From Bacteroidales bacterium (GTDB taxonomy: Bacteria; Bacteroidota; Bacteroidia; Bacteroidales; BM520), in assembly GCA_031276035.1 (NCBI GenBank), contig JAISNV010000034.1, forward strand, positions 1 to 64,000: a stretch of DNA of 64,000 nucleotides, in the 5' to 3' direction. Below the pieces are notes generated by a model. It worked only from the letters and a program-made list of their open reading frames with translations. It was not told the DNA's origin and ran no database searches. Below, one piece after another: positions 1-64,000 of the stretch (its first letter is position 1; each line of letters starts with the position of its first letter). The position numbers and the translations under genes are program-made.

Positions 1-226
1 AATCATTCCTATTTGATTTACTTATTCTTTTTTATTAAGTTTTTTGAATGGTTTTTAGACCCTTATAATCTATTTTAAATATAAATGTGTTATTTTGGAA
101 TATAAACTAATCTAAAAAAATAATATGCGGTGCAAAAATAGTAAAAATGATTCATTGATTCATAATTTTATTAAGAAATGATAGCAAATTAATTTTTAGA
201 TTCTCAAATCTTTAAATAATTTATTC

Positions 227-796
227 CTAACCTTTATACTCAATATCATCATTCTCAATAATATTCGAAATTTTCTTGAATCTAAAGGCATTAAAGATTT
301 CCCATATTCCGGAAATAATAAGAAAAGCACCGGCAATGTAAGTAATGGCATTTTTTACATTATCCATATAAAATACGAATAATATACCTAAAGCTACTAA
401 CAAGATACCATTTACTATTGTAATAGTGTTATGCGGTACGTATGATTTATATTTTATTGTTGTAATAATTTGAAAAACTCCAGTTAATATTGCCCAAATT
501 CCAATTACTACGGCAATAAATTTCCAAACCTGACCCGGCATTATTGCAAAAATAATTCCGGCAACTAACAGAAACACACTTACAAATGTTAGAGAACCCC
601 AATAACGTTTTTTTACTGCAGAATAAATATCAACTCCTATTAATGTGGCAGCAACAATAATAAAAACTATACCAAGCCATTTTATAAGTACATTAATTGC
701 GTCTCCTTTAACAAAAAGAAGAAGAATTCCTATGATAGCGGCAATTATACCGTTAACCAACATTGTTACCCATGATTTTTTAAAGAATGCATTCAT
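227..796 (-). CDS. HdeD/DUF308-family membrane protein
   Basis: A 189-residue integral inner-membrane protein of unknown biochemical role. Six hydrophobic stretches (about residues 9-29, 33-53, 67-86, 90-110, 121-141 and 148-168) are joined by short loops, and a charged tail rich in Asn, Asp and Glu follows. The three paired helices and the length fit the HdeD/DUF308 family, named after an E. coli acid-resistance gene. The family assignment rests on topology and composition, not on a catalytic motif. It is the last gene of a six-gene minus-strand run and starts 12 nt after the LysE-type gene, so it is probably cotranscribed with it. No clear terminator is visible downstream in the first 226 bases. 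Confidence 0.75.
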   Translation of the reverse strand: MNAFFKKSWVTMLVNGIIAAIIGILLLFVKGDAINVLIKWLGIVFIIVAATLIGVDIYSAVKKRYWGSLTFVSVFLLVAGIIFAIMPGQVWKFIAVVIGIWAILTGVFQIITTIKYKSYVPHNTITIVNGILLVALGILFVFYMDNVKNAITYIAGAFLIISGIWEIFNAFRFKKISNIIENDDIEYKG

Positions 797-808
797 AATA
801 ATTTATAT

Positions 809-1582
809 TTACATAAAAAATAATACTCTGATAATTAAAATAAAGCCACAAATTGCAAATATAATTCCTATGATTATATTTATCCATTCTATGACTTTCG
901 GTTTTAAGAAGTTTTTTATTTGTTTGCCTAACAACACTTTAAGAATATTAAAAATAAGTAACATTACTATACTTCCCAAAAAGAAAACAAAAACATTCTC
1001 TCTAACAGTATTTTCGTTAGACATAGACGTAACTGTAACAACAGCTCCTGCCCATAAAATTAAAACAACCGGATTTAATATGTTGATAAAATAGCCTTTT
1101 AAAAAATAGGTTAAAACACCGGCTTCCGGACCAAAAAATTTACTAAACTTAGACGTTTTATCTTTTTTGACATATACGGAAGGGTTATTTTCAGCCTGTT
1201 CCTTTTTTCTTTTAGAAACAGGTTTAGGAATCGGTTTAAGATATTCATTACCTTCTTCCGTTTCAAATTCTTCCGTAACAATAATTTTTTTATCTTTCTT
1301 CTTTCTTGCAGTAATTACAGAATATCCTCCATAAAGTATTAAAATAATTCCTCCTATAGTACCGATAATACCGGCATTTTCATTTGCATTGATATAAGAA
1401 GCCAATCCATAATAACTTACAATTATAAGTGTTAGATCGCTTAATGTAATACCTAAAGACATAGAAAGCCCGTACTTAAAACCGCGCTGTATTCCGATTT
1501 GTACTAAAGCAAAGAAAGAAGGTCCGGCAGATATAGATATCACAAGACCTAACAATATACCTTGTAGCAGAACAACAAACAT
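809..1582 (-). CDS. LysE-family amino acid exporter-like protein
   Basis: A 257-residue multi-pass membrane protein of the LysE/RhtB translocator family, whose studied members export amino acids. The N-terminal helix carries the family hallmark GPSFFALVQIGIQRG at about residues 20-34, and further membrane segments lie near 45-65, 70-92, 155-185, 195-215 and 232-254. LysE proteins are usually 200-215 residues. Here about 55 extra charged residues, rich in Lys and Glu, are inserted at about 93-148 in the cytoplasmic loop between helices 3 and 4. The substrate cannot be read from sequence. The gene follows the GH3-type enzyme by 6 nt, which raises the possibility that it exports an amino acid or amino-acid conjugate linked to that enzyme; this is inference from position only. 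Confidence 0.8.
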   Translation of the reverse strand: MFVVLLQGILLGLVISISAGPSFFALVQIGIQRGFKYGLSMSLGITLSDLTLIIVSYYGLASYINANENAGIIGTIGGIILILYGGYSVITARKKKDKKIIVTEEFETEEGNEYLKPIPKPVSKRKKEQAENNPSVYVKKDKTSKFSKFFGPEAGVLTYFLKGYFINILNPVVLILWAGAVVTVTSMSNENTVRENVFVFFLGSIVMLLIFNILKVLLGKQIKNFLKPKVIEWINIIIGIIFAICGFILIIRVLFFM

Positions 1583-1588
1583 TTAATA

Positions 1589-3133
1589 TTAATTAGATGT
1601 ATTTTTTATTTTACTTAAATAGCCTTCCCAATTGGTAAGCGATTGCTCCCTAAGAACTCTTGGAAATTTAAATGATCCTCCTGTTTTTCCCAACAACTCC
1701 AAATAATCATAAAAAACCTTTGAAGGATATATTTCAACGAAAACCTCACGAATTGCGGCAATTCTTTCTACCCTATAATCGTCATTCAATTCTTTTAGGT
1801 ATTTATCCATTACTTCTCTTGCCTGTTTCGCATCTAATTTATCATCAGTACCTATATACCATTTATGTGCAAACATTCTGCTGTGTTTAATTCCGGCAAC
1901 AGAAAATTCTTTTATGTTTACTCCAAGTTCTTGTTCCATAAGTTCAATGGCTCTATTCATATTAGCCTGACTTAAATGCTCTCCGCAAACGTTCAAATAG
2001 TGTTTGGTTCTGCCGGTTATTTGAATTTCGTACCTGCTTAAATCCGTAAATTTTACAGTATCGCCTATCAGATACCTCCATGCACCGGCGCAAGTCGAAA
2101 TCAGAATAGCATAAACCTCATCTTCTTTTACTTGATCAATTGTAAGCGTAGTCGGATTCTTTTTGATATTTCCAGAATTATCAAAATTATCCTTAGTATA
2201 AGGAACAAATTCAAAAAAGATTCCGTTGTCAAGAACCAATTGCATTGAATCTATATTAGGTCTTGTTTGTAAAGCCAAGAAACCTTCTGAAGAAAGGTAC
2301 GTTTCAATATAAATAAGCGGATGAGCAAGTAATTTCTCAAAACCGGTTTTATACGGTTTAAACGAAACACCACCGTGAACAAATACTTTCAAATTTGGCC
2401 AAATATCGTGGATTGTCTTTAAATTGTAATGTTCAATGATTTGCTCCATAAGTATTTGTAACCACGCCGGAACACCTACAATAGCGGCAACATCCCAATC
2501 TTTAGCATTTTTTACAATCTCATTGAGTTTTGTTTGCCAATCGATTTCTTTGGAGATTTTTTTGCCGGGATAATAAAATCTTTGAAACCAGATAGGAATT
2601 TTCCCGGTACTGATACCCGATAAATCTCCTTCATAATATACTCCATTGTATTTCAGCTGAGTGCTGCCGCCGAGCATAAGAGCTCCCTTAGTAAAGAAAT
2701 CTTTGGGGAGGTCATATTGTGCAAGGGTTAATAATTCTCTAACCGAAATCTTCTTAATTTGCCTGACCATACTAGAAGAAACAGGAATATATTTACTTGA
2801 AGCTCCGGATGTTCCCGAACTCAGTGCAAAATGTTCTATTTTGCCCGGCCAACAAACATCGGAAATACCTTGCTGTGCCTTGTTCCACCACTCCTCATGG
2901 ATTGAATCGTAATCATAATTTGGAACCTTTTTTTGAAACTCTGAAATAAAATCTTTTGATGATAAAATTTCAGAAAAATCAAACTGTTTGCCGAATAATG
3001 TATTTTTTGATTTTTTTAAAAGTTTCTTTAGAACCTTCTTTTGAACTTTCGTACCGTCAACTACTGGTTGTTTTTGGTAGCCCCCAAGCTCTATTGCATT
3101 TTTTATCAATGATCCCAATAAAGGCATATTCAT
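1589..3133 (-). CDS. GH3-family acyl-adenylating (amido synthetase-like) enzyme
   Basis: A 514-residue protein of the GH3 family. Plant members adenylate jasmonate, auxin or benzoates and couple them to amino acids; bacterial members are common in Bacteroidota but mostly uncharacterised. Family motifs are intact: the ATP-binding loop SSGTSG at residues 105-110 followed by SKYIPVS, the YLSSEG motif near residue 280, and the hinge block GRTKHYLNVCGEHLSQ at about 373-389. No signal peptide or membrane segment is present, so it should be cytoplasmic. It lies between hemW (30 nt upstream) and the LysE-type exporter (6 nt downstream). By family it would activate a carboxylic acid with ATP and transfer it to an amine, but neither the acid nor the acceptor can be deduced. 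Confidence 0.85.
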   Translation of the reverse strand: MNMPLLGSLIKNAIELGGYQKQPVVDGTKVQKKVLKKLLKKSKNTLFGKQFDFSEILSSKDFISEFQKKVPNYDYDSIHEEWWNKAQQGISDVCWPGKIEHFALSSGTSGASSKYIPVSSSMVRQIKKISVRELLTLAQYDLPKDFFTKGALMLGGSTQLKYNGVYYEGDLSGISTGKIPIWFQRFYYPGKKISKEIDWQTKLNEIVKNAKDWDVAAIVGVPAWLQILMEQIIEHYNLKTIHDIWPNLKVFVHGGVSFKPYKTGFEKLLAHPLIYIETYLSSEGFLALQTRPNIDSMQLVLDNGIFFEFVPYTKDNFDNSGNIKKNPTTLTIDQVKEDEVYAILISTCAGAWRYLIGDTVKFTDLSRYEIQITGRTKHYLNVCGEHLSQANMNRAIELMEQELGVNIKEFSVAGIKHSRMFAHKWYIGTDDKLDAKQAREVMDKYLKELNDDYRVERIAAIREVFVEIYPSKVFYDYLELLGKTGGSFKFPRVLREQSLTNWEGYLSKIKNTSN

Positions 3134-3163
3134 ACAAATTTAATCGTGCAAAGATATAAACAT

Positions 3164-4303
3164 TTATGAATTAATAAAAAAGTCGGAAGCATATTTATCT
3201 GCGAATAAGAAACCAGCATCATTCAACGAATAATTAGATTTAATTATAATTAAATGATCTTTAGGCACTAATAATAATTTATTCTTAGTATTTTCAGTGA
3301 AAATACCTCCATATTTATCATCAATATAATCCAGATTTATCCCCATTTTCGTTCTAAAAGCAAGCATAATATACTCATTATACGAATCAGTTAAGTCTAT
3401 TTTTTCCGTTTCAAAGTAGTTTTTTCCATCTTCCAAACTCGTTTTATATGTCAATAATGAAGGAAAATTCCATCTTCTTTGATTTCCATCAAAGGAATGA
3501 GCACCGGGACCTAAACCGAGATAAGTATTGCCTGTCCAGTACGCAGAATTATGTTTTGATTTAAATCCATCCAAAGAATAGTTGGAAATTTCATAATGGT
3601 CATATCCGTTCTCTTTCAATCTGTCAGCAATAAAAAAATAAAAATTTACCTCATCATCTTCACCGGGAATATTTATTTCTTTCTTTTGAATATCATTAAA
3701 TAAAGGAGTTCCTTTTTCTATAGTCAAGGAATATACTGAAATATGTTTCGGCTTAAATCTTAATGCCATTTCTATATTTCGATTTAAACTTTCTAAGTCT
3801 TGGGATGGTAATCCGTAAATTAAATCCAGAGAGAAATTATCAAAATGTTTTGAAATTATTTCGAGGGATTCCATGGCTTTCCGCGAGGAATGCCTTCTGT
3901 TAATCAATTTCAATTCTTTATCATTAAAACTTTGTATTCCGATACTTATTCTATTAATTTTCGTATTTGAAGCCAGAAATTTTACATATTCATCTGTAAT
4001 ATCATCCGGATTGACTTCAATTGTAATTTCCGCATTTTCAGAAATATTAAAAATTTTGTAAAGACGATTTAGAAGTTCCGAAATCAATTGGGGGGAGAAA
4101 AGCGATGGCGTTCCACCGCCTAAATATATTGATTTTACAATGGAATTATTGAGATAATCATTCCGTTGCGACGCTTCTTTTATTAAAAGGTTTATATAAT
4201 CTTCAGGCTTAATTACAGAATTTGTTTCGGAAAAGAAATTACAGTAATAACATTTCGATTTACAAAAAGGGAAATGAATATAGATAGAAGATTCCGGGAG
4301 CAT
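3164..4303 (-). CDS. hemW: Radical SAM protein HemW (heme chaperone, HemN-like)
   Basis: A 379-residue cytoplasmic radical SAM protein. The [4Fe-4S] cluster motif CxxxCxxC is at C14, C18 and C21 (CKSKCYYC), preceded by IYIHFPFC as in HemN/HemW, and the GGGTPS SAM-binding motif follows at about residue 62. The length (about 380) and the early position of the cluster fit HemW, long annotated as oxygen-independent coproporphyrinogen III oxidase. HemW proteins are now viewed as heme-binding chaperones that insert heme into respiratory proteins. The gene starts 2 nt after the histidine kinase gene ends, so the two are almost certainly on one mRNA. HemW is favoured over true HemN because HemN is about 80 residues longer at the N-terminus. 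Confidence 0.9.
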   Translation of the reverse strand: MLPESSIYIHFPFCKSKCYYCNFFSETNSVIKPEDYINLLIKEASQRNDYLNNSIVKSIYLGGGTPSLFSPQLISELLNRLYKIFNISENAEITIEVNPDDITDEYVKFLASNTKINRISIGIQSFNDKELKLINRRHSSRKAMESLEIISKHFDNFSLDLIYGLPSQDLESLNRNIEMALRFKPKHISVYSLTIEKGTPLFNDIQKKEINIPGEDDEVNFYFFIADRLKENGYDHYEISNYSLDGFKSKHNSAYWTGNTYLGLGPGAHSFDGNQRRWNFPSLLTYKTSLEDGKNYFETEKIDLTDSYNEYIMLAFRTKMGINLDYIDDKYGGIFTENTKNKLLLVPKDHLIIIKSNYSLNDAGFLFADKYASDFFINS

Positions 4304-4305
4304 GA

Positions 4306-5802
4306 TTATTTCATATTCAGTAAAATTCTAAAGGTAGTGCCTTTGTTTATTGTCGAAGATTTTACAAAGATTCTTCCGTTATGCATATTTTCTACAATTC
4401 GTTTTGCGAGCGACAATCCGAGTCCCCAGCCGCGTTCTTTTGAGGTAATTCCGGGATTAAAAATTTCCTTCTGTTTTGATCTCGGAATACCTTTTCCTGT
4501 ATCGCTAATATCTATAACACAGTATTTTCCTTCCTGAAAAATATCTATAGTAACGGTTCCTTTACCGCTCATGGCATCTACGGCATTTTTACAAATATTT
4601 TCAATAACCCACTCAAACAATTCTACACATAAAGGAATAATAATATCTTCTTTAGGTTTGTTTAGAACGAACAAAATTTTATCTGAAGTACGTTTCTTGA
4701 GATAATTTATCGAATCTTCAATAACTAAACTGATATTTGCAAGTTCCGGCGTAGGAACGGAGCCTATTTTAGAAAATCTTTTGGTGATGGTTCCTAAACG
4801 GATGACATCTTTACCGATTTCTTCGGCAATTTCTTCTTCTCCGTTCAGTTTAAGTAATTCAACCCAGGCCATAATACTCGAAAGCGGCGTTCCCAATTGA
4901 TGAGCGGTTTCTTTAGCCAGTCCTGCCCAAATCTGATTTTCTTCCGAACGGCGCGCTGTATAAAATAAAAAATAACTAATTAAGAAGAAAAGGAATAATA
5001 TTACAAACTGAACTATAGGAAAAGTTTTTAATTGGCCAATATATTCGGATTCCGAATAAAATATATAATTTTTATTGTCAGTAAGTTTCAATTCTATCGG
5101 CGAACTTGCAGAGTGCATTGACTCTACTGTTTTTAAAAGATAAACTGTGTCTTTTACAAATTGAGGAGAAATATTTGCCGTATTAATAATGTGCGTTTTA
5201 GTACTGTCGGTAATAATAACAGGTACCGAAGCCGAGTTTATAACCGTTTCAGCAAAGAAATCATGAATTAAACGTTCAAGATATTCGCGTAAAGCAGTAA
5301 AATGCTGGGAATCTTTGTAAAACAAATAATTAACTATTCCATGCGACGATATTTGAATAGGTTCGTAAACAGTAAATTCTTTTTTTAAATTTCCTTTTAG
5401 AACCGGAACGGTATCAATATCAAAATCAAGATTTCTGCCGCTGAGAACATTAAAAGATCTATCCGTTTGGATAACCGGAATAGTTGTATTGTTTGAAATG
5501 ATTTTTAAATAAAAGGCTCTGTCTTCGCTACTTTCCGTTATTGCTGCCATTCTCGTCGAATGAGCTAAAACTTCAACTTTTGCACGTTCTTCTTCTTCTA
5601 ATTTTGCAAAAAATTCTTCTGTTGACTCAACCAGTTCGGCTCTATGCCTTATAGCATCTGCCCAAATAATAAGGTTTTTTTGTTCATCCAGAATGAATTG
5701 GCGCACCAACTTATTGTTATACCATATTGTAGCCGCAATAATACCAATTACAATAAGAAACATTGCCCATTTCCATTTCGTTTTCGTAGAATAAACACTC
5801 AT
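4306..5802 (-). CDS. Membrane sensor histidine kinase
   Basis: A 498-residue sensor kinase. A transmembrane helix at about residues 12-30 and a second at about 262-284 bracket a periplasmic sensor region of roughly 230 residues. The cytoplasmic part begins with an H-box, AKETAHQLGTPLSS, with the predicted phosphoacceptor at H301. Further along lie the N-box (WVIENICKNAVDAM), the G1 box DTGKGIP and the G2 region GWGLGLSLAKRIVE, ending in a short ATPase domain. No receiver domain is fused, and no response regulator gene is adjacent, so this is an orphan kinase within the window. It sits between the secreted serine protease (6 nt) and hemW (2 nt). The sensed signal is unknown. Confidence 0.9.
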   Translation of the reverse strand: MSVYSTKTKWKWAMFLIVIGIIAATIWYNNKLVRQFILDEQKNLIIWADAIRHRAELVESTEEFFAKLEEEERAKVEVLAHSTRMAAITESSEDRAFYLKIISNNTTIPVIQTDRSFNVLSGRNLDFDIDTVPVLKGNLKKEFTVYEPIQISSHGIVNYLFYKDSQHFTALREYLERLIHDFFAETVINSASVPVIITDSTKTHIINTANISPQFVKDTVYLLKTVESMHSASSPIELKLTDNKNYIFYSESEYIGQLKTFPIVQFVILFLFFLISYFLFYTARRSEENQIWAGLAKETAHQLGTPLSSIMAWVELLKLNGEEEIAEEIGKDVIRLGTITKRFSKIGSVPTPELANISLVIEDSINYLKKRTSDKILFVLNKPKEDIIIPLCVELFEWVIENICKNAVDAMSGKGTVTIDIFQEGKYCVIDISDTGKGIPRSKQKEIFNPGITSKERGWGLGLSLAKRIVENMHNGRIFVKSSTINKGTTFRILLNMK

Positions 5803-5808
5803 TTAATC

Positions 5809-7767
5809 TTACTGATTATTGTTTGTTTTTAAAAGTTTAATATTGATGATATTTTCTTCGGAAACTAATTGTAAGATATAAACACCATCTATTAAATTAT
5901 CGAAATAAAGGTTTAGAATATTGTATTTTCGTTCTATTTTATTTGGAAAATGTGCTTTCTTTCCATTCATATCAATTAATCGGAATTCTTTGAAATTCAA
6001 ATCTTCCACATTTGAATCGATTTCCTTGCTGAAAACAATAGTAACCATATTTTCAAAGGGATTCGGGAAAAAGTCGGGAGTAACTTTTACATAATCATAA
6101 AAAGTAAAAACCTTTGGAGTAAATCCTTCCTTGTATAAAGTAAGATTTATCGAATATTGCCCATAATTATTATACACAATTTCTTTAGGCTCGAATTCAT
6201 TTGAAAAAGACGGCTCGGCTCCTTCAAATTCCCAATAACAGAAGTCGGGATCTCCATATAAAGACGCTTTGAAAAGAATTTTATCACCGACAATTATTGT
6301 AGGATTACCGTATGCATAGTTAGTTGAATTATTTAGTGAATACATCAAAGAGCCGACATTTATATTATCGCTGAATCCTTCCAAGGTAAGTGACCCCGAA
6401 TCAATGGGATCGAGCCAGCAATCAAGCCTTCTTGTCGAATCATTTCCGCTAACATCATTGCTTTTCCATGAAAAAGAAAATTTTCCATAATAATCGGGAC
6501 CCGTAAGTCTATTGCATGAAGCGTCTCCGCCGGTTAATGTTCCTATTATATTTCCTTGCTGATTAAGTAAGGGCGCACCGGAAGATCCTCCTTCGGTGGT
6601 ACCGTATCCGGATTCCGTTTCTTCCCAAATTACTCTCAAATGAGTTTGTTTTGTACTGTTGGAATTCGGCCACATACTTGAACTAAAAGTATTTGTAACC
6701 GATACTTTTTTTACATCTCCATTAGGATGATGAACACTTTTTGCTTCCGAAACATTATTGTCCGTAGCATCCCAACCGGCAAAATACGGATTATAATCAG
6801 AAGGAATTATAGAGTCGAGGAGTTTTACCAACAAAAAGTCGGAACTATTAGGATATTCAAGAGGCATTAAAGCCACAGGAGAACAACCTATAAGAGTTTT
6901 ATCTTCAATCGGCGTTTGAATTCCCGTACATTCCGGGACTTCATAAGAAAAGTAGAATTGCCACTTATGATATTGCGATACTGCATTTGTGTATCTTGCA
7001 CAGTGTTGCGCCGATAATAAATACGGAGTTCTGTCTTGTTTAGTATTATTAACCAAGGTGCCCGTACATAAAAAATAACTTCCCGAGCCGTAAACAATTA
7101 TTTTAACAACAGCATCGGCAGTTTTTCTAACGGATAATCCTTCCGGACAATTTATATTTACCTGACAATCTCCCGACTCTCCATAGAGTGAACTTTTATT
7201 ATTGTTGAAGAAATCCGTTTCGAAGAAATACGCAAACCCGTCAATAACAAAATAAAGTTCTTTCGCATTTTCTTTTTCACAATTAATTTCCAAATGAATA
7301 ACATTTCCGGAAACCGGACGAATTGTGAAAGAACCGTCTTTCAAAACATTTGATTGATCAAAAGAACCGTAAACGTCTTGAAAAGATGAATTATAAACAA
7401 AGAGCTTAGCATTTTCGGGGATAAATATTTCGGAAAAAGAAATTCCGACAGCCTGCGCTTCTTCCAATCGGAAAGATATTAAATAAGTTACGCTGCCGTC
7501 GGGCATTATAATTTTACGATTAAAATCTTTTATTGAGATTTCATTTTCGATAAAATTTCCGACATGTTTTGCACAACCTTCTTTGCATTCGTCTTTACGA
7601 GTTTCATTAAGTTTTTGCACATCTATTTTTATGTCGATAATTTCCTCTGAAGAAATGATGCTGGGATATGCAAAACTTTTAGGTAATCCGCCCTGAGAGA
7701 TTTGACAAACTGCTACTGTATTTGCGATTAAACAAATTAATAAGAATGTTTTTATTCTTTTAAACAT
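5809..7767 (-). CDS. T9SS-secreted trypsin-like serine endopeptidase
   Basis: A 652-residue secreted protease. A signal peptide covers about residues 1-20 and a pro-region follows. The catalytic domain has the chymotrypsin-type triad: H255 in LLSAQHC, D310 in SSDFLLVKL and S396 in GGSSGAPLL. Cysteine-rich surroundings and the overall plan resemble lysyl endopeptidase-like (S1) enzymes of Bacteroidota and Lysobacter. A PKD-like segment (about 480-565) precedes a C-terminal T9SS type A sorting domain, recognisable by PNPFENMVTI near residue 570, a central DMNG turn and the closing GVYILQL strand. The protein should cross the outer membrane and either be released or anchored to it. It is the first gene of the six-gene run. 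The cleavage specificity (Lys, Arg or other) is not established. Confidence 0.88.
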   Translation of the reverse strand: MFKRIKTFLLICLIANTVAVCQISQGGLPKSFAYPSIISSEEIIDIKIDVQKLNETRKDECKEGCAKHVGNFIENEISIKDFNRKIIMPDGSVTYLISFRLEEAQAVGISFSEIFIPENAKLFVYNSSFQDVYGSFDQSNVLKDGSFTIRPVSGNVIHLEINCEKENAKELYFVIDGFAYFFETDFFNNNKSSLYGESGDCQVNINCPEGLSVRKTADAVVKIIVYGSGSYFLCTGTLVNNTKQDRTPYLLSAQHCARYTNAVSQYHKWQFYFSYEVPECTGIQTPIEDKTLIGCSPVALMPLEYPNSSDFLLVKLLDSIIPSDYNPYFAGWDATDNNVSEAKSVHHPNGDVKKVSVTNTFSSSMWPNSNSTKQTHLRVIWEETESGYGTTEGGSSGAPLLNQQGNIIGTLTGGDASCNRLTGPDYYGKFSFSWKSNDVSGNDSTRRLDCWLDPIDSGSLTLEGFSDNINVGSLMYSLNNSTNYAYGNPTIIVGDKILFKASLYGDPDFCYWEFEGAEPSFSNEFEPKEIVYNNYGQYSINLTLYKEGFTPKVFTFYDYVKVTPDFFPNPFENMVTIVFSKEIDSNVEDLNFKEFRLIDMNGKKAHFPNKIERKYNILNLYFDNLIDGVYILQLVSEENIINIKLLKTNNNQ

Positions 7768-7780
7768 AAAATGTATTTAG

Positions 7781-7820
7781 AAAAACGGCAAAATATTCAG
7801 TATTATTATTTTGCGTTTTT
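7781..7820 (-). terminator. Rho-independent terminator after dsbD
   Basis: An inverted repeat pairs AAAAACGGCAAAATA with TATTTTGCGTTTTT, leaving one bulged G and an 11-nt loop. It lies 32 nt beyond the dsbD stop codon, and a U-tract would follow in the minus-strand transcript. The stem reads well from both strands, but only the minus strand has a gene ending here. It separates dsbD from the protease-led run, whose promoter must lie within or just after it. Confidence 0.6.
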
Positions 7821-7851
7821 AAATAATAAAATTATTTAGTTATAAGCAGTA

Positions 7852-9855
7852 TTATCTGTTTTTAAACTCCTGAAGACCGGAATTTAAGAATTTAACGAAT
7901 TTATCTACATTTAAATCGTAAACATAAGGATCCGCCAGTAAATTACCATCAGTATCAAGTAAAAGATAGAAAGGTTGAGAATTTGCACCAAACTTAGAAG
8001 CTTGATAATAACTCCATTTATTCCCGATAGTCTTTATATTTCTTTTCTTTCCGCCAAATTCAACTGTTGTAACTTCGTCTTCGGGAAGAGGAGTTTTATC
8101 ATCAACATATAAGGCAATTAAAACAAACTCTTCATCTAAAAGTTTTCTAACCTGAGGATCAATCCAAACCGCGGCTTCCATATTTCGACAATTCACACAA
8201 CCATGACCTGTAAAATCTATAAATACGGGTTTGTTAAGAGCTTTCGCACAAGCCAGACCTTCATCATAATCGAAATAACCGTGCAAACCATCGGGCAGAT
8301 GTAGAAAATCACTGAATTTCGGTTTTTCCGCACAGCCGGTAACATTACCGGTAGGAGTTGTTGTTCCGGTACTTACTACAGCAACATTACGAGAATTTTC
8401 CCTGACTATTTTATTTATATCAAAATCTTGAGTGTACATTGGGGGAGCAAAAGCCGAGATTGCTTTAAGAGGTGCGCCCCAAAGTCCGGGAATCATATAA
8501 ACCGCAAAAGCAAGTGAAATCAATGCTAATGAAAACCTTCCCACACCAATAGTTTGTAATTCGCTATCATGTTTAAACCTGATTTTGCCAAGCAAATAAA
8601 ATCCTAATAAAGCAAAAATTACTATCCATAAAGCAAGGAAAGTTTCTCTATCGAGAATTCCCCAATGCATGGTAAGATCTGCCACCGATAAGAATTTGAG
8701 AGCTAACGCAAGCTCCAAGAAACCAAGTACTACTTTTATTGAGTTCATCCAACCGCCGGATTTAGGCATCGAACTGAGCCATGACGGAAATATTGCAAAC
8801 AATGTAAATGGTATCGCCAAGGCAAATGCAAAACCCGTCATTCCCACTAAAGGAGCTAATACACCATTGGTTACGGCTTCAACAAGCAAAGTGCCTATGA
8901 TAGGCCCCGTACAAGAAAAAGAAACGAGCACAAGAGTAAATGCCATAAAGAAAATACCGAAGAATCCCCTGCTGTTTTCCGCTTTGCTATCCATTTTATT
9001 TACCCATTTAGAAGGTAAAGTTATTTCGAAAGCTCCTAAAAATGAGGCGGCAAACACAACTAATAAAAGGAAGAAAGCAACATTAAACCAGGGATTTGTT
9101 GCCAGAGCATTTAAAGCATCGGCACCAAAAATCAAAGTAATGGCAAGTCCTAAAGCAACATAAATAACAATTATGGAAATTCCGTAATAAACGGCGTTTT
9201 TAATTCCCTTTCCTTTTTTCTCTGAAGATTTCAAGAAAAAGCTGATTGTCATCGGAATCATTGGCCAAACACATGGAGTTACAAGAGCAACCAATCCTCC
9301 CACAATTCCCAAAAAGAATATTCTCCATAAAGAAGTTTTTTTTGTGTTTTGATCCGAATCCTCATCAACAGTAGTTTGTGCGGTATTATCACCGGCCGTT
9401 TCAAGAACCGGAATTTCGAATTCGATAATTTCTGGAGGAGTGCATTGTTTATCGTCACAAGACATAAATTCCAAGTAACCTTTAACAACAACTTGTTCAT
9501 TAGTAAGAACTTTAACAGCCTGAACAAAATTTACCTCATCTGAAAAATACTTCAAAACAACTTCAAAATTCGGATCCCATTCTTCTTCGGGTTTCGGTTC
9601 GAAAGTTGTTCCTATAAGTTGGTAATTTGCAGATTCTTCAAAAACAAAAGTTGTCGGAATCGGACCGGCATCTTCGGGGATATCTTGAGAATACAAATGC
9701 CAATGTTTATCAATTGTTGCTTTAAAAATTAAATTGTAGTCAGTATCACTGATTTTTTCTGCTGTAAAGTTCCATTTTACGGGTTCATAAATTTGAGCAA
9801 ATAAATTTGCCGAAATAAAAAGAGCAAAAACAAAAAGTAAGTTTTTAAGTTTCAT
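7852..9855 (-). CDS. dsbD: Thiol:disulfide interchange protein DsbD
   Basis: A 667-residue inner-membrane reductant carrier that passes electrons from cytoplasmic thioredoxin to the periplasm. All three DsbD parts are visible. After a signal peptide (1-20) comes an alpha domain with the cysteine pair C133/C138 (SCDDKQC). Next is a CcdA-like bundle of eight helices (about 178-470) with the two core cysteines in TPCVWPMIP and SFSCTGP. Last is a periplasmic thioredoxin domain with C553 and C556 in the motif CVNC. The length is normal for the Bacteroidota form, and no key cysteine is missing. It lies 102 nt downstream of tilS on the same strand, so readthrough is possible, though it may have its own promoter. 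It would support disulfide repair and cytochrome c maturation. Confidence 0.92.
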   Translation of the reverse strand: MKLKNLLFVFALFISANLFAQIYEPVKWNFTAEKISDTDYNLIFKATIDKHWHLYSQDIPEDAGPIPTTFVFEESANYQLIGTTFEPKPEEEWDPNFEVVLKYFSDEVNFVQAVKVLTNEQVVVKGYLEFMSCDDKQCTPPEIIEFEIPVLETAGDNTAQTTVDEDSDQNTKKTSLWRIFFLGIVGGLVALVTPCVWPMIPMTISFFLKSSEKKGKGIKNAVYYGISIIVIYVALGLAITLIFGADALNALATNPWFNVAFFLLLVVFAASFLGAFEITLPSKWVNKMDSKAENSRGFFGIFFMAFTLVLVSFSCTGPIIGTLLVEAVTNGVLAPLVGMTGFAFALAIPFTLFAIFPSWLSSMPKSGGWMNSIKVVLGFLELALALKFLSVADLTMHWGILDRETFLALWIVIFALLGFYLLGKIRFKHDSELQTIGVGRFSLALISLAFAVYMIPGLWGAPLKAISAFAPPMYTQDFDINKIVRENSRNVAVVSTGTTTPTGNVTGCAEKPKFSDFLHLPDGLHGYFDYDEGLACAKALNKPVFIDFTGHGCVNCRNMEAAVWIDPQVRKLLDEEFVLIALYVDDKTPLPEDEVTTVEFGGKKRNIKTIGNKWSYYQASKFGANSQPFYLLLDTDGNLLADPYVYDLNVDKFVKFLNSGLQEFKNR

Positions 9856-9957
9856 AATAAATTTTAGAATATTATTATTTAATAAAGTTTAACTATTTAG
9901 AATGATTTATCCCGATCAGGCAAAGAAATTTTAAAAGAGATAATGATGTTCAAAGTT

Positions 9958-11439
9958 TTATTTAATTTTTATTATCAAAACCAAAGAAGTCTCATTATCA
10001 ATTTTATATCTATTATCAATTCTATGCCCGATTAACCAAAGAATATCATTTTTTGAAGAACGCAATGCAAAGGTAGTATTTTTTGTGAATTGGTCAAATT
10101 TGTTATCAATAAAGTAGTCACTTAACTTTTTCTTTCGAATCATACCTAAAGGATAGAAATAATCGCCTTCCTTTTTCCGAGTAACATAAAGCGGAAAATC
10201 AATTTTATTATAATCCAAACAAGCTATATTTGAATTATCGGGAATTTCTTTCATAGCCTTCCGAGGAATTATATTAATTTCCAATTTATTCATAAGTTCA
10301 TAAACAATTTCATCTTCGAAAATAATTTCAAAACAGGATTGAAAATCTATATCTGAAAGCTCAAAACTAAAAGCTTTTTTCCAATTTCGACTCCCGGCTT
10401 CATCCTCAATTACCAACTCTTTTTCATTTTCTCCGATTTTATCATCCTTCTTTTTTATTCTTTCTTCTTTCTCCTTAACTAAAAAGTACTCTCTATCAAT
10501 TAAAAGTTCATATCCGTTACTAAAAAACTTTTTCCCGACATTAGTACTACTTTTATTAGCGGCTTTTGCAATATCATCAAGCTGCTTGAAATTAAACCCG
10601 AAATCGTACAAAGCAAAATATAAATATCCGGAAAGTTCTTCGAAAGAAAAATCTTTTGGAATAATAATTTCACAGTAACCTTTCCGATTAATTTCCATCG
10701 GAAAAAAGTTTTTCATCATTCTATTAATAAAAGATTTCGTGTATTTAAACCTGTCGATAGAATTTTGGAGATTTGAAATAAAATCTGGAGAGATTTTCTC
10801 AAACTCAGGAATAATATTATGACGAATTTTATTTCTCAGGTAATTATCCGTTTCATTTGTTGAATCAAGAATATAATCATCTGTGGCAATATATTGCACA
10901 ATTTCTTCTCTTGTAGCAAACATCAACGGACGAATAATCTGACAATCAGAAACTTTTTTATTTGATGATTTTTTATTAAGATTTCTGATAAGTGGAATTC
11001 CGCAAATACCGTTTAATCCCGTATTGCGAATAATATTGATAAAGAAAGTTTCTGCCTGATCATTTAAATGATGTGCTGTTGCAATTTTTGTAAAAGATTG
11101 TTTCTCACAAAGTTCTTCGTACCATTTATATCGCAATTCTCTTGCAGCCATTTCAACGGAAACATTATTATCCACCGCAAACTCTTCAGTATCAAAATGT
11201 TTAATAAAAAGTTTAATTTTATGCTTTTTACATAATTCCGTAACAAAGATTTCATCTCTATTCGATTCTTCGCCGCGTAAATGATAATTGCAATGAGCAG
11301 CATCAAAAGAGATTTTTGCTTCCGACAATAATTTGAATAATGCCACCGAATCAATGCCGCCACTAAGAGAAAGTAACAATTTATCTTTCTTTTCAAGCAG
11401 GAAATTTTCACTTATAAATTCCAGAAACTTTTCGAGCAT
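9958..11439 (-). CDS. tilS: tRNA(Ile)-lysidine synthase TilS
   Basis: A 493-residue cytoplasmic PP-loop ATPase that attaches lysine to C34 of the tRNA-Ile with anticodon CAU, so that it reads AUA codons. The PP-loop SGGIDS is at residues 26-31, followed by the family motifs HCNYHLRGEES and ATAHHLNDQAET. A C-terminal TilS domain with KKLSDYFID and an arginine/lysine-rich tail ends the protein. A charged, low-complexity segment of about 30 residues (rich in Lys, Glu and Asp, near 338-370) is inserted before the C-terminal domain and makes the protein slightly long. Its ATG directly abuts the TAA of the nagB gene, so the two are translationally coupled. Confidence 0.93.
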   Translation of the reverse strand: MLEKFLEFISENFLLEKKDKLLLSLSGGIDSVALFKLLSEAKISFDAAHCNYHLRGEESNRDEIFVTELCKKHKIKLFIKHFDTEEFAVDNNVSVEMAARELRYKWYEELCEKQSFTKIATAHHLNDQAETFFINIIRNTGLNGICGIPLIRNLNKKSSNKKVSDCQIIRPLMFATREEIVQYIATDDYILDSTNETDNYLRNKIRHNIIPEFEKISPDFISNLQNSIDRFKYTKSFINRMMKNFFPMEINRKGYCEIIIPKDFSFEELSGYLYFALYDFGFNFKQLDDIAKAANKSSTNVGKKFFSNGYELLIDREYFLVKEKEERIKKKDDKIGENEKELVIEDEAGSRNWKKAFSFELSDIDFQSCFEIIFEDEIVYELMNKLEINIIPRKAMKEIPDNSNIACLDYNKIDFPLYVTRKKEGDYFYPLGMIRKKKLSDYFIDNKFDQFTKNTTFALRSSKNDILWLIGHRIDNRYKIDNETSLVLIIKIK

Positions 11440-13344
11440 TTACTTAATAAATTTATATCTAACAAATAATTCCATTGCCTGATATTCGGCAAAGCCTATC
11501 TTATCATACAGCAAAGCAGTCTGATGATTTCTTTCTTCTGCCCGTTGCCAGAATTCTCTGCTGTCGGAACCGGGAAAGGGCATCACATCCTTTTGAGTTT
11601 GATGTTTGAAAATTGCTTTTCGTTTAACTGTAACTTCATCCGGGCTCAGAGGAACCGCCATATCAACCTCGTACAGTTGCCATTCTTGCCATGCACCGCG
11701 ATACATCCATAAGTAACAATCTTTCAACCATTTCTCATCTTTAATATTTTCAATAGATTTAATAATTGCATCAAAACAAATCTTATGAGTTCCGTGAGGA
11801 TCCGCCAAATCACCGGCAGCATATATCTGATGAGGTTTTACTTTTTGCAGCAAATCAGTTATTAAGTCGATATCCGTTTCGCTCAAAGCAAATTTTTCTT
11901 CCGTTCCCGATTCATAAAAGGGCATTTGAAGAAAATGAATATTATTTTCAGGAATGCCAATAAATCTACAAGCAGAAATAGCTTCACTTCTTCTAATCAT
12001 TCCTTTCAAGAATGCGACATTCCGAGAATCGCTCTGGCCGGGTTTCTTTGTCCGGATATCCTTCAACACTGAAGCAATCATATCAAGCGATTTTTTGTCA
12101 AGATTAAGTTTGTTCTCAGAGTTTTGGATAAAATCAATATACTTGAGAAGGTCGTCATCGAAAACGGCAAGATTTCCGGAAGTTTGATATGCAACATGCA
12201 CGTTATGACCTTGATTTACCAATCTTGCAAGAGTTCCGCCCATGGAAATCACGTCATCATCGGGATGCGGACTAAACACGATAATTCTTTTTGGGAAGGG
12301 ATGAGCCCTTTCCGGACGTTGAGAATCATCGGCATTAGGTTTTCCGCCAGGCCATCCGGTAATGGTATGCTGCAAGAGATTAAACATCTTAATATTGAGA
12401 TCATAAGCGGAATTAAACATATTTAAAAGTTGTGACATTCCGTTATTGATATAATCATGATCGGTAAGTTTCAAAATAGATTTATCCGATTTAAGGCAAA
12501 GCCAAACAACCGCTTTGCGAATAAGTTGATTGTTCCATTTACAGTCTTCGAAGAGCCAAGGTAAATTAACGCGGGACAATTCCGAAGCCGACTCTTTATC
12601 CAAGAAAAATTCCACATTGTCATGGCGTTGCAGAAAAGTTGCCGGAACAAAATCACACATTTCACCTTCAATTGTTTGCCTAATAATATCCGCTTTATTT
12701 TGTCCCCAAGCAAGTAATATAATCTTTTTTGCTTTCAGAATAGTTCCTATTCCCATCGTAATTGCATGATTTGGAACATTATCAATCCCGTTGAAAGCTT
12801 GAGAAGCATCTGTTTTTGTAATAATATCCAAAGTAATTTTTCTTGTTTTCGAGAAGATCTGACTACCGGGTTCGTTAAATCCGATATGTCCCGTACGACC
12901 GATTCCGAGAATTTGAAGATCAAGTCCGCCGGCTTCTTCAATGTCTTTTTCGTATTTCAAACAAAAATCATTAACTTCATCGGGTTTCAAAGTGCCGTCG
13001 GGAATATGAATATTAGACTTTTTAATATCAATATGATCAAACAAATGATGATTCATAAAGTACACGTAGCTGTTCGGATCTTCCGGCTGCATGGGTAAAT
13101 ATTCATCAAGATTAAAAGTTATAACATTTCTAAAACTTAATCCTTCCTCTTTGTGCATTCGCACCAACTCTTTATAAACTTTAACCGGAGAAATACCGGT
13201 GGCCAATCCAAGTACAGCATTTTTATTCTCGGAAGTTTTTTTCTTAATAAGTTCAGCTATTTCTTTAGCTACAGATTTTGACGCTTCAAGTTTACTATCA
13301 CAGATAGTAAATGGAATTTTTTCGATAGAATAATTGTAATTCAT
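11440..13344 (-). CDS. nagB: Long-form glucosamine-6-phosphate deaminase with C-terminal PIG-L deacetylase-like domain
   Basis: A 634-residue two-domain protein. Residues 1-270 are a NagB (glucosamine-6-phosphate isomerase/deaminase) domain with NLDEYLPM at 79-86 and GRTGHIGFNEP at 149-159. Residues about 340-600 form a PIG-L/LmbE-type metal-dependent deacetylase domain with the zinc motif PHPDDD near 350. This fusion is typical of Bacteroidota. In E. coli NagB the catalytic loop reads NDGH, where D141 supports H143; here the equivalent is RTGH, with Thr151 instead of Asp, while D80, H153 and E158 are kept. Classical deaminase activity is therefore likely but not certain, and the domain may act on a related amino sugar. 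By architecture it may combine deacetylation and deamination of amino sugars. It leads the nagB-tilS unit. Confidence 0.85.
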   Translation of the reverse strand: MNYNYSIEKIPFTICDSKLEASKSVAKEIAELIKKKTSENKNAVLGLATGISPVKVYKELVRMHKEEGLSFRNVITFNLDEYLPMQPEDPNSYVYFMNHHLFDHIDIKKSNIHIPDGTLKPDEVNDFCLKYEKDIEEAGGLDLQILGIGRTGHIGFNEPGSQIFSKTRKITLDIITKTDASQAFNGIDNVPNHAITMGIGTILKAKKIILLAWGQNKADIIRQTIEGEMCDFVPATFLQRHDNVEFFLDKESASELSRVNLPWLFEDCKWNNQLIRKAVVWLCLKSDKSILKLTDHDYINNGMSQLLNMFNSAYDLNIKMFNLLQHTITGWPGGKPNADDSQRPERAHPFPKRIIVFSPHPDDDVISMGGTLARLVNQGHNVHVAYQTSGNLAVFDDDLLKYIDFIQNSENKLNLDKKSLDMIASVLKDIRTKKPGQSDSRNVAFLKGMIRRSEAISACRFIGIPENNIHFLQMPFYESGTEEKFALSETDIDLITDLLQKVKPHQIYAAGDLADPHGTHKICFDAIIKSIENIKDEKWLKDCYLWMYRGAWQEWQLYEVDMAVPLSPDEVTVKRKAIFKHQTQKDVMPFPGSDSREFWQRAEERNHQTALLYDKIGFAEYQAMELFVRYKFIK

Positions 13345-13534
13345 AATACTCTTTTTACATATTCCTAATTTTTTAAAATCTTATCCGTTGTTTTGCTTTT
13401 GTTGATTCGTCAATCAAATTATCCGAATTAACGTGTTTGTGCATAAGTTTGTCTTCGATTTTATCAATAAAGAAATTTAAATACTCTTGTGTTATCCGTT
13501 TTTATCGTCATAATAATCTATTTTAATTTTATCA

Positions 13535-13565
13535 TGCAAAGATAGAAATAATTTGATGATGTGAT
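13535..13565 (-). promoter_or_regulatory. nagB promoter, arm of a mirrored promoter pair
   Basis: On the minus strand the 19-mer ATCACATCATCAAATTATT is followed by two bases and the Bacteroidota -7 box TATCTTTG (13544-13537). It predicts a transcript starting near 13530 and a leader of about 185 nt before nagB. The same 19-mer and box recur in mirror orientation at 13807-13837. Confidence 0.55.
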
Positions 13566-13806
13566 GATTGTATAAAATCAATAAAGTAAATACTAAATAT
13601 AATTTATTTTTTAATCAACTATTTTCATAGATATTATAATATGATTTTAAGAATTATAGTATTTATTATCAGTTGTATGATTTAATTTTTTCATATAATT
13701 TACTATCTATTATTACGGTTAACAACAATTTATGAGATTCTCCACTTAAAAAATGATAAAAATCTTTTCGGTTTTCAGGCTTTAACAATCATTAAATCTT
13801 CAAATT

Positions 13807-13837
13807 ATCACATCATCAAATTATTCTTATCTTTGCA
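13807..13837 (+). promoter_or_regulatory. TPR-rsmA promoter, arm of a mirrored promoter pair
   Basis: The 19-mer ATCACATCATCAAATTATT, two bases, then the -7 box TATCTTTG at 13828-13835. The start codon lies only 15 nt beyond the box, so the leader would be about 8-10 nt and without a ribosome binding site. The arrangement is identical, apart from the two spacer bases, to the nagB promoter facing the other way. Confidence 0.55.
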
Positions 13838-13849
13838 AAAATTTTTTTT

Positions 13850-15784
13850 ATGCGAAAGCTTTGGCTGACATTGATTTTAGCGATTTGTTGTATTTCCTTT
13901 GTTTTAGCACAAGGGCAGGATATATTGAGGCCTTCGGAAATTTATGCTCCGTTGGGAAGTACGCCGGCTCCCAAACCGCAAGTTGATGAAAAATCATTGG
14001 CATATCAATATTACTCTAACAGAGAATTCGATAAATCTGCGGCCTTATTCGAATCTTTCTATGAAAAAAGTAATAGTTATAATGATTATAGATATTTATT
14101 TTTTTCATATATAGGAATGAAGGAATACGATAAAGCAGAGAAATTGGTAAAAAGACAACAAAAGCAAGATAGAAGTAATGCCGAACGGTATTATGTTGAT
14201 CTCGGATATATACAAATCTCGCTCGGAAATCAGAAAAACGGTATAAAACTGTATGATGAGGCAATTTCCAAGATGAAAGCAAATGAACAAAGTATCAGAT
14301 CTATAGCTAATTCTTTTATAGGACTTCGTGAAACCCAATATGCCGTTACGGCTTATAGTAAAGGAAGAGAAATTTTAAATAATCCTGTTTTGTTTTCCAA
14401 TGAGTTAGCTAATATTTATTATTCCCGCCATGATTATATAAAAATGGTTGAGGAATATTTGAATTATATCGAACTTCAACCTAAGCAATTACAATATGTT
14501 TACGGAAGATTCCAAGACTATATGTCTAAAGATCCCGAAGATGAAGTTGCCAATGCTTTAAAAAATGTTTTATTATCAAAAGCTCAAAAAGAAAAAGAAG
14601 GAACTTTCTACAGTGAAATGTCTTTATGGTTTTTTATTCAAATTAAGGAATTCGATTTAGCTTATAATCAGGCTGTTTCTATCGATAAAAAAGGTGATAA
14701 AGAAGGAACCATTTTAATTGAACTCGCCTCTATTTGCCTGGAAAACAATGTTTATGATACAGCTATCAAATGTTATAAATATCTGCTTAACAATTACAAA
14801 AATCATCCGATAGAATTAGAAGCGGAAATTGGTTTGCTTAATGCCGAATACAAACAATTTACGAGTAAAATTGATATTGATAATAATAAAGTTAATGAGT
14901 TGGATAAATTATTCTCCGCGGTACTTGAAAAAACCGGAATTAATATGGATGTTCTGGATGTATTATTGAGTTATGCTGAGTTTAAGGCTTATTATCAAAG
15001 AGATTATGACAGTGCTATTCAGCTGATTGAACCACTTTTAAATACCGGAAGACCTAAAGCAAAAGATATTGCAAAAATTAAAATCTCTTTAGGAGACATT
15101 TATTTACTGTCAGGAGATCAATGGGAAGCAACTTTGTTATATTCTCAAGTTGAGAAACAGATGAAAGACGACCCGCTCGGGCATGAGGCAAAGTTTAAAA
15201 ATGCCGAACTCTTTTATTATCTGGGAGAGTTTAATTGGGCTGAAACAAAATTGGATATTTTGAAATCTTCTACCGGAAAATTAATTGCAAATGATGCCAT
15301 GCGATTGAGCTTATTTATTAAGGATAATAAAGATGATGATTCCGTTTCGATGGCATTGTCTTATTTCGCAAAAGCCGATCTGGCTTTTTTCAGAAGAGAG
15401 AAAAGAGAAGCTTTGCTTTACCTGGATTCCGCTGCAAATGTTAACGCATGGAGTCCTATTGAAGACGATGTGCTTTACAAAAAAGCCGAAATCTATTTAT
15501 CCATGAACGATTATAAAACCGCCGATAGTCTATTGGCTTTAATAGGAAAAAAATATCAATATGAAATTATTGCAGACGAAGCTTTATATCTGCGTGCGTT
15601 TATCAACGATAAATTTATAAACCGAAAAGAGTTTGCAAAAGAGCTTTATCAAGATTTATTTTTAAGTTATCCTGAAAGTGTTTATGCTATTGCGGCTCGT
15701 AACAGATTCAGAGAATTACGCGGTGATATTGAAAATAAATATGATCCTGTATATTTGTTTTTCAATGAAATTCCTTTTAATTAG
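13850..15784 (+). CDS. Secreted/periplasmic tetratricopeptide repeat protein
   Basis: A 644-residue protein with a signal peptide (about residues 1-20, ending LAQGQ). The rest is almost entirely alpha-helical, with degenerate tetratricopeptide repeats: helical pairs with the A/Y/G spacing of TPRs recur from about residue 45 to the C-terminus, for example EYDKAEKL, SLGNQKNGIKLYDEA and NNVYDTAIKCYKYLLNN. No enzyme domain is visible. Such proteins usually act as scaffolds for protein complexes in the periplasm or at the outer membrane, but the partner here is unknown. The gene lies 6 nt upstream of rsmA and shares its transcript. A similar TPR-rsmA pairing is often seen in related genomes, though I infer no functional link. 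Confidence 0.8.
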   Translation: MRKLWLTLILAICCISFVLAQGQDILRPSEIYAPLGSTPAPKPQVDEKSLAYQYYSNREFDKSAALFESFYEKSNSYNDYRYLFFSYIGMKEYDKAEKLVKRQQKQDRSNAERYYVDLGYIQISLGNQKNGIKLYDEAISKMKANEQSIRSIANSFIGLRETQYAVTAYSKGREILNNPVLFSNELANIYYSRHDYIKMVEEYLNYIELQPKQLQYVYGRFQDYMSKDPEDEVANALKNVLLSKAQKEKEGTFYSEMSLWFFIQIKEFDLAYNQAVSIDKKGDKEGTILIELASICLENNVYDTAIKCYKYLLNNYKNHPIELEAEIGLLNAEYKQFTSKIDIDNNKVNELDKLFSAVLEKTGINMDVLDVLLSYAEFKAYYQRDYDSAIQLIEPLLNTGRPKAKDIAKIKISLGDIYLLSGDQWEATLLYSQVEKQMKDDPLGHEAKFKNAELFYYLGEFNWAETKLDILKSSTGKLIANDAMRLSLFIKDNKDDDSVSMALSYFAKADLAFFRREKREALLYLDSAANVNAWSPIEDDVLYKKAEIYLSMNDYKTADSLLALIGKKYQYEIIADEALYLRAFINDKFINRKEFAKELYQDLFLSYPESVYAIAARNRFRELRGDIENKYDPVYLFFNEIPFN

Positions 15785-15790
15785 TATTTT

Positions 15791-16594
15791 GTGAAAACAG
15801 TTTATCCAAAAAAACATTTAGGTCAACATTTTTTAATCGACAATAATATTGCCGAAAGAATTTGCAATTCTCTTTCCGAAGAAAACAAAAACATTATAGA
15901 AATTGGTCCGGGAAAAGGCATACTTACTAAGTTTATGCTTCCAAAAGAAATCAATTTTAAAGCTATAGACATTGATAAAGAATCTATTGAATATTTACAA
16001 GAACAATACCCTGAATATAAAGACCGGTTTATCTTGGGGGACTTTCTTAAGATGGATTTAAATGAGATGTTTGGCCTCGGGTCCCCTGTTTCGGAATCCG
16101 AATCAGAAACCGATATTCCTTCTCTTCAATTTCAACTTTTAGGTAATTTCCCTTACAATATTTCCTCTCAAATTCTCTTTAAAGTTTTAGATTACAAAGA
16201 TAATATAGATTGCGTTGTAGGGATGTTTCAGAAAGAAGTTGCTCAAAGGATAATTTCTCCGCCCGGAAATAAGAGCTACGGAATTTTAAGTGTGTTGATA
16301 CAAGCTTGGTACGACTGCGAATATTTATTTACCGTAAACGAAGGTTCGTTTTTTCCGGCACCTAAAGTCAAGTCAGGAGTAATACGATTGAAAAGAAATA
16401 GTAATACTGATTTAGGCGTTGATGAAAAACTATTCAAAAATGTTGTAAAAACAGCATTTAACCAAAGGAGAAAAACTTTACATAATTCACTGAAGCCATT
16501 TCGATTTACAGAGGAAACGGAAATAATGCAAAAACGGCCTGAACAATTGTCATATCTCGAGTTTGTGGAAATAACCAAAAAAGTAATTGTTTAG
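15791..16594 (+). CDS. rsmA: 16S rRNA (adenine(1518)-N6/adenine(1519)-N6)-dimethyltransferase
   Basis: A 267-residue SAM-dependent methyltransferase (RsmA, also KsgA) that dimethylates the two adjacent adenines in helix 45 of 16S rRNA during ribosome assembly. The N-terminal motif KKHLGQHFL, the SAM loop EIGPGKGILT (residues 37-46) and the catalytic NFPY at 119-122 are all present, as is the C-terminal FNQRRKTLHNSL block. A serine- and glutamate-rich insertion (about residues 95-111, including SESESE) sits just before NFPY, where homologues have a short loop. The start codon is GTG, supported by immediate homology to MKTVYPKKHLGQ and by the 6-nt gap to the TPR gene. Confidence 0.94.
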   Translation: MKTVYPKKHLGQHFLIDNNIAERICNSLSEENKNIIEIGPGKGILTKFMLPKEINFKAIDIDKESIEYLQEQYPEYKDRFILGDFLKMDLNEMFGLGSPVSESESETDIPSLQFQLLGNFPYNISSQILFKVLDYKDNIDCVVGMFQKEVAQRIISPPGNKSYGILSVLIQAWYDCEYLFTVNEGSFFPAPKVKSGVIRLKRNSNTDLGVDEKLFKNVVKTAFNQRRKTLHNSLKPFRFTEETEIMQKRPEQLSYLEFVEITKKVIV

Positions 16595-16704
16595 TTAAAA
16601 GTTAATTGCGGAAATAAAAATGACATTTTATTTTACGAACGCAATATCCGAAAATTCTTTGTGCATTTAAATAATATACTTTCTTTACACAATTTGTTTA
16701 TTAC

Positions 16705-18300
16705 TTAAAAACCATTTAAATCGAACATTACAGTAGGTATTAATAATAGGAATCCAAGTACAATCAACAGCAAAATAAATTTCCAGAAGAATTTAAACCA
16801 TTTTTCATAGGGAATTTTTGCCATTCCCAAACAACCCATCAAAACTCCGGATGTCGGTGTTATCATATTCGTAAAACCGTCGCCGAATTGGAATGCAAGC
16901 ACGGTAGATTGTCGCGAAATATCAAGTAAATCCGAAAAAGGAATCATTAACGGCATTGTAAGTGCTGCCTTTGCAGAACCGGAAGGCATAATTAAATTTA
17001 ATCCTGTTTGAATAAGATACATTATTCCCAGCGACCAGGTTTTGCCTACATCACTCATGGTTTTTGACAAAGAATACATCATTGTATCAATAATTTTTCC
17101 TTCTTGTAAAATAATGATAATACCACCGGCCAAGCCTACAACCAATGCCGCAGAAAGAATATCTTTAGCTCCTTCCAAAAAAAGTTTTGTAATAGCATTA
17201 GGAGTGTTTCCTGCGGAAATGCCGGCAAATAATCCCATTCCAAAGAATAACGAACCAATTTCAATAACGTACCATCCGTATCCCATAACTCCAAGAATAA
17301 GGAAAAGTATTGTGAAAAGCAATAAATCAATAATAAAAAAATGTACCGACTTTCTAAGTGAGAAGAAACCGCTAATTGCAAATAGCCCTGTTAAAATAGG
17401 AATTGCGTAAAAAGTAAATTCTTTCATTCCTATTTTTAATGTTGAAACCGGAAATTTAAACGATAAAAATATTAATACTACCGTTATAAAAATCCAGCAA
17501 AACCAAGCTGATTTTGGGGTATAATATTTTATTTTTTCGTTTTTAATATCATGACTTTTCCTCCAATAAGCATCTAATTCATACATCGGGGATTTTTGCG
17601 GATTCTTTTTTATTTTATTAGCGTAAATAAGAATAAAAGTAAATCCTACCGCATTAATAATCAGCCAACAGATCATTCTGTATTCTATTCCTGAGAAAAG
17701 AGGAATTTCTGCAATGCCTTGTGCAATTCCAATCGTAAACGGATTTAATATCGCTCCGGCAAAACCCAAATGTGCCGCAACATAAACAATGCAAACTCCT
17801 ACTATCGAATCATAGCCCAAAGATATACTCAGAGGTACAAAAATAATAATAAAGGCAATAGTTTCTTCACTCATTCCGAAAACAGCACCGAAAAGACTGA
17901 ACATTGTCATTACTAAAATCAGAATAATATTATTAACTCCGATTTTCCTAAGCCATTTATATTTTTCAAATTTTAATATCGATTGTAGGAAAGCGGCAAT
18001 TCCGATGTCCAAAGCTTTAGTTGAATTCATTATCCAGAAAGCTCCACCTATAAGCAGAATAAAAATAATGATATGTGATTGGGCTTCAAAACCTTTCGAA
18101 AAAGATGTAAATACTTCCCATAACTGAGGGCTTTGTTCGACGTAATGAAAAGAATCGGGATCAATTACTTCCCGTAAAGTTCCGTCCGGCATTTCAATTT
18201 TTTGCCTGTTAAATTCTCCTGCAGGAATAATGAGAGTAAGTATAGTACAAATAACTATGATAAAGAAGATTATGACATAAGTATGCGGAACTTTTTTCAT
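16705..18300 (-). CDS. YfcC-family membrane transporter
   Basis: A 531-residue integral membrane transporter with about 12-13 hydrophobic segments. It is of the YfcC/C4-dicarboxylate anaerobic carrier (DcuC-like) group, recognisable from the start MKKVPHTYVIIFFII, the segment TLIIPAGEFNR and the repeated motif containing MPSGSAKAALTMPL near the C-terminus. Family members are proposed to carry dicarboxylates or basic amino acids; the substrate here is unknown. The frame is open to 18357, but the internal ATG at 18300 is preferred. It matches family N-termini, and a -7 box (TATCTTTG, 18329-18322) lies between the two candidate starts, so the upstream codon would not be transcribed. The gene converges with rsmA, with 110 bp between them. 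Confidence 0.85.
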   Translation of the reverse strand: MKKVPHTYVIIFFIIVICTILTLIIPAGEFNRQKIEMPDGTLREVIDPDSFHYVEQSPQLWEVFTSFSKGFEAQSHIIIFILLIGGAFWIMNSTKALDIGIAAFLQSILKFEKYKWLRKIGVNNIILILVMTMFSLFGAVFGMSEETIAFIIIFVPLSISLGYDSIVGVCIVYVAAHLGFAGAILNPFTIGIAQGIAEIPLFSGIEYRMICWLIINAVGFTFILIYANKIKKNPQKSPMYELDAYWRKSHDIKNEKIKYYTPKSAWFCWIFITVVLIFLSFKFPVSTLKIGMKEFTFYAIPILTGLFAISGFFSLRKSVHFFIIDLLLFTILFLILGVMGYGWYVIEIGSLFFGMGLFAGISAGNTPNAITKLFLEGAKDILSAALVVGLAGGIIIILQEGKIIDTMMYSLSKTMSDVGKTWSLGIMYLIQTGLNLIMPSGSAKAALTMPLMIPFSDLLDISRQSTVLAFQFGDGFTNMITPTSGVLMGCLGMAKIPYEKWFKFFWKFILLLIVLGFLLLIPTVMFDLNGF

Positions 18301-18321
18301 TTTGAAAAGTTTAAAACTTTG

Positions 18322-18329
18322 CAAAGATA
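18322..18329 (-). promoter_or_regulatory. -7 promoter box of the YfcC gene
   Basis: TATCTTTG on the minus strand, 21 nt upstream of the chosen start codon at 18300. It matches the Bacteroidota TAnnTTTG element and decides the start of this gene. Confidence 0.55.
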
Positions 18330-18395
18330 GTGAATCTATGAAAAAGTGAAAAAACACTGTTTAAAAACTCTAAATGCGAACTAAATATATTTTCT

Positions 18396-18403
18396 TATTT
18401 TTG
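18396..18403 (+). promoter_or_regulatory. -7 promoter box before the four-helix membrane protein gene
   Basis: TATTTTTG, matching TAnnTTTG, 45 nt upstream of the ATG at 18449. One copy of the AGACTTAGAAAGT motif (18418-18430) falls in the predicted leader. Confidence 0.4.
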
Positions 18404-18417
18404 TAAATTATTTTCTT

Positions 18418-18430
18418 AGACTTAGAAAGT
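18418..18430 (+). repeat. Single copy of the AGACTTAGAAAGT motif
   Basis: AGACTTAGAAAGT in the leader of the gene at 18449, identical over 13 bases to the core of the copies at 54716-54848 and to the left arm of the hairpin at 58091-58119. Here the outer bases do not complete the palindrome. Confidence 0.6.
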
Positions 18431-18448
18431 ATAATTAACATTTATCAA

Positions 18449-18880
18449 ATGAAAACACTTCGTAACATACAAATTTTTTGGAGTCTCTTTATAGGTATCG
18501 GTGCTTTATGGGGCTCATTAATGATGTTTATAGATCCTACCGGAAAAATGTTTTATATGGATGAACTTTTACCGTTTATGCAAGTACTTCCTTTCCCGGA
18601 AATCTTTTTTAGAAATATGATATTCCCGGGAATTTGCTTGTTAATTGTAAACGGAATCAGCAATTTCATAGCTTTATTTTTACTTTTCAGAAGAAGAAAA
18701 TATGGTAGTTTAGCCGGAATGATTTGCGGGATTGTTTTGATGCTATGGATAATCATTCAATTTTTTGTTTTTCCTTTTAATTGGCTTTCCACATCTTATT
18801 TTGTTTTTGGATTATTACAAGCATTGAATGGGTTTTTATTGATTAGAAAGGAAAAAATAAATTCTCAGATACACACTTAA
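18449..18880 (+). CDS. Small four-helix membrane protein, function unknown
   Basis: A 143-residue hydrophobic protein that I do not recognise. Four membrane segments lie at about residues 8-28, 50-75, 86-105 and 112-132, separated by short polar loops including FRRRKYG between helices 2 and 3. The N-terminus has no cleavable signal. Conserved-looking features are the GALWGSLMMFIDPTGK stretch in the first loop and MDELLPFMQVLPFPEIF, which could form an amphipathic surface helix. It stands alone on the plus strand between the YfcC gene (divergent) and the DUF1573 gene. Its leader carries a copy of the dispersed AGACTTAGAAAGT motif. It could be a member of one of the small DUF membrane families; no function can be assigned. 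Confidence 0.7.
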   Translation: MKTLRNIQIFWSLFIGIGALWGSLMMFIDPTGKMFYMDELLPFMQVLPFPEIFFRNMIFPGICLLIVNGISNFIALFLLFRRRKYGSLAGMICGIVLMLWIIIQFFVFPFNWLSTSYFVFGLLQALNGFLLIRKEKINSQIHT

Positions 18881-19050
18881 TTATAATAGCCAGTGATATA
18901 CAATAATTATATCAGGCAAATTTATTCTTTACAAGTTTTTTTACATAGAACCATCATAAAAAATAGACGGAAATTTTTGTCATATTAATTTCACTCGAAA
19001 ATAAACTTTATATAATTAATTTAATAAAGATATTTTTAAATAATTTTGAG

Positions 19051-19067
19051 TTGGCACGATGTTTGTG
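19051..19067 (+). promoter_or_regulatory. Sigma-54-type promoter before the DUF1573 gene
   Basis: TTGGCACGATGTTTGTG matches the -24/-12 consensus YTGGCACG-N4-TTGCW at all conserved positions except TTGT in place of TTGC. The GG-to-G(C/T) spacing is correct. It lies about 80 nt upstream of the ATG at 19148. A TAATTTTG box at 19041-19048 just upstream could serve the housekeeping sigma factor. Confidence 0.5.
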
Positions 19068-19147
19068 TAAATCTGAAACCGATTTTCTTTCTAATAATCA
19101 ACAGAAAATTTTTCATTGAAATAACAAACCATTAAATTTATATAAAA

Positions 19148-19714
19148 ATGAAAAACATCACTAAACCTATTATGATTCTTTGTTTGGCGGTTTTCACTCT
19201 GACAGGAATCAGTTTACAAGCACAAGAAGCTACTAAACAGCCTGTAAAAAAAGAAACCTCTTCAAAAACAGTTGCTACGGAAGAGAAAGCAAATAAGGCA
19301 GAGGTAACAGCTGAAAAATCTTTAAATGAAACGTCTAATGACACAAAGAAGAATGCGAAAAACGCTAAACCTGCACAAATTACATTTGACAATTTAGTTC
19401 ACGATTATGGAACAATGAAAGTCGGTGCTGATGGCGAGTGTGTATTTACTTTTAAAAATACCGGAAAAGAGCCTTTGATTGTTTCGAAAGTTCAAGGTTG
19501 TTGTGGTGTTTCTGTTTTAGATTGGACTAAAGATCCTGTTATGCCTAAGAAAACCGGAACAATTAAATTAAGATATAATACAAAACGACCAATTACAATC
19601 AATAAAACCGTTACAGTTTTTACAAATGATCCTGAACAGCCGGAAATTAAATTAACGCTGAAAGGTCAAATTGTTGAAGACACAACAACTGATGCTGTTA
19701 AAACAGGAGAATAA
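19148..19714 (+). CDS. Secreted DUF1573-domain protein
   Basis: A 188-residue exported protein. The signal peptide (about 1-25, ending LQAQEA) is followed by a low-complexity linker rich in Lys, Glu, Thr and Ala (about 28-75). A single DUF1573 domain, an immunoglobulin-like fold, covers about 78-180. Its hallmarks are ITFDNLVHDYGTMKVG, the turn FTFKNTGKEPLIVSKV, a cysteine pair in QGCCGVSVLDWTKDP and the closing EIKLTLKGQI strand. DUF1573 proteins are common in Bacteroidota, often as periplasmic or surface proteins of unknown role. The gene is monocistronic, with a sigma-54-like promoter upstream and a strong terminator 35 nt downstream. Confidence 0.88.
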   Translation: MKNITKPIMILCLAVFTLTGISLQAQEATKQPVKKETSSKTVATEEKANKAEVTAEKSLNETSNDTKKNAKNAKPAQITFDNLVHDYGTMKVGADGECVFTFKNTGKEPLIVSKVQGCCGVSVLDWTKDPVMPKKTGTIKLRYNTKRPITINKTVTVFTNDPEQPEIKLTLKGQIVEDTTTDAVKTGE

Positions 19715-19748
19715 ATAAAATCAGTAATATAATTTTCTTCATAACCAT

Positions 19749-19775
19749 GGAGGTCATTAATGGCCTCCTTTTTTT
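19749..19775 (+). terminator. Terminator of the DUF1573 gene
   Basis: A stem of nine pairs, GGAGGTCAT with ATGGCCTCC (one G-T pair) around a two-base gap (TA), followed by seven T residues. It lies 35 nt after the stop codon and is one of the clearest terminators in the window. Confidence 0.85.
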
Positions 19776-19891
19776 ATTTATAAAACACAAGATTACAATA
19801 GTTAATCATTTCTTTTTTTAATTCGTATCTAAAGAGAATTTTTTAATTTGGTAAAACAACCAATCTGTTCTTTTTCGTCAACAACTTAATT

Positions 19892-19996
19892 ATGAAAACC
19901 TCAATTGCTATATCAGCAATAAAAAGAATTATTTTAATAGTAATAAAATTAGTATTAACATCAATTTTAAAAAGAATTACTCTTTTTTTACAATAA
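19892..19996 (+). CDS. Candidate small cationic hydrophobic peptide
   Basis: A 34-codon frame, ATG to TAA, too short for usual gene calls. The peptide begins MKTSIAISAIKRIIL and ends ITLFLQ. It is made almost entirely of Ile, Leu, Val and Thr with six Lys or Arg residues and no acidic residue, and could form one membrane-spanning helix. This resembles type I toxin peptides and small membrane regulators in composition only. No antisense RNA or clear -7 box was recognised. The region is so AT-rich that an Ile/Lys-rich frame could arise by chance, so this is a weak call. Confidence 0.25.
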   Translation: MKTSIAISAIKRIILIVIKLVLTSILKRITLFLQ

Positions 19997-20047
19997 AAAT
20001 CCTATTCAAATTGAATCTATAAATTTTATAATTAGAAATTTTTTATA

Positions 20048-20093
20048 AAAAGTGATATATTTGTCTCGTATTTTAAGAAAAGTGATATATTTG
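20048..20093 (+). promoter_or_regulatory. Tandem promoter/operator repeat before the membrane protein-HTH pair
   Basis: The 16-mer AAAAGTGATATATTTG occurs twice, at 20048-20063 and 20078-20093, exactly 30 bp apart. Each copy ends in the -7 box TATATTTG. The downstream copy lies 27 nt before the ATG at 20121. The arrangement fits two tandem promoters, or a promoter with a duplicated binding site for the HTH protein encoded by this unit. Confidence 0.55.
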
Positions 20094-20120
20094 CCACATG
20101 AAATTTTAATTATTATTCTT

Positions 20121-20504
20121 ATGAAAACAACTGAGCAAAAAACGTCGAGGATGAAAAAACTTTATTGGACACAAGGATTCTTAGGATTTTTAGGATTCTT
20201 AGGGTGTTTATATTTCAAGGAACATGACCCAAAATATCTAATTTATTTCTCTTTCTTTTCTTTCTTCGTTTATTTCTTTACCGGCAGATTAGCAATGGAA
20301 ATGCAGGATGAAAGAATGAAAGTGAATCATAAAAAAGCATTGTTATTAGCTTTGAAAATTCCTTTAGTAACAATTTTAGTAGTAGGTTTATTTCCTACTT
20401 TTGCAACTCTAACCGAAACAACAGCAATTATTATTTGTATGATAGGCTTTGTGTTAACTGCATTTACTTATGGTATTTCTTTTTATTATTATGATAAAAA
20501 TTAG
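20121..20504 (+). CDS. Small membrane protein paired with an HTH regulator
   Basis: A 127-residue membrane protein (MKTTEQKTSRMKK start). A basic N-terminus leads into hydrophobic segments at about residues 14-28, 36-55, 75-95 and 102-122. The second loop carries MEMQDERMKVNHKKA, an acidic-basic patch seen in small DUF2178-like membrane proteins that are encoded beside XRE regulators. The frame extends upstream to 20052, but that start overlaps the promoter boxes, so the ATG at 20121 is chosen. It precedes the HTH gene by 6 nt. The pair probably forms a regulator with a membrane-associated partner, but the signal and function are unknown. Confidence 0.75.
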   Translation: MKTTEQKTSRMKKLYWTQGFLGFLGFLGCLYFKEHDPKYLIYFSFFSFFVYFFTGRLAMEMQDERMKVNHKKALLLALKIPLVTILVVGLFPTFATLTETTAIIICMIGFVLTAFTYGISFYYYDKN

Positions 20505-20510
20505 CTGCTT

Positions 20511-20711
20511 ATGGAATATAAATTTGAGAGTCGATTAAAAGAATATCGTCAGGCGGCAGGATTTACGCAAGAAGAACTTGCAGAAATAGTAAATGTAAGA
20601 AGAGAAACAATAGTCCGATTGGAAGCCGGAAAATATAATCCTTCATTGAAATTAGCAATTGATATTTCACGTGCATTAAAAATACCTGTTGAAGAAATAT
20701 TTATATTTTAA
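20511..20711 (+). CDS. XRE-family (Cro/CI-type) HTH transcriptional regulator
   Basis: A 66-residue protein consisting of a single helix-turn-helix domain. The motif [22 protein letters not shown] (residues about 18-39) is the typical XRE HTH, followed by [24 protein letters not shown]. This compact form resembles the YozG group of small regulators commonly encoded directly after a small multi-pass membrane protein. It would bind DNA as a dimer. The duplicated 16-mer before the operon is the obvious candidate binding site, implying autoregulation; this is inference from layout. Confidence 0.9.
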
Positions 20712-20748
20712 CCCTTGTAATTGCAATGTAATTGCGTGATTATTACGA

Positions 20749-21108
20749 CTAACTCTCATCGAAATACTCTTGTTGTATTTTCTTAGGCAATTTTTTCACA
20801 ACTTCTTCAATAGAGTGCCTGACCCAATATTTTACAGTTTCGTCATTCATATCTTGGTTAAGGATAATACTATTCCAATATTTTTTATTGAAATGCCAAG
20901 CCGCTTCTACACAACGGTAACGTTCACGTAATTCAATAGCTTGAGCCGGATCGCATTTTACCGATATTGTCAGTTCTGCATCATTTAAATTAATTACGAC
21001 AAACCATTTATTAAACACTCTGAAAATAAGATATTCCTCGTCAAACAACATGTCTTCTGTTGCATTTTTTTGAGAAAGACAGTATCTACGTAATTCTTCA
21101 ATATCCAT
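20749..21108 (-). CDS. MmcQ/YjbR-family DNA-binding-fold protein
   Basis: A 119-residue protein of the MmcQ/YjbR family, which has a CyaY-like fold and appears in many genomes without an established role. The family pattern is visible: MDIEELRRYCLSQKNATEDM at the start, a central FRVFNKWFVVINLNDAELTISVKCDP, and the C-terminal HFNKKYWNSIILNQD. The frame is open to 21243, but the extra 45 residues are unlike the family, so the ATG at 21108 is preferred. It is a single gene, convergent with the XRE gene (37 bp between stop codons). Confidence 0.85.
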   Translation of the reverse strand: MDIEELRRYCLSQKNATEDMLFDEEYLIFRVFNKWFVVINLNDAELTISVKCDPAQAIELRERYRCVEAAWHFNKKYWNSIILNQDMNDETVKYWVRHSIEEVVKKLPKKIQQEYFDES

Positions 21109-21300
21109 TGTTTTTCTTTTTTTATCCGAATAATTAAATCCGACACAAATATATGTATTTATTTGTAAATAGTTATTTGAAAATAAATTATGGAAAAGTA
21201 AAATTATTTTAATTGCTTCTTTGTTAGAGCTGTTATGGAACAAAACGGATACGGAAAAAATCTAAACCTGTAAAACAGAAAAACTAAAGGGATGCTTGTG

Positions 21301-22215
21301 CTATTTCAGGTATTCGGCACGAAAAGCCAGCGGTGTTATTCCGGTCGTTTGCCGGAAAAGCTTTGAGAAATAGGTATGATCATCATAGCCCAAAGTATGT
21401 GCAATCTCTTTTACATTCATTTCCGTATGAGAAAGAAGTCTCTTTGCTTCGAGCATTACATAATCTTTTATCCAATATCCGGCAGTGAATCCGGTTGTCT
21501 TTTTCACCGCTTCATTAAGATATGTTTCCGAAATATTAAGTTTTTCAGCATAGTACGACGGGCTTTTTTTCGATTTTATATTCTCTTTCACAAGTCTTCT
21601 GAAATCCCTGCTTATCTGTTGCGGGCGTGAAACGGCATCGCCAAAGGTATTATCGTTTTTAACATATTGACGTGCGAGCATACAGAGAAATGTTTGCAAC
21701 AACTCCTGCGTCAGTTGCCAGTAATAAACCGAATCCTGATCGCTTTTATGTTGTCCGGCAAGAAGCCGTAAAATGCATTGACATTGCTCAAATTCGCTCG
21801 CATCCATATTTTGCGGCGTTTGAAATGGCGAAGCATTCTCAAATATTTCGAGGTATTCTTTAGGGATTAATGATGTGGCCACTTCTATATACCAATAATC
21901 ACATTCATCTGCCTTGACATCGGCCTGTACCTGTCCGGGAGCCACAAAATAAGCATCTCTTTCAACAAATTTTACTACATTAAAATCAATGTTCATCGAG
22001 GCGTAACCCTTTTCTGCCAATAAGAAAAAATAATTGTCGTTGCGATGGGCATAAAACTTCTCAGACTCCCTTTCATCTCCACCATCCAAATAATGATATG
22101 ACTCACGTCCTTTTTCATCAACTCCATTAATATGATGGCGTATTTCAAGCCCTAGCTCCTCATTAAATTTTTGTGTAGGAATATATTTTTTGTCTTTCAT
22201 GTTATAATTACTCAA
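21301..22215 (-). CDS. AraC-family transcriptional regulator
   Basis: A 304-residue cytoplasmic regulator. Residues 1-190 form a cupin-like sensor (AraC ligand-binding-like) domain with beta-strand-rich sequence such as YFFLLAEKGYASMNIDF. Residues about 200-304 are the double helix-turn-helix DNA-binding domain: SPSYYAEKLNISETYLNEAVKKTTG and the second HTH ending in the AraC signature VKEIAHTLGYDDHTYFSKLFRQTTG. No effector can be predicted. A perfect 16-bp palindrome (22261-22276) lies just upstream and is a candidate operator. The gene is isolated from its neighbours. An alternative start at Met6 is possible. Confidence 0.92.
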   Translation of the reverse strand: MSNYNMKDKKYIPTQKFNEELGLEIRHHINGVDEKGRESYHYLDGGDERESEKFYAHRNDNYFFLLAEKGYASMNIDFNVVKFVERDAYFVAPGQVQADVKADECDYWYIEVATSLIPKEYLEIFENASPFQTPQNMDASEFEQCQCILRLLAGQHKSDQDSVYYWQLTQELLQTFLCMLARQYVKNDNTFGDAVSRPQQISRDFRRLVKENIKSKKSPSYYAEKLNISETYLNEAVKKTTGFTAGYWIKDYVMLEAKRLLSHTEMNVKEIAHTLGYDDHTYFSKLFRQTTGITPLAFRAEYLK

Positions 22216-22260
22216 AACAAGATTGGAATTTTTGCTTCAGTCGGTTATAATTATTCATAA

Positions 22261-22276
22261 AAATAAACGTTTATTT
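22261..22276. promoter_or_regulatory. Palindromic candidate operator of the AraC gene
   Basis: AAATAAACGTTTATTT is a perfect 16-bp palindrome, 46 bp upstream of the AraC start codon and just downstream of a possible -7 box on the minus strand. Its position suggests autoregulation. AT-rich palindromes can arise by chance, so confidence is modest. Confidence 0.4.
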
Positions 22277-22598
22277 ATTTCTCTTTTGTATGCAAAATAT
22301 AAGTTAAGTTGACTACCAACTAAAATAACTTAATAGAAAAGTATATTTAGCCGGTTGTAGAAACGGTATATACGATTTATATCGACTTAATTAAAAAATA
22401 TCAACGTCTATTAGTCTTTTATATTTCGAAATGTAAAGGGCTGATTCAATGAATGAGTTAAAATTTCCGGTTTACACATTTGTTTTACACAAACGCCGAA
22501 TTTCATACATAAAATTACTTTTTAAATCCGAAGAAGAGTTGGAGATAAAAAATTTTATTATTTTCGAAGAAAAATTCCTTTTTTCTGCAGTCATAAAA

Positions 22599-22625
22599 CA
22601 AAAAAAGCATCCAAAATTTGGATGC
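22599..22625 (-). terminator. Terminator of the tRNA-Asn gene
   Basis: GCATCCAAAATTTGGATGC (22607-22625) folds into a hairpin. In the minus-strand transcript it is followed by a run of eight U residues, interrupted by nothing. It begins 8 nt beyond the tRNA 3' end. Confidence 0.85.
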
Positions 22626-22632
22626 TCTCTTG

Positions 22633-22706
22633 CTCCCCCTGCTGGACTTGAACCAGCGACCCTCTGATTAACAGTCAGATGCTCTAACCAACTGAGCTAA
22701 GGAGGA
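22633..22706 (-). tRNA. tRNA-Asn (anticodon GTT)
   Basis: A 74-nt cloverleaf on the minus strand. The acceptor stem pairs TCCTCCT with AGGGGGA, including one T-G pair. The D arm contains AGCTCAGTTGGTTAGAGC. The anticodon loop TGTTAAT gives anticodon GTT (Asn). The T arm is GCTGG-TTCAAGT-CCAGC, and the discriminator base is G. The CCA end is not encoded and must be added after transcription. A terminator hairpin follows closely. Confidence 0.97.
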
Positions 22707-22759
22707 AAATTTTAGCTTAAAAAGCGTTGCAAAAGTATAAAATTTTTTAATAATAACTG

Positions 22760-22767
22760 TATTTTTG
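22760..22767 (+). promoter_or_regulatory. -7 promoter box of the PfkB kinase-DUF819 unit
   Basis: TATTTTTG, matching TAnnTTTG, lies 28 nt upstream of the ATG at 22796 and is followed by an A-rich leader. Confidence 0.45.
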
Positions 22768-22795
22768 CAAAAAAAATTATCTAAATATTTTATAA

Positions 22796-23764
22796 ATGAA
22801 AAAAGTAATTGGTATCGGAAATGCATTAATGGATGTTATGGTTCCTATCAGCTCGTATGATATTATTGATGAACTTGAATTGCCGCACGGTGGTATGGTT
22901 ATGATTGACAAGAAAAAATACGACCTCATCTTTGAGAAAATTGAAAATATTGAAAAATCTTTTATAGCCGGAGGTTCCGCTTCAAATACAATATACGGAC
23001 TTGCAAAATTAGGTGTTTCCGTATCTTTTCTCGGTAAAGTTGGTAATGACGAACTCGGTAAGATATATGAAACCGATTTGGTAGATTCCGGCGTTTGTCC
23101 GAGATTAATTACTTCCGACGAAAATTCTACCGGTTGCGCAATTGTATTTGTAACGCCTGACGGTGAGAGAACTTTCGCAACATATCTTGGTGCCGCATCA
23201 GAACTTAATGAAGAAAATATTACCGAAGAACATTTTGTCGGATATGATATTCTTCACGTTGAAGGCTATTTGCTCTTTAATCATTCTTTGGTAAAAAAAG
23301 CAATGGAAATTGCCAAATCTTTGAATATGAAAATATCATTGGATTTGGCTGCTCATAATTTTGTTGAAGGTAACCGAGAAATTATTATAGAATTATTGAG
23401 AAATTATGTAGATTATTGTTTTGCTAACGAAGAAGAATCCAAAGCTTTAACCGGTTTAAATCCGCGGGAAGCTCTTGAAAGTTTATCAGAGCATTGCGAA
23501 TATACTATTATTAAGCTCGGTTCTAAAGGTTCGCTGATTAAGCATAATGGCAATGTTTATGAGGTTGATATTTATCCGGCCGACTTTATTATTGATACTA
23601 CTGGTGCCGGCGACCTTTACGCCGCAGGATTTATTTACGGTATTATAACCGATTGCATGCCGCCCACTTGTGGAGAGTACGGCTCTATTCTCGGGTCGAA
23701 GGTAATAGAAGTTTACGGTGCAAGAATAAATGATTGGAGTAAAATATTAATCAACACAAAATAA
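22796..23764 (+). CDS. PfkB-family carbohydrate/adenosine kinase
   Basis: A 322-residue cytoplasmic kinase of the ribokinase (PfkB) family. The N-terminal signature GIGNALMDVMVP and the GGSASNTIYGLAKLG block (near residues 60-75) bind the sugar or nucleoside. The C-terminal signature DTTGAGDLYAAGF contains the catalytic base D273 and the anion hole. The GIGNALMD start and the STGCAIVFVTPDGERTF block are typical of the Bacteroidota group often annotated as adenosine kinase or sugar kinase. Substrate specificity cannot be fixed from sequence. The next gene starts 1 nt after its stop codon, so the two are one transcription unit. Confidence 0.9.
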   Translation: MKKVIGIGNALMDVMVPISSYDIIDELELPHGGMVMIDKKKYDLIFEKIENIEKSFIAGGSASNTIYGLAKLGVSVSFLGKVGNDELGKIYETDLVDSGVCPRLITSDENSTGCAIVFVTPDGERTFATYLGAASELNEENITEEHFVGYDILHVEGYLLFNHSLVKKAMEIAKSLNMKISLDLAAHNFVEGNREIIIELLRNYVDYCFANEEESKALTGLNPREALESLSEHCEYTIIKLGSKGSLIKHNGNVYEVDIYPADFIIDTTGAGDLYAAGFIYGIITDCMPPTCGEYGSILGSKVIEVYGARINDWSKILINTK

Positions 23765-23765
23765 T

Positions 23766-24926
23766 ATGCAAACAGCTATAATTATTCTCACTGTATTGTT
23801 TTTCCTAATTACTCCCGCATTTATTTTAAGATTATGTTACGTATCGAAATTTGCAAACAGAATCGGCGCTGTTTTGATATGTTACCTTGTAGGAATGATT
23901 TTCGGACAATTCTTTATCAATGATTATAATGCCGAAATTCCGGATATTTTATCGACAATAATTATTCCTTTGGCTTTGCCGATGTTATTATTCGAGTTGA
24001 ATATCAGGTCTTGGAGGAAAGTCGCGGGAAAAGCATTTTTGTCGATGATTTTAGCAATAATATGTTTGATTATTGCAATTGTCGTAGGTTATTATATTTT
24101 TAGAAATGACATTACGGATATAAATAAAATAGGAGGATTACTTGCCGGAGTTTATACGGGAGGGACACCGAATCTGGCATCTATAAAAGCTGCACTTGGA
24201 GTAAGCGATGAGGTCTATATTGCTGTTAATACGGTGGATATGATTATTTGCGCTTTTTATGTTTTATTTTTGATATCAATTGCCAAAAAATTGTTGGGCA
24301 AATTTTTGCTGCCGTATCCCCATAAGATTGAAACTCAAGAAGAAGTTGTTGTGGAGAAAAGAGTTATCAAACGATTGAAAATATGGATTAATTATGTTAG
24401 TCTTCCAAATATCTTAGCTGCTTTCGGCGTATCGATTCTTATTGCATTGATAGGAGCCGGCATAGGTTTCGGATTGATTAAGAATGAAGCTATACAGATG
24501 GCGGTTATTATTCTTACAATAACAACATTGGCGATAATTGCATCAAACATTAAAGCTGTGAAAAAGATAAGAGGGAGTTTCGATGTTGGAATGTATCTGA
24601 TTTTAATTTTCAGCATTGCGGTTGCCAGTATGGCAAATTTCGACACAATAACAAGATCTTTCCTTCCTTTAATGGGTTACATATCTATCAGCATTTTCGG
24701 AACATTAATTCTTCATATTATATCGTGTAAAATATTTAAAATTGATGTTGATACTATGATGGTAACTTCCGCTGCACTGATTTGCTCGCCTCCATTCGTT
24801 CCGGTTGTAAGTGCAGCCATAAAAAACAAGGAAGTTCTGATGTCGGGACTCACGGTAGGAATAATCGGCTATGCAATAGGAAATTATCTGGGAGTGTTTA
24901 TTTCATATATGTTGGGTTTGTTGTAA
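23766..24926 (+). CDS. DUF819-family membrane protein (YjcL-like)
   Basis: A 386-residue integral membrane protein with about ten hydrophobic segments in two similar halves, separated by a charged loop (KIETQEEVVVEKRVIKRLKIW, near 190-210). The GGLLAGVYTGGTPNLASIKAALG block in the middle of the first half and the matching CSPPFVPVVSAAIKNKEVLMSG in the second are characteristic of DUF819 proteins, which have transporter-like topology but no proven substrate. It follows the PfkB kinase gene by one base, which suggests that the membrane protein may handle the kinase's substrate or product; this is inference only. Confidence 0.88.
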   Translation: MQTAIIILTVLFFLITPAFILRLCYVSKFANRIGAVLICYLVGMIFGQFFINDYNAEIPDILSTIIIPLALPMLLFELNIRSWRKVAGKAFLSMILAIICLIIAIVVGYYIFRNDITDINKIGGLLAGVYTGGTPNLASIKAALGVSDEVYIAVNTVDMIICAFYVLFLISIAKKLLGKFLLPYPHKIETQEEVVVEKRVIKRLKIWINYVSLPNILAAFGVSILIALIGAGIGFGLIKNEAIQMAVIILTITTLAIIASNIKAVKKIRGSFDVGMYLILIFSIAVASMANFDTITRSFLPLMGYISISIFGTLILHIISCKIFKIDVDTMMVTSAALICSPPFVPVVSAAIKNKEVLMSGLTVGIIGYAIGNYLGVFISYMLGLL

Positions 24927-24985
24927 ATTTTGTATAACATACACGTAATAAATCTTTTATATACATTAAAACATATTGAAATTTA

Positions 24986-27325
24986 TCAATAATTTATCGC
25001 TCCCGAAAGAGAATACGGCTTATTCTTATCAAAGAAAACTCTTTCTTTATTTGGTTTATTTGTCATTTCAAACTCAAGAACACCGCCGTTCATTACTTGT
25101 TCATGAGTAATAAATGCTTTATCAATAATATCTCCGTTCAATTTTATAGATTTGATGTATCTGTTTTTATCACCGACTTTATCTGCTTTAATGATAAGTT
25201 TTTTTGAACCGGGAAGATTAATTTCCATATACGGCAAATACGGCGTTCCGAAAACATATTGATCTGTTCCGGGGCAAACGGGATAAAATCCCATCGCCGA
25301 AAAGATATACCAAGCCGACATTTGTCCGCAATCATCATTCCCGCATAAACCGTCTATACTGTTTTTGTACATTTCATTCATTATCTCTCTGACTCTGAAT
25401 TGAGTTTTCCAAGGTTCGGAAGTCCATGCATACAAATAAGGAATATGATGGCTCGGTTCGTTTCCGTGAACATAATTTCCCATGATTCCTTCGCGGGTTA
25501 CATCTTCAGTATGTTCGATGTAAGCATCCGGAAGAGACATTGTAAACAATGAATCAAGCCGCTGAATAAATGCCTTATCTCCGCCCACCAATCCTATTAA
25601 ACCGATAACATCATGCGGTACGAAGAAAGAGTAATTCCAGGAATTACCTTCGATAAAACCCTGTCCGTGAGTTTCCAAAACATCAAAGTCTTTTTTCCAG
25701 TTTCCATCTGAATATTTCGGACGGAAAAATTTAATGTCATGATCAAATATCTTTCTATAATTCAAAGCACGATTTTTATATTCTCTGGAAATATCAATTC
25801 TTCCGAGCTTTAAAGCCGAATTGTAGATCGTCCAATCATCATAACAATATTCCAAAGTTATTGAAGCGGCATTTCCGTTTTTCTCATAAGGAACGTAGCC
25901 GAACTTAAGATAATCTCCAATATTATCATAATACAACAGGTTGGAACTGTTAATCATAGCTTCGAGGGCAAGATTTTTATCAATAGGAATATTTTTCACA
26001 ATAGCATCTGCCATAACGGAAGCACTGTGATAGCCTATCATACACCAGTTTTCATTGCCCATGTGGCTCCAAACAGGTAAAGCTTTATGAACACTTTGAG
26101 AGTAATGTGCCAGCATCGAATTTAAAATATCTTTGCTGCGATCCGTATCAACAATATTTAATAATGGATGAAATGCACGGAAAGTATCCCAAACAGAAAA
26201 AATCGTATAATTTGTAAAACCTTCGGCCTTATGAATGTTATGGTCTATTCCTCTGTAATAACCGTCGACATCCATATAAACCGACGGATTTATCATTGTA
26301 TGATACAATGAAGTGTAAAGCATTGTAAGCTGGTCTTCCGTACCTTTTGCGTCAATAACCGAAAGTGCTTCATTCCAAGTTTTATGAGCCTTTTCTTTAA
26401 TTTCTTCAAAAGTAAAAAGTGAAGCCTCGGCCTGCAAGTTTTTTAAAGCTCCGTCTGTGCCGACAGCAGATAAAGCAAGTTTAATCTCAAGATTATCAAT
26501 TTTATCATCCTCAAATTCAAACCAACAAACAATTTCTTTTCCTCCGATTTCCGGAAAATTTTCATTCATATTAAATTTTCTCCAAAAACCTTGATATTTT
26601 GAAGGAGAAAAATCTTTGTATCCATAGTTTACGATCTTTTTAGAAAACGAGACGGCAAAATAAGTATAATTTACTCTGCTCCACCCGTTTGTGATTCTAT
26701 AACCTGTAATTAACGTATCGTTTTCAACTCGCACATTGGCCCATAAAACCTTTCCGTCATAATTATAAATTCCATGATTAAGATCAAGGATAATCTTTTG
26801 TTGTTCATCTTCCGGAAAAGTGTATTTGTGGATTCCTGTACGTTGTGTTGCTGTAAGTTGTGCCAAAATATTATAATCTTCCAAAATAACTTCGTAATAT
26901 CCCGGTTCGGCCTTCTCTGTATTATGATTAAATCTGGAGCGATAACCGGATTCGGGATTGTCTTTAGTTCCTGGATTTAATTTTGTTTCACCGGTATAAG
27001 GCATGATAAGGATATCACCGAGATCCGAGTGTCCGGTACCATTAAAATGAGTATGCGAGAAACCGACGATAGTATTATCATCATATTGATATCCTGCACA
27101 ATAATTATAAACTTCTTTCTGATATTTACCATCTATATTGTGGGGAACGGTATCGGTATCCGGGCTAAGCTGAACGAGGCCGAATGGAACGCAAGCGCCG
27201 GGAAAAGTATGACCCATGCTTTTAGTACCGATCATTGAATTAACATATTTAGTGTAATCTTTCTGTGCTGTTGCACTAATAATTGTTAGACACATAATAC
27301 AAAAGATAAGGTAACTTTTTGACAT
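24986..27325 (-). CDS. GH92-family alpha-1,2-mannosidase
   Basis: A 779-residue secreted glycoside hydrolase of family 92, calcium-dependent exo-alpha-mannosidases that act mainly on high-mannose N-glycans. The signal peptide covers residues 1-20 (ending ISATAQ). The N-terminal beta-sandwich includes VNSMIGTKSMGHTFPGACVP and VGFSHTHFNGTGHSD. The (alpha/alpha)6 barrel contains YHTMINP, VWDTFRAFHPLL and the family signature YVHGNEPSHHIPYLY, with DDCGQMSAWYIFSAMGFYPVCPG near the C-terminus. All are intact, and the length is normal. It is a lone gene, with no SusC/SusD pair in the window, so it is not part of a visible polysaccharide utilisation locus. Confidence 0.95.
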   Translation of the reverse strand: MSKSYLIFCIMCLTIISATAQKDYTKYVNSMIGTKSMGHTFPGACVPFGLVQLSPDTDTVPHNIDGKYQKEVYNYCAGYQYDDNTIVGFSHTHFNGTGHSDLGDILIMPYTGETKLNPGTKDNPESGYRSRFNHNTEKAEPGYYEVILEDYNILAQLTATQRTGIHKYTFPEDEQQKIILDLNHGIYNYDGKVLWANVRVENDTLITGYRITNGWSRVNYTYFAVSFSKKIVNYGYKDFSPSKYQGFWRKFNMNENFPEIGGKEIVCWFEFEDDKIDNLEIKLALSAVGTDGALKNLQAEASLFTFEEIKEKAHKTWNEALSVIDAKGTEDQLTMLYTSLYHTMINPSVYMDVDGYYRGIDHNIHKAEGFTNYTIFSVWDTFRAFHPLLNIVDTDRSKDILNSMLAHYSQSVHKALPVWSHMGNENWCMIGYHSASVMADAIVKNIPIDKNLALEAMINSSNLLYYDNIGDYLKFGYVPYEKNGNAASITLEYCYDDWTIYNSALKLGRIDISREYKNRALNYRKIFDHDIKFFRPKYSDGNWKKDFDVLETHGQGFIEGNSWNYSFFVPHDVIGLIGLVGGDKAFIQRLDSLFTMSLPDAYIEHTEDVTREGIMGNYVHGNEPSHHIPYLYAWTSEPWKTQFRVREIMNEMYKNSIDGLCGNDDCGQMSAWYIFSAMGFYPVCPGTDQYVFGTPYLPYMEINLPGSKKLIIKADKVGDKNRYIKSIKLNGDIIDKAFITHEQVMNGGVLEFEMTNKPNKERVFFDKNKPYSLSGAINY

Positions 27326-27668
27326 AATAGAAAATAATTTTTACAAAGATAGGGAATTCGATGTGATTTATTATTATGATTGATGTGTTGATTCCGTTGT
27401 TTTTGATTTCCCCGACAATCCTTACGAAAAACTTAGAATTTTCCTGTAAGTAAATCTATAAAAAGAGATGTAAAAACCTCTTAGAAAATGAATGCCAAAA
27501 GAATTGCAAGTAGAGGTAGTTTTATTATTGACATACATAAAGGAAGAGGCTTTACACCTTTTTCTATAGTTATTTCATCTATTTTGAATTATTATCTGCG
27601 GATATTCATTAGAAATAACAATTATAAAAAACTTGTTTCTGTTTTTCAGAATATTTTATTTCCAATAT
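27326..27668. other. Intergenic region between the serine hydrolase and GH92 genes
   Basis: 343 bp. It contains the GH92 promoter box TATCTTTG on the minus strand (27351-27344), 19 nt before the start codon. A short pair of complementary segments (AACCTCT near 27475 and AGAGGT near 27512) could form a weak hairpin. A 74-codon plus-strand frame starting at 27488 has no family features and overlaps the hydrolase gene, so I do not accept it. Confidence 0.5.
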
Positions 27669-28823
27669 TTATTTTTCCGGTTGTCTTTCAAGTAATTCCG
27701 TTGCAGCATTGATATACAAAAATACATCTTTCGGATGCGCTCCTACCCTAACATCATCTCTTTTATTTCCGAGACGAACAATAACCATATCATGTTCGGG
27801 AATCGTTATTATATATTGTCCGTAAATTCCACGTGCATATTTGATATTATAATATTTATACTTCAACAACCACCAGTGATAACCGTAGTAATCAACGCGA
27901 TAACCATCTTCATCTCTTAAATACGATGCGGGAGTAAAAGATTTCTCAAGATAAGATTTTGAAACGATTTGCTTTCCTTCCCACCTTCCGTTTTGAAGCA
28001 CAAGTTGCCCGATTCTTGCTAAGTCTCTGGCATTAGAATAAAAACAACAATAAGATTTCTCCAGTCCGTTTTCATGATCCAAACTCCATTGTGCATCATG
28101 TTCCGCACCTATTTCCGACCAAAGATATTCGGAAGCAAACTCGCTAACAGTCATTCCGGTTGCATTTGTCAGAGCTAATCCCAATAAAGCCGTAGTTCCG
28201 CTGGAATAGTAAAATTCTTTGCCGGGACGTTTGGCCGGTTCCTGTTCAAGAATCAGGCTTTTTAAATCTTTTCCGTAATATGCTTTCGTTGTCGGACTAA
28301 ATAATGAATTATATCCTTCTTTCCAATTTAAGCCCGAACTCATAGTCAGCATGTCATCAATTGTAATATAATCATATTTACTATCAAATTCGGGAATATA
28401 TTGAGAAATCACATCATTCACCGAACCGATATATCCGTGATCTATAGCAATTCCTATCAATAATCCGATTATACTTTTAGATGCAGAAAAAATATTCGAC
28501 AAAGAGCTTTCGTCATAATTTTCCCAATACTCTTCATAAAATAACTTTCCGTCCTTAAATATCACAAAAGCAACCGGATCAAGTTTCTCAATATCCTGTC
28601 TATACACCGGATCCAAATCAAATTCATTATATTTTTTATGAAATTTAATTGCTTCGTGGTTATTTGCAGAAACAATATTTGTAGGGAAAAGTTCTAAATC
28701 ATCAATATTCGGAGTTAGATGTATCAATGCCTTACGAGCATATTGAGGCAAACAAAAGTAAACTATTACAACAACAGCAACAATTGATAAAAATATAATC
28801 CACGATTTTCTTGCTTTTTTCAT
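27669..28823 (-). CDS. Membrane-anchored beta-lactamase-family (class C type) serine hydrolase
   Basis: A 384-residue protein with an N-terminal membrane anchor (about 7-25) and a beta-lactamase/penicillin-binding-protein fold. The nucleophile motif SxxK is S113-A-S-K116 (NIFSASKSIIGLLIG). The second motif is YSSG near residue 205 in place of YxN. The third region, HWWLLKY near 315, takes the place of the KTG element. This pattern fits the serine hydrolases of the AmpC/EstB-like family, which include esterases and D-amino-acid peptidases; few of them destroy antibiotics. The protein should face the periplasm. The upstream leader contains an unusual hairpin (28918-28975). Confidence 0.88.
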   Translation of the reverse strand: MKKARKSWIIFLSIVAVVVIVYFCLPQYARKALIHLTPNIDDLELFPTNIVSANNHEAIKFHKKYNEFDLDPVYRQDIEKLDPVAFVIFKDGKLFYEEYWENYDESSLSNIFSASKSIIGLLIGIAIDHGYIGSVNDVISQYIPEFDSKYDYITIDDMLTMSSGLNWKEGYNSLFSPTTKAYYGKDLKSLILEQEPAKRPGKEFYYSSGTTALLGLALTNATGMTVSEFASEYLWSEIGAEHDAQWSLDHENGLEKSYCCFYSNARDLARIGQLVLQNGRWEGKQIVSKSYLEKSFTPASYLRDEDGYRVDYYGYHWWLLKYKYYNIKYARGIYGQYIITIPEHDMVIVRLGNKRDDVRVGAHPKDVFLYINAATELLERQPEK

Positions 28824-28917
28824 ATGTAAATATTTTTATTTGTTAATTTTTGATTTAATGTCGTATGAGTGAAGCGTAACTAAACCCATGATTCAATCAA
28901 AAAATGAACAAGGTGTC

Positions 28918-28975
28918 ATGAAACCGATAAATGATGTTCATTCTCTAAAGAGGCATCCAGCCCGATTGGTTTCAT
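28918..28975 (-). repeat. Inverted repeat in the serine hydrolase leader
   Basis: ATGAAACCGAT (28918-28928) pairs with ATTGGTTTCAT (28965-28975), with one G-T pair, around 36 nt that themselves contain a small CTCT/AGAG stem. On the minus strand this interval also encodes a complete 19-codon frame beginning MKPIGLDASLENEHH. The element has visibly higher GC than its flanks. Confidence 0.5.
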
Positions 28976-29217
28976 AGGAATAACTTATTTATTTTTTTAA
29001 TCATGCAAATTTAGAAGTTTTTTGGACAGAATCTACAAAATCTATTCAAAATTTATCTATTTGTTTATTAAATGTAACGTAATTCTTTAATTATTAATAT
29101 AAATAATATTATATACTCTCTTTATATCATAAAAAATATTAACATTTTTTTAAATTAAAACACGTAAAACTTAACTCTCATCTCATTAAAGCATTGAAAT
29201 GAATTTAAAATATGTGT

Positions 29218-29225
29218 TATATTTG
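29218..29225 (+). promoter_or_regulatory. -7 promoter box of the M49-like peptidase gene
   Basis: TATATTTG 24 nt before the ATG at 29250. Because it lies downstream of the alternative ATG at 29199, it rules that earlier start out. Confidence 0.55.
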
Positions 29226-29249
29226 CAAATCATACAAAAATTTTTAATT

Positions 29250-30941
29250 ATGAAATTAAATACTCTATTAATGTTAACTTTAGTTGTTTTTGTTGTTACT
29301 TCTTGCGGAACCAAAAAAGCCAGTGAAGAAACCTTAGAAAACAACTATCAGGGATGTATCAATATTCCCGAAGAAACTTTTCCAATGTGCGAAGACTACG
29401 TTAATGAAAGATTGGCTATTTTTGCGCCTTTCGAACTTAAGAGCGACTTAAGTCATCTTACCGACAACGAAAGAAAAATCGTTAATATTCTCTGGGATGT
29501 AGCGGATATTATGGATGACCTTTATTGGAAACAAACGATAGGACAAAGAGATAAATTCCTGAATAGCATTCAGGATCCTAATACAAAAGCTTTTGCAAAA
29601 ATAATGTATGGTCCGTGGGACAGATTGAACGATAATATTTCTTTTATTGATCCGTTTATGGAAAAACCAAAAGGAGCGAACTTTTATCCTGTTGACATGA
29701 CTGTTGAGGAGTTTGAAAAACTTAACGATCCGAATAAACGTTCTGGATATACTTTGATTCGCCGTGACGATAACGGAAACTTAAAGGTCGTTTGGTATCA
29801 TGATGCTTATAAATCTCAGTTGGAAAAAGCTTCCGAACTTATGCGTCAGGCGGCTGCTTATGCTGATGATCCGGGTTTGAAAAATTATTTGGAATCCCGT
29901 GCCGAAGCACTTGTTACTTCCGATTATCAACCGAGTGATTTTGCATGGATGCAAATGCAGAATGCCAATATAGATTTCGTTGTAGGTCCTATTGAAAATT
30001 ATGAAGATGCTCTATTCGGTTATAAATGCGCTTTCGAATCTTTTATTTTGATTAAGGATCCCGATTGGAGTGCCAAACTCAGTAAGTACTCCAAAATGCT
30101 TCCCGATTTGCAAAAACGTCTTCCTGTTGTTGAAAAATATAAAAGCGAAATGCCGGGAACAGATTCAGATATAAATGTTTATGATGCAATTTATTATCGC
30201 GGCGATTGTAATGCCGGAAGCAAAACTATTGCTATCAACCTTCCTAATGATGAAGAAGTTCATAAAACCATAGGCTCTCGTAAATTACAATTAAAGAATT
30301 CAATGAAAGCCAAATTCGATAAAATTGTTGTTCCTATTTCAGAAATTATTTTAGATGAAAGCCAATTACAACACGTTAAATTCGATGCATTCTTTGAAAA
30401 CGTAACTTTCCACGAAGTTGGTCACGGCATGGGAGTTAAATCTCTCGTTAATGATCCGAACGCAACCGTTCGCGATGCTTTAAAAGAACAATATTCTGCC
30501 ATTGAAGAAGCAAAAGCCGATATTATGGGACTTTATCTTGTTTCTCAACTTTACGAAATGGGCGAATATCCAGAAAAAGATTTGACGGATAATTATGTAA
30601 CCTTCTTTACTGGAATCTTCAGATCAACCCGTTTCGGTGCCGCAAGCGCTCACGGAAAAGCAAACATGATGGTATTCAATAAACTTGAACAACTCGGTGC
30701 TTTTACCAGAAATGAAAAAACCGGAAAATATACGGTTCATTTTGAAAAAATGAAGACTGCAGTATCTGAAATACTTTCTTTAATACTTATTCTTCAGGGC
30801 GATGGAAATTATGATGGAACCAAACGCTTAATCCAAGAAGAAGGTATTGTTAAACCTGTTTTACAATCCGATCTTGATAGAATCAACGAGGCAAGTATTC
30901 CGGTTGATATAGTATTTACACAAGGTAAACATTTGTTTTAA
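29250..30941 (+). CDS. M49-like (dipeptidyl peptidase III-type) zinc metallopeptidase lipoprotein
   Basis: A 563-residue lipoprotein: a short signal ends in the lipobox VVTSC (Cys about 19). The zinc site is H388-E-V-G-H392 with a second motif E419-E-A-K-A-D424, matching the HEXXH...EExxAD arrangement of M49-type gluzincins. Classical dipeptidyl peptidase III has an extra residue (HEXXGH), so this is the pentapeptide variant known from some bacterial relatives. Other blocks (YDAIYYRGDCNAGSKTIAINLPND and FTGIFRSTRFGAASAHGKANM) fit the bacterial M49 group. It would cleave peptides in the periplasm. The start at 29250 is chosen over 29199 because a promoter box lies between them. The S46 peptidase gene follows on the same strand, 99 nt on. 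Confidence 0.85.
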   Translation: MKLNTLLMLTLVVFVVTSCGTKKASEETLENNYQGCINIPEETFPMCEDYVNERLAIFAPFELKSDLSHLTDNERKIVNILWDVADIMDDLYWKQTIGQRDKFLNSIQDPNTKAFAKIMYGPWDRLNDNISFIDPFMEKPKGANFYPVDMTVEEFEKLNDPNKRSGYTLIRRDDNGNLKVVWYHDAYKSQLEKASELMRQAAAYADDPGLKNYLESRAEALVTSDYQPSDFAWMQMQNANIDFVVGPIENYEDALFGYKCAFESFILIKDPDWSAKLSKYSKMLPDLQKRLPVVEKYKSEMPGTDSDINVYDAIYYRGDCNAGSKTIAINLPNDEEVHKTIGSRKLQLKNSMKAKFDKIVVPISEIILDESQLQHVKFDAFFENVTFHEVGHGMGVKSLVNDPNATVRDALKEQYSAIEEAKADIMGLYLVSQLYEMGEYPEKDLTDNYVTFFTGIFRSTRFGAASAHGKANMMVFNKLEQLGAFTRNEKTGKYTVHFEKMKTAVSEILSLILILQGDGNYDGTKRLIQEEGIVKPVLQSDLDRINEASIPVDIVFTQGKHLF

Positions 30942-31040
30942 TTAATAAAATGGATTGTTTTTATCGTCAGCTCTTTGCAATGACATTTAAATCAATCTTT
31001 TTGATTTTTTTTAATCTTTGAATCCTAAAATTTTAATAAT

Positions 31041-33209
31041 ATGAGAAAATTTCTATTAATGTTCAGTACTCTTTTAATTAGTAGTACTCTAATCTTAAAT
31101 GCTGCTCCTGATGAAGGAATGTGGCTGCCAATTTTTGTTAAGGACCTTAACATAGACAAAATGAATGAGATGGGTCTTAAACTCACCGCTGAAGATATTT
31201 ACAGCATCAATAATTCGAGTTTAAAAGATGCTATCGTAAATTTTGGCAATTTCTGTACGGCTGAAGTTGTTTCGGAACAAGGATTGCTTTTTACAAATCA
31301 TCATTGCGGATATAGTGCTATTCAGCAACACAGTTCTATTGAGCACGACTATTTGACTGATGGTTTTTGGGCGAATTCTTTTAAAGAAGAATTACCTTGC
31401 GAAGGGCTTACCGCTACTTTTTTCATTAGAATGGAAGATGTTACGGAAAAAGTTCTGGTTGATGTAACCGATAACATGACCGAAAAAGAAAGAAGCGATG
31501 CTATTCGTAAAGTTTCTAAAGAACTCGAAACCGAAGCTTCGGAAGACGGCAAGTATCTTGCAAGAGTTAACGGCCTTTTTGGCGGTAATGAATATTATTT
31601 ATTTATCTATCAAGTTTACAAAGATGTTAGAATGGTTGGAGCTCCTCCTTCATCAATAGGTAAGTTTGGCGGTGATACTGATAACTGGATGTGGCCGCGC
31701 CATACCGGTGATTTTTCTGTTTTCAGAATTTATGCCGATAAAGATAATCAACCTGCAGAATATTCCGAAGATAACGTTCCTTATATTCCTAAATATGTTC
31801 TCCCTGTTTCAACAAAAGGCGTTGAAAAAGACGATTTCACAATGATTTGGGGCTATCCCGGTTCTACAGACAGATATCTTCCGTCTTGGGGTGTAAAACT
31901 TAACCTTGAGCAAACAAATCCTTCTATTGACGCTATTTTCGATATCATCCTTACAAATATGAAAAAAGGTATGGATAAAAGTCAGGATGTGAATATTATG
32001 TACGCTTCTACTTATGCTCAATATGCGAACTTGTGGAAAAACAAAAAAGGTGAAACCCGCGGACTAAAACGTTTAAATGTTTATGATAAGAAATTAAAAA
32101 TTGAAAGCGATTTAAATAAATGGATAAATGCCGATCCTAAACGTAAAGAAAAATACGGTGAAACCCTTACTCTTTTAGAAGATGCTTATAAAGATATTGC
32201 TCAAAGTAATTTTTATAAAGATGCTTGGATAGTTCAAGGTGCGATAATAGGTTCAAGAATAATCAATAATATTTACGAACTTTCTACCGGACTTAAAGAT
32301 GTTTACGGTGAAGAAAAGAAAAGTAAGGATGAAGTGAATGTTTTATTAGGTGAAATAGAAGAAATGCTTCCGGAATTATATTTTGAATATGATCAATATA
32401 CCGAAGAACTTATTTTCAGAGAAGTTATTCGTTATTTACATTCATATTTCACCGGTGAGTCTGCTATAGAATCTTTAAAGCCGATTGATGAAAAATATAA
32501 AGGTGATGTTGACGCTTTTGTTGATGACGTTTTAAAGAATTCCATTTATGCTTCTCAAGAACATTTTCAAGCTTTCTTAAATAAACCCAATAAAAAAACT
32601 GTTGAAAAAGATCCTCTCAGAACTCTCGGAGATGATTTAATTGGAGTTATGATGAACAGAAGAATGGCCATTGCAGAAAGTAGTCCTAAATTAAATAAAG
32701 GTAATCGTTTGTTTATCGCTGCATTAAGAGAGATGAATCCCGATGTGGCTTACTATCCGAATGCTAATTTCACAATGAGATTAACTTACGGCAGTATTTT
32801 GGATTACTATCCTGCCGATGCGGTTCATTACGATTATGTTTGTACTCTTGATGGCCTTATGGAAAAAGAGGATCCTACTAATGAAGAATTTATTGTTCCT
32901 GCAAAATTGAAAGAATTATGGAAAGCAAAAGATTACGGTGATTACGCCGATAAAGACGGTAAAATGATTGTTTGTTTCTTATCTGATAATGATATTACAG
33001 GTGGAAATTCAGGAAGTCCCGTAATTAACGGAAACGGTGAAATTATAGGTATTGCATTCGACGGCAATTGGGAAGCTATGAGCGGAGATATTGCTTTTGA
33101 ACCGGAGCTTCAAAGAACAATTTCTGTTGATATTCGTTACGTTCTTTTTGTAATTGATAAATACGCAGGTTGTCAAAGAATTATTGACGAGTTGACAATT
33201 GTCAAGTAA
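31041..33209 (+). CDS. S46-family dipeptidyl peptidase (DPP7-like)
   Basis: A 722-residue exported serine peptidase of family S46, which removes dipeptides from the N-termini of oligopeptides in the periplasm. Signal peptide about 1-21. The catalytic His lies in TNHHCGY (residues 85-91), and the nucleophile is S657 in GGNSGSPVING. In Porphyromonas gingivalis, the residue 18 positions after the serine is Gly in DPP7 (hydrophobic P1) and Arg in DPP11 (acidic P1); here it is G675 (FDGNWEAM), so DPP7-type specificity is predicted. The blocks VRMVGAPPSSIGKFGGDTDNWMWPRHTGDFSVFRIY and the length agree with the family. A terminator shared with the next gene follows. Confidence 0.94.
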   Translation: MRKFLLMFSTLLISSTLILNAAPDEGMWLPIFVKDLNIDKMNEMGLKLTAEDIYSINNSSLKDAIVNFGNFCTAEVVSEQGLLFTNHHCGYSAIQQHSSIEHDYLTDGFWANSFKEELPCEGLTATFFIRMEDVTEKVLVDVTDNMTEKERSDAIRKVSKELETEASEDGKYLARVNGLFGGNEYYLFIYQVYKDVRMVGAPPSSIGKFGGDTDNWMWPRHTGDFSVFRIYADKDNQPAEYSEDNVPYIPKYVLPVSTKGVEKDDFTMIWGYPGSTDRYLPSWGVKLNLEQTNPSIDAIFDIILTNMKKGMDKSQDVNIMYASTYAQYANLWKNKKGETRGLKRLNVYDKKLKIESDLNKWINADPKRKEKYGETLTLLEDAYKDIAQSNFYKDAWIVQGAIIGSRIINNIYELSTGLKDVYGEEKKSKDEVNVLLGEIEEMLPELYFEYDQYTEELIFREVIRYLHSYFTGESAIESLKPIDEKYKGDVDAFVDDVLKNSIYASQEHFQAFLNKPNKKTVEKDPLRTLGDDLIGVMMNRRMAIAESSPKLNKGNRLFIAALREMNPDVAYYPNANFTMRLTYGSILDYYPADAVHYDYVCTLDGLMEKEDPTNEEFIVPAKLKELWKAKDYGDYADKDGKMIVCFLSDNDITGGNSGSPVINGNGEIIGIAFDGNWEAMSGDIAFEPELQRTISVDIRYVLFVIDKYAGCQRIIDELTIVK

Positions 33210-33230
33210 ATATTTTAAAAGAATTATATA

Positions 33231-33262
33231 AAAAAAGGTACCCTCAAAAAGGTACCTTTTTT
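33231..33262. terminator. Bidirectional terminator between the S46 and GIN-domain genes
   Basis: Two GGTACC hexamers (33237-33242 and 33251-33256) flanked by A-tracts on the left and T-tracts on the right form a 12-bp stem with an 8-nt loop. It can terminate the S46 gene on plus and the GIN-domain gene on minus. Confidence 0.85.
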
Positions 33263-33276
33263 ATTTTCTCCACATA

Positions 33277-34131
33277 CTAAAGCGGAATAATCCTTCCAGT
33301 ACTTTTAATAATAACTTTATCCGTATTGACGTTTCCTTTGAGGTAAAGATTTCCGGAACCGTTAATTACACCTTCCAAAGTGTTGGTAACATGAGCATAA
33401 ATATTACCGGAACTTCCTATCGAAATAGTGCAATTAGAAATTGTCATATCTTTTGCATCTATATCTCCCGAGTTTTTAATATTTAAATTGGCATTATTGC
33501 ATGTTCCCGTAAAAAAAGCATCTCCGGCAGACTGTGAGGTGATTGTTGCAGTATTAAACTCAACGGTTCTCATCTTAATCTTACTCGATGTAACGGTGCT
33601 TATATCTACAATATCGGCAATTAATCCGTCGGATTCGACAGAAGATTGATTTGATAAAGTAATATTTAATCTTGCTATATTAGAGTTTGTGAAATATGCT
33701 TTCGAATTATCTCTAAGAGAAAGTGCACATTTAGTATCAGTTACTTCATTATAATATATGACGCTGCTGTTACTTAAAACTACTTCCGGTGTTCCCGGCG
33801 TAAATATCTTAATTGTTATCGGAACTGTCGGGTTTAAGATATAATTATCCTTAACTTTTAAGGTTAAAACACCATTTTTATTAATATCGTATTCAATATA
33901 AAAAAGTAAGTTTGATTCTCCTTCCATTTCAAGCTTATATAAATCATCTTTATAAATTTGAACAGTAAAGTTATCATATACATAAACTGTTGAGAAGTCG
34001 GCACAATGACGTGTTTCTTGTTTTACATTTTCATTTCCTGTAATAGTCTTTGTTTCTTCATTAGGATCTTTACAAGAATATACCAAAAGTAAAATAACTA
34101 CCGGTAAAACGATTTTAAATATTCTGTCCAT
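33277..34131 (-). CDS. GIN-domain (DUF2807) lipoprotein
   Basis: A 284-residue lipoprotein. The signal sequence ends in the lipobox VYSC at about residues 17-20, followed by a short charged spacer. The rest, from about 45, is a beta-helical DUF2807 ('head GIN') domain. Repeated short strands such as VVLSNSSVIYYNE, LSLRDNSKAYFTNSN, NITLSNQSSVESD and SSGNIYAHVTN show the stacked S-x-x-I/V pattern. Such proteins are common in Bacteroidota and are thought to lie at the cell surface, without a proven function. The gene is separated from its neighbours by a terminator on each side and is monocistronic. Confidence 0.9.
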   Translation of the reverse strand: MDRIFKIVLPVVILLLVYSCKDPNEETKTITGNENVKQETRHCADFSTVYVYDNFTVQIYKDDLYKLEMEGESNLLFYIEYDINKNGVLTLKVKDNYILNPTVPITIKIFTPGTPEVVLSNSSVIYYNEVTDTKCALSLRDNSKAYFTNSNIARLNITLSNQSSVESDGLIADIVDISTVTSSKIKMRTVEFNTATITSQSAGDAFFTGTCNNANLNIKNSGDIDAKDMTISNCTISIGSSGNIYAHVTNTLEGVINGSGNLYLKGNVNTDKVIIKSTGRIIPL

Positions 34132-34171
34132 ATTTCATTTAATTTTTTATTATAATTAATCTTATAACGCA

Positions 34172-34198
34172 AAAAGGGAGACGTAAAGTCTCCCTTTT
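34172..34198 (-). terminator. Terminator of the giant T9SS gene
   Basis: AAAAGGGAGAC pairs with GTCTCCCTTTT around a five-base loop, 22 nt beyond the stop codon of the 12.4-kb gene. On the minus strand it ends in a run of five U residues. Confidence 0.8.
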
Positions 34199-34219
34199 AT
34201 AAATTAATCTGTTGTTATA

Positions 34220-37200
34220 TTATCTACCAACAACAACTCTATTATTTATCCTTTCTCCATTAATAGTATTAATTTCGAAATGATATACACCAGATGCAAA
34301 ATCTTGTACTGAGATATTAACTCTATTCTCAGCATTAATATTTACAACTTTAACTAATTGACCGCTATTATTGAAGATTCTGATACTACTCATAGCATCA
34401 CATTCAACGATAACATAATCACTAGCAGGATTAGGATACACATTTACTTCAATATCAGCATCTCCAATACCGGCAGATACTGTGATCGTAAAGTTTACGC
34501 GTGATGACTCACCTTGTGATGAATCTTCACATACCATAGATACTGAATAAGTATAAGTACCGGACGGCAATTGTTCTGTATCTTGATAAGATGTTTCATC
34601 TACTACTGCTATCAATACGCCTTGTCTGTAAATGTTATAACTAGCATCAACAACATTTGCCGGAGCATTCCATGTGATATTTATCAAATCATCAGACCAT
34701 TTCTCTGCATACAAATCAGTAACTGGTTCACAGAATTCAGGGTTAATATCATCAACACAAGTTTGAACAGATTTAACGGCATTTGGTCCGTATAATGCTT
34801 CAATACAATAGTTGTGTAATATACCTTCATTTGGAATATCAGTATATTCTAATGTTAAGGCTGAAGTAGTTGCTATCAATTCACCGTCACGATATAAAGC
34901 ATAACCAACCAAATCATTATAAGTATCACTTGGTGAAGTCCAAGTTAAAGTTACATTACCTAAGGAAGATTCAGCATTTATACTTGGTACTGCATTTACG
35001 ACAACATTAGTAATAGTTAGGTAAGTTTTTGCAGACTCGTATTGGCCGTACATAGCTGTTACACCAACTTGCGCCGATGCTGTTTCCGCAACAAATTTAT
35101 ACATATAGTTTAAGTTTGTTGTTGAACCTAAGTAAACATCAGTAGAACCTTCCACAATATATACATTGTAAACATCCGCTCTTTCATTACCTGTCCAACC
35201 GAATACAACTGTTAAGTTTTCTTTGTCAACAACATTCATAGCGGTTACAGCAGGATATTGGTCATCATAAACTAAAGTTACAGCATCACATACAAATTCA
35301 GATTCTACTACTCCGCTGTATAATGCCGATACGCAATACAAGTAAGTACCTGCTTCAGTCGGAACATCTGTAAATGTTGTTGTTGAAATGTTATAAATCG
35401 TAGTCATATAATCACCATCGCGATATACATTATAAGCTGTGAAATTTGTAGTCGGCGTTGGAGCTGTCCATGTTACAACAACTGTAATGTCATCATTTTG
35501 AACAGTAGCATTAACATTTGTTACTTCCGCAACATCAACCAGCGTGCTCGCCTGTGTTGTTGTAGTGATACAACCTGTTACAAATACCGCTTCAATATCA
35601 TATGTATATGTACCTTCGGCAAGAACATCATAAGAATATGTTAATGAGGATACTTCAGCTAAGAAGTTTCCATCTTCATAAATTCTATATGTACTTGCAT
35701 TAGAAACAGCAGTCCATACCATATTAACTCTTGTATTTTCCGATGTTACGGCAAAGTTTGTAATAGCAGGTAAGTTAATTGACACGCTTACTTCTGATAA
35801 CGGATTTGTACAATTTGTGATATCTTCATAGTTGACAAATACTCCATAAGTATAGCTGCCTGCCAATGCTTCAAATTCAGTATAAGAAGTATTAGTTGTT
35901 TCAGCTATCTCAACACCATTTTTAAAGATTGTGTATGATATAATTGTATTATACTCTACTTCAGGAGCCGTCCAAGTTAATTCTACCGAACAATTATCCA
36001 CATTCGCAGCTAAGTCCGCTACCGGTTCACAAGTGCTCAAATTATTAATAATTAATGTTGTTGCACAAGATCTATCTGATTCATAAGTATTATATACTGC
36101 AGATACACAGAAATCATAAGAACCAGGACCAAATACATCTGTATAAAGTGTTGTTGGTGCGGTTATAGTTGCTATCTCTATATTATTACTATATAGTTTG
36201 TAACCTGTTACAATTTCTTGAGCAGGTGCTTGCCAGCTAATATTTACTTCGTATTCATTACTTGTTGTTGTAGCAAATACATTCGTCGGAGCTAAAATAT
36301 TTAAGGTAATTGATTCGTTTGTGTTTACTTCACAACCACCTGAATAAACCGCTGCTACAGTATAAGTATAAGCAATATTAAAATCTAATGAAGCATCATC
36401 ATCAGTATAAGTTACTTCTGTTGAAGGTAGAGTAGATATTAAAACTGCGTCTCTGTAAACCTTATAATTAGCAATATTAAATGAAGTATTAGGTGCAGAC
36501 CATGTAAGAACAGTTGTCTTAATATCCGATGTACCTTGTGCTACATCTAAAGCAACCACAGGTTGACCGCAAGTAGCAACAGTAACGCAACGAGCGTCTC
36601 CCGTACACGGAATATCAGTAGCTTCAACTCTTACACAATATTCATAGGTACCTATTTCCATATTACCATCAATATAGTTTGTTGTAGCGGAAGATCCGAT
36701 ATACTCACCATCACGATAAACAAGGAAATTAACAGTTCCGTCATAATTTTGGAAATCCCAAGTTAAATAAACTTCGTGAACGTTTTCATCAAACACACCA
36801 GTTAAGTCGGTAATCCAAGGACATATTAATTCGGTTGCACAACCTAACGGAGATACGCAGCTAGGATACATTGCACGTACACAATACTCAAGTTCCCCGA
36901 ATTGTTCATTGTCGAACGCATAAGTAAGTTCGTCTGTATAACCTATAAATAAGCCATTTCTGTAAATAGCATACTGGGTAGCTGGTTCCGAAGACGGACT
37001 TACCATAGCTGCCCAATCTATGGTTATATCAATAACATCATCATTTATATCTACTGTTGAGTTAACTACCGGAGCATCCCCACATTCGGTAAATGCATAA
37101 TCAGTAATAGAAATTTCATCTAAACCTACGCCGTGGCCATAATTTACTAATCCTTCAAATGCAAGACTGAATGTACCGCTAATTTCAGGTAACAGAATAA

Positions 37201-40200
37201 CACGTTCGGTCCAATCGGTAACCTCAGTTGTATATTCATCCAATAAAATCCATGCGCCATCTATATCAGTTCTATAATAAACTTTTAATCTATCTTGATC
37301 TCCAGCCCATGCGCTTTGTCTATGCCAGAATTTCAATACAGGCATATCTGAAGTTGTAAGATCTATATAAGGTGTAACAAGTTTGGTTGTTCTATCATAT
37401 CCTGCGTAGTATAAACGTGCGGAATATGTACCTGCATAAGGAGGATAATAAGTTCCTGTAGGAATAACCGTCCAATCAACAATATTGACTGTTAAATATT
37501 CTTGATCCCAACATATAGGAAGATCGGTGTTGTTGTCTTCAAATCCTTCATAGAAAGGATATCCGAAAACATAACACGGAGTTGTTATACATACTTCATT
37601 TGAAGGATCAGATTCTTCTGTAGTTGAATTATAACTGTAAACTGCTGTTACTTTATAGCAATAATCAGTAACAAACTCAATTGTTTCGTCTACATATTCC
37701 ATTTCTTCAACTAAAGAGGTATTTATTTGTGTACCGTCTCTGTAAACATTAAATCCTAAAGGTGTTAAATAATCTTCAACTTCCCAAGTTAAATATGCTT
37801 CTTCTACGTTAAATTGAGTAGTTACTTCCAAATTAATCGGAGGATCGAAATAGAGTACATCTACCGTTACACATGCAGGATCGGATACACAACCGTTAGA
37901 ATAATTGGCAATTACACAATACTCATAAGTACCATTGCTTAAGCCCATATCAACATATAATAATCCGTTAATATCATTTGCAATAACTACGTCATCGCGA
38001 TAAACATCAAAAGTAGGATTAACCATATCGCTAACAACTTTTACATCATCAAGTAGAATGAAATATTGATCCGTACAATTGAAATGACGGAAAGCTATAT
38101 AAACATTACCTGAATAAGCTGAAAGGTCAATTGTTTTGAGTTGATAACTGGGGGCACCTACAGTTGCTATTGTTTCTTCAAACAATAATGTAAAGTCACT
38201 CGGATTATTACCTGTAGTAGATACATAAACGCCATAATGTTCTTCGTAATAGAGAGTTGCGTCATTTCCTGAAATCATAAAAGTTAATGATCCGTTAGCA
38301 CCCAAATTAACCTGAGGAGTAACTAACCAATTATCGGGGGTCAAAGCACCAATAGTGTTAATAAACGATCCCGAACCGGCTGCATAATTACCGCTATAAG
38401 CAGGGAGATCAAAAGGAGTTGCTCCACTAGTGAGACCTTGAGTAGTCCATTTTTGTCCGTCATTATCAGCATCAATATTTGTCCATGTAGCAGGAATACT
38501 TCCACTTTCGAAACCTTCTTCTAAAACTGTTGCACTAGATAGTGTTTCTAAATCGGCAGTCCATGATAAGCTAACATTTCTTGCAACTACTGTTCCTGTA
38601 AGATTTTCTACCGGGTCACAATAAATATCAAGGATAACATCATCAATGGCTAAACCGTAACCGTATTGATTAGTTCCTTCGAAAGCGAACCAGAATGTTT
38701 CAGAAAGATCATCGAATATTACTTCAAGTTCTGTCCAAGAAGTTAACATACTAAGTTCTTGGTATGCTAATGTCCAAGCACCATCGGGAGAGTTTTTATA
38801 ATAAACTTTCAGGTCAGTATCATCCGTACCACCCCAATTACCTATAAAGGCTTTAAACTGCAATTTAACTTTTTCATAATCCGTTAAATCGAATTGCGGC
38901 GAAACAAGTTTCGTGATATATGTTCCTCTGTTGCCGATTCTATCGGGGAATAATGCAAAATATTGACCTTCTGCTGCAGAAGACGGATATGTTGTATTAG
39001 AGGTAACAATTTGCCACGGCATTGGTGCGGTTCCGTTCGGACCTGCACTTACTATTTCCTGACTCCAACATAAAGGCATATAACCTTCGAACTCGAAACC
39101 TTCTGCATATGGTATACCAAGTAGTGCACAAGGATCTTCAGGAATAGTAATACATACTATATCCGTAGTATTAGATATACAATCGTCATAAACAGCTTGA
39201 ACAGAGTAACAATATTCCATACCCCAATCAAGGTCTTCATCTGTATAAGAGAACGTTAATATCGGATCTTCATTAATTTTGAAACCGTCACGATAGATAT
39301 TGAAACCTAATAAACCTGTTTCAACTACTGTTCCTCTTATAATAAATGGTAAACCGTAATTATAACTGGAACCTCCATCTGTCCATTGAATCCATCCTGT
39401 TGATGAATATTGCATTCCATTACCGGTATTGGTTTGTCCCCAAATTTGACGCGGTACTGCCCATGGACCATCTGATAATGAGCCGGTAAAGGCAACTACT
39501 ACCCAATATTCTCCCATAGGTAATTCCAGATTATTCATATCAGCAATTACTGTTTGAATCGGTAAAGTATTAAAAGTAGCTATATTTGTTGAAGATGTTC
39601 TATAAATACCTGTCCACTCAGTTGAAACCAATCTATTAGTTGTCATATCACCCCATACTACTTGACCACCTGATGCAGGAGAAGCGTCGTAAATTTGTAC
39701 ATATACTCCTGTTATTGTAGATGTTGTAGAAGAAGTATTTTGTTGTGAACAATAGAATTCCATTTCTTCAATTATAGTATTTCCCACTAAGGTAAAATCA
39801 TCTGCTATCATATAACCTAAGGTTAATCCGGCATTGGAGCCGTAGGTTGTAGAAGTAGGTTCTAACGAACTTGCATCAGCTCCATTATAAGCTTGTCCGA
39901 CATGAGTAATTAATTCGGCTTGATTAAATATTTCATTATCTTTAGATGCGGGTTTTGTATATATTACATTTGGATAAATAGGATCTGCTTTAATCCAGTC
40001 TGCTTTTAAACTTGCAGGAGCGCTATTTTCCATTGATTTTGGATATTGAGGTTCCATTTTCGGTAATGCGGCTTTATCACCTAATTCCCATGTAAGAATA
40101 ACATCATTCATATCTTCTGCAACGTACATGCCTTTAATTTCAGCAGTCAGATTCTCAGGCATTGCACAAGGAGATTCTCCGATAATAAATGTTACGAATA

Positions 40201-43200
40201 CTGTAGCAGGTTCTGCCCCAGGTGTTCCTATGAAGTTAGCATTTGCATGCCATTCGCCTTCTTCAGCCCATGAGCCGTCCATTTTAAATAGAACATCCTG
40301 AGATTCTCCGGGTTCGAGGTGTCCTGTCATTGTTTCTGTGCTTAACCATCCTGCTTTACCAAGTTCAAAAATACCTATTTGATTAGGTGTTTGTTGTATG
40401 TTTGCAAAGAAACAAAGTTTATCTTCATACATAGCAGTAAATGCACCGCCGGCAATACTATTACCAGTTGCACCGGCAACATAAGTAAATCCCGGAAGCA
40501 TATTAATATTAATAATAGGTGTAGAAGCTAATGTATTGTTAGCAATATCATATTGATAAACAAGGCATTGACTGTTATCATAAGCTGTTTGAGAGAATAA
40601 TAACAAATACGGACCGCCTACCGTTACATTATCATAAGCACTTCCGTAAACGCCGGAAATAGTTGTACCTGTAACTTGAGATGTTCCGTCGCGGTTAATT
40701 CTTCTCAATGTTGTCCAATCCCCAATCCAAAAACCATCAACGGAAGGATCATAGGTGCAATGGCGAACATTTTCAGGAGTAGTAATAGTAGATATTAAAG
40801 TTTTATTTACAAAATCCATAACATACATTGTTGTGGAACTTGCTCCTCCATAAAAATAGCTACCGTCGTAAGCTAAATCACGAATACCACCTACACTTGC
40901 AATTGTGAAATTTTCAATAAATGTACCGTCCATTTCATATTTAGCGAATTTACCACTTGTACCCCAAAAAGCAGTGTAAATATAATTTCCATCGGTAGCA
41001 ATACCTTGTTGTCCGCCTTCAGATGATCCGGCAAAATTATATACTAAATCCCAAGCATCTTTAGAACCGGATTTATCAAGATATTCGATTTCGAGAGCCC
41101 AATCAACAGCACCGTCACCATCATTATGTAAGGTAACACCAGCATATCCATCAACAGTATAAGTTGTTTGAACTGTAACCTCTTCAGGAACAACATAGAA
41201 ATCAGGAGCTGTAAGTACAAAATCAATACGGGTAACAGGTTGTGAAACATCTTCGCCGTTTTTGTAGTCTGAATGATAACCTATTTTAGAAGCGACACCG
41301 TCATAAGTTCCAACTTCTGCTTCCAAAATGGTATATACGCCACTAACATTGGTTGTTTCGGTATACTCTGCATAATCTCCTTTAAAATAAACTGTAGCTC
41401 CTTCAACAGGGTTTCCTTGATGGGTAACTTCACCCGTCAGTATAGTATATTCAGGTACATAAATATAAATATCATCAAGAACTACTCCGTAACCAAAACC
41501 ATCCACACCTTCGAAAGCAATCCAATATGTAGAAGAAAGTTCAGGTAGTAAATAATAATCTTGTTGCCATGTACTAATATCTTCAGTAAATTCATCTAAT
41601 AATACCCATTCTGAATTTCTATCATTTTTATAATAAACTTTTAAATAATCTTGATCTCCAGACCAGGTAAATTGTGCATGCCAGAAAGATAATTTAACTT
41701 CATCGTAACTTGAAAAATCAAATTGCGGAGAAATAAGTTTTGTTGTATTTCCTGTTATTGAATGTGCAAATGCGGCATTATAAGATCCTGTATGCGGAGC
41801 AGACGGGTTAGAAGTATTGGTTCTGAACAACCAGTCATTATTTCCGACAACATATTCTTGTCTCCAACATTCCGGTATAAGGTTACCGCCTTCAAAACCT
41901 TCAGAGAAAGGTAATGCAGTAATGGCGTAACAATCGGTAATAAAGCTAACTTCTATCCATTCGCTTATATCGCCGCCGCCACAATTGGTTTGGAGATAAA
42001 CCGTATAAGACGTATTTTCAGTCAGAGGAGTAAAAGTATATGTAGGATTTAAAGCGGAAACTATTGTTCCGGAACCTTGCGGTTGACCGGTTTCCACGAT
42101 TTCCAAATTCCAAGCATAAGTACCTTCTGCCGGAGTCCAAGTAACAGTAGCTGATGTTTCATCAATATAAGTAACGGCTAAATCTGTAGGAATATCACAA
42201 GTAACCGCACCCCCGATGCAAACATCAAATTGAATATTATTACGTGTTGTAACTCTAGCATAAGCTGTTGGAGGAGTTGCCGGATTGATCTGTGTAGTGC
42301 CGTCCACTCTATAATGTAAAGTTTTATAATCAGATGCTGTATGAGCATAGAAAGTATTGTTACTAGATGTATAATAAGCTCCTTCATTGTCAAGAACAGC
42401 AACAACAACATTACCGCCCGCATATTCAAACTCGGTATCAAAAGGTATTGTTACCCAATAATTTTCACCTGTATTATCCAAATGTAAGGTACCTGTATAA
42501 ACTAATTCAAGTTCATTATATGCTACCCAATCTGTTGTAGAGGCAAATGCTGTTTTATCTGTATTACCTATATATACACTAAAATTTTGTCTATCTTGAG
42601 CAGTACTATAAAAATATTGGAAGGCCACCGAAGATATTTTTCCGGTTTCTCCTTCATATCCTATTTCGCTTGCATCAAAGATTTGTTGTGAATATGTATG
42701 TCTGTAAAAAGTATTAATAGGTATAAGATATGTACCTGTTGTACCTGTACCTATAGTTACAAGGTCTTCTTCGCAAGCCAGAATTTCTTCCGCCGGACAG
42801 AATTCGAACATAGCATTATTACGTTGTTGCACTCTTGCATAACCGGCCGGAAGACCTAAAGGATCAATATGAACCGTACCATCTACTCTATAGTGTAATG
42901 TTTTATAACCGGTAGTAGTATGATAGTAGAAAGTATTATTGCTTCCTGTATCGTATGCGCCTGCATTATTGAGAACCGCAACAACAAGATTTCCACCTGT
43001 ATAAGCATAAGGTGTATCGAAATTAATAGTAACCCAATTATTAGTATTATTAAAAGTAATGCTACCGGTAAATACTTGTCTCATATCAAGCAATGGTACC
43101 CAATCTGTTGTTGAAGTAAATTCCGTTTTAGTTGTATTACCTATATATATAGTAACAGGATCTTTAGTTGTTGCCGTAGAATAAATATATTGGAATGATA

Positions 43201-46200
43201 TTGATGTTAACATCATATCTTCATTGAATGTTCCTATTTCGGCAGCATCGAAAATTTGTTGAGAATAAGAATGTCTGTAATACGTATTTACAGGAAATGC
43301 ATTGGTGCCTGTTGTTCCTGTTCCTATTACAACATCTTCACAGTTAGGACTTTTACAAGACTCTTTTTCTATTGTTAGAGGTTCTGATTCGCCATCTTCA
43401 CAAACAACAGTAACAGTCCAATTATGTGATTCTCTTTGGTCGAAACCGCTATCAGTGTAAGAAGTGGTTTCTATTCCTTGAGCTATTTGAACACCATCTC
43501 TATACACATTATAATATTTTGCATCAGGATCAGGTGATAATAATTGGAAATACATTGATACGCCAGCATCACCCAATAGAGGATTAGCTAACATCCAATC
43601 CGTTCCTGAGCCAAAAGCATTCGAAGGATCATGAAGGTAGAAACCTGTACTTATACCTGTATATCCGTAATAAATATTCCATCTTGCATTGTTTAATGTC
43701 GCAGGTTTTGCAACATTAAAGTGAGCTGCAACGCCAATCCAATATTTACCTGCTGTAGAAATCTCAAAAGGTGTGCTAAGGCGTGCTGACCAAAGAGTAC
43801 CTAAATCCCAACTACCAGCTACTGTATAGTTTATAATCTCATCAACCAATACTGTGCCGGGAGAGTCATTATCATCATCCATTATCACAATACGTAATTG
43901 CGTTGTTGTAGCAGAGCCGGAGCTATAGAAACCTGAGGTAACAACTTTATCTATTATCCATCCCTCTTCAGCTTCAAAATCATCGGCAACCAAAACATAG
44001 GTATCTGTCCATGATGAAGAAATTAAGCCATTATTACCAGTAGTCGGAACAGCAATATTTGTATTATCCCACAAAACTGTCGGAGCTTTATTTCCCTTTG
44101 CCGGTGCTGTCCAAGAAAGTTCAGCAGCACAATTTTCATCATATTCAACTGTTAGATCAGTAACGGGATTACATTCTGCAGGTGCTAAAACTTCCACATC
44201 AATACATACCTGTTCCGATGAACCTTCGTCATAAACAGCAACTACACAATACTCATGTTCGCCTTCTGCAACTCCTGTATGATTATAATAGGTATTAGTT
44301 GTGGTACCGAGAGATGTCCCGTTGAAGAAAACTTCATAGCCGGTAAGACCTTTAGATGCATACGGAACATATTGCGCAGTAAGAGATAGTTCATTTTCCT
44401 TAATTGTTGTCATGTTTTTTCCGCCTGGCGCCGACCAATTAAGATATACTGTTGTAGAAACTACATTTGCTGTCAGATCGGTAATAGGGTCAAGAGAAAC
44501 ACAAGCTTCTTTATCAAGAATTGCAGCCTCTGTTAATCCGCCGTTCAAACAAGTTGCCTTTACAGACCAAACATGACCTTCAGTAGTACTAAATCCGGTA
44601 TCGGTGTAAGTCAACTCTGTTAATTCGCTTGCAACCAAAACGCCGTCTCTATAGACGTTGAATGTAGGTTCAAATTCTGGAATGCCGTAAACGGAAAACA
44701 CTGCAGATTTTGAGGCTTGAGCTGACAATGAATACCAGGAATTATTAGCAATGCCGTATATCGAATTTGTAACAGATCCGTATAAATAACCGACATTTCC
44801 TACTACTGTTGGACCGGTTATCCATAAATATCTCTGAATACCTGAACTGTAGTTTGATGTTGAAATGCCATAAACGGACAACCAATATCTACCTGCTGCA
44901 AGTTCAATATTTTCAGAAGATATATCCAAAGTAATTGTACCTGTAGCATAAGGAAGACCCGTAATTGTATGTATCAAAGTATTCGGAGCGCCATCTGCAT
45001 TACTATCCCATATTTTTATACCGAGTGACGTAGGGAGGCTAGTAGCAGCAGTATATCCTGTATATGCACTAATTTTAGTCAAAACAGTATTAGCATCTAA
45101 AACAAAATCATCAACTATATGTACATCTCCATCATTCCATGACTGAGAAAAATATCCGCTTGTTGTTTGTCCAACTTGCATTTGGTCCCAAAGTAGCATA
45201 TCACCACCAGTACCAGCTTCAAAAGTCCATGTCAGCACAGCATCGCAATCTAAATTATAAGCTACATTCAAATTTGTAGGAGGATCATCACAAGTTAAAA
45301 CTGTAAAAGAAATATCTGTTCTTAGGGAAATACAATCATCATTAAATACAGGAGTAACACTTGCAATATAATTACTTTCATTCTCTAAATCTGAAAAAGT
45401 ATATGTCGGATCTGCAACAGTAGCAACTTCAATATAACCTAAAAAGACTTTATATTCTACAGCTCCCGTTATAGCATCCCACATAATTGTTGCATTAGCG
45501 CCATTAACATCAACTGTTAAACCTGTTACTGGGTCGCACTCTTGAGGAGGGTTTGTTAAACATGAAGTATTATTAAAAGTAAAGAAAATTCCTTCTTCTT
45601 GATCTTCAAAATCACCGGTTTCACAAGTAAATATAGTAGTTCCTTCAGAATTTTTAATTACAAACGAAACTTCTTCATCATAATTAGCGGGCGTCCAATA
45701 GCAAGAAATATTACCTATAGGAAGTGTGACAGTTGAAGTGGCAGTTGCCTCATTACATGTAATAATATTCCATTCATTATTATATGAATCGAAAAAGCTT
45801 ATAGTAGCGTCATTCCAGCCATCACCAAATTCGTCTTCCATTTCAACACTTATATTACAAACCTCGGTTGGCAGGGCATCGCGTGTGTATGCAGCCAAAT
45901 CCCATACATGACGATAACTCGTAAAATAAGAGTATGTTGTGGCCCAGCTGCCATTATAGTAAAAAATATTAGTTTTACCTTCGATATAACCCAAATCAGC
46001 TGAAGCAGAATTTGATGAAACTGCGGGATAACAAGTTTGTGATGGTGAAAAGTTTATACCAAACCAAACTTCTTGTGTTCCGTCAATTAGAATAGGAGTA
46101 GATAATTCTGCAAAATTATAAAAGTTCAAAGAATTAACATCAGTATAATCATAATTTGTTGCTAAAACTTCTGCTACTAATGTTCCGGGATCATAAGTTG

Positions 46201-46669
46201 TACCGACTACCGACCCACCAACATAAACTTGAATTTTTGGTGCTGTAGAAAATGCTGTGTAATAGGTTATAGCACCACTCACAGCACTAGGATTTATTAT
46301 ATACTTAATCTTTGTCAAGTATTGGCCTACATAGTCAGCAATATCCTCGACAGCAAAACGCTGATAAACACCGAATTGAGTGGCACCAGCTCCGGAAAGG
46401 CTATATGTTGGCCCTTGAAACCATGTCATCCAATTTGTACCAACGGGCCCTTTAGAGCCTTCTTGCATTGCAATAGGTCCAATCAACTCATTCGATTGAG
46501 CCTGATCTTTTTCTAACGAAGAGTGCGTTAACATCTTCTCTCCGTCTTTACTCTTTGATTTTTTCTCAATAACTACGTTATCAATACTCATCAAAGTCTC
46601 AAATTTTTGCGCAATTCCCGTGAATGAAACAAGAAATGCTAAACTTAAAATGAATAAAAGTTTTTTCAT
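34220..46669 (-). CDS. Giant T9SS-secreted multi-domain surface protein (fibronectin III / MAM-like / choice-of-anchor)
   Basis: A single open frame encodes 4149 residues (about 440 kDa). The signal peptide is residues 1-21 (ending TGIAQ). The body is a string of roughly twenty fibronectin type III-like modules, each with the W-x-A-P or Y-x-V-Y-R-D-G pattern. Interspersed are MAM-like adhesion domains (near 1590-1740, 2520-2680, 2720-2850 and 3040-3190, each starting with P-x-x-E-G-F-E), a carboxypeptidase-regulatory-like fold (about 1745-1820) and a propeller-like region (about 1875-2090). Two ~185-residue copies of another domain lie in tandem (about 1110-1300 and 1300-1490). A T9SS type A sorting domain (VYPNPASDYVIVE, from about 4070) ends it. 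No catalytic site is visible. The likely role is adhesion or matrix formation on the cell surface. The ligand is unknown. Confidence 0.93.
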   Translation of the reverse strand: MKKLLFILSLAFLVSFTGIAQKFETLMSIDNVVIEKKSKSKDGEKMLTHSSLEKDQAQSNELIGPIAMQEGSKGPVGTNWMTWFQGPTYSLSGAGATQFGVYQRFAVEDIADYVGQYLTKIKYIINPSAVSGAITYYTAFSTAPKIQVYVGGSVVGTTYDPGTLVAEVLATNYDYTDVNSLNFYNFAELSTPILIDGTQEVWFGINFSPSQTCYPAVSSNSASADLGYIEGKTNIFYYNGSWATTYSYFTSYRHVWDLAAYTRDALPTEVCNISVEMEDEFGDGWNDATISFFDSYNNEWNIITCNEATATSTVTLPIGNISCYWTPANYDEEVSFVIKNSEGTTIFTCETGDFEDQEEGIFFTFNNTSCLTNPPQECDPVTGLTVDVNGANATIMWDAITGAVEYKVFLGYIEVATVADPTYTFSDLENESNYIASVTPVFNDDCISLRTDISFTVLTCDDPPTNLNVAYNLDCDAVLTWTFEAGTGGDMLLWDQMQVGQTTSGYFSQSWNDGDVHIVDDFVLDANTVLTKISAYTGYTAATSLPTSLGIKIWDSNADGAPNTLIHTITGLPYATGTITLDISSENIELAAGRYWLSVYGISTSNYSSGIQRYLWITGPTVVGNVGYLYGSVTNSIYGIANNSWYSLSAQASKSAVFSVYGIPEFEPTFNVYRDGVLVASELTELTYTDTGFSTTEGHVWSVKATCLNGGLTEAAILDKEACVSLDPITDLTANVVSTTVYLNWSAPGGKNMTTIKENELSLTAQYVPYASKGLTGYEVFFNGTSLGTTTNTYYNHTGVAEGEHEYCVVAVYDEGSSEQVCIDVEVLAPAECNPVTDLTVEYDENCAAELSWTAPAKGNKAPTVLWDNTNIAVPTTGNNGLISSSWTDTYVLVADDFEAEEGWIIDKVVTSGFYSSGSATTTQLRIVIMDDDNDSPGTVLVDEIINYTVAGSWDLGTLWSARLSTPFEISTAGKYWIGVAAHFNVAKPATLNNARWNIYYGYTGISTGFYLHDPSNAFGSGTDWMLANPLLGDAGVSMYFQLLSPDPDAKYYNVYRDGVQIAQGIETTSYTDSGFDQRESHNWTVTVVCEDGESEPLTIEKESCKSPNCEDVVIGTGTTGTNAFPVNTYYRHSYSQQIFDAAEIGTFNEDMMLTSISFQYIYSTATTKDPVTIYIGNTTKTEFTSTTDWVPLLDMRQVFTGSITFNNTNNWVTINFDTPYAYTGGNLVVAVLNNAGAYDTGSNNTFYYHTTTGYKTLHYRVDGTVHIDPLGLPAGYARVQQRNNAMFEFCPAEEILACEEDLVTIGTGTTGTYLIPINTFYRHTYSQQIFDASEIGYEGETGKISSVAFQYFYSTAQDRQNFSVYIGNTDKTAFASTTDWVAYNELELVYTGTLHLDNTGENYWVTIPFDTEFEYAGGNVVVAVLDNEGAYYTSSNNTFYAHTASDYKTLHYRVDGTTQINPATPPTAYARVTTRNNIQFDVCIGGAVTCDIPTDLAVTYIDETSATVTWTPAEGTYAWNLEIVETGQPQGSGTIVSALNPTYTFTPLTENTSYTVYLQTNCGGGDISEWIEVSFITDCYAITALPFSEGFEGGNLIPECWRQEYVVGNNDWLFRTNTSNPSAPHTGSYNAAFAHSITGNTTKLISPQFDFSSYDEVKLSFWHAQFTWSGDQDYLKVYYKNDRNSEWVLLDEFTEDISTWQQDYYLLPELSSTYWIAFEGVDGFGYGVVLDDIYIYVPEYTILTGEVTHQGNPVEGATVYFKGDYAEYTETTNVSGVYTILEAEVGTYDGVASKIGYHSDYKNGEDVSQPVTRIDFVLTAPDFYVVPEEVTVQTTYTVDGYAGVTLHNDGDGAVDWALEIEYLDKSGSKDAWDLVYNFAGSSEGGQQGIATDGNYIYTAFWGTSGKFAKYEMDGTFIENFTIASVGGIRDLAYDGSYFYGGASSTTMYVMDFVNKTLISTITTPENVRHCTYDPSVDGFWIGDWTTLRRINRDGTSQVTGTTISGVYGSAYDNVTVGGPYLLLFSQTAYDNSQCLVYQYDIANNTLASTPIININMLPGFTYVAGATGNSIAGGAFTAMYEDKLCFFANIQQTPNQIGIFELGKAGWLSTETMTGHLEPGESQDVLFKMDGSWAEEGEWHANANFIGTPGAEPATVFVTFIIGESPCAMPENLTAEIKGMYVAEDMNDVILTWELGDKAALPKMEPQYPKSMENSAPASLKADWIKADPIYPNVIYTKPASKDNEIFNQAELITHVGQAYNGADASSLEPTSTTYGSNAGLTLGYMIADDFTLVGNTIIEEMEFYCSQQNTSSTTSTITGVYVQIYDASPASGGQVVWGDMTTNRLVSTEWTGIYRTSSTNIATFNTLPIQTVIADMNNLELPMGEYWVVVAFTGSLSDGPWAVPRQIWGQTNTGNGMQYSSTGWIQWTDGGSSYNYGLPFIIRGTVVETGLLGFNIYRDGFKINEDPILTFSYTDEDLDWGMEYCYSVQAVYDDCISNTTDIVCITIPEDPCALLGIPYAEGFEFEGYMPLCWSQEIVSAGPNGTAPMPWQIVTSNTTYPSSAAEGQYFALFPDRIGNRGTYITKLVSPQFDLTDYEKVKLQFKAFIGNWGGTDDTDLKVYYKNSPDGAWTLAYQELSMLTSWTELEVIFDDLSETFWFAFEGTNQYGYGLAIDDVILDIYCDPVENLTGTVVARNVSLSWTADLETLSSATVLEEGFESGSIPATWTNIDADNDGQKWTTQGLTSGATPFDLPAYSGNYAAGSGSFINTIGALTPDNWLVTPQVNLGANGSLTFMISGNDATLYYEEHYGVYVSTTGNNPSDFTLLFEETIATVGAPSYQLKTIDLSAYSGNVYIAFRHFNCTDQYFILLDDVKVVSDMVNPTFDVYRDDVVIANDINGLLYVDMGLSNGTYEYCVIANYSNGCVSDPACVTVDVLYFDPPINLEVTTQFNVEEAYLTWEVEDYLTPLGFNVYRDGTQINTSLVEEMEYVDETIEFVTDYCYKVTAVYSYNSTTEESDPSNEVCITTPCYVFGYPFYEGFEDNNTDLPICWDQEYLTVNIVDWTVIPTGTYYPPYAGTYSARLYYAGYDRTTKLVTPYIDLTTSDMPVLKFWHRQSAWAGDQDRLKVYYRTDIDGAWILLDEYTTEVTDWTERVILLPEISGTFSLAFEGLVNYGHGVGLDEISITDYAFTECGDAPVVNSTVDINDDVIDITIDWAAMVSPSSEPATQYAIYRNGLFIGYTDELTYAFDNEQFGELEYCVRAMYPSCVSPLGCATELICPWITDLTGVFDENVHEVYLTWDFQNYDGTVNFLVYRDGEYIGSSATTNYIDGNMEIGTYEYCVRVEATDIPCTGDARCVTVATCGQPVVALDVAQGTSDIKTTVLTWSAPNTSFNIANYKVYRDAVLISTLPSTEVTYTDDDASLDFNIAYTYTVAAVYSGGCEVNTNESITLNILAPTNVFATTTSNEYEVNISWQAPAQEIVTGYKLYSNNIEIATITAPTTLYTDVFGPGSYDFCVSAVYNTYESDRSCATTLIINNLSTCEPVADLAANVDNCSVELTWTAPEVEYNTIISYTIFKNGVEIAETTNTSYTEFEALAGSYTYGVFVNYEDITNCTNPLSEVSVSINLPAITNFAVTSENTRVNMVWTAVSNASTYRIYEDGNFLAEVSSLTYSYDVLAEGTYTYDIEAVFVTGCITTTTQASTLVDVAEVTNVNATVQNDDITVVVTWTAPTPTTNFTAYNVYRDGDYMTTIYNISTTTFTDVPTEAGTYLYCVSALYSGVVESEFVCDAVTLVYDDQYPAVTAMNVVDKENLTVVFGWTGNERADVYNVYIVEGSTDVYLGSTTNLNYMYKFVAETASAQVGVTAMYGQYESAKTYLTITNVVVNAVPSINAESSLGNVTLTWTSPSDTYNDLVGYALYRDGELIATTSALTLEYTDIPNEGILHNYCIEALYGPNAVKSVQTCVDDINPEFCEPVTDLYAEKWSDDLINITWNAPANVVDASYNIYRQGVLIAVVDETSYQDTEQLPSGTYTYSVSMVCEDSSQGESSRVNFTITVSAGIGDADIEVNVYPNPASDYVIVECDAMSSIRIFNNSGQLVKVVNINAENRVNISVQDFASGVYHFEINTINGERINNRVVVGR
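42205..43345 (-). repeat. Tandem duplication of a ~185-residue domain inside the giant gene
   Basis: Two adjacent coding copies, about 43345-42775 and 42765-42205, share long stretches such as YRH(S/T)YSQQIFDA(A/S)EIG, VYIGNT(D/T)KT and YKTLHYRVDGT. The proteins are similar throughout, but the DNA has diverged, so the duplication is not recent. Confidence 0.8.
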
Positions 46670-46766
46670 AATCAGATTTTTTAATTTATACTAATTTATT
46701 TTATTTATTTACAATATATTAAGCAAATATTCGGGCATACATAATACCCGAACATAAATTATCATG

Positions 46767-46774
46767 CAAATATA
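46767..46774 (-). promoter_or_regulatory. -7 promoter box of the giant T9SS gene
   Basis: TATATTTG on the minus strand, 97 nt upstream of the start codon. It predicts a leader of about 90 nt with a U/A-rich sequence. Confidence 0.45.
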
Positions 46775-46920
46775 GAATTATTTTATTTATTTTAAAACTT
46801 TTCAACACTTTTTTTTCAGTTTGTTGAAAAGTTTTTTAACTCTCTTATTTATTATCAGTTACGCAACTAATTTTATATTTTCGAACAAAAAAAATATTAA
46901 ATTTATTAAAAAAGATATTA

Positions 46921-48084
46921 TTATTTTTTATGATTATTTGCTCTAATTAAATTTACGTATTCCGAAGGGGTTTGTCCTGTAAATTTCTTAAAAATACTAT
47001 TAAAAGTAGATTTAGAATTAAAGCCCGAATCATAAGCGATAGACATTATTGTAAGATTGTTATTTTTTTTATCCGCTACTCTGGCCTTAAACTCATTAAC
47101 TCTATATTCATTAACAAATAAATAAAAGTTCTTTTTAAGAATAAGATTTAAAGCTTGAGTAATATAATGTTTAGGGTAATTTATCATCTCCGAAACATCT
47201 TGTAAATTAAGATCATTTTTTAGATAGATCTTTTTTTCTTCCATTAATTTTACGAGCTTTTCCGCACATTGATCAAGTGTATCTTTGGGTATTTTAGATT
47301 TATTATAATAATTATCTAATTGTTTGCCCCCGGAAAAATCGTAAATAGAATTTTTTTCATCAATAAATAATTCGGGTCTATTAATAAGAAAATATTGCAA
47401 AGAAAGAAAAAACACACATTGGCCTACAACTACAAACATATTCGTATCAAAGGTGTCATTTCCTGTTATTATGCTTGAAAAACCGGTTACAGCCTGTAAA
47501 ATATACATGATAAAAAATAACATTGTCAGATATTTGAACCAATAAAGAAGTTTTTCGGATAATTCAAAGGAGTATAAATCTTCTATGTTTTTCTTAGCAT
47601 AACCAATACAGGCAAAACTTGCAATTGTATAAACTATTACAGAAACATAAGTTAAGGAATAATATACTATATACAAAGCTTTTTGTGTTTCCAAATCTCT
47701 AAAAAATTGTACTCTGAATATTGCTGTATCGCCGCGTAAAACCAAAGATAAACACAAAAACAAGAGAAATGGAATAAAGTGTATAATGTTTGCAGCGGCT
47801 AATGTTCTTATTTTCAACAAGGTTGCTCTCAAATATAATAATATCATCGGCCCGTATGCAAAAACAAAAAAATTAAGCGGCAAAGTATCACCGAAAAGAT
47901 CCGGAAAACGAAGCTTTATTAACCCTATAGCAATATCAAAAATCATTAAAATAACAATCCCTGTTAATAAAGCCGATGAAGAAGCTTTACCTTTCTTGGA
48001 AATAAAAACAATTCCGGTAAATAAGGCTTGAACTATTGCAATGTAGTAAATGACCAAATTAAGAAGACTAGTATCTTGTATCAT
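46921..48084 (-). CDS. Membrane-bound AraC-family regulator (7TM-type)
   Basis: A 387-residue regulator with an unusual topology. The N-terminal ~245 residues contain seven or so membrane helices (from LLNLVIYYIAIVQALFTGIVF to FVVVGQCVFFLSLQYFL). They are followed by a linker (about 245-285) and a C-terminal AraC double-HTH domain (about 290-380), ending IMSIAYDSGFNSKSTFNSIFKKFTGQTPSEYV. Membrane-embedded AraC proteins of this kind are frequent in Bacteroidota. They are expected to sense a ligand or envelope state and regulate transcription from the membrane. Its promoter box (48123-48116) lies only 13 bp from the divergent box of the outer-membrane protein gene, so the regulator may control its neighbour and itself. 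Confidence 0.88.
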   Translation of the reverse strand: MIQDTSLLNLVIYYIAIVQALFTGIVFISKKGKASSSALLTGIVILMIFDIAIGLIKLRFPDLFGDTLPLNFFVFAYGPMILLYLRATLLKIRTLAAANIIHFIPFLLFLCLSLVLRGDTAIFRVQFFRDLETQKALYIVYYSLTYVSVIVYTIASFACIGYAKKNIEDLYSFELSEKLLYWFKYLTMLFFIMYILQAVTGFSSIITGNDTFDTNMFVVVGQCVFFLSLQYFLINRPELFIDEKNSIYDFSGGKQLDNYYNKSKIPKDTLDQCAEKLVKLMEEKKIYLKNDLNLQDVSEMINYPKHYITQALNLILKKNFYLFVNEYRVNEFKARVADKKNNNLTIMSIAYDSGFNSKSTFNSIFKKFTGQTPSEYVNLIRANNHKK

Positions 48085-48115
48085 AATTGACTCATCAATT
48101 TATATTGATTATTTG

Positions 48116-48144
48116 CAAAGGTAATATTTTTTTATCTATCTTTG
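48116..48144. promoter_or_regulatory. Back-to-back promoter boxes between the 7TM-AraC gene and the outer-membrane gene
   Basis: TACCTTTG on the minus strand (48123-48116) and TATCTTTG on the plus strand (48137-48144) are separated by 13 bp, in a 64-bp intergenic region. The plus-strand box ends only 4 bases before the ATG at 48149, so a leaderless or nearly leaderless transcript is predicted. Confidence 0.5.
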
Positions 48145-48148
48145 CGCC

Positions 48149-48928
48149 ATGATGAAAAATTGTAAATATCTATTTTTATTTCTTTTTTTGATACAAAGTT
48201 CTCTTGTTCCGGCTCAAGACAAAAAGGTATCAGAAGATAAGATGAGTATACCTTTTTTAAGTCTTTCATATTCATATCAATTTCCATTTGTAGATATGTC
48301 TGAGCGTTTTGGATCCAACTCTACAATCGGAGCAGGATTTACGTATAAGACTCAGAATAATATTCTTTGGGGTATTGATTGGAATTTTCTTTTTAGCAAT
48401 AATGTAAAATATAAAGATACCCTTTTTAAAGCGATTTCTTTTTCACAGGGGGATATGGATATTAATATTCTTAACGGGGCAGGACAACCGGCAATAATTA
48501 ATATCTATGAACGCGGTCATATTATTATGTTTCGTGCCGGAAAGATTTTTGATGTATGGGCTCATAATCCGAATTCCGGTTTGTTTCTTACCGGGGGTTT
48601 AGGTCTTTTTACTCATAAAATCAGAATTGAAGTTTATCAAAACGATACACCTCAGCTTGATCCTGATTATAGAAAAGGTTATGATAGATGTTCGGTTGGT
48701 CCGGTTACCGGAATTCAATTAGGCTATATTTATTTTAATAATAACAGATTAATAAACTTTAAAGCCGAAATAGAAGCATACTACGGTCTTACGCATAGCA
48801 TCCGAGCATATAATTTCGATACGATGTCTAAAGACACGAACTGGCGGCATGATGTTTTGGTCGGACTGAAAGTATCTTGGATTATACCCTTATATCCGAA
48901 AGCACCGAAAGATTTTTATTACGATTAA
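48149..48928 (+). CDS. Outer-membrane beta-barrel-like protein
   Basis: A 259-residue exported protein that I do not recognise by family name. The signal peptide covers residues about 1-23 (ending LVPAQ). The rest shows alternating hydrophobic/aromatic strands typical of small outer-membrane barrels: FLSLSYSYQFPFVDMSERFG, SNSTIGAGFTYKTQNNILWGIDWNFLF, LFLTGGLGLFTHKIRIEVYQ and the closing DVLVGLKVSWIIPLYPK. About ten strands are plausible. It is separated from kdtA by 26 nt and should be cotranscribed with it, and it is divergent from the 7TM-AraC regulator. Conserved Bacteroidota outer-membrane proteins of this size are often found next to envelope genes. Confidence 0.75.
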   Translation: MMKNCKYLFLFLFLIQSSLVPAQDKKVSEDKMSIPFLSLSYSYQFPFVDMSERFGSNSTIGAGFTYKTQNNILWGIDWNFLFSNNVKYKDTLFKAISFSQGDMDINILNGAGQPAIINIYERGHIIMFRAGKIFDVWAHNPNSGLFLTGGLGLFTHKIRIEVYQNDTPQLDPDYRKGYDRCSVGPVTGIQLGYIYFNNNRLINFKAEIEAYYGLTHSIRAYNFDTMSKDTNWRHDVLVGLKVSWIIPLYPKAPKDFYYD

Positions 48929-48954
48929 TATATTGCTGCATTTATTTTATTTAA

Positions 48955-50172
48955 ATGTATAACATTGCTCTTATAATATACTATTTTTTAATATGTATTT
49001 CTTGTCTTTTCAGTGAAAAAGCAAGAGAATGGGTACGCGGACGCAAAAACATTTTTAAAAGATTAAAAAAGATTGATCCCGGAAAAGGTATTATTTGGTT
49101 TCACTGTGCTTCTTTAGGGGAATATGAACAAGGATTACCTGTTATCATTAAAACCAAGGAAAAATACCCTGAACATAAAATTTTACTTACATTTTTTTCC
49201 CCTTCCGGATTTAAGAATAAAAAGTATCAAAAAGAAGTAGATTATACTTTTTATATGCCTCTTGACACAATAATTAATGCTTACAGGTTTATTAATATTG
49301 TAAGGCCCGTTTTTGTTGTGTTTGTAAAATATGAGTTTTGGTATAATAATCTTTGGGTGCTAAAAGAAGCTGATATTCCCATAATTTATATTTCTTGTAA
49401 TATAAGAAAAACACAATATTTTTTTAGATGGTATGGCGGATGGTTTAGACAAAGACTTCGAAAGGTAACTCACTATTTTGTTCAGAATGAAGAATCGAAA
49501 AGATTATTGGAAAGTATTAGAATTAATCAGGTTACCATTGCCGGAGATACTCGTTATGATAGAGTTAAAGCTATTGCCGATACGGATTTCTACGATGAAA
49601 AAATAAGTTCTTTTATCGGAAACAGTGAAAATGTTTTTATTACGGGCAGTACCTGGCCGAAAGATGAAACGATGCTTTTGGAAATTCTCCCTAAACTTAG
49701 AAAGTATAAAATTATAATTGTTCCGCACGAAGTAACTGAAGATAATATAAATCGTATCAAAGAGCTATTTAATAATAGTGTTTTGTATAGTGAATATAAA
49801 ATTTCAAAAGATTCGGATTCGAATATTTTAATTATTGATTGTATCGGATTATTATCACGGCTATATCGTTATGCTAAGTTTGCGTATATTGGCGGTGGAT
49901 TCGGAAAAGGTATTCACAATATATTAGAAGCTGTTGTTTATGAAGTCCCGGTAATTTTCGGACCAAATTACAAATATTTTAATGAAGCTATAACCCTGAT
50001 AAACGCCGGTGGTGCTTTTAGCTTTTCCAAAAAGGAAGAATTAATAGAAATTATTGATAATTTGCTCAACGATAATTTTCTGGAAAAGGCAAAAGGTTCT
50101 TGTCAGGAAATTATTGATAAAAACTTAGGAGCTACGGATGAGATTATGGAAGAATTAAGAATTAAGAATTAA
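48955..50172 (+). CDS. waaA: 3-deoxy-D-manno-octulosonic acid (Kdo) transferase
   Basis: A 405-residue inner-membrane-associated glycosyltransferase that adds Kdo to lipid A precursors in LPS assembly. An N-terminal membrane segment (about 4-22) anchors it. The family signatures are present: the HCASLGEYEQGLPVI motif with the catalytic Glu (near residue 60), the FVKYEFWYNNL block, GSTWPKDE and GGGFGKGIHNILEAVVYEVPVIFGPNYKYFNEA in the C-terminal GT-B domain. The length is normal. Its last codons and the sequence after the stop are four tandem copies of AGAATTA (50151-50178), so the C-terminus has been set by a microsatellite. It follows the outer-membrane gene by 26 nt. Confidence 0.95.
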   Translation: MYNIALIIYYFLICISCLFSEKAREWVRGRKNIFKRLKKIDPGKGIIWFHCASLGEYEQGLPVIIKTKEKYPEHKILLTFFSPSGFKNKKYQKEVDYTFYMPLDTIINAYRFINIVRPVFVVFVKYEFWYNNLWVLKEADIPIIYISCNIRKTQYFFRWYGGWFRQRLRKVTHYFVQNEESKRLLESIRINQVTIAGDTRYDRVKAIADTDFYDEKISSFIGNSENVFITGSTWPKDETMLLEILPKLRKYKIIIVPHEVTEDNINRIKELFNNSVLYSEYKISKDSDSNILIIDCIGLLSRLYRYAKFAYIGGGFGKGIHNILEAVVYEVPVIFGPNYKYFNEAITLINAGGAFSFSKKEELIEIIDNLLNDNFLEKAKGSCQEIIDKNLGATDEIMEELRIKN

Positions 50173-50178
50173 GAATTA
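50151..50178. repeat. Tandem heptamer AGAATTA x4 spanning the waaA stop codon
   Basis: Four perfect copies of AGAATTA. The waaA stop codon TAA falls in the third. Because the unit is 7 bp, loss or gain of one copy would shift the reading frame and change the last residues. Confidence 0.85.
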
Positions 50179-50245
50179 TAATAATATATTCTTTGTTTTA
50201 TATTATCAAAATAACTGCATTTAATAATCTCATTTTAATTTTCAA

Positions 50246-51277
50246 TTAATTAAATTTCATTTTAAAATTCAAACCGGAATATTTAAGAAATTTCTCGACT
50301 TTTCTGTTATTGGGTTCGTCATCTAAATTACAAACGCGGACCTTTCCGCCAAGTGTTTTATAGATTCTTGATCCTTGTAATTTCAATCTCATTTTATCAA
50401 ACAAACCAAATTTTTCCACATTAGTTTCAATAAGTGCTTTGGATTTGCTATCTACCATACTACTTGCATAAACTAATTCCAAGACTTTTGGTACCGTAAA
50501 AATTACAGTCGGCTTCATTTCGGTTATCAATGATAAAATCATTTTAAAATTCGAATGTCTTGGTTTAAATATAGTTGTATTTCCGAAAATTGCAGGAATC
50601 AGTGCGGTTGTAAGTTTACGATAAGAATATGATATCGGCATAATTGAGACAATAACATCATTTTCGTTTATTCCGGTTTCGGTTGCCTGTTCTTTTGCCT
50701 CTGCAATCAATTCTTCGTGAGTAAAATATATGATATTCGTACTGTAAAAATCTATATCAACTCTTGCCGCAGCTAAATCGGTAGATATAATATCCACTTT
50801 CGGCATTGTTAAACTGTTAACATTATTAGTTGATTTGAAATTTTGTTTTTGCTTTGCGTTTGGAGATAAAACACATTTTAGAATGTCAATATCTATTATC
50901 GTAAGATGTGTATCTTCACTAAGTTTCTCAAAAGTTATATCATTAAGAATATCTTTTTGCAAAAGTAAGAGGTTACATTCAGCCGCAATAGTTATTCTAT
51001 GCAGAGTAGAAATATCTTTAAATTTTGAAATCGGGACTGCTATTGCACCCATTGTTGTAATTGCATAAAAAGCCATATTCCACTGAGGCGTATCTTCAGC
51101 AAGAATAGCTACTTTATCTCCTTTACTTATTCCATAATAATATAAAGTGTTTTGTATATCCTTAACCTTCGAAGCAAATTGTGAAAAAGTGTATTTTTCA
51201 CCTAAATATGTTTCGAACATTATTTTTTCGCCGTATAATAATTTACCGTTTTTGAAGATGCTTTTAATAGTTGACAT
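50246..51277 (-). CDS. Degenerate AMP-binding (acyl-CoA synthetase-like) protein, lacking its catalytic motifs
   Basis: A 343-residue cytoplasmic homologue of long-chain acyl-CoA synthetases. The N-terminal half resembles the family: KVAILAEDTPQWNMAFYAITTMGAIAVPI. The ATP-binding loop (normally YTSGTTGxPKG) is missing, because TNIIYFTHEELIAEAKEQ runs directly across its place (about 50700-50745). The protein then stops where the family's YGxTE motif and the whole C-terminal domain should begin (LGGKVRVCNLDDEP... then the stop). Normal length is about 600. The remaining frame has no internal stop. It may be an ancient pseudogene or a non-catalytic acyl-binding or regulatory protein. The ATG at 51277 is preferred, since the upstream ATG at 51304 adds unrelated residues. 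Confidence 0.8.
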   Translation of the reverse strand: MSTIKSIFKNGKLLYGEKIMFETYLGEKYTFSQFASKVKDIQNTLYYYGISKGDKVAILAEDTPQWNMAFYAITTMGAIAVPISKFKDISTLHRITIAAECNLLLLQKDILNDITFEKLSEDTHLTIIDIDILKCVLSPNAKQKQNFKSTNNVNSLTMPKVDIISTDLAAARVDIDFYSTNIIYFTHEELIAEAKEQATETGINENDVIVSIMPISYSYRKLTTALIPAIFGNTTIFKPRHSNFKMILSLITEMKPTVIFTVPKVLELVYASSMVDSKSKALIETNVEKFGLFDKMRLKLQGSRIYKTLGGKVRVCNLDDEPNNRKVEKFLKYSGLNFKMKFN

Positions 51278-51449
51278 GACGATTATTTTTAAATTTTTAT
51301 GCAAAAATCCAACTAATAAATTTTTCTGTCGCCTTAATAATAAATGTTGATGTCTGATTTACTTGGAAAAGATGTTTGTTTTTTTATTCGGACATTCAAA
51401 AATTTTATTCGAGCGTCCTTTTTTCTTTAATAAACAATCTATTACATGT

Positions 51450-51995
51450 TTATTTCCATATTAGGAAAAACATGATAAGTCCGATTAAAAAAAGCATAAT
51501 ACCGGACAAAAGAAGTGAAATTTTAATTATTTTAATGGTCTTAATTTTTTTTCCGAACCAAATTCCGAGAAAGCATATAATAAAAGAAAAAGCAATAAAC
51601 AGTAACGGATATTGCCACGTTACAGGACAAAAAAGTTTTAATCCGAAAGTAGCCAGCATAACACTTAATCCGACCGCTACATTAGAAAAGAAATAATATT
51701 TAATATTTAATACATCTACGGAAAACAGAAATGCGTTTGATTTTCCTCCTTTATTTAATGTAGTGAAGCCAGCAACCAATATAAGAATTGCCCCCATAAA
51801 CTTAATGTCGGAATTATTAAATAAGTAAGCTAAGCCCAGTCCTGCAAAAGAAAACGCACCTAATACAACCGTTGTTATACTGTTAAGTTTTAATACATCT
51901 TTAAACTGCAATGATTTTTCCATTCCGATTATCAACCCGATAGCAAACGGAATGAGTAGTAATGCAAAATATGTACAAATAATTAAAACAGGCAT
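51450..51995 (-). CDS. MntP-like six-helix membrane protein (putative metal efflux)
   Basis: A 181-residue membrane protein with six hydrophobic segments at about residues 3-24, 35-57, 65-82, 103-122, 130-147 and 159-179, and a short polar loop at about 83-92. The size and topology resemble MntP-type manganese exporters and other small six-helix carriers, but I do not see the conserved acidic motifs of MntP clearly, so the family is tentative. Its first 13 bases overlap the end of the aminotransferase gene, so the two are translationally coupled. It is the last gene of the tnaA-aminotransferase unit. Export of a product of that pathway is possible but unsupported. Confidence 0.55.
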   Translation of the reverse strand: MPVLIICTYFALLLIPFAIGLIIGMEKSLQFKDVLKLNSITTVVLGAFSFAGLGLAYLFNNSDIKFMGAILILVAGFTTLNKGGKSNAFLFSVDVLNIKYYFFSNVAVGLSVMLATFGLKLFCPVTWQYPLLFIAFSFIICFLGIWFGKKIKTIKIIKISLLLSGIMLFLIGLIMFFLIWK

Positions 51996-53041
51996 AATTC
52001 TTCGAAGTTTGTTTGAGTGCCCATATGCCCTATTCTAAAAACTTTCCCTTTTAATTCACCGTAGTTACCGCCAAAAACAATTCCTTTTTCTCTCATCTTT
52101 TTATCATATTTTTCCCAAGTATATCCATCAGGAATATAAGCGGCTGTAACCGTAGGGGAAGAATATTCAACTTTACGAGGAAATAGCTGTATTCCGGCTT
52201 CTTTTAATTTCATGATAACTTTCTGCGAACAGTCTTTATGTCTTTTAACAACATTATCAAACCCTTCGACAAAAATATTTTGAGTGGATTGATACAATTG
52301 AGCAATATTTACCCAACTTGGCGTATAAGGGAAGTATCCTGTTTTTTTAACATCCTTAAAAGGAAGTAGAGCATCATATCCTTGATAGTTAACCTTTTCT
52401 ATTATTTCCCAAGCTTTATTACTAACTGTAAGAAAACATGTATTTGGTGGTGCGGACAATGCTTTTTGTGTTCCGCCCAGACAAAGATCAATATTATTTT
52501 TATCAGCATTTATATGTACCGCACCTACGGACGATACGGCATCCACATAAAAAAGGGGAACGTTATACATTTTTTTCAACTTTCCCAACACTGTAAGATC
52601 ATTAAGTATTCCGCTTGGAGTTTCACAATGAACTGCCGTAATCATCTTCGGCTTAAATTCTGCAATAGTTTTTTCAATCAAATAATAATCTTCAAAACTA
52701 CAGTCATAAGGAAATTCTATAATTTTCACTTCACAACCTATGCTTTCAGCCATTGTTCCAATTCCGGTACCGAAAATGCCGGTTGAAATTGCTAAAACTC
52801 TATCATCAGGAACCAAGCAGCTATTTAATCCGCTCCACAAAGCAAGCATACCTTCGCCCGTCATAATAACAACATCGCCTCTTGTATTAAAAAGTTTTTT
52901 TAAATCGCTTACACAGTTATTGTACAATGTAAGAAATTCCGGCTCAACATCAGCCGAACCGAAATTCATCAATCCAATATTTAAAACATTTTCAGAAACT
53001 GTTGTTGGTCCCGGAAAAAACGAATATCTATACGTTTTCAT
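51983..53041 (-). CDS. Class V pyridoxal-phosphate-dependent aminotransferase (alanine-glyoxylate/serine-pyruvate type)
   Basis: A 352-residue cytoplasmic PLP enzyme of fold type I, class V. The catalytic lysine is K193 in GGTQKALSAPPNT, and D167 in VDAVSSVGA contacts the pyridine nitrogen. The starting motif FFPGPTTVSENVL and the TGEGMLALWSGL block match the alanine-glyoxylate/serine-pyruvate aminotransferase group, which also contains 2-aminoethylphosphonate transaminase. Substrate preference cannot be fixed. The 50-nt gap to tnaA upstream and the overlap with the membrane protein downstream make a three-gene unit, suggesting amino-acid breakdown; the cofactor is shared with tryptophanase. 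Confidence 0.88.
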   Translation of the reverse strand: MKTYRYSFFPGPTTVSENVLNIGLMNFGSADVEPEFLTLYNNCVSDLKKLFNTRGDVVIMTGEGMLALWSGLNSCLVPDDRVLAISTGIFGTGIGTMAESIGCEVKIIEFPYDCSFEDYYLIEKTIAEFKPKMITAVHCETPSGILNDLTVLGKLKKMYNVPLFYVDAVSSVGAVHINADKNNIDLCLGGTQKALSAPPNTCFLTVSNKAWEIIEKVNYQGYDALLPFKDVKKTGYFPYTPSWVNIAQLYQSTQNIFVEGFDNVVKRHKDCSQKVIMKLKEAGIQLFPRKVEYSSPTVTAAYIPDGYTWEKYDKKMREKGIVFGGNYGELKGKVFRIGHMGTQTNFEELCLF

Positions 53042-53091
53042 GAGAATTACAAGATTAAATTATAATTTCAAATAAAAAATGGTCAATTAAT

Positions 53092-54468
53092 TTATTTCAG
53101 CGGTTCTAATTTAACGGTAAAGTGTCTCATTAGTTCGGCTTCCCAAACAATTTTTACTCCTCTTGTGATAGATTCTCTTCTATCATATACATTTTTCAGA
53201 GCAACAGCAACAACATCCATATGATTATTTGTATAAACACGTCTTGGAATTGCAAGTCTCAGCAAATCAAGTCCGTTGAAACGATTTTCACGAGTAACCG
53301 GATCTCTGTCGGCTAATAAATATCCTATTTCGCAACCACGAATACCAGCTTCAAGATATAATTCGATAGTTAAAGTTTGAGCAGGAAATTCATTTTTAGG
53401 GACATGAGTTAAAACTTTAGGAGCATCAACAAATATAGCATGGCCACCTGCAGGTCTTTGGTAAGGAATATTAAAGTCGTCTAATCTTTTAGCAAGATAT
53501 TCAACTTGTTTAATACGTGTTTCAAGATTTTCAAATTCAGTATTTTCATCCAAACCTACTGCAAGAGCATTCATATCTCTTCCGCTCATTCCTCCGTACG
53601 TTATATAACCTTCGTAAACGATTGTTTTAACCTTAGCACTTTCATACCATTCTTCCAAATTTGTAGCAATAAATCCGCCCATATTAACAATAGCATCTTT
53701 CTTAGCGCTCATAGTCATACCGTCTGCAAAGGTGAACATTTCACGACAGATTTCTTTTATTGTTTTATTTTCGTAGCCCTTTTCTCTTACTTTGATAAAA
53801 TATGCATTTTCGGCAAAACGAGCCGAATCAAATAAAACCGGTTTATTATATTTCTTAGCAACTTCACGAACTTCGCGGAGATTTTGCATAGAAACAGGTT
53901 GTCCGCCAGCAGTATTATTAGTAATCGTAACAATAATAAACGGAACATTACCTGCATTTTCAGCAAGGAATCTCTCCAATTTTGTTACATCAACATTTCC
54001 TTTAAAAGGAATTTCGAGTTGAGTATTTTTTGCTTCATCAACAGTAAGATCAACGGCAAAAGCTTTACGGGATTCTATATGACCTTTTGTTGTATCGAAA
54101 TGAGAATTTCCGGGTATATAATCACCTTCATGAACTAAACAAGAAAAAAGAACATTTTCAGCGGCTCTACCTTGGTGAGTCGGGATAACATATTTAAATC
54201 CTGTTATTTTAGTTATCATATCTTTCATTTTATAGAAAGAATTAGCACCTGCATAACTTTCATCACCGACCATCATTTCCGCCCATTGGCGGTCACTCAT
54301 TGCACCGGTTCCCGAATCGGTAATCAAATCAATATATACTTGTTCCGCTTTTAATTGAAAAACGTTATAATTAGCCTCCTTAATCCATTGTTTTCTTTCT
54401 TCGAGGGTACTACGTTTAATCGGTTCAATCATCTTAATTTTATAAGACTCTGCAAAAGGTAATTTCAT
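53092..54468 (-). CDS. tnaA: Tryptophanase
   Basis: A 458-residue PLP enzyme that splits tryptophan into indole, pyruvate and ammonia. The cofactor lysine is K257 in MSAKKDAIVNMGG, and DSARFAENAYFIK precedes it. Three positions separate tryptophanase from tyrosine phenol-lyase: here they read SHFDTTKGH (Asp125), GIRGCEIG and RHFTVKL, as in tryptophanase, whereas tyrosine phenol-lyase has FTTT, SMERG and RFFTARF. No leader peptide with a tnaC-like Trp codon is visible. A -7 box lies 39 nt upstream. No tryptophan permease gene is adjacent. It heads the unit with the aminotransferase and the membrane protein. Confidence 0.93.
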   Translation of the reverse strand: MKLPFAESYKIKMIEPIKRSTLEERKQWIKEANYNVFQLKAEQVYIDLITDSGTGAMSDRQWAEMMVGDESYAGANSFYKMKDMITKITGFKYVIPTHQGRAAENVLFSCLVHEGDYIPGNSHFDTTKGHIESRKAFAVDLTVDEAKNTQLEIPFKGNVDVTKLERFLAENAGNVPFIIVTITNNTAGGQPVSMQNLREVREVAKKYNKPVLFDSARFAENAYFIKVREKGYENKTIKEICREMFTFADGMTMSAKKDAIVNMGGFIATNLEEWYESAKVKTIVYEGYITYGGMSGRDMNALAVGLDENTEFENLETRIKQVEYLAKRLDDFNIPYQRPAGGHAIFVDAPKVLTHVPKNEFPAQTLTIELYLEAGIRGCEIGYLLADRDPVTRENRFNGLDLLRLAIPRRVYTNNHMDVVAVALKNVYDRRESITRGVKIVWEAELMRHFTVKLEPLK

Positions 54469-54506
54469 TTATAATTATTTTTAAAGTTAAATTCAATTTT
54501 TTTATG

Positions 54507-54514
54507 CAAAGATA
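54507..54514 (-). promoter_or_regulatory. -7 promoter box of tnaA
   Basis: TATCTTTG on the minus strand, 38 nt upstream of the tnaA start codon; matches TAnnTTTG. Confidence 0.55.
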
Positions 54515-54715
54515 TGAAATAATTAAACATTTAGAATTAAAATTTTAGAATTGATATAATGATGTGATCTTTTTTGATAACGCCGAAAAATATTAAATTC
54601 CGTAAGTTTTTTAGTATCTTTTCCTGAAAAAGTCTGAATTATAAGAAAATTAACAGACGTAGTAAAAATCATTATTTTGTTCGAATAATTAAATATTTGA
54701 TTGAAAATAAAAATG

Positions 54716-54848
54716 CCCTAGACTTAGAAAGTCGAAAAATAATTTTATCTGCTTAAGAAGTTTTACTAGCTTTTCTATTTCTCCCTAGACTTAGAAAGTC
54801 TTTATTGTCAAATATTTGTTATCTATATTCACTAAACTTAGAAAGTTT
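54716..54848. repeat. Three copies of a palindromic motif (GACTT-AGA-AAGTC)
   Basis: CCCTAGACTTAGAAAGTC occurs identically at 54716-54733 and 54783-54800 (67 bp apart). A third copy, ACTAAACTTAGAAAGTTT, lies at 54831-54848 (48 bp further). In the third the outer G is A and the outer C is T, so both arms changed together and the dyad symmetry was kept. They lie upstream of the -7 box at 54902 and about 200-340 bp upstream of tnaA. The same core recurs at 18418 and 58091-58119. Confidence 0.8.
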
Positions 54849-54901
54849 CTTTTATTTTTAAAAAATATTGTGTTTAAGTTTGATTTTTAAAAAAAAGTTT
54901 C

Positions 54902-54909
54902 TAATTTTG
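54902..54909 (+). promoter_or_regulatory. -7 promoter box of the T9SS propeller/CBM9-like gene
   Basis: TAATTTTG, matching TAnnTTTG, 110 nt before the ATG at 55020. The nearest copy of the palindromic motif ends 53 bp upstream of it. Confidence 0.45.
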
Positions 54910-55019
54910 TTGCCAAATATAATGCAGAAAAAGGATTTTTTATAGAGATTTAATATATAAAAACATGTATAAGTTCACATGTTTTTAAATATAAATATAA
55001 ACCTTAAATTTTTATCTTT

Positions 55020-57980
55020 ATGAAAAATTTTTATTCTTTTTTGTTCTTTTTAATTCTGGTAGTATTTTATTCTACTAATGCATATTCCCAACAATATGCG
55101 GCTTCTAAACTTATCACAAACAGTGACGGAGTGTCCTATAAACTTGATTATTTAAATACAGCTTCTCCTCAAAAACAGTCTGATGCAGTTGCAGAAAATG
55201 TTGAGATAATTTGGTCAAAATCTGAATCCTATTCAATTGGTGAGCATGTGTATTATTCTAAAGAAACCGAAAAAAGTTTTGTTAATTGGGCTTTAAATGA
55301 TAATCGCGTAGCTCAATACGGAAATACAAATTCCGCTATTTGGGAATTTCCAACTTCATTCGATTTTACAAAAGCTTTTTCAAATAAGGAAGGAAGTTTA
55401 TACATTGTAACAGATGGAACGGAAATATATGTTCTAGATCCGGTTACCGGAAATCTTCTTTGGGAAAAAAGTATTGCTTCGGGAGTTTCTTATGCTGCGG
55501 CTTATCCCGACGGAACAGGTTTTTATTTTAGCGACGGCGATTACAAAGTATATTCTTGTCTGATAAATTCTCAAACACCAGTATGGACAATACAAGCCGA
55601 AAATGGTATTGTAGGCATCAATATTTCCGAAGATCATTCTCAAGTAATTATTTGTCTATCGCAACCTGCAACAAAAGCATTAATCATTGATCCTCAAAAT
55701 GGGAATGTAAAACAAGAATTATACTATTATAATAATTCTCCAACACAAACTCCGGCTTTTAGTGCTAATGGTGAATATTTGGCTATGGCCGATTTTAGTG
55801 GTAAAGGTACTTTATACAAGCTGGTAAACGGTACATATGAACAACAATGGCAAACATCTTTACAACATTCAAGTTCATCTTCAACATGGGGAAGTGGCAT
55901 CGCTATATCAGCTGACGGTTCTACAATTGCATTTGGAACTCTTGGTTTTACAAGTACCGGTTATATGGGTTCAGTATATGCTTTCAACAATTATTCCGGA
56001 GAACCTGTATGGTCATTTCATGATTGTGGAGATCAAATATGTTATATTTCCATTACCGATGATGGTAGTTTAATAGCCTGTGCAGGCTATGGTCCGTTGG
56101 ATCATTCAAGTCCCGATTTGTATATTTTCCGCAAAGAAAGTTCCGAACCAATTTCTACACTTGGCACTTCCGGTTCATTTTCTTATGTAGATATAGCTTC
56201 GGACGGTTCAAAAGGAATTACTGCCGGAAAGGGTGTACATGCTCGAGAAATGGGATATGGAGGTCAGGCATATTTTTTTAACCCGGTACCTTCAACATTC
56301 GGTAATCTTAGCGGAATTGCAGACCTTATAGGTAACGACGATAATAGCTTAGTTTTAATCACTCTAGAAAACATTGATGATTATTATGCTTATTCTAAAG
56401 TTTCCGGTGATTTCGACATAAAATATATACCTGCCGGTACATATTCATTAACTGCTTCTAAACAAGGGTATTATTCACAAACTGTTGAAAATATTGTTAT
56501 TACTGCCGGTAATACTACTAATATTAATATAGATTTACAACCTGCCGGAGAAGCTGTTAAAAATTTATTTGCCTCTCAAGGCGCATATCCAACTGTTAAT
56601 CTCAGCTGGAATGAATACGAAGGTTCTTGCATAGGATATAATATTTATAGAAAACAAAACGAAAATGCTCCGTTTACAGATGTTTTTGCATCAGTTGGTG
56701 TAAATGAAACCGAATTTATTGATGATACGGCGCTACCTACATTCAATTATTATTATACAGTGACTGCTATTATCACCGCAGACTTGGAAGGTCCTTTTTC
56801 AAATACGGCATTGGGCTATACCTTAACATCATTTATTACTAAAGAAATTGATATATATAATACTTCAATAATTCCGAATATTGATGGTGTAATATCTGCC
56901 GGAGAATGGGATGATGCTTTTGTTTTCGATGCTTCGGATTTTCTCGGTAGTGACGGATCTTATCAACCAGTAGGAAGTGTTATTATGTACATTAAAGCAG
57001 ATGAAGATAATTTATATGTTGCCGTTGAAAATAAAAATGATACTCAACTAAGTTCAGGTGATAGAACTGCTTTTTATATTGATGACAATTTTAACGGTGT
57101 ATATGAAGAATCCGGTAATGATTCGGAAGGAAATTACTGGATAAATTATGGACCTGCAGGAACTTATAGCGTTCAATATCGACCCATTTATAATACCGGT
57201 GGTGTTGGTGATACATATACCCTAACCTGTGATGTAGCAGCTTCTGACGCAGTCGGTTACGTTGTTGCGGAATTTACTCTTCCTATAGGCTCGGATGATC
57301 ATGATATTACACCCGGTAACATGAATAAGAGCAAAGCATACATATATGTCAGAGACGGTGCTTATGGTAATCAAGATGGTCAATGGCCCTATGATAATGC
57401 CGAAACATTTGTACCTGTTGGATACGGTATAATGAATTTCTATGCAACAGATGATGTTCCTCCACCACCTGAAAATTTACGTTATAATCCTAGCTATTTT
57501 AATTCTCCCGAATTTGTAGCTATTTCTTGGGATATGCCCGAAATAAATGATTTAGATTATTTTAATGTTACTGTTAAAAATGTTAACTCCGGAAATGAGG
57601 AAATTATAGAAACGCCAGGGAATCAAATTATTTATAATGTTGAAGATTTAACAACCTATAATGTAACTGTAACAACTGTTGATAAAGCCGGACAAGAATC
57701 TGTTGACTCGGAAAATCTTGAAATTATAACAAATTTTATGGGAATAGTTGATTTTGATAAAAGTTCTTTTATCATCTATCCTAATCCTACTAGCAATATT
57801 TTAAATATCAAAACAGAAACAAACAAAAATAATATTGTTGAAATATATAATATTTCGGGCAATATTGTTGGAAAATATGAAATGTCAAATAATGCTCTTA
57901 ATATCGATGTTTCAAAATTATCAAACGGTATTTATTTTATTAAACTTGGAAAGTCTGTTCGGAAGTTTATAAAGCATTAA
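55020..57980 (+). CDS. T9SS-secreted protein with beta-propeller, carboxypeptidase-regulatory-like, fibronectin III and CBM9-like domains
   Basis: A 986-residue secreted protein. Signal peptide about 1-24 (ending NAYSQ). Residues about 90-430 are a PQQ/WD40-like beta-propeller with repeated ISxDGSxIAFGT- and VYAFNNYSGEPVWSF-type blades. A carboxypeptidase-regulatory-like domain (about 440-510) and a fibronectin III module (about 515-605) follow. A CBM9-like carbohydrate-binding domain lies at about 620-810 (PNIDGVISAGEWDDAF, DNLYVAVEN and TAFYIDDNFNGVYE), then a second fibronectin module. The T9SS type A sorting domain is at about 915-986, starting at IYPNPTSN. No catalytic residues were identified. 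Binding of a surface glycan or protein is likely. A terminator follows the stop codon. Confidence 0.88.
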   Translation: MKNFYSFLFFLILVVFYSTNAYSQQYAASKLITNSDGVSYKLDYLNTASPQKQSDAVAENVEIIWSKSESYSIGEHVYYSKETEKSFVNWALNDNRVAQYGNTNSAIWEFPTSFDFTKAFSNKEGSLYIVTDGTEIYVLDPVTGNLLWEKSIASGVSYAAAYPDGTGFYFSDGDYKVYSCLINSQTPVWTIQAENGIVGINISEDHSQVIICLSQPATKALIIDPQNGNVKQELYYYNNSPTQTPAFSANGEYLAMADFSGKGTLYKLVNGTYEQQWQTSLQHSSSSSTWGSGIAISADGSTIAFGTLGFTSTGYMGSVYAFNNYSGEPVWSFHDCGDQICYISITDDGSLIACAGYGPLDHSSPDLYIFRKESSEPISTLGTSGSFSYVDIASDGSKGITAGKGVHAREMGYGGQAYFFNPVPSTFGNLSGIADLIGNDDNSLVLITLENIDDYYAYSKVSGDFDIKYIPAGTYSLTASKQGYYSQTVENIVITAGNTTNINIDLQPAGEAVKNLFASQGAYPTVNLSWNEYEGSCIGYNIYRKQNENAPFTDVFASVGVNETEFIDDTALPTFNYYYTVTAIITADLEGPFSNTALGYTLTSFITKEIDIYNTSIIPNIDGVISAGEWDDAFVFDASDFLGSDGSYQPVGSVIMYIKADEDNLYVAVENKNDTQLSSGDRTAFYIDDNFNGVYEESGNDSEGNYWINYGPAGTYSVQYRPIYNTGGVGDTYTLTCDVAASDAVGYVVAEFTLPIGSDDHDITPGNMNKSKAYIYVRDGAYGNQDGQWPYDNAETFVPVGYGIMNFYATDDVPPPPENLRYNPSYFNSPEFVAISWDMPEINDLDYFNVTVKNVNSGNEEIIETPGNQIIYNVEDLTTYNVTVTTVDKAGQESVDSENLEIITNFMGIVDFDKSSFIIYPNPTSNILNIKTETNKNNIVEIYNISGNIVGKYEMSNNALNIDVSKLSNGIYFIKLGKSVRKFIKH

Positions 57981-58007
57981 CTAGTAATTAATCTTAGACC
58001 ATATTTT

Positions 58008-58042
58008 AAGGAGGTATATATTTTGATGTACCTCCTTTTTAT
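58008..58042 (+). terminator. Terminator of the T9SS propeller gene
   Basis: AAGGAGGTA (58008-58016) pairs with TACCTCCTT (58029-58037) around a 12-nt loop, followed by TTTATTTATT. It lies 27 nt after the stop codon. Confidence 0.8.
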
Positions 58043-58090
58043 TTATTAAATTGTTTATATCGTATGGATTAATCATATCAAAAATATAAA

Positions 58091-58119
58091 ACTTTCTAAG
58101 TCTATAAGACTTGGAAAGT
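58091..58119. repeat. Hairpin formed by two copies of the AGACTTAGAAAGT motif
   Basis: ACTTTCTAAGTCT (58091-58103), a three-base loop ATA, then AGACTTGGAAAGT (58107-58119). The arms are complementary over 13 positions, with one T-G pair. The motif core is that of the repeats at 54716-54848 and 18418. It lies downstream of the terminator, in the interval before the aminopeptidase promoter box. Confidence 0.75.
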
Positions 58120-58174
58120 GAAACAAAAATCTTTCTTTTTTCTTAAAAAAGATTCATTCTTTAAATTATATATT

Positions 58175-58182
58175 TAAATTTG
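58175..58182 (+). promoter_or_regulatory. -7 promoter box of the leucyl aminopeptidase gene
   Basis: TAAATTTG, matching TAnnTTTG, 30 nt before the ATG at 58213. Confidence 0.45.
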
Positions 58183-58212
58183 CATGTAAAATAATTGATT
58201 ATCTACTTAAAA

Positions 58213-59628
58213 ATGAAAATATCCACTACAAAACAAAAAACATATCATAAGGTATATCTTGATTATAGTTTAGATATAATAGAACGACTTGCTTTTACTG
58301 AAAAAGAAGTTGTATATATCAAGGAAAAATATTTAACTGATAAAAAGAAACAAATAATTGTTTTAAACAGGTTTGATGAAAAATTGTTTCTCTGTTTATG
58401 TCAAAATGATGATTTGGAAAATTTCAGATGTTTGGGGAATGATATTCAGAAGTATATTAATGAAGATAAAAAAACCATTTTTTCTTTTGAAAGTTTTATT
58501 GATAATGAAGATTTCTCATTTGCTTTTCTTGAAGGTTTAATTCTCGGCAATTACGCTTTCGACAAATATCTTTCAAAAAAGAAAGAAAAAATCGAACATA
58601 TTATCATTCTATCTGCTTTTTCTAAAGAAAACACAGTCTTGTTATTAAATCTTTGTGATGCAGTAATTATTGCTCGTGATTTGGTTAATGAACCTGTTAC
58701 AGCAGTAAATTCAATTATTTTTGCCGAAAAAGTAAAAGAATTAGGTAAAACCGCAGGGTTTAAAGTTGACATCTTTAATAAAACAAAATTAGAAAGTTTG
58801 AAATTCGGCGGATTACTCGCTGTAAATAAAGGAAGTATAGATCCTCCTACTTTTTCTATAATGGAATGGAAACCAAGAAATCATATCAACAAAAAACCTT
58901 ATATATTTGTCGGTAAAGGTGTTACTTATGATTCAGGGGGAATGAATATTAAGACAGACAGATATATGGAAGACATGAAGAGCGACATGGCTGGTGGTGC
59001 TGTTGTTGCAGCACTTTTATATATTGTTGCAAAATCAGAATTACCGATTCATGTCATCGGCCTTGTCCCTGCAACTGATAATAGACTTAATGGAAACGCT
59101 ATGGTCAGCGGAGATATTATTACAATGTTCAATGGAAAGACTGTGGAAATTACTAACACTGATGCGGAGGGACGACTAATTCTTGCCGATGCTTTGAGTT
59201 TTGCGGACAAATATTTGCCGGAGCTTATTATTGATATTGCAACCTTAACCGGCGCAGCTTCAAGAGCAATCGGACCTTATGGAATTGTTGCAATGGGTAA
59301 AGATTTCGGAAATAATATGTCTTTATTAAATTCTGCCGGCAATCAAGTTTATGAAAGAATTGTAGAATTTCCTTTCTGGGAAGAATACGACAAACTTAAC
59401 ATGTCTGAAATTGCAGATGTTAACAATGTAAGCTCAGGAGGCTATGCAGGAGCTATTACTGCAGGAAAGTTTTTGGCCAATTTTACCGAATCTCCTTATA
59501 TTCATTTGGATATTGCGGGCCCTGCTTTCATCAAGAAAAGAATGGAATACAGAGTATCCGGAGCTACAGGTTGCGGTGTAAGATTATTATTTACGTTTCT
59601 AAAAAATCTTTTAAATAATAATTATTAA
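58213..59628 (+). CDS. Leucyl aminopeptidase (M17 family)
   Basis: A 471-residue cytosolic metallo-aminopeptidase that removes N-terminal residues, preferring leucine, from peptides. The two-metal active site is intact: K235 and D240 in GKGVTYDSGGMNIK, and the signature N315-TDAEGRLILADAL with D317 and E319. The N-terminal domain (1-170) is poorly conserved, as usual for the family. A TTG at 58195 would add six residues, but the ATG at 58213 is preferred because it is the standard codon and starts the homologous part. It lies between two T9SS genes on the same strand, 17 nt upstream of the next, so a shared transcript is likely. Confidence 0.95.
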   Translation: MKISTTKQKTYHKVYLDYSLDIIERLAFTEKEVVYIKEKYLTDKKKQIIVLNRFDEKLFLCLCQNDDLENFRCLGNDIQKYINEDKKTIFSFESFIDNEDFSFAFLEGLILGNYAFDKYLSKKKEKIEHIIILSAFSKENTVLLLNLCDAVIIARDLVNEPVTAVNSIIFAEKVKELGKTAGFKVDIFNKTKLESLKFGGLLAVNKGSIDPPTFSIMEWKPRNHINKKPYIFVGKGVTYDSGGMNIKTDRYMEDMKSDMAGGAVVAALLYIVAKSELPIHVIGLVPATDNRLNGNAMVSGDIITMFNGKTVEITNTDAEGRLILADALSFADKYLPELIIDIATLTGAASRAIGPYGIVAMGKDFGNNMSLLNSAGNQVYERIVEFPFWEEYDKLNMSEIADVNNVSSGGYAGAITAGKFLANFTESPYIHLDIAGPAFIKKRMEYRVSGATGCGVRLLFTFLKNLLNNNY

Positions 59629-59644
59629 TTTAAAACCTTTTACT

Positions 59645-60925
59645 ATGAAAAAATTTACCCTAAGTCTTTTATTAATTGCGTTATTTTGCTTTTCAATAAA
59701 TGCGCAAACTTCATTAACCACAGCTGTCGATTTCGAAACAACAGACTGCCATGGAGAGCCTTTTCACCTCTTTGAAATTTTAGATGGAGGTCAATATGTG
59801 TTAATCGATTTCTTTTTCGTTAATTGTGGTCCTTGTCAAACAGTTACGCCTAAAATTGCCCAAGCATACGAACTTTTAGGTTGTAATGCTCATGACATTT
59901 TCTTTTTGGAAATATCAAGTATGGATTCGGATGCGGCATGCCTGACATGGGTAGAAACATACGGCATTGAATATCCAACTATAAGCGGTCAGCAAGGCGG
60001 TGGAAGTTCAATTTGTAACAATTATGGAATTCCTGCTTATCCGACAATTATTCTCATTGCCCCCGATAGAAGCATTGTTATTCAAGACTTATGGCCGATT
60101 TCAGATGCGAATAATATTGTTAATGCTGTGGGTGCATATGGTGTTAACCCTAACGATTGTGACGCTACTTTTGCTCCTCCAACCAATTTAATTTCTTCAC
60201 TTGATTTCAATGTTGTTGAATTAACTTGGGAAGCACCGGAAGGAAAAAGTGAAGTTACAGGATATAATGTATACAAAGAGAATGAATTAGTGGCAGAAAA
60301 TATAACAAATACAGAGTTTTCTGAAGAATCGGAAGGAGGAACATTCGAATATTGTGTTACAGCCATTTATTCTGATATAGAATCAGGAGAAATTTGTACT
60401 TCTGTAAATGTTATCTTTTGTGATGATGAGATTGATGTAATTCAATTAATCATATGTAAAGATGAAGCGTTAGTTCATATCGAGTGGACGCATGTTTTTA
60501 ATCAGCATTCCGGAAATTTCCTACATTATAATGTATATCGTGATAATGAAGTTATTATAACAACTACCGATAGTTATTATATAGATATAAATCCTCCTTT
60601 AGAAAGTCATATGTATATGATTTCTGCTGTATATTCAGACGGTTGTGAAGCTTTTTCCAATGAAATCGAATGTTATCCAAGTATTATCGGTATAAAAACA
60701 TATAATTCAACTTTTAATATCTATCCTAATCCTGTTGATGATTATATTAATATTAAATTAAATGACGGCACTTTATCAAATAAATATGTTGAAATATATA
60801 ATCTTGTAGGAAATTTAGTTTTAAAACAAAAACTTTCAAATACACAAATAAATGTATCGGCACTTTCTCCCGGATTATATATCATCAATGTAAATAATGT
60901 GCAACAAAAGTTTATTAAACAATAG
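59645..60925 (+). CDS. T9SS-secreted thioredoxin-fold protein with fibronectin III modules
   Basis: A 426-residue exported protein. Signal peptide residues 1-20 (ending SINAQ). Residues about 25-170 form a thioredoxin/AhpC-TSA (redoxin) fold with the active pair C61-G-P-C64 (FFFVNCGPCQTVTP). Two fibronectin III modules follow (about 178-258 and 265-345). A T9SS type A sorting domain ends the protein, starting at NIYPNPVDD near 358 and finishing GLYIINV. A redox-active domain sorted to the outer surface is unusual. It could reduce or isomerise disulfides of other T9SS cargo, or act merely as a binding domain. It follows the aminopeptidase by 17 nt. Confidence 0.88.
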   Translation: MKKFTLSLLLIALFCFSINAQTSLTTAVDFETTDCHGEPFHLFEILDGGQYVLIDFFFVNCGPCQTVTPKIAQAYELLGCNAHDIFFLEISSMDSDAACLTWVETYGIEYPTISGQQGGGSSICNNYGIPAYPTIILIAPDRSIVIQDLWPISDANNIVNAVGAYGVNPNDCDATFAPPTNLISSLDFNVVELTWEAPEGKSEVTGYNVYKENELVAENITNTEFSEESEGGTFEYCVTAIYSDIESGEICTSVNVIFCDDEIDVIQLIICKDEALVHIEWTHVFNQHSGNFLHYNVYRDNEVIITTTDSYYIDINPPLESHMYMISAVYSDGCEAFSNEIECYPSIIGIKTYNSTFNIYPNPVDDYINIKLNDGTLSNKYVEIYNLVGNLVLKQKLSNTQINVSALSPGLYIINVNNVQQKFIKQ

Positions 60926-60960
60926 ATTTATTGAAAAAAATAATTTATATAAAAAATAAA

Positions 60961-61449
60961 ATGAAAAAAATAATTTTAATTTTAATCCCTTGCATAAGCA
61001 TATTTTTCTTTGCATGCAACAGAGATTTGAAAAACAGTGAGGCTTTTATAGGCGATTATACCGGAGAAGCCACCGCGACCGGAGAGTATACAGCAGTTGA
61101 CCCTTCAACCGGTGAAAGCATCGTTAATGATATTAATGAAACCGCTGATCTCAATTTTTCCGTTAAACTCGGGGAAGTTGATAATGAAATTGTTTTTTAT
61201 AATCTGATTAATAATAATACCGAACTTTCTGCTGAAGTAGATGGAAAGGATTTCATTATTAAACCGACAAAAATTATTATGAATATGTTGTTTTATATAA
61301 TTAATCTTGATGTTTCGGGCAGCGGAACCCTTGTTGATGATAATCTTTCTTTCTCTATTGAAATGAGTGGATCGGGATACGGATTATTAGAAGAATCTTC
61401 TACCATTCAGTATACTTCAACAATCACGGGTACGGCAATAAAAAATTAG
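60961..61449 (+). CDS. Small lipoprotein, function unknown
   Basis: A 162-residue exported lipoprotein that I do not recognise. A hydrophobic signal (residues 1-17) ends in the lipobox FFAC at Cys18. The mature part is strongly acidic and beta-rich: IGDYTGEATATGEYTA, NFSVKLGEVDNEIVFYNLI, VSGSGTLVDDNLSFSIEMSGSGYG. This looks like a lipocalin- or calycin-like barrel, or a small beta-sandwich, as in several Bacteroidota lipoproteins of unknown role. A TTG at 60931 could extend the frame, but the ATG at 60961 gives the proper signal peptide. It follows the thioredoxin T9SS gene by 35 nt and ends with a 4-bp overlap with the convergent murF-alr gene. Confidence 0.75.
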   Translation: MKKIILILIPCISIFFFACNRDLKNSEAFIGDYTGEATATGEYTAVDPSTGESIVNDINETADLNFSVKLGEVDNEIVFYNLINNNTELSAEVDGKDFIIKPTKIIMNMLFYIINLDVSGSGTLVDDNLSFSIEMSGSGYGLLEESSTIQYTSTITGTAIKN

Positions 61450-63899
61450 TAGTAATAAACTCTTTTAATTCTCTGCGAAAGTGTTGATATGATTTCATAA
61501 GAAATCGTATCGGCATTTTTTGCCAATTCATCAATTGAAATATTGTTACCGAAAAGTTCCACTTCTTCGCCTTCGGAAATATTTTTTCCGCTAATATCAA
61601 CGTAACACATATCCATACTTATTCTCCCTATTATCGGAAATCTTTTTCCCGAAATAAAAACTTCCGCCTTATTAGCTAATGACAATTTTAATCCATCGGC
61701 ATAGCCAATTGGTAAGATAGCAATTTTTGTCTTCTTTTTTGCTTCCCATTCCATGCCGTAACCAATTTTTTCTCCTTTTTCTATTGTTTTAATTTGAGAG
61801 ATAATAGTTTTCAATCTCAATGCTTGCTCAACATTTAAAATTTCACGAAGTTTTTCATCAGCTCCGTAAAGTCCGATTCCAATACGAACCATATCCATTT
61901 GTGCTTCCGGAAATCTTGCAATGCCGGAAGAATTTAATATATGCTTGATGGTTTTATATCCCAAATCTTTTTCAATCTTCGCGGAAACTTCTTTAAATAA
62001 TTTGATTTGTTTCTTAGTAAATTCATCCATTTTAGGATCATCAGCACAAGCCAAATGTGAAAAAATTGATGCGACTTTTACAAGATTTTTATTTTGTTTG
62101 ATTTTTTGAATGAGCTCCTCTACTTCATCTTCGGAAAATCCGAGTCTGTGCATTCCGGTATCAATTTTTAAATGAATTTTATATGGTAAATTTTCGTTAC
62201 CACTATTTTTTAATTCAACACAAATCTGCTCAAAACGTCTAAAACTATAAACTTCCGGCTCAAGTTGATATGCTATCATCTGACGAAGAGCGTTTGTTTC
62301 CGGATTCATAATCAAGATCGGATGAGTTATCCCTGCTTCACGAAGTTGAATTCCTTCATCTACAAAAGCTACTGCGATATAATCAACATTGTTTGCCTGC
62401 ATCAAATCTGCAATTTCAACACTTCCTGCACCATATGAAAAAGCCTTCACAATAGTCAATATTTTTGTTTGAGGTTTAAGCTGGTTTTTAAACTTATCCA
62501 AATTGTGTTTTATAGTCTCCATATTAACTTCCAGAACAGTTTCATGTTCTTGTTGTTGAAGCATATTGCTCAGATTTTCAAGTTGAAAATTTCTTGCACC
62601 TTTAATCAAAATCGCTTCATTAGAAAATCTTAATGAGTTAATTTTTTTAAAAAATTCTTTTGTGTTTTTAAATGTTTCTATCTTCTTATTAAAAAGATAT
62701 CTATACGTTTTTAACGTTTCACCTATTAAAATTGCTCTGTCAATCGGCTTATTATTAATAATATCAGCAACTTGTAAATATATCTGGTATTCAATTGCTT
62801 CATCTTTTATAGGAGCAAAATCTGAAATAATTATTGTTTTCTTATTAAATCTACTCTGTTGCACAAGAGTATCAATTGCTATTGCAAAAGAATTAATATC
62901 CAAACTATAACTATCATTCAGAATAATGCAATTATTCAATCCCTTTTTTATCTCAAGCCTCATTTCAACCTGTGCCAATGCAGCAATTTGCTTTTTAAAA
63001 TCATTTGGATCATAACCTAAGACTTTTAAAACAGTAATACAATGACCGAGATTTTCTAGAGATGCTTCATTTTTAAATTCATTCGGAAGTTTTACATCTT
63101 TAAGAAATCTTACAATTTCTTTCATCTTCCATGTTATTAAGAGTTTATCCGGATAACACCTGTCTATCATTTGTAATAATTCTTCATCATCGGCTCTAAA
63201 AATTATTTTTTTCGATTCCTGAAAGAGCTGAATCTTTTCTTTAATTATATCTTTTTTGTTTTCGAAATTTTCCGAATGTGCCTGTCCTATATTCGTTAAG
63301 ATTCCTATTTCCGGAGAAATTACGGAATTTAATTTTTCCATTTCATGATGTTGCGAAATTCCGGCTTCAATTATTCCTATGTCGCTGTCTCTTTCCATTT
63401 TGAGAATAGAAAGCGGTACGCCTATCTGGGAGTTATAGCTTTTCGGACTTCTAGATATTTTAAGTTTCGGAGACAATAATTGCCATAACCATTCCTTAAC
63501 GATCGTTTTTCCATTGCTTCCCGTAATTCCAATAATCGGATAAGTCAGTGATTTTCTATAATTTGTCGCCAATTGCTGTAAAGCGGTAACAGTATTATTT
63601 ACCAAAATTAAATTACAATTTCCGAAATCAGTTTTTTCACTCATTGCTTTATTAAGAGTAATAAAATCAATAGAGGAAATTAAAAAATTGCGTACACCTT
63701 TTGTCACAAGTTCGGGAATATAATTATGACCGTTGTTTCTTTCCGTTTTAATTGCAACAAAGAGGACATTCTTTGTTTTGCCGATTTGCCTGCTGTCAAT
63801 TAAAATTTCAGTAACGATTTGTTCTTCTTTCGATGAAGAAATAAGTTTTCCCGAAGTTATTTTCAAGATTTCTTCAATTGTAAATGAGGCACTATTCAT
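61446..63899 (-). CDS. murF-alr: Bifunctional UDP-MurNAc-tripeptide--D-Ala-D-Ala ligase / alanine racemase
   Basis: An 817-residue fusion typical of Bacteroidota. Residues 1-455 are a MurF-type Mur ligase with the ATP loop GITGSNGKT at 124-132 followed by the Mur ligase central domain. It adds D-Ala-D-Ala to the peptidoglycan precursor. Residues about 457-817 are a PLP-dependent alanine racemase: the cofactor lysine is K485 in VKAFSYGAG, and the C-terminal domain has GYADGLKLSL and MDMCYVDIS. The usual racemase motif is VKADAYGHG; the VKAFSYG form is common in this phylum. In MurF the later motifs (NDSYS and SDFAPIKDEA) deviate from the NDCYNANP and GDMLELG forms. The gene ends convergently with the lipoprotein, overlapping it by 4 bp. 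Confidence 0.94.
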   Translation of the reverse strand: MNSASFTIEEILKITSGKLISSSKEEQIVTEILIDSRQIGKTKNVLFVAIKTERNNGHNYIPELVTKGVRNFLISSIDFITLNKAMSEKTDFGNCNLILVNNTVTALQQLATNYRKSLTYPIIGITGSNGKTIVKEWLWQLLSPKLKISRSPKSYNSQIGVPLSILKMERDSDIGIIEAGISQHHEMEKLNSVISPEIGILTNIGQAHSENFENKKDIIKEKIQLFQESKKIIFRADDEELLQMIDRCYPDKLLITWKMKEIVRFLKDVKLPNEFKNEASLENLGHCITVLKVLGYDPNDFKKQIAALAQVEMRLEIKKGLNNCIILNDSYSLDINSFAIAIDTLVQQSRFNKKTIIISDFAPIKDEAIEYQIYLQVADIINNKPIDRAILIGETLKTYRYLFNKKIETFKNTKEFFKKINSLRFSNEAILIKGARNFQLENLSNMLQQQEHETVLEVNMETIKHNLDKFKNQLKPQTKILTIVKAFSYGAGSVEIADLMQANNVDYIAVAFVDEGIQLREAGITHPILIMNPETNALRQMIAYQLEPEVYSFRRFEQICVELKNSGNENLPYKIHLKIDTGMHRLGFSEDEVEELIQKIKQNKNLVKVASIFSHLACADDPKMDEFTKKQIKLFKEVSAKIEKDLGYKTIKHILNSSGIARFPEAQMDMVRIGIGLYGADEKLREILNVEQALRLKTIISQIKTIEKGEKIGYGMEWEAKKKTKIAILPIGYADGLKLSLANKAEVFISGKRFPIIGRISMDMCYVDISGKNISEGEEVELFGNNISIDELAKNADTISYEIISTLSQRIKRVYYY

Positions 63900-63945
63900 A
63901 CAAAGTCAAATATTTTGATTTAATTTGCAAAATAAAAAAATTTTT

Positions 63946-64000
63946 ATGATAGAAACAACACCTTTAATTGAAACCGGAATTCTTGTTGCGGTCATTCCGC
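63946..64000 (+). CDS. Start of a further gene, truncated by the window end
   Basis: Only 18 codons are visible, beginning MIETTPLIETGILVAVIP. The ATG lies 46 bases beyond the murF-alr start, on the opposite strand. The phrase ETGILVAVI resembles the N-terminus of HflX-type GTPases, but this is too short to rely on. No stop is reached before the window ends. Confidence 0.4.
   Translation, partial: MIETTPLIETGILVAVIP

Follow-up and report, generated by a model that had tools for sequence, protein, structure and literature searches.

Site triplet in the tnaA-T9SS intergenic region

The window analyzed here, a stretch of 64,000 nucleotides, forms the beginning of a contig (C34) in the genome of a gut bacterium of the order Bacteroidales (G000; 2.685 Mb in 44 contigs). 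It contains three copies of a short palindromic site, located in the gap that separates tnaA from the gene of a secreted T9SS type A protein (Table 1). The preliminary description of this locus as two identical 18-mers and a variant was confirmed with respect to both coordinates and sequences, as was the recurrence of the same core elsewhere in the window, namely at 18419 and at 58090/58108, where it forms an inverted pair together with a variant that differs in one letter. When up to two mismatches are allowed, the window contains 12 matches compared to 1.5 expected, a number reached in none of the shuffled sequences; the triplet is real and lies well beyond chance. It belongs to a larger cluster of sites on C34 and is located 27 kb from a gene at C34:82305, beyond the edge of the window, that encodes a divergent protein resembling REP-associated tyrosine transposases (RAYTs).

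Table 1. Palindromic sites in the window with the adjacent genes, and RAYT-like genes with the surrounding site clusters
Feature	Position	Strand	Remarks
tnaA	53092-54468	-	one side of the triplet
Site copy 1	54716-54733	+	CCCTAGACTTAGAAAGTC
Site copy 2	54783-54800	+	18-mer CCCTAGACTTAGAAAGTC, same as copy 1; suffix CTT, enriched among flanks of the C34 RAYT cluster
Site copy 3	54830-54847	+	CACTAAACTTAGAAAGTT; foot TAA, not TAG
T9SS type A secreted protein gene	55020-57980	+	other side of the triplet
Site in gene	3788-3798	-	11-mer; HemW/HemN-like gene, peptide SQDLESL; ungapped against solved relatives
Site in gene	17349-17359	-	11-mer; gene 16705-18357
Single intergenic site	18417-18430	+	TAGACTTAGAAAGT; diverging genes on either side
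Site in gene	49692-49705	+	TAAACTTAGAAAGT; gene 48955-50172
Variant in gene	57941-57954	+	TAAACTTGGAAAGT, one-letter variant; C-terminal sorting domain of the T9SS protein
Intergenic site	58091-58104	-	TAGACTTAGAAAGT; inverted relative to the neighboring variant at 58108
Intergenic variant	58106-58119	+	AAGACTTGGAAAGT, one-letter variant; loop A to G, the best tolerated substitution
RAYT-like gene	C34:82305-83045	+	in site cluster C34 54-98 kb
RAYT-like gene	C19:100470-101186	-	in site cluster C19 68-132 kb
RAYT-like gene	C15:43517-44188	+	in site cluster C15 40-51 kb
RAYT-like gene	C25:27966-28625	+	in site cluster C25 15-41 kb

The conserved unit

Alignment of 144 copies of ACTTRGAAAGT defines the conserved unit as TAR-ACTT-AGA-AAGT, that is, a hyphenated palindrome with 4-bp arms and a 3-nt loop, preceded by a 5' foot, TAR, which in one subfamily is replaced by TCA/TGG. 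In this alignment, information is present at T(-3), A(-2) and R(-1) and in the 11-mer, with almost none further out, and the right flank is free. The change of both outer letters in the third copy of the triplet (G to A and C to T) had been taken as compensation that preserves the symmetry of the arms. However, the letters at -1 and +11 are paired in 21 of 124 copies, compared to 18.5 expected from the letter frequencies, and outside the C34 cluster such pairing is found in a single one of 36 intergenic copies. Given that there is no covariation, the two changes reflect chance combined with a local flank preference and are not compensatory.

Nearly all of the 33 one-letter neighbors of the 11-mer occur in genes at the expected frequency. 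The exceptions are mainly loop changes, namely ACTTGGAAAGT (17 versus 3.1 expected) and ACTTAG[CGT]AAGT (4-6 each versus about 0.5), with ACTTAGAAAGA (13 versus 1.4) as a further one-letter exception, so that recognition seems to be strict for the arms and more relaxed for the loop. With energies of -0.7 to -1.0 kcal/mol, the hairpin is weak, except for the flavor found on C34 (-3.2 kcal/mol). Upstream of the RAYT gene on C19, the site continues into a second, longer palindrome, AAAGTTTAATGAAACTTT (C19:101200-101230), which is also present, in an imperfect form, upstream of the RAYT gene on C15 (C15:43420-43450).

Abundance in the genome and in the order

In the whole genome, ACTTAGAAAGT occurs 125 times compared to 2 for the reversed control, and RACTTAGAAAGTY occurs 34 times compared to 0. 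The preliminary description had hinged on whether the motif is more frequent genome-wide than base composition predicts; it is, by far. For the location of the copies relative to genes, 2.525 Mb were read and genes were delineated by a simple longest-ORF method, which makes the division into genes and gaps approximate. Intergenic regions contain 49 copies of ACTTAGAAAGT, with 0.23 expected from the dinucleotide composition. Genes contain 75, against a mean of 2.4 and a maximum of 7 in 30 protein-preserving codon shuffles, which rules out chance due to codon usage, and no other 11-mer is as strongly over-represented in genes (20.7-fold, compared to 5.8 for the next unrelated word). A repeated protein motif is ruled out as the source of the in-gene copies, which are spread over four reading frames (31, 26, 15 and 3).

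The density of ACTTAGAAAGT is about one per 20 kb, in both orientations and both within and between genes. A polar, KOPS-like motif was rejected because almost all contigs that carry several copies have them in both orientations. Some 100-kb stretches lack the site altogether, and the in-gene copies located far from the RAYT genes are unevenly distributed across contigs (p=0.0026). On the longest contig (C1:1-492815), in-gene copies are depleted, with 3 found and 11.2 expected.

In a set of 295 genomes from the order, the count of the 11-mer is high in G000 alone (125), the next highest being 8. Within the genus, a high count was found separately in Odoribacter sp. OttesenSCG-928-L07 (G002; 54 copies in 1.7 Mb), and there is one copy in G004 and none in G001 and G003. 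Thus, the word is clade-specific. Co-occurrence across the 295 genomes says nothing about other RAYTs because their words may differ.

Site clusters around four RAYT-like genes

The intergenic copies are concentrated around four RAYT-like genes of the same genome (Table 1): 42 of the 49 are located within 50 kb of one of these genes and 38 within 30 kb, whereas the permutation mean for the latter is 4.1 and none of 2000 random placements of four windows reached 38. Up to 30 kb from a RAYT gene, the intergenic density amounts to 1.71 sites per 10 kb, as opposed to 0.048 outside. For the in-gene copies, the association is with 20 of 75 within 30 kb (p=0.0005), and 54 are distant from any known RAYT. 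Copies in the same orientation are found upstream of each of the RAYT genes (C15 43409 and 43429; C19 101215; C34 82273; C25 27704 and 27844), the nearest one lying about 75-110 nt before the likely start codon in all four cases. Of 14 pairs of intergenic neighbors separated by less than 100 nt, 13 are direct, and the intergenic copies around the RAYT genes often form direct arrays with spacings of 20-140 nt.

Two of the neighborhoods have flanks of their own. Near the C25 RAYT, the TCA/TGG foot is present in all seven intergenic copies compared to 3 of 42 elsewhere (p=1.4e-6), and in 4 of 7 in-gene copies compared to 6 of 68 elsewhere (p=0.005); near the C34 RAYT, the suffix CT is found in 7 of 20 copies versus 5 of 104 (p=5e-4). 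An origin-centered, parS-like cluster was considered and rejected given that dnaA and parAB are located on C13 and that clusters are also present on C19, C15 and C25. Within C34 80000-100000, the GC skew changes sign and the GC content drops to 0.287, as is the case at a replication origin or terminus.

The RAYT-like proteins encoded on C34, C19 and C15 share 54-64% identity with one another, and the C25 protein is 37-41% identical to them. For all four, the best NCBIfam match is REP_Tyr_transpos (NF047646), with E-values of 1e-7 to 5e-10 and bit scores of 32-40, below the cut-off of 80; PF01797 exceeds its cut-off for the C15 protein alone. The HxH motif is invariant in all four proteins, and the Y motif is YIHKNP in C15, C19 and C34 and FIHRNP in C25. 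In the C25 RAYT, Phe replaces the Tyr presumed to be catalytic, as it does in the catalytic mutants Y115F and Y125F of the literature (PMC8266576), and yet the sites nearby are exact and carry their own foot. A search of solved structures with the RAYT sequence found no relative. A structure model of the RAYT, of moderate confidence with a mean pLDDT of 62.7, has IS608/ISDra2 TnpA as five of its six best matches, with Z-scores of only 4.1-5.3.

Comparison with sister species

In the genome of Odoribacter sp. OttesenSCG-928-L07 (record JAJDHA010000005.1), which is 74% complete, no RAYT of this family was found despite the 54 copies of the 11-mer, and G004 encodes two RAYTs (48% identical) with its single copy of the word, so that, from one species to the next, the site does not strictly go together with the RAYT. 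Two Odoribacter copies align without gaps to sites in G000 genes (C12:32813 and C28:157590), each in a block of about 15 identical nucleotides within DNA that is about 78% identical. A third matches C35:4213 by coordinates, and a fourth aligns, also ungapped, to a differing G000 sequence, so that three of the four located counterparts are conserved. For the G000 copies in ftsW, thiM (two), thiD and the hemW-like gene, alignments with either the sister species or solved homologs show no gaps; the alignment of the TAAACTTGGAAAGT variant with the sister species is ungapped as well, with the site not conserved there. Of three in-gene copies near RAYTs (C34:97438, C25:36137 and C19:113135), none is present in the aligned Odoribacter DNA.

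The ungapped alignments, together with these absences, indicate that the in-gene copies compared were gained by substitution rather than insertion. Judging from the aligned sequences, some of them are kept over about 20-25% divergence. The combination of exactness and age argues for maintenance, in a small sample and with a contribution from protein conservation; probably, the site is a functional sequence and is kept for that reason. In the tnaA-T9SS region, the Odoribacter orthologs are adjacent and the gap between them contains no copy of the site; the triplet is therefore specific to the genome with the RAYT clusters.

The Odoribacter segment L218:12256-12382 joins DNA corresponding to C34:50251 with that of C34:94103, as if the segment with dense sites had been inverted, and the site at 93998 is about 100 nt from the second of these C34 breakpoints. 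The C25 RAYT with its neighbors (C25:27645-31645) is situated exactly between two blocks that map to different Odoribacter contigs. At C35:3036-3105 (L083), about 40 nt recur with 81-95% identity in at least 7 places of the sister genome and possibly represent another small repeat family shared by the two species.

Interpretation and alternatives

Taken together, these observations make it fairly likely that the triplet belongs to an atypical, minimal family of REP-like sites whose predicted partners are the four RAYT/TnpA-REP-like HuH proteins of the same genome. Among the options offered in the preliminary description, a small dispersed element comes closest; what the description did not include is the tie to RAYT genes located outside the window. 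TnpA-REP binds a single-stranded hairpin through stem and loop features and a 5' foot that helps to select the cut (PMC8266576), and the strict arms, the looser loop and the RAYT-specific foot described here fit this recognition scheme. By analogy, the RAYT would bind the site, probably as a single-stranded hairpin on the lagging-strand template, guided by the 5' foot, and would act mostly near its own gene. Exact sites could then be preserved by selection for RAYT binding or by RAYT-driven copying or repair. In the case of the C25 protein, with Phe in place of Tyr, the present role would have to be one of binding without cutting. Copying by transposition could explain the intergenic arrays; the in-gene copies would require selection for binding, or conversion.

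A further step, which we put forward as speculative and rather doubtful, is that each RAYT imposes its recognition word locally, such that exact sites of the flavor of that RAYT are gained by substitution, in genes and between them, within tens of kilobases, and near-misses do not accumulate. The site would then be either a maintained binding sequence, with a domesticated transposase involved in local chromosome marking, or the product of RAYT-guided conversion, and not a mobile repeat.

It seems unlikely that the site is bound instead by an unrelated chromosome-organizing protein, in the manner of matS, NBS or SBS, with the RAYTs merely having become established where sites are dense or having taken over the site. 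Such a protein would be in keeping with an exact hyphenated palindrome with a 3-nt center, as in the matS palindrome, that is present in both orientations, in genes and in gaps, about once per 20 kb, with invariant arms and near-misses at background. The in-gene conservation at three of the four Odoribacter sites with a located counterpart, the presence of the site in that 74% complete genome where no RAYT was detected, and the uneven spread of distant in-gene copies over contigs (p=0.0026; 3 versus 11.2 on C1) point in the same direction. However, the flanks are specific to each neighborhood and alike in and between genes, which a single genome-wide binder would not predict. Furthermore, a same-orientation copy is located directly upstream of each RAYT gene, tight direct arrays are atypical for matS, and the word is absent from two of the three other genomes of the genus, with one copy in the third.

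Ordinary REP elements mobilized by RAYTs, with the in-gene copies being due to chance or spurious, would account for the RAYT linkage and the neighborhood flavors. This possibility is improbable in view of the in-gene excess (75 versus 2.4, with 0 of 30 codon shuffles above 7) and the lack of a crowd of one-mismatch relics. REP transposition fails for the in-gene copies because the compared sites show no gap, near-misses are at background, and several orthologous copies exist in Odoribacter, in whose 74% complete genome no such RAYT was found.

The preliminary description had also suggested a regulator binding site. An array of operators for a transcription regulator of the T9SS gene and tnaA could be envisaged from the three copies within a single divergent promoter region and from the over-representation of intergenic copies in divergent gaps, where 57 kb contain 20 sites, as many as 146 kb of tandem gaps. 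Nevertheless, it is very improbable, considering that 75 copies are located in genes of unrelated function, that 9 are found in convergent gaps, that the intergenic copies have no fixed orientation relative to the genes, and that the triplet is missing in the orthologous Odoribacter promoter region. Least credible of all is a DNA uptake sequence (DUS/USS-like) spread through biased transformation, which would agree with an exact short word enriched in genes via substitution and with a dialect common to sister species but not with about 125 copies where hundreds to thousands have been described (PMC2346458), with the concentration around RAYTs (42 of 49 intergenic copies), with the absence from 100-kb stretches, or with the RAYT-specific flanks.

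RAYTs, domesticated transposases with a wide distribution, have no known host function, and their Bacteroidetes subclass has hardly been described. The four RAYTs of this genome, each surrounded by near-exact sites of its own and two with clear private variants, represent a natural experiment on specificity. The ungapped, partly conserved in-gene copies argue for maintenance of the site as such and make the role that RAYTs may have for the host directly testable with binding assays and comparative genomics.

Relationship to known systems

With DNA uptake sequences, the sites share the exact word, the in-gene enrichment by point changes and the clade specificity (PMC2346458, PMC3630211), and they differ in being far fewer and regionally clustered instead of occurring genome-wide in hundreds to thousands of copies. 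Like matS/MatP and similar systems, they comprise an exact short palindrome found in and between genes with regional differences in density (PMC3330122), whereas here the distribution is RAYT-centered, the flanks vary by neighborhood, and direct arrays are present. Sites of the matS kind are confined to a single chromosomal domain and have a dedicated binding protein; for the present sites, an uneven density across contigs was observed.

The classical REP, BIME and REPIN elements of E. coli and Pseudomonas are likewise short palindromic repeats with a 5' foot that are associated with RAYTs and present in many copies (PMC3733652, PMC3116915), and, as expected of REP elements, copies are found here both at the RAYT flanks and elsewhere in the genome. 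Unlike the classical elements, the sites have a TAG/TAA or TCA/TGG foot in place of GTAG/GT[AG]G, conserve 11-14 nt as opposed to 20-40 bp, reside in genes in 75 of 124 cases rather than being mainly extragenic, and form direct pairs (13 of 14) and local clusters instead of inverted pairs; the compared in-gene copies, having no gap, did not spread by insertion. Among REPs, T. roseum GTAG-23 is a clustered exception (PMC3733652).

The closest known relatives appear to be RAYTs of subclass 2.6 (Bertels group 5), which, as far as the published description (PMC6006769) goes, are mostly from Bacteroidetes and have flanking hairpins that are atypical, comparatively weak and devoid of GT[AG]G, with further copies elsewhere in the genome. 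By that description, the phylum, the HuH-Y1 proteins with a YIHxNP motif followed by a serine motif, the weak flanking hairpins without GT[AG]G and the dispersed copies are the same here. The SS tail of the subclass takes the form SSY in three of the four proteins, and the spacing between HuH and Y is about 88 compared to about 82 aa. The HuH motif is NHFH, NHYH or DHYH in contrast to NH[LIV]H, and the Y motif is YIHKNP (FIHRNP in C25), near to the YIH[QN]NP of that description (PMC6006769). The site family studied here differs further in that the site is 11-14 nt long, is abundant in genes by substitution and comes in distinct flavors in two RAYT neighborhoods. Accordingly, the site family is best read as an atypical, minimal REP-like site, probably recognized by RAYT proteins, that resembles these Bacteroidetes systems (subclass 2.6/group 5), of which little has been described.
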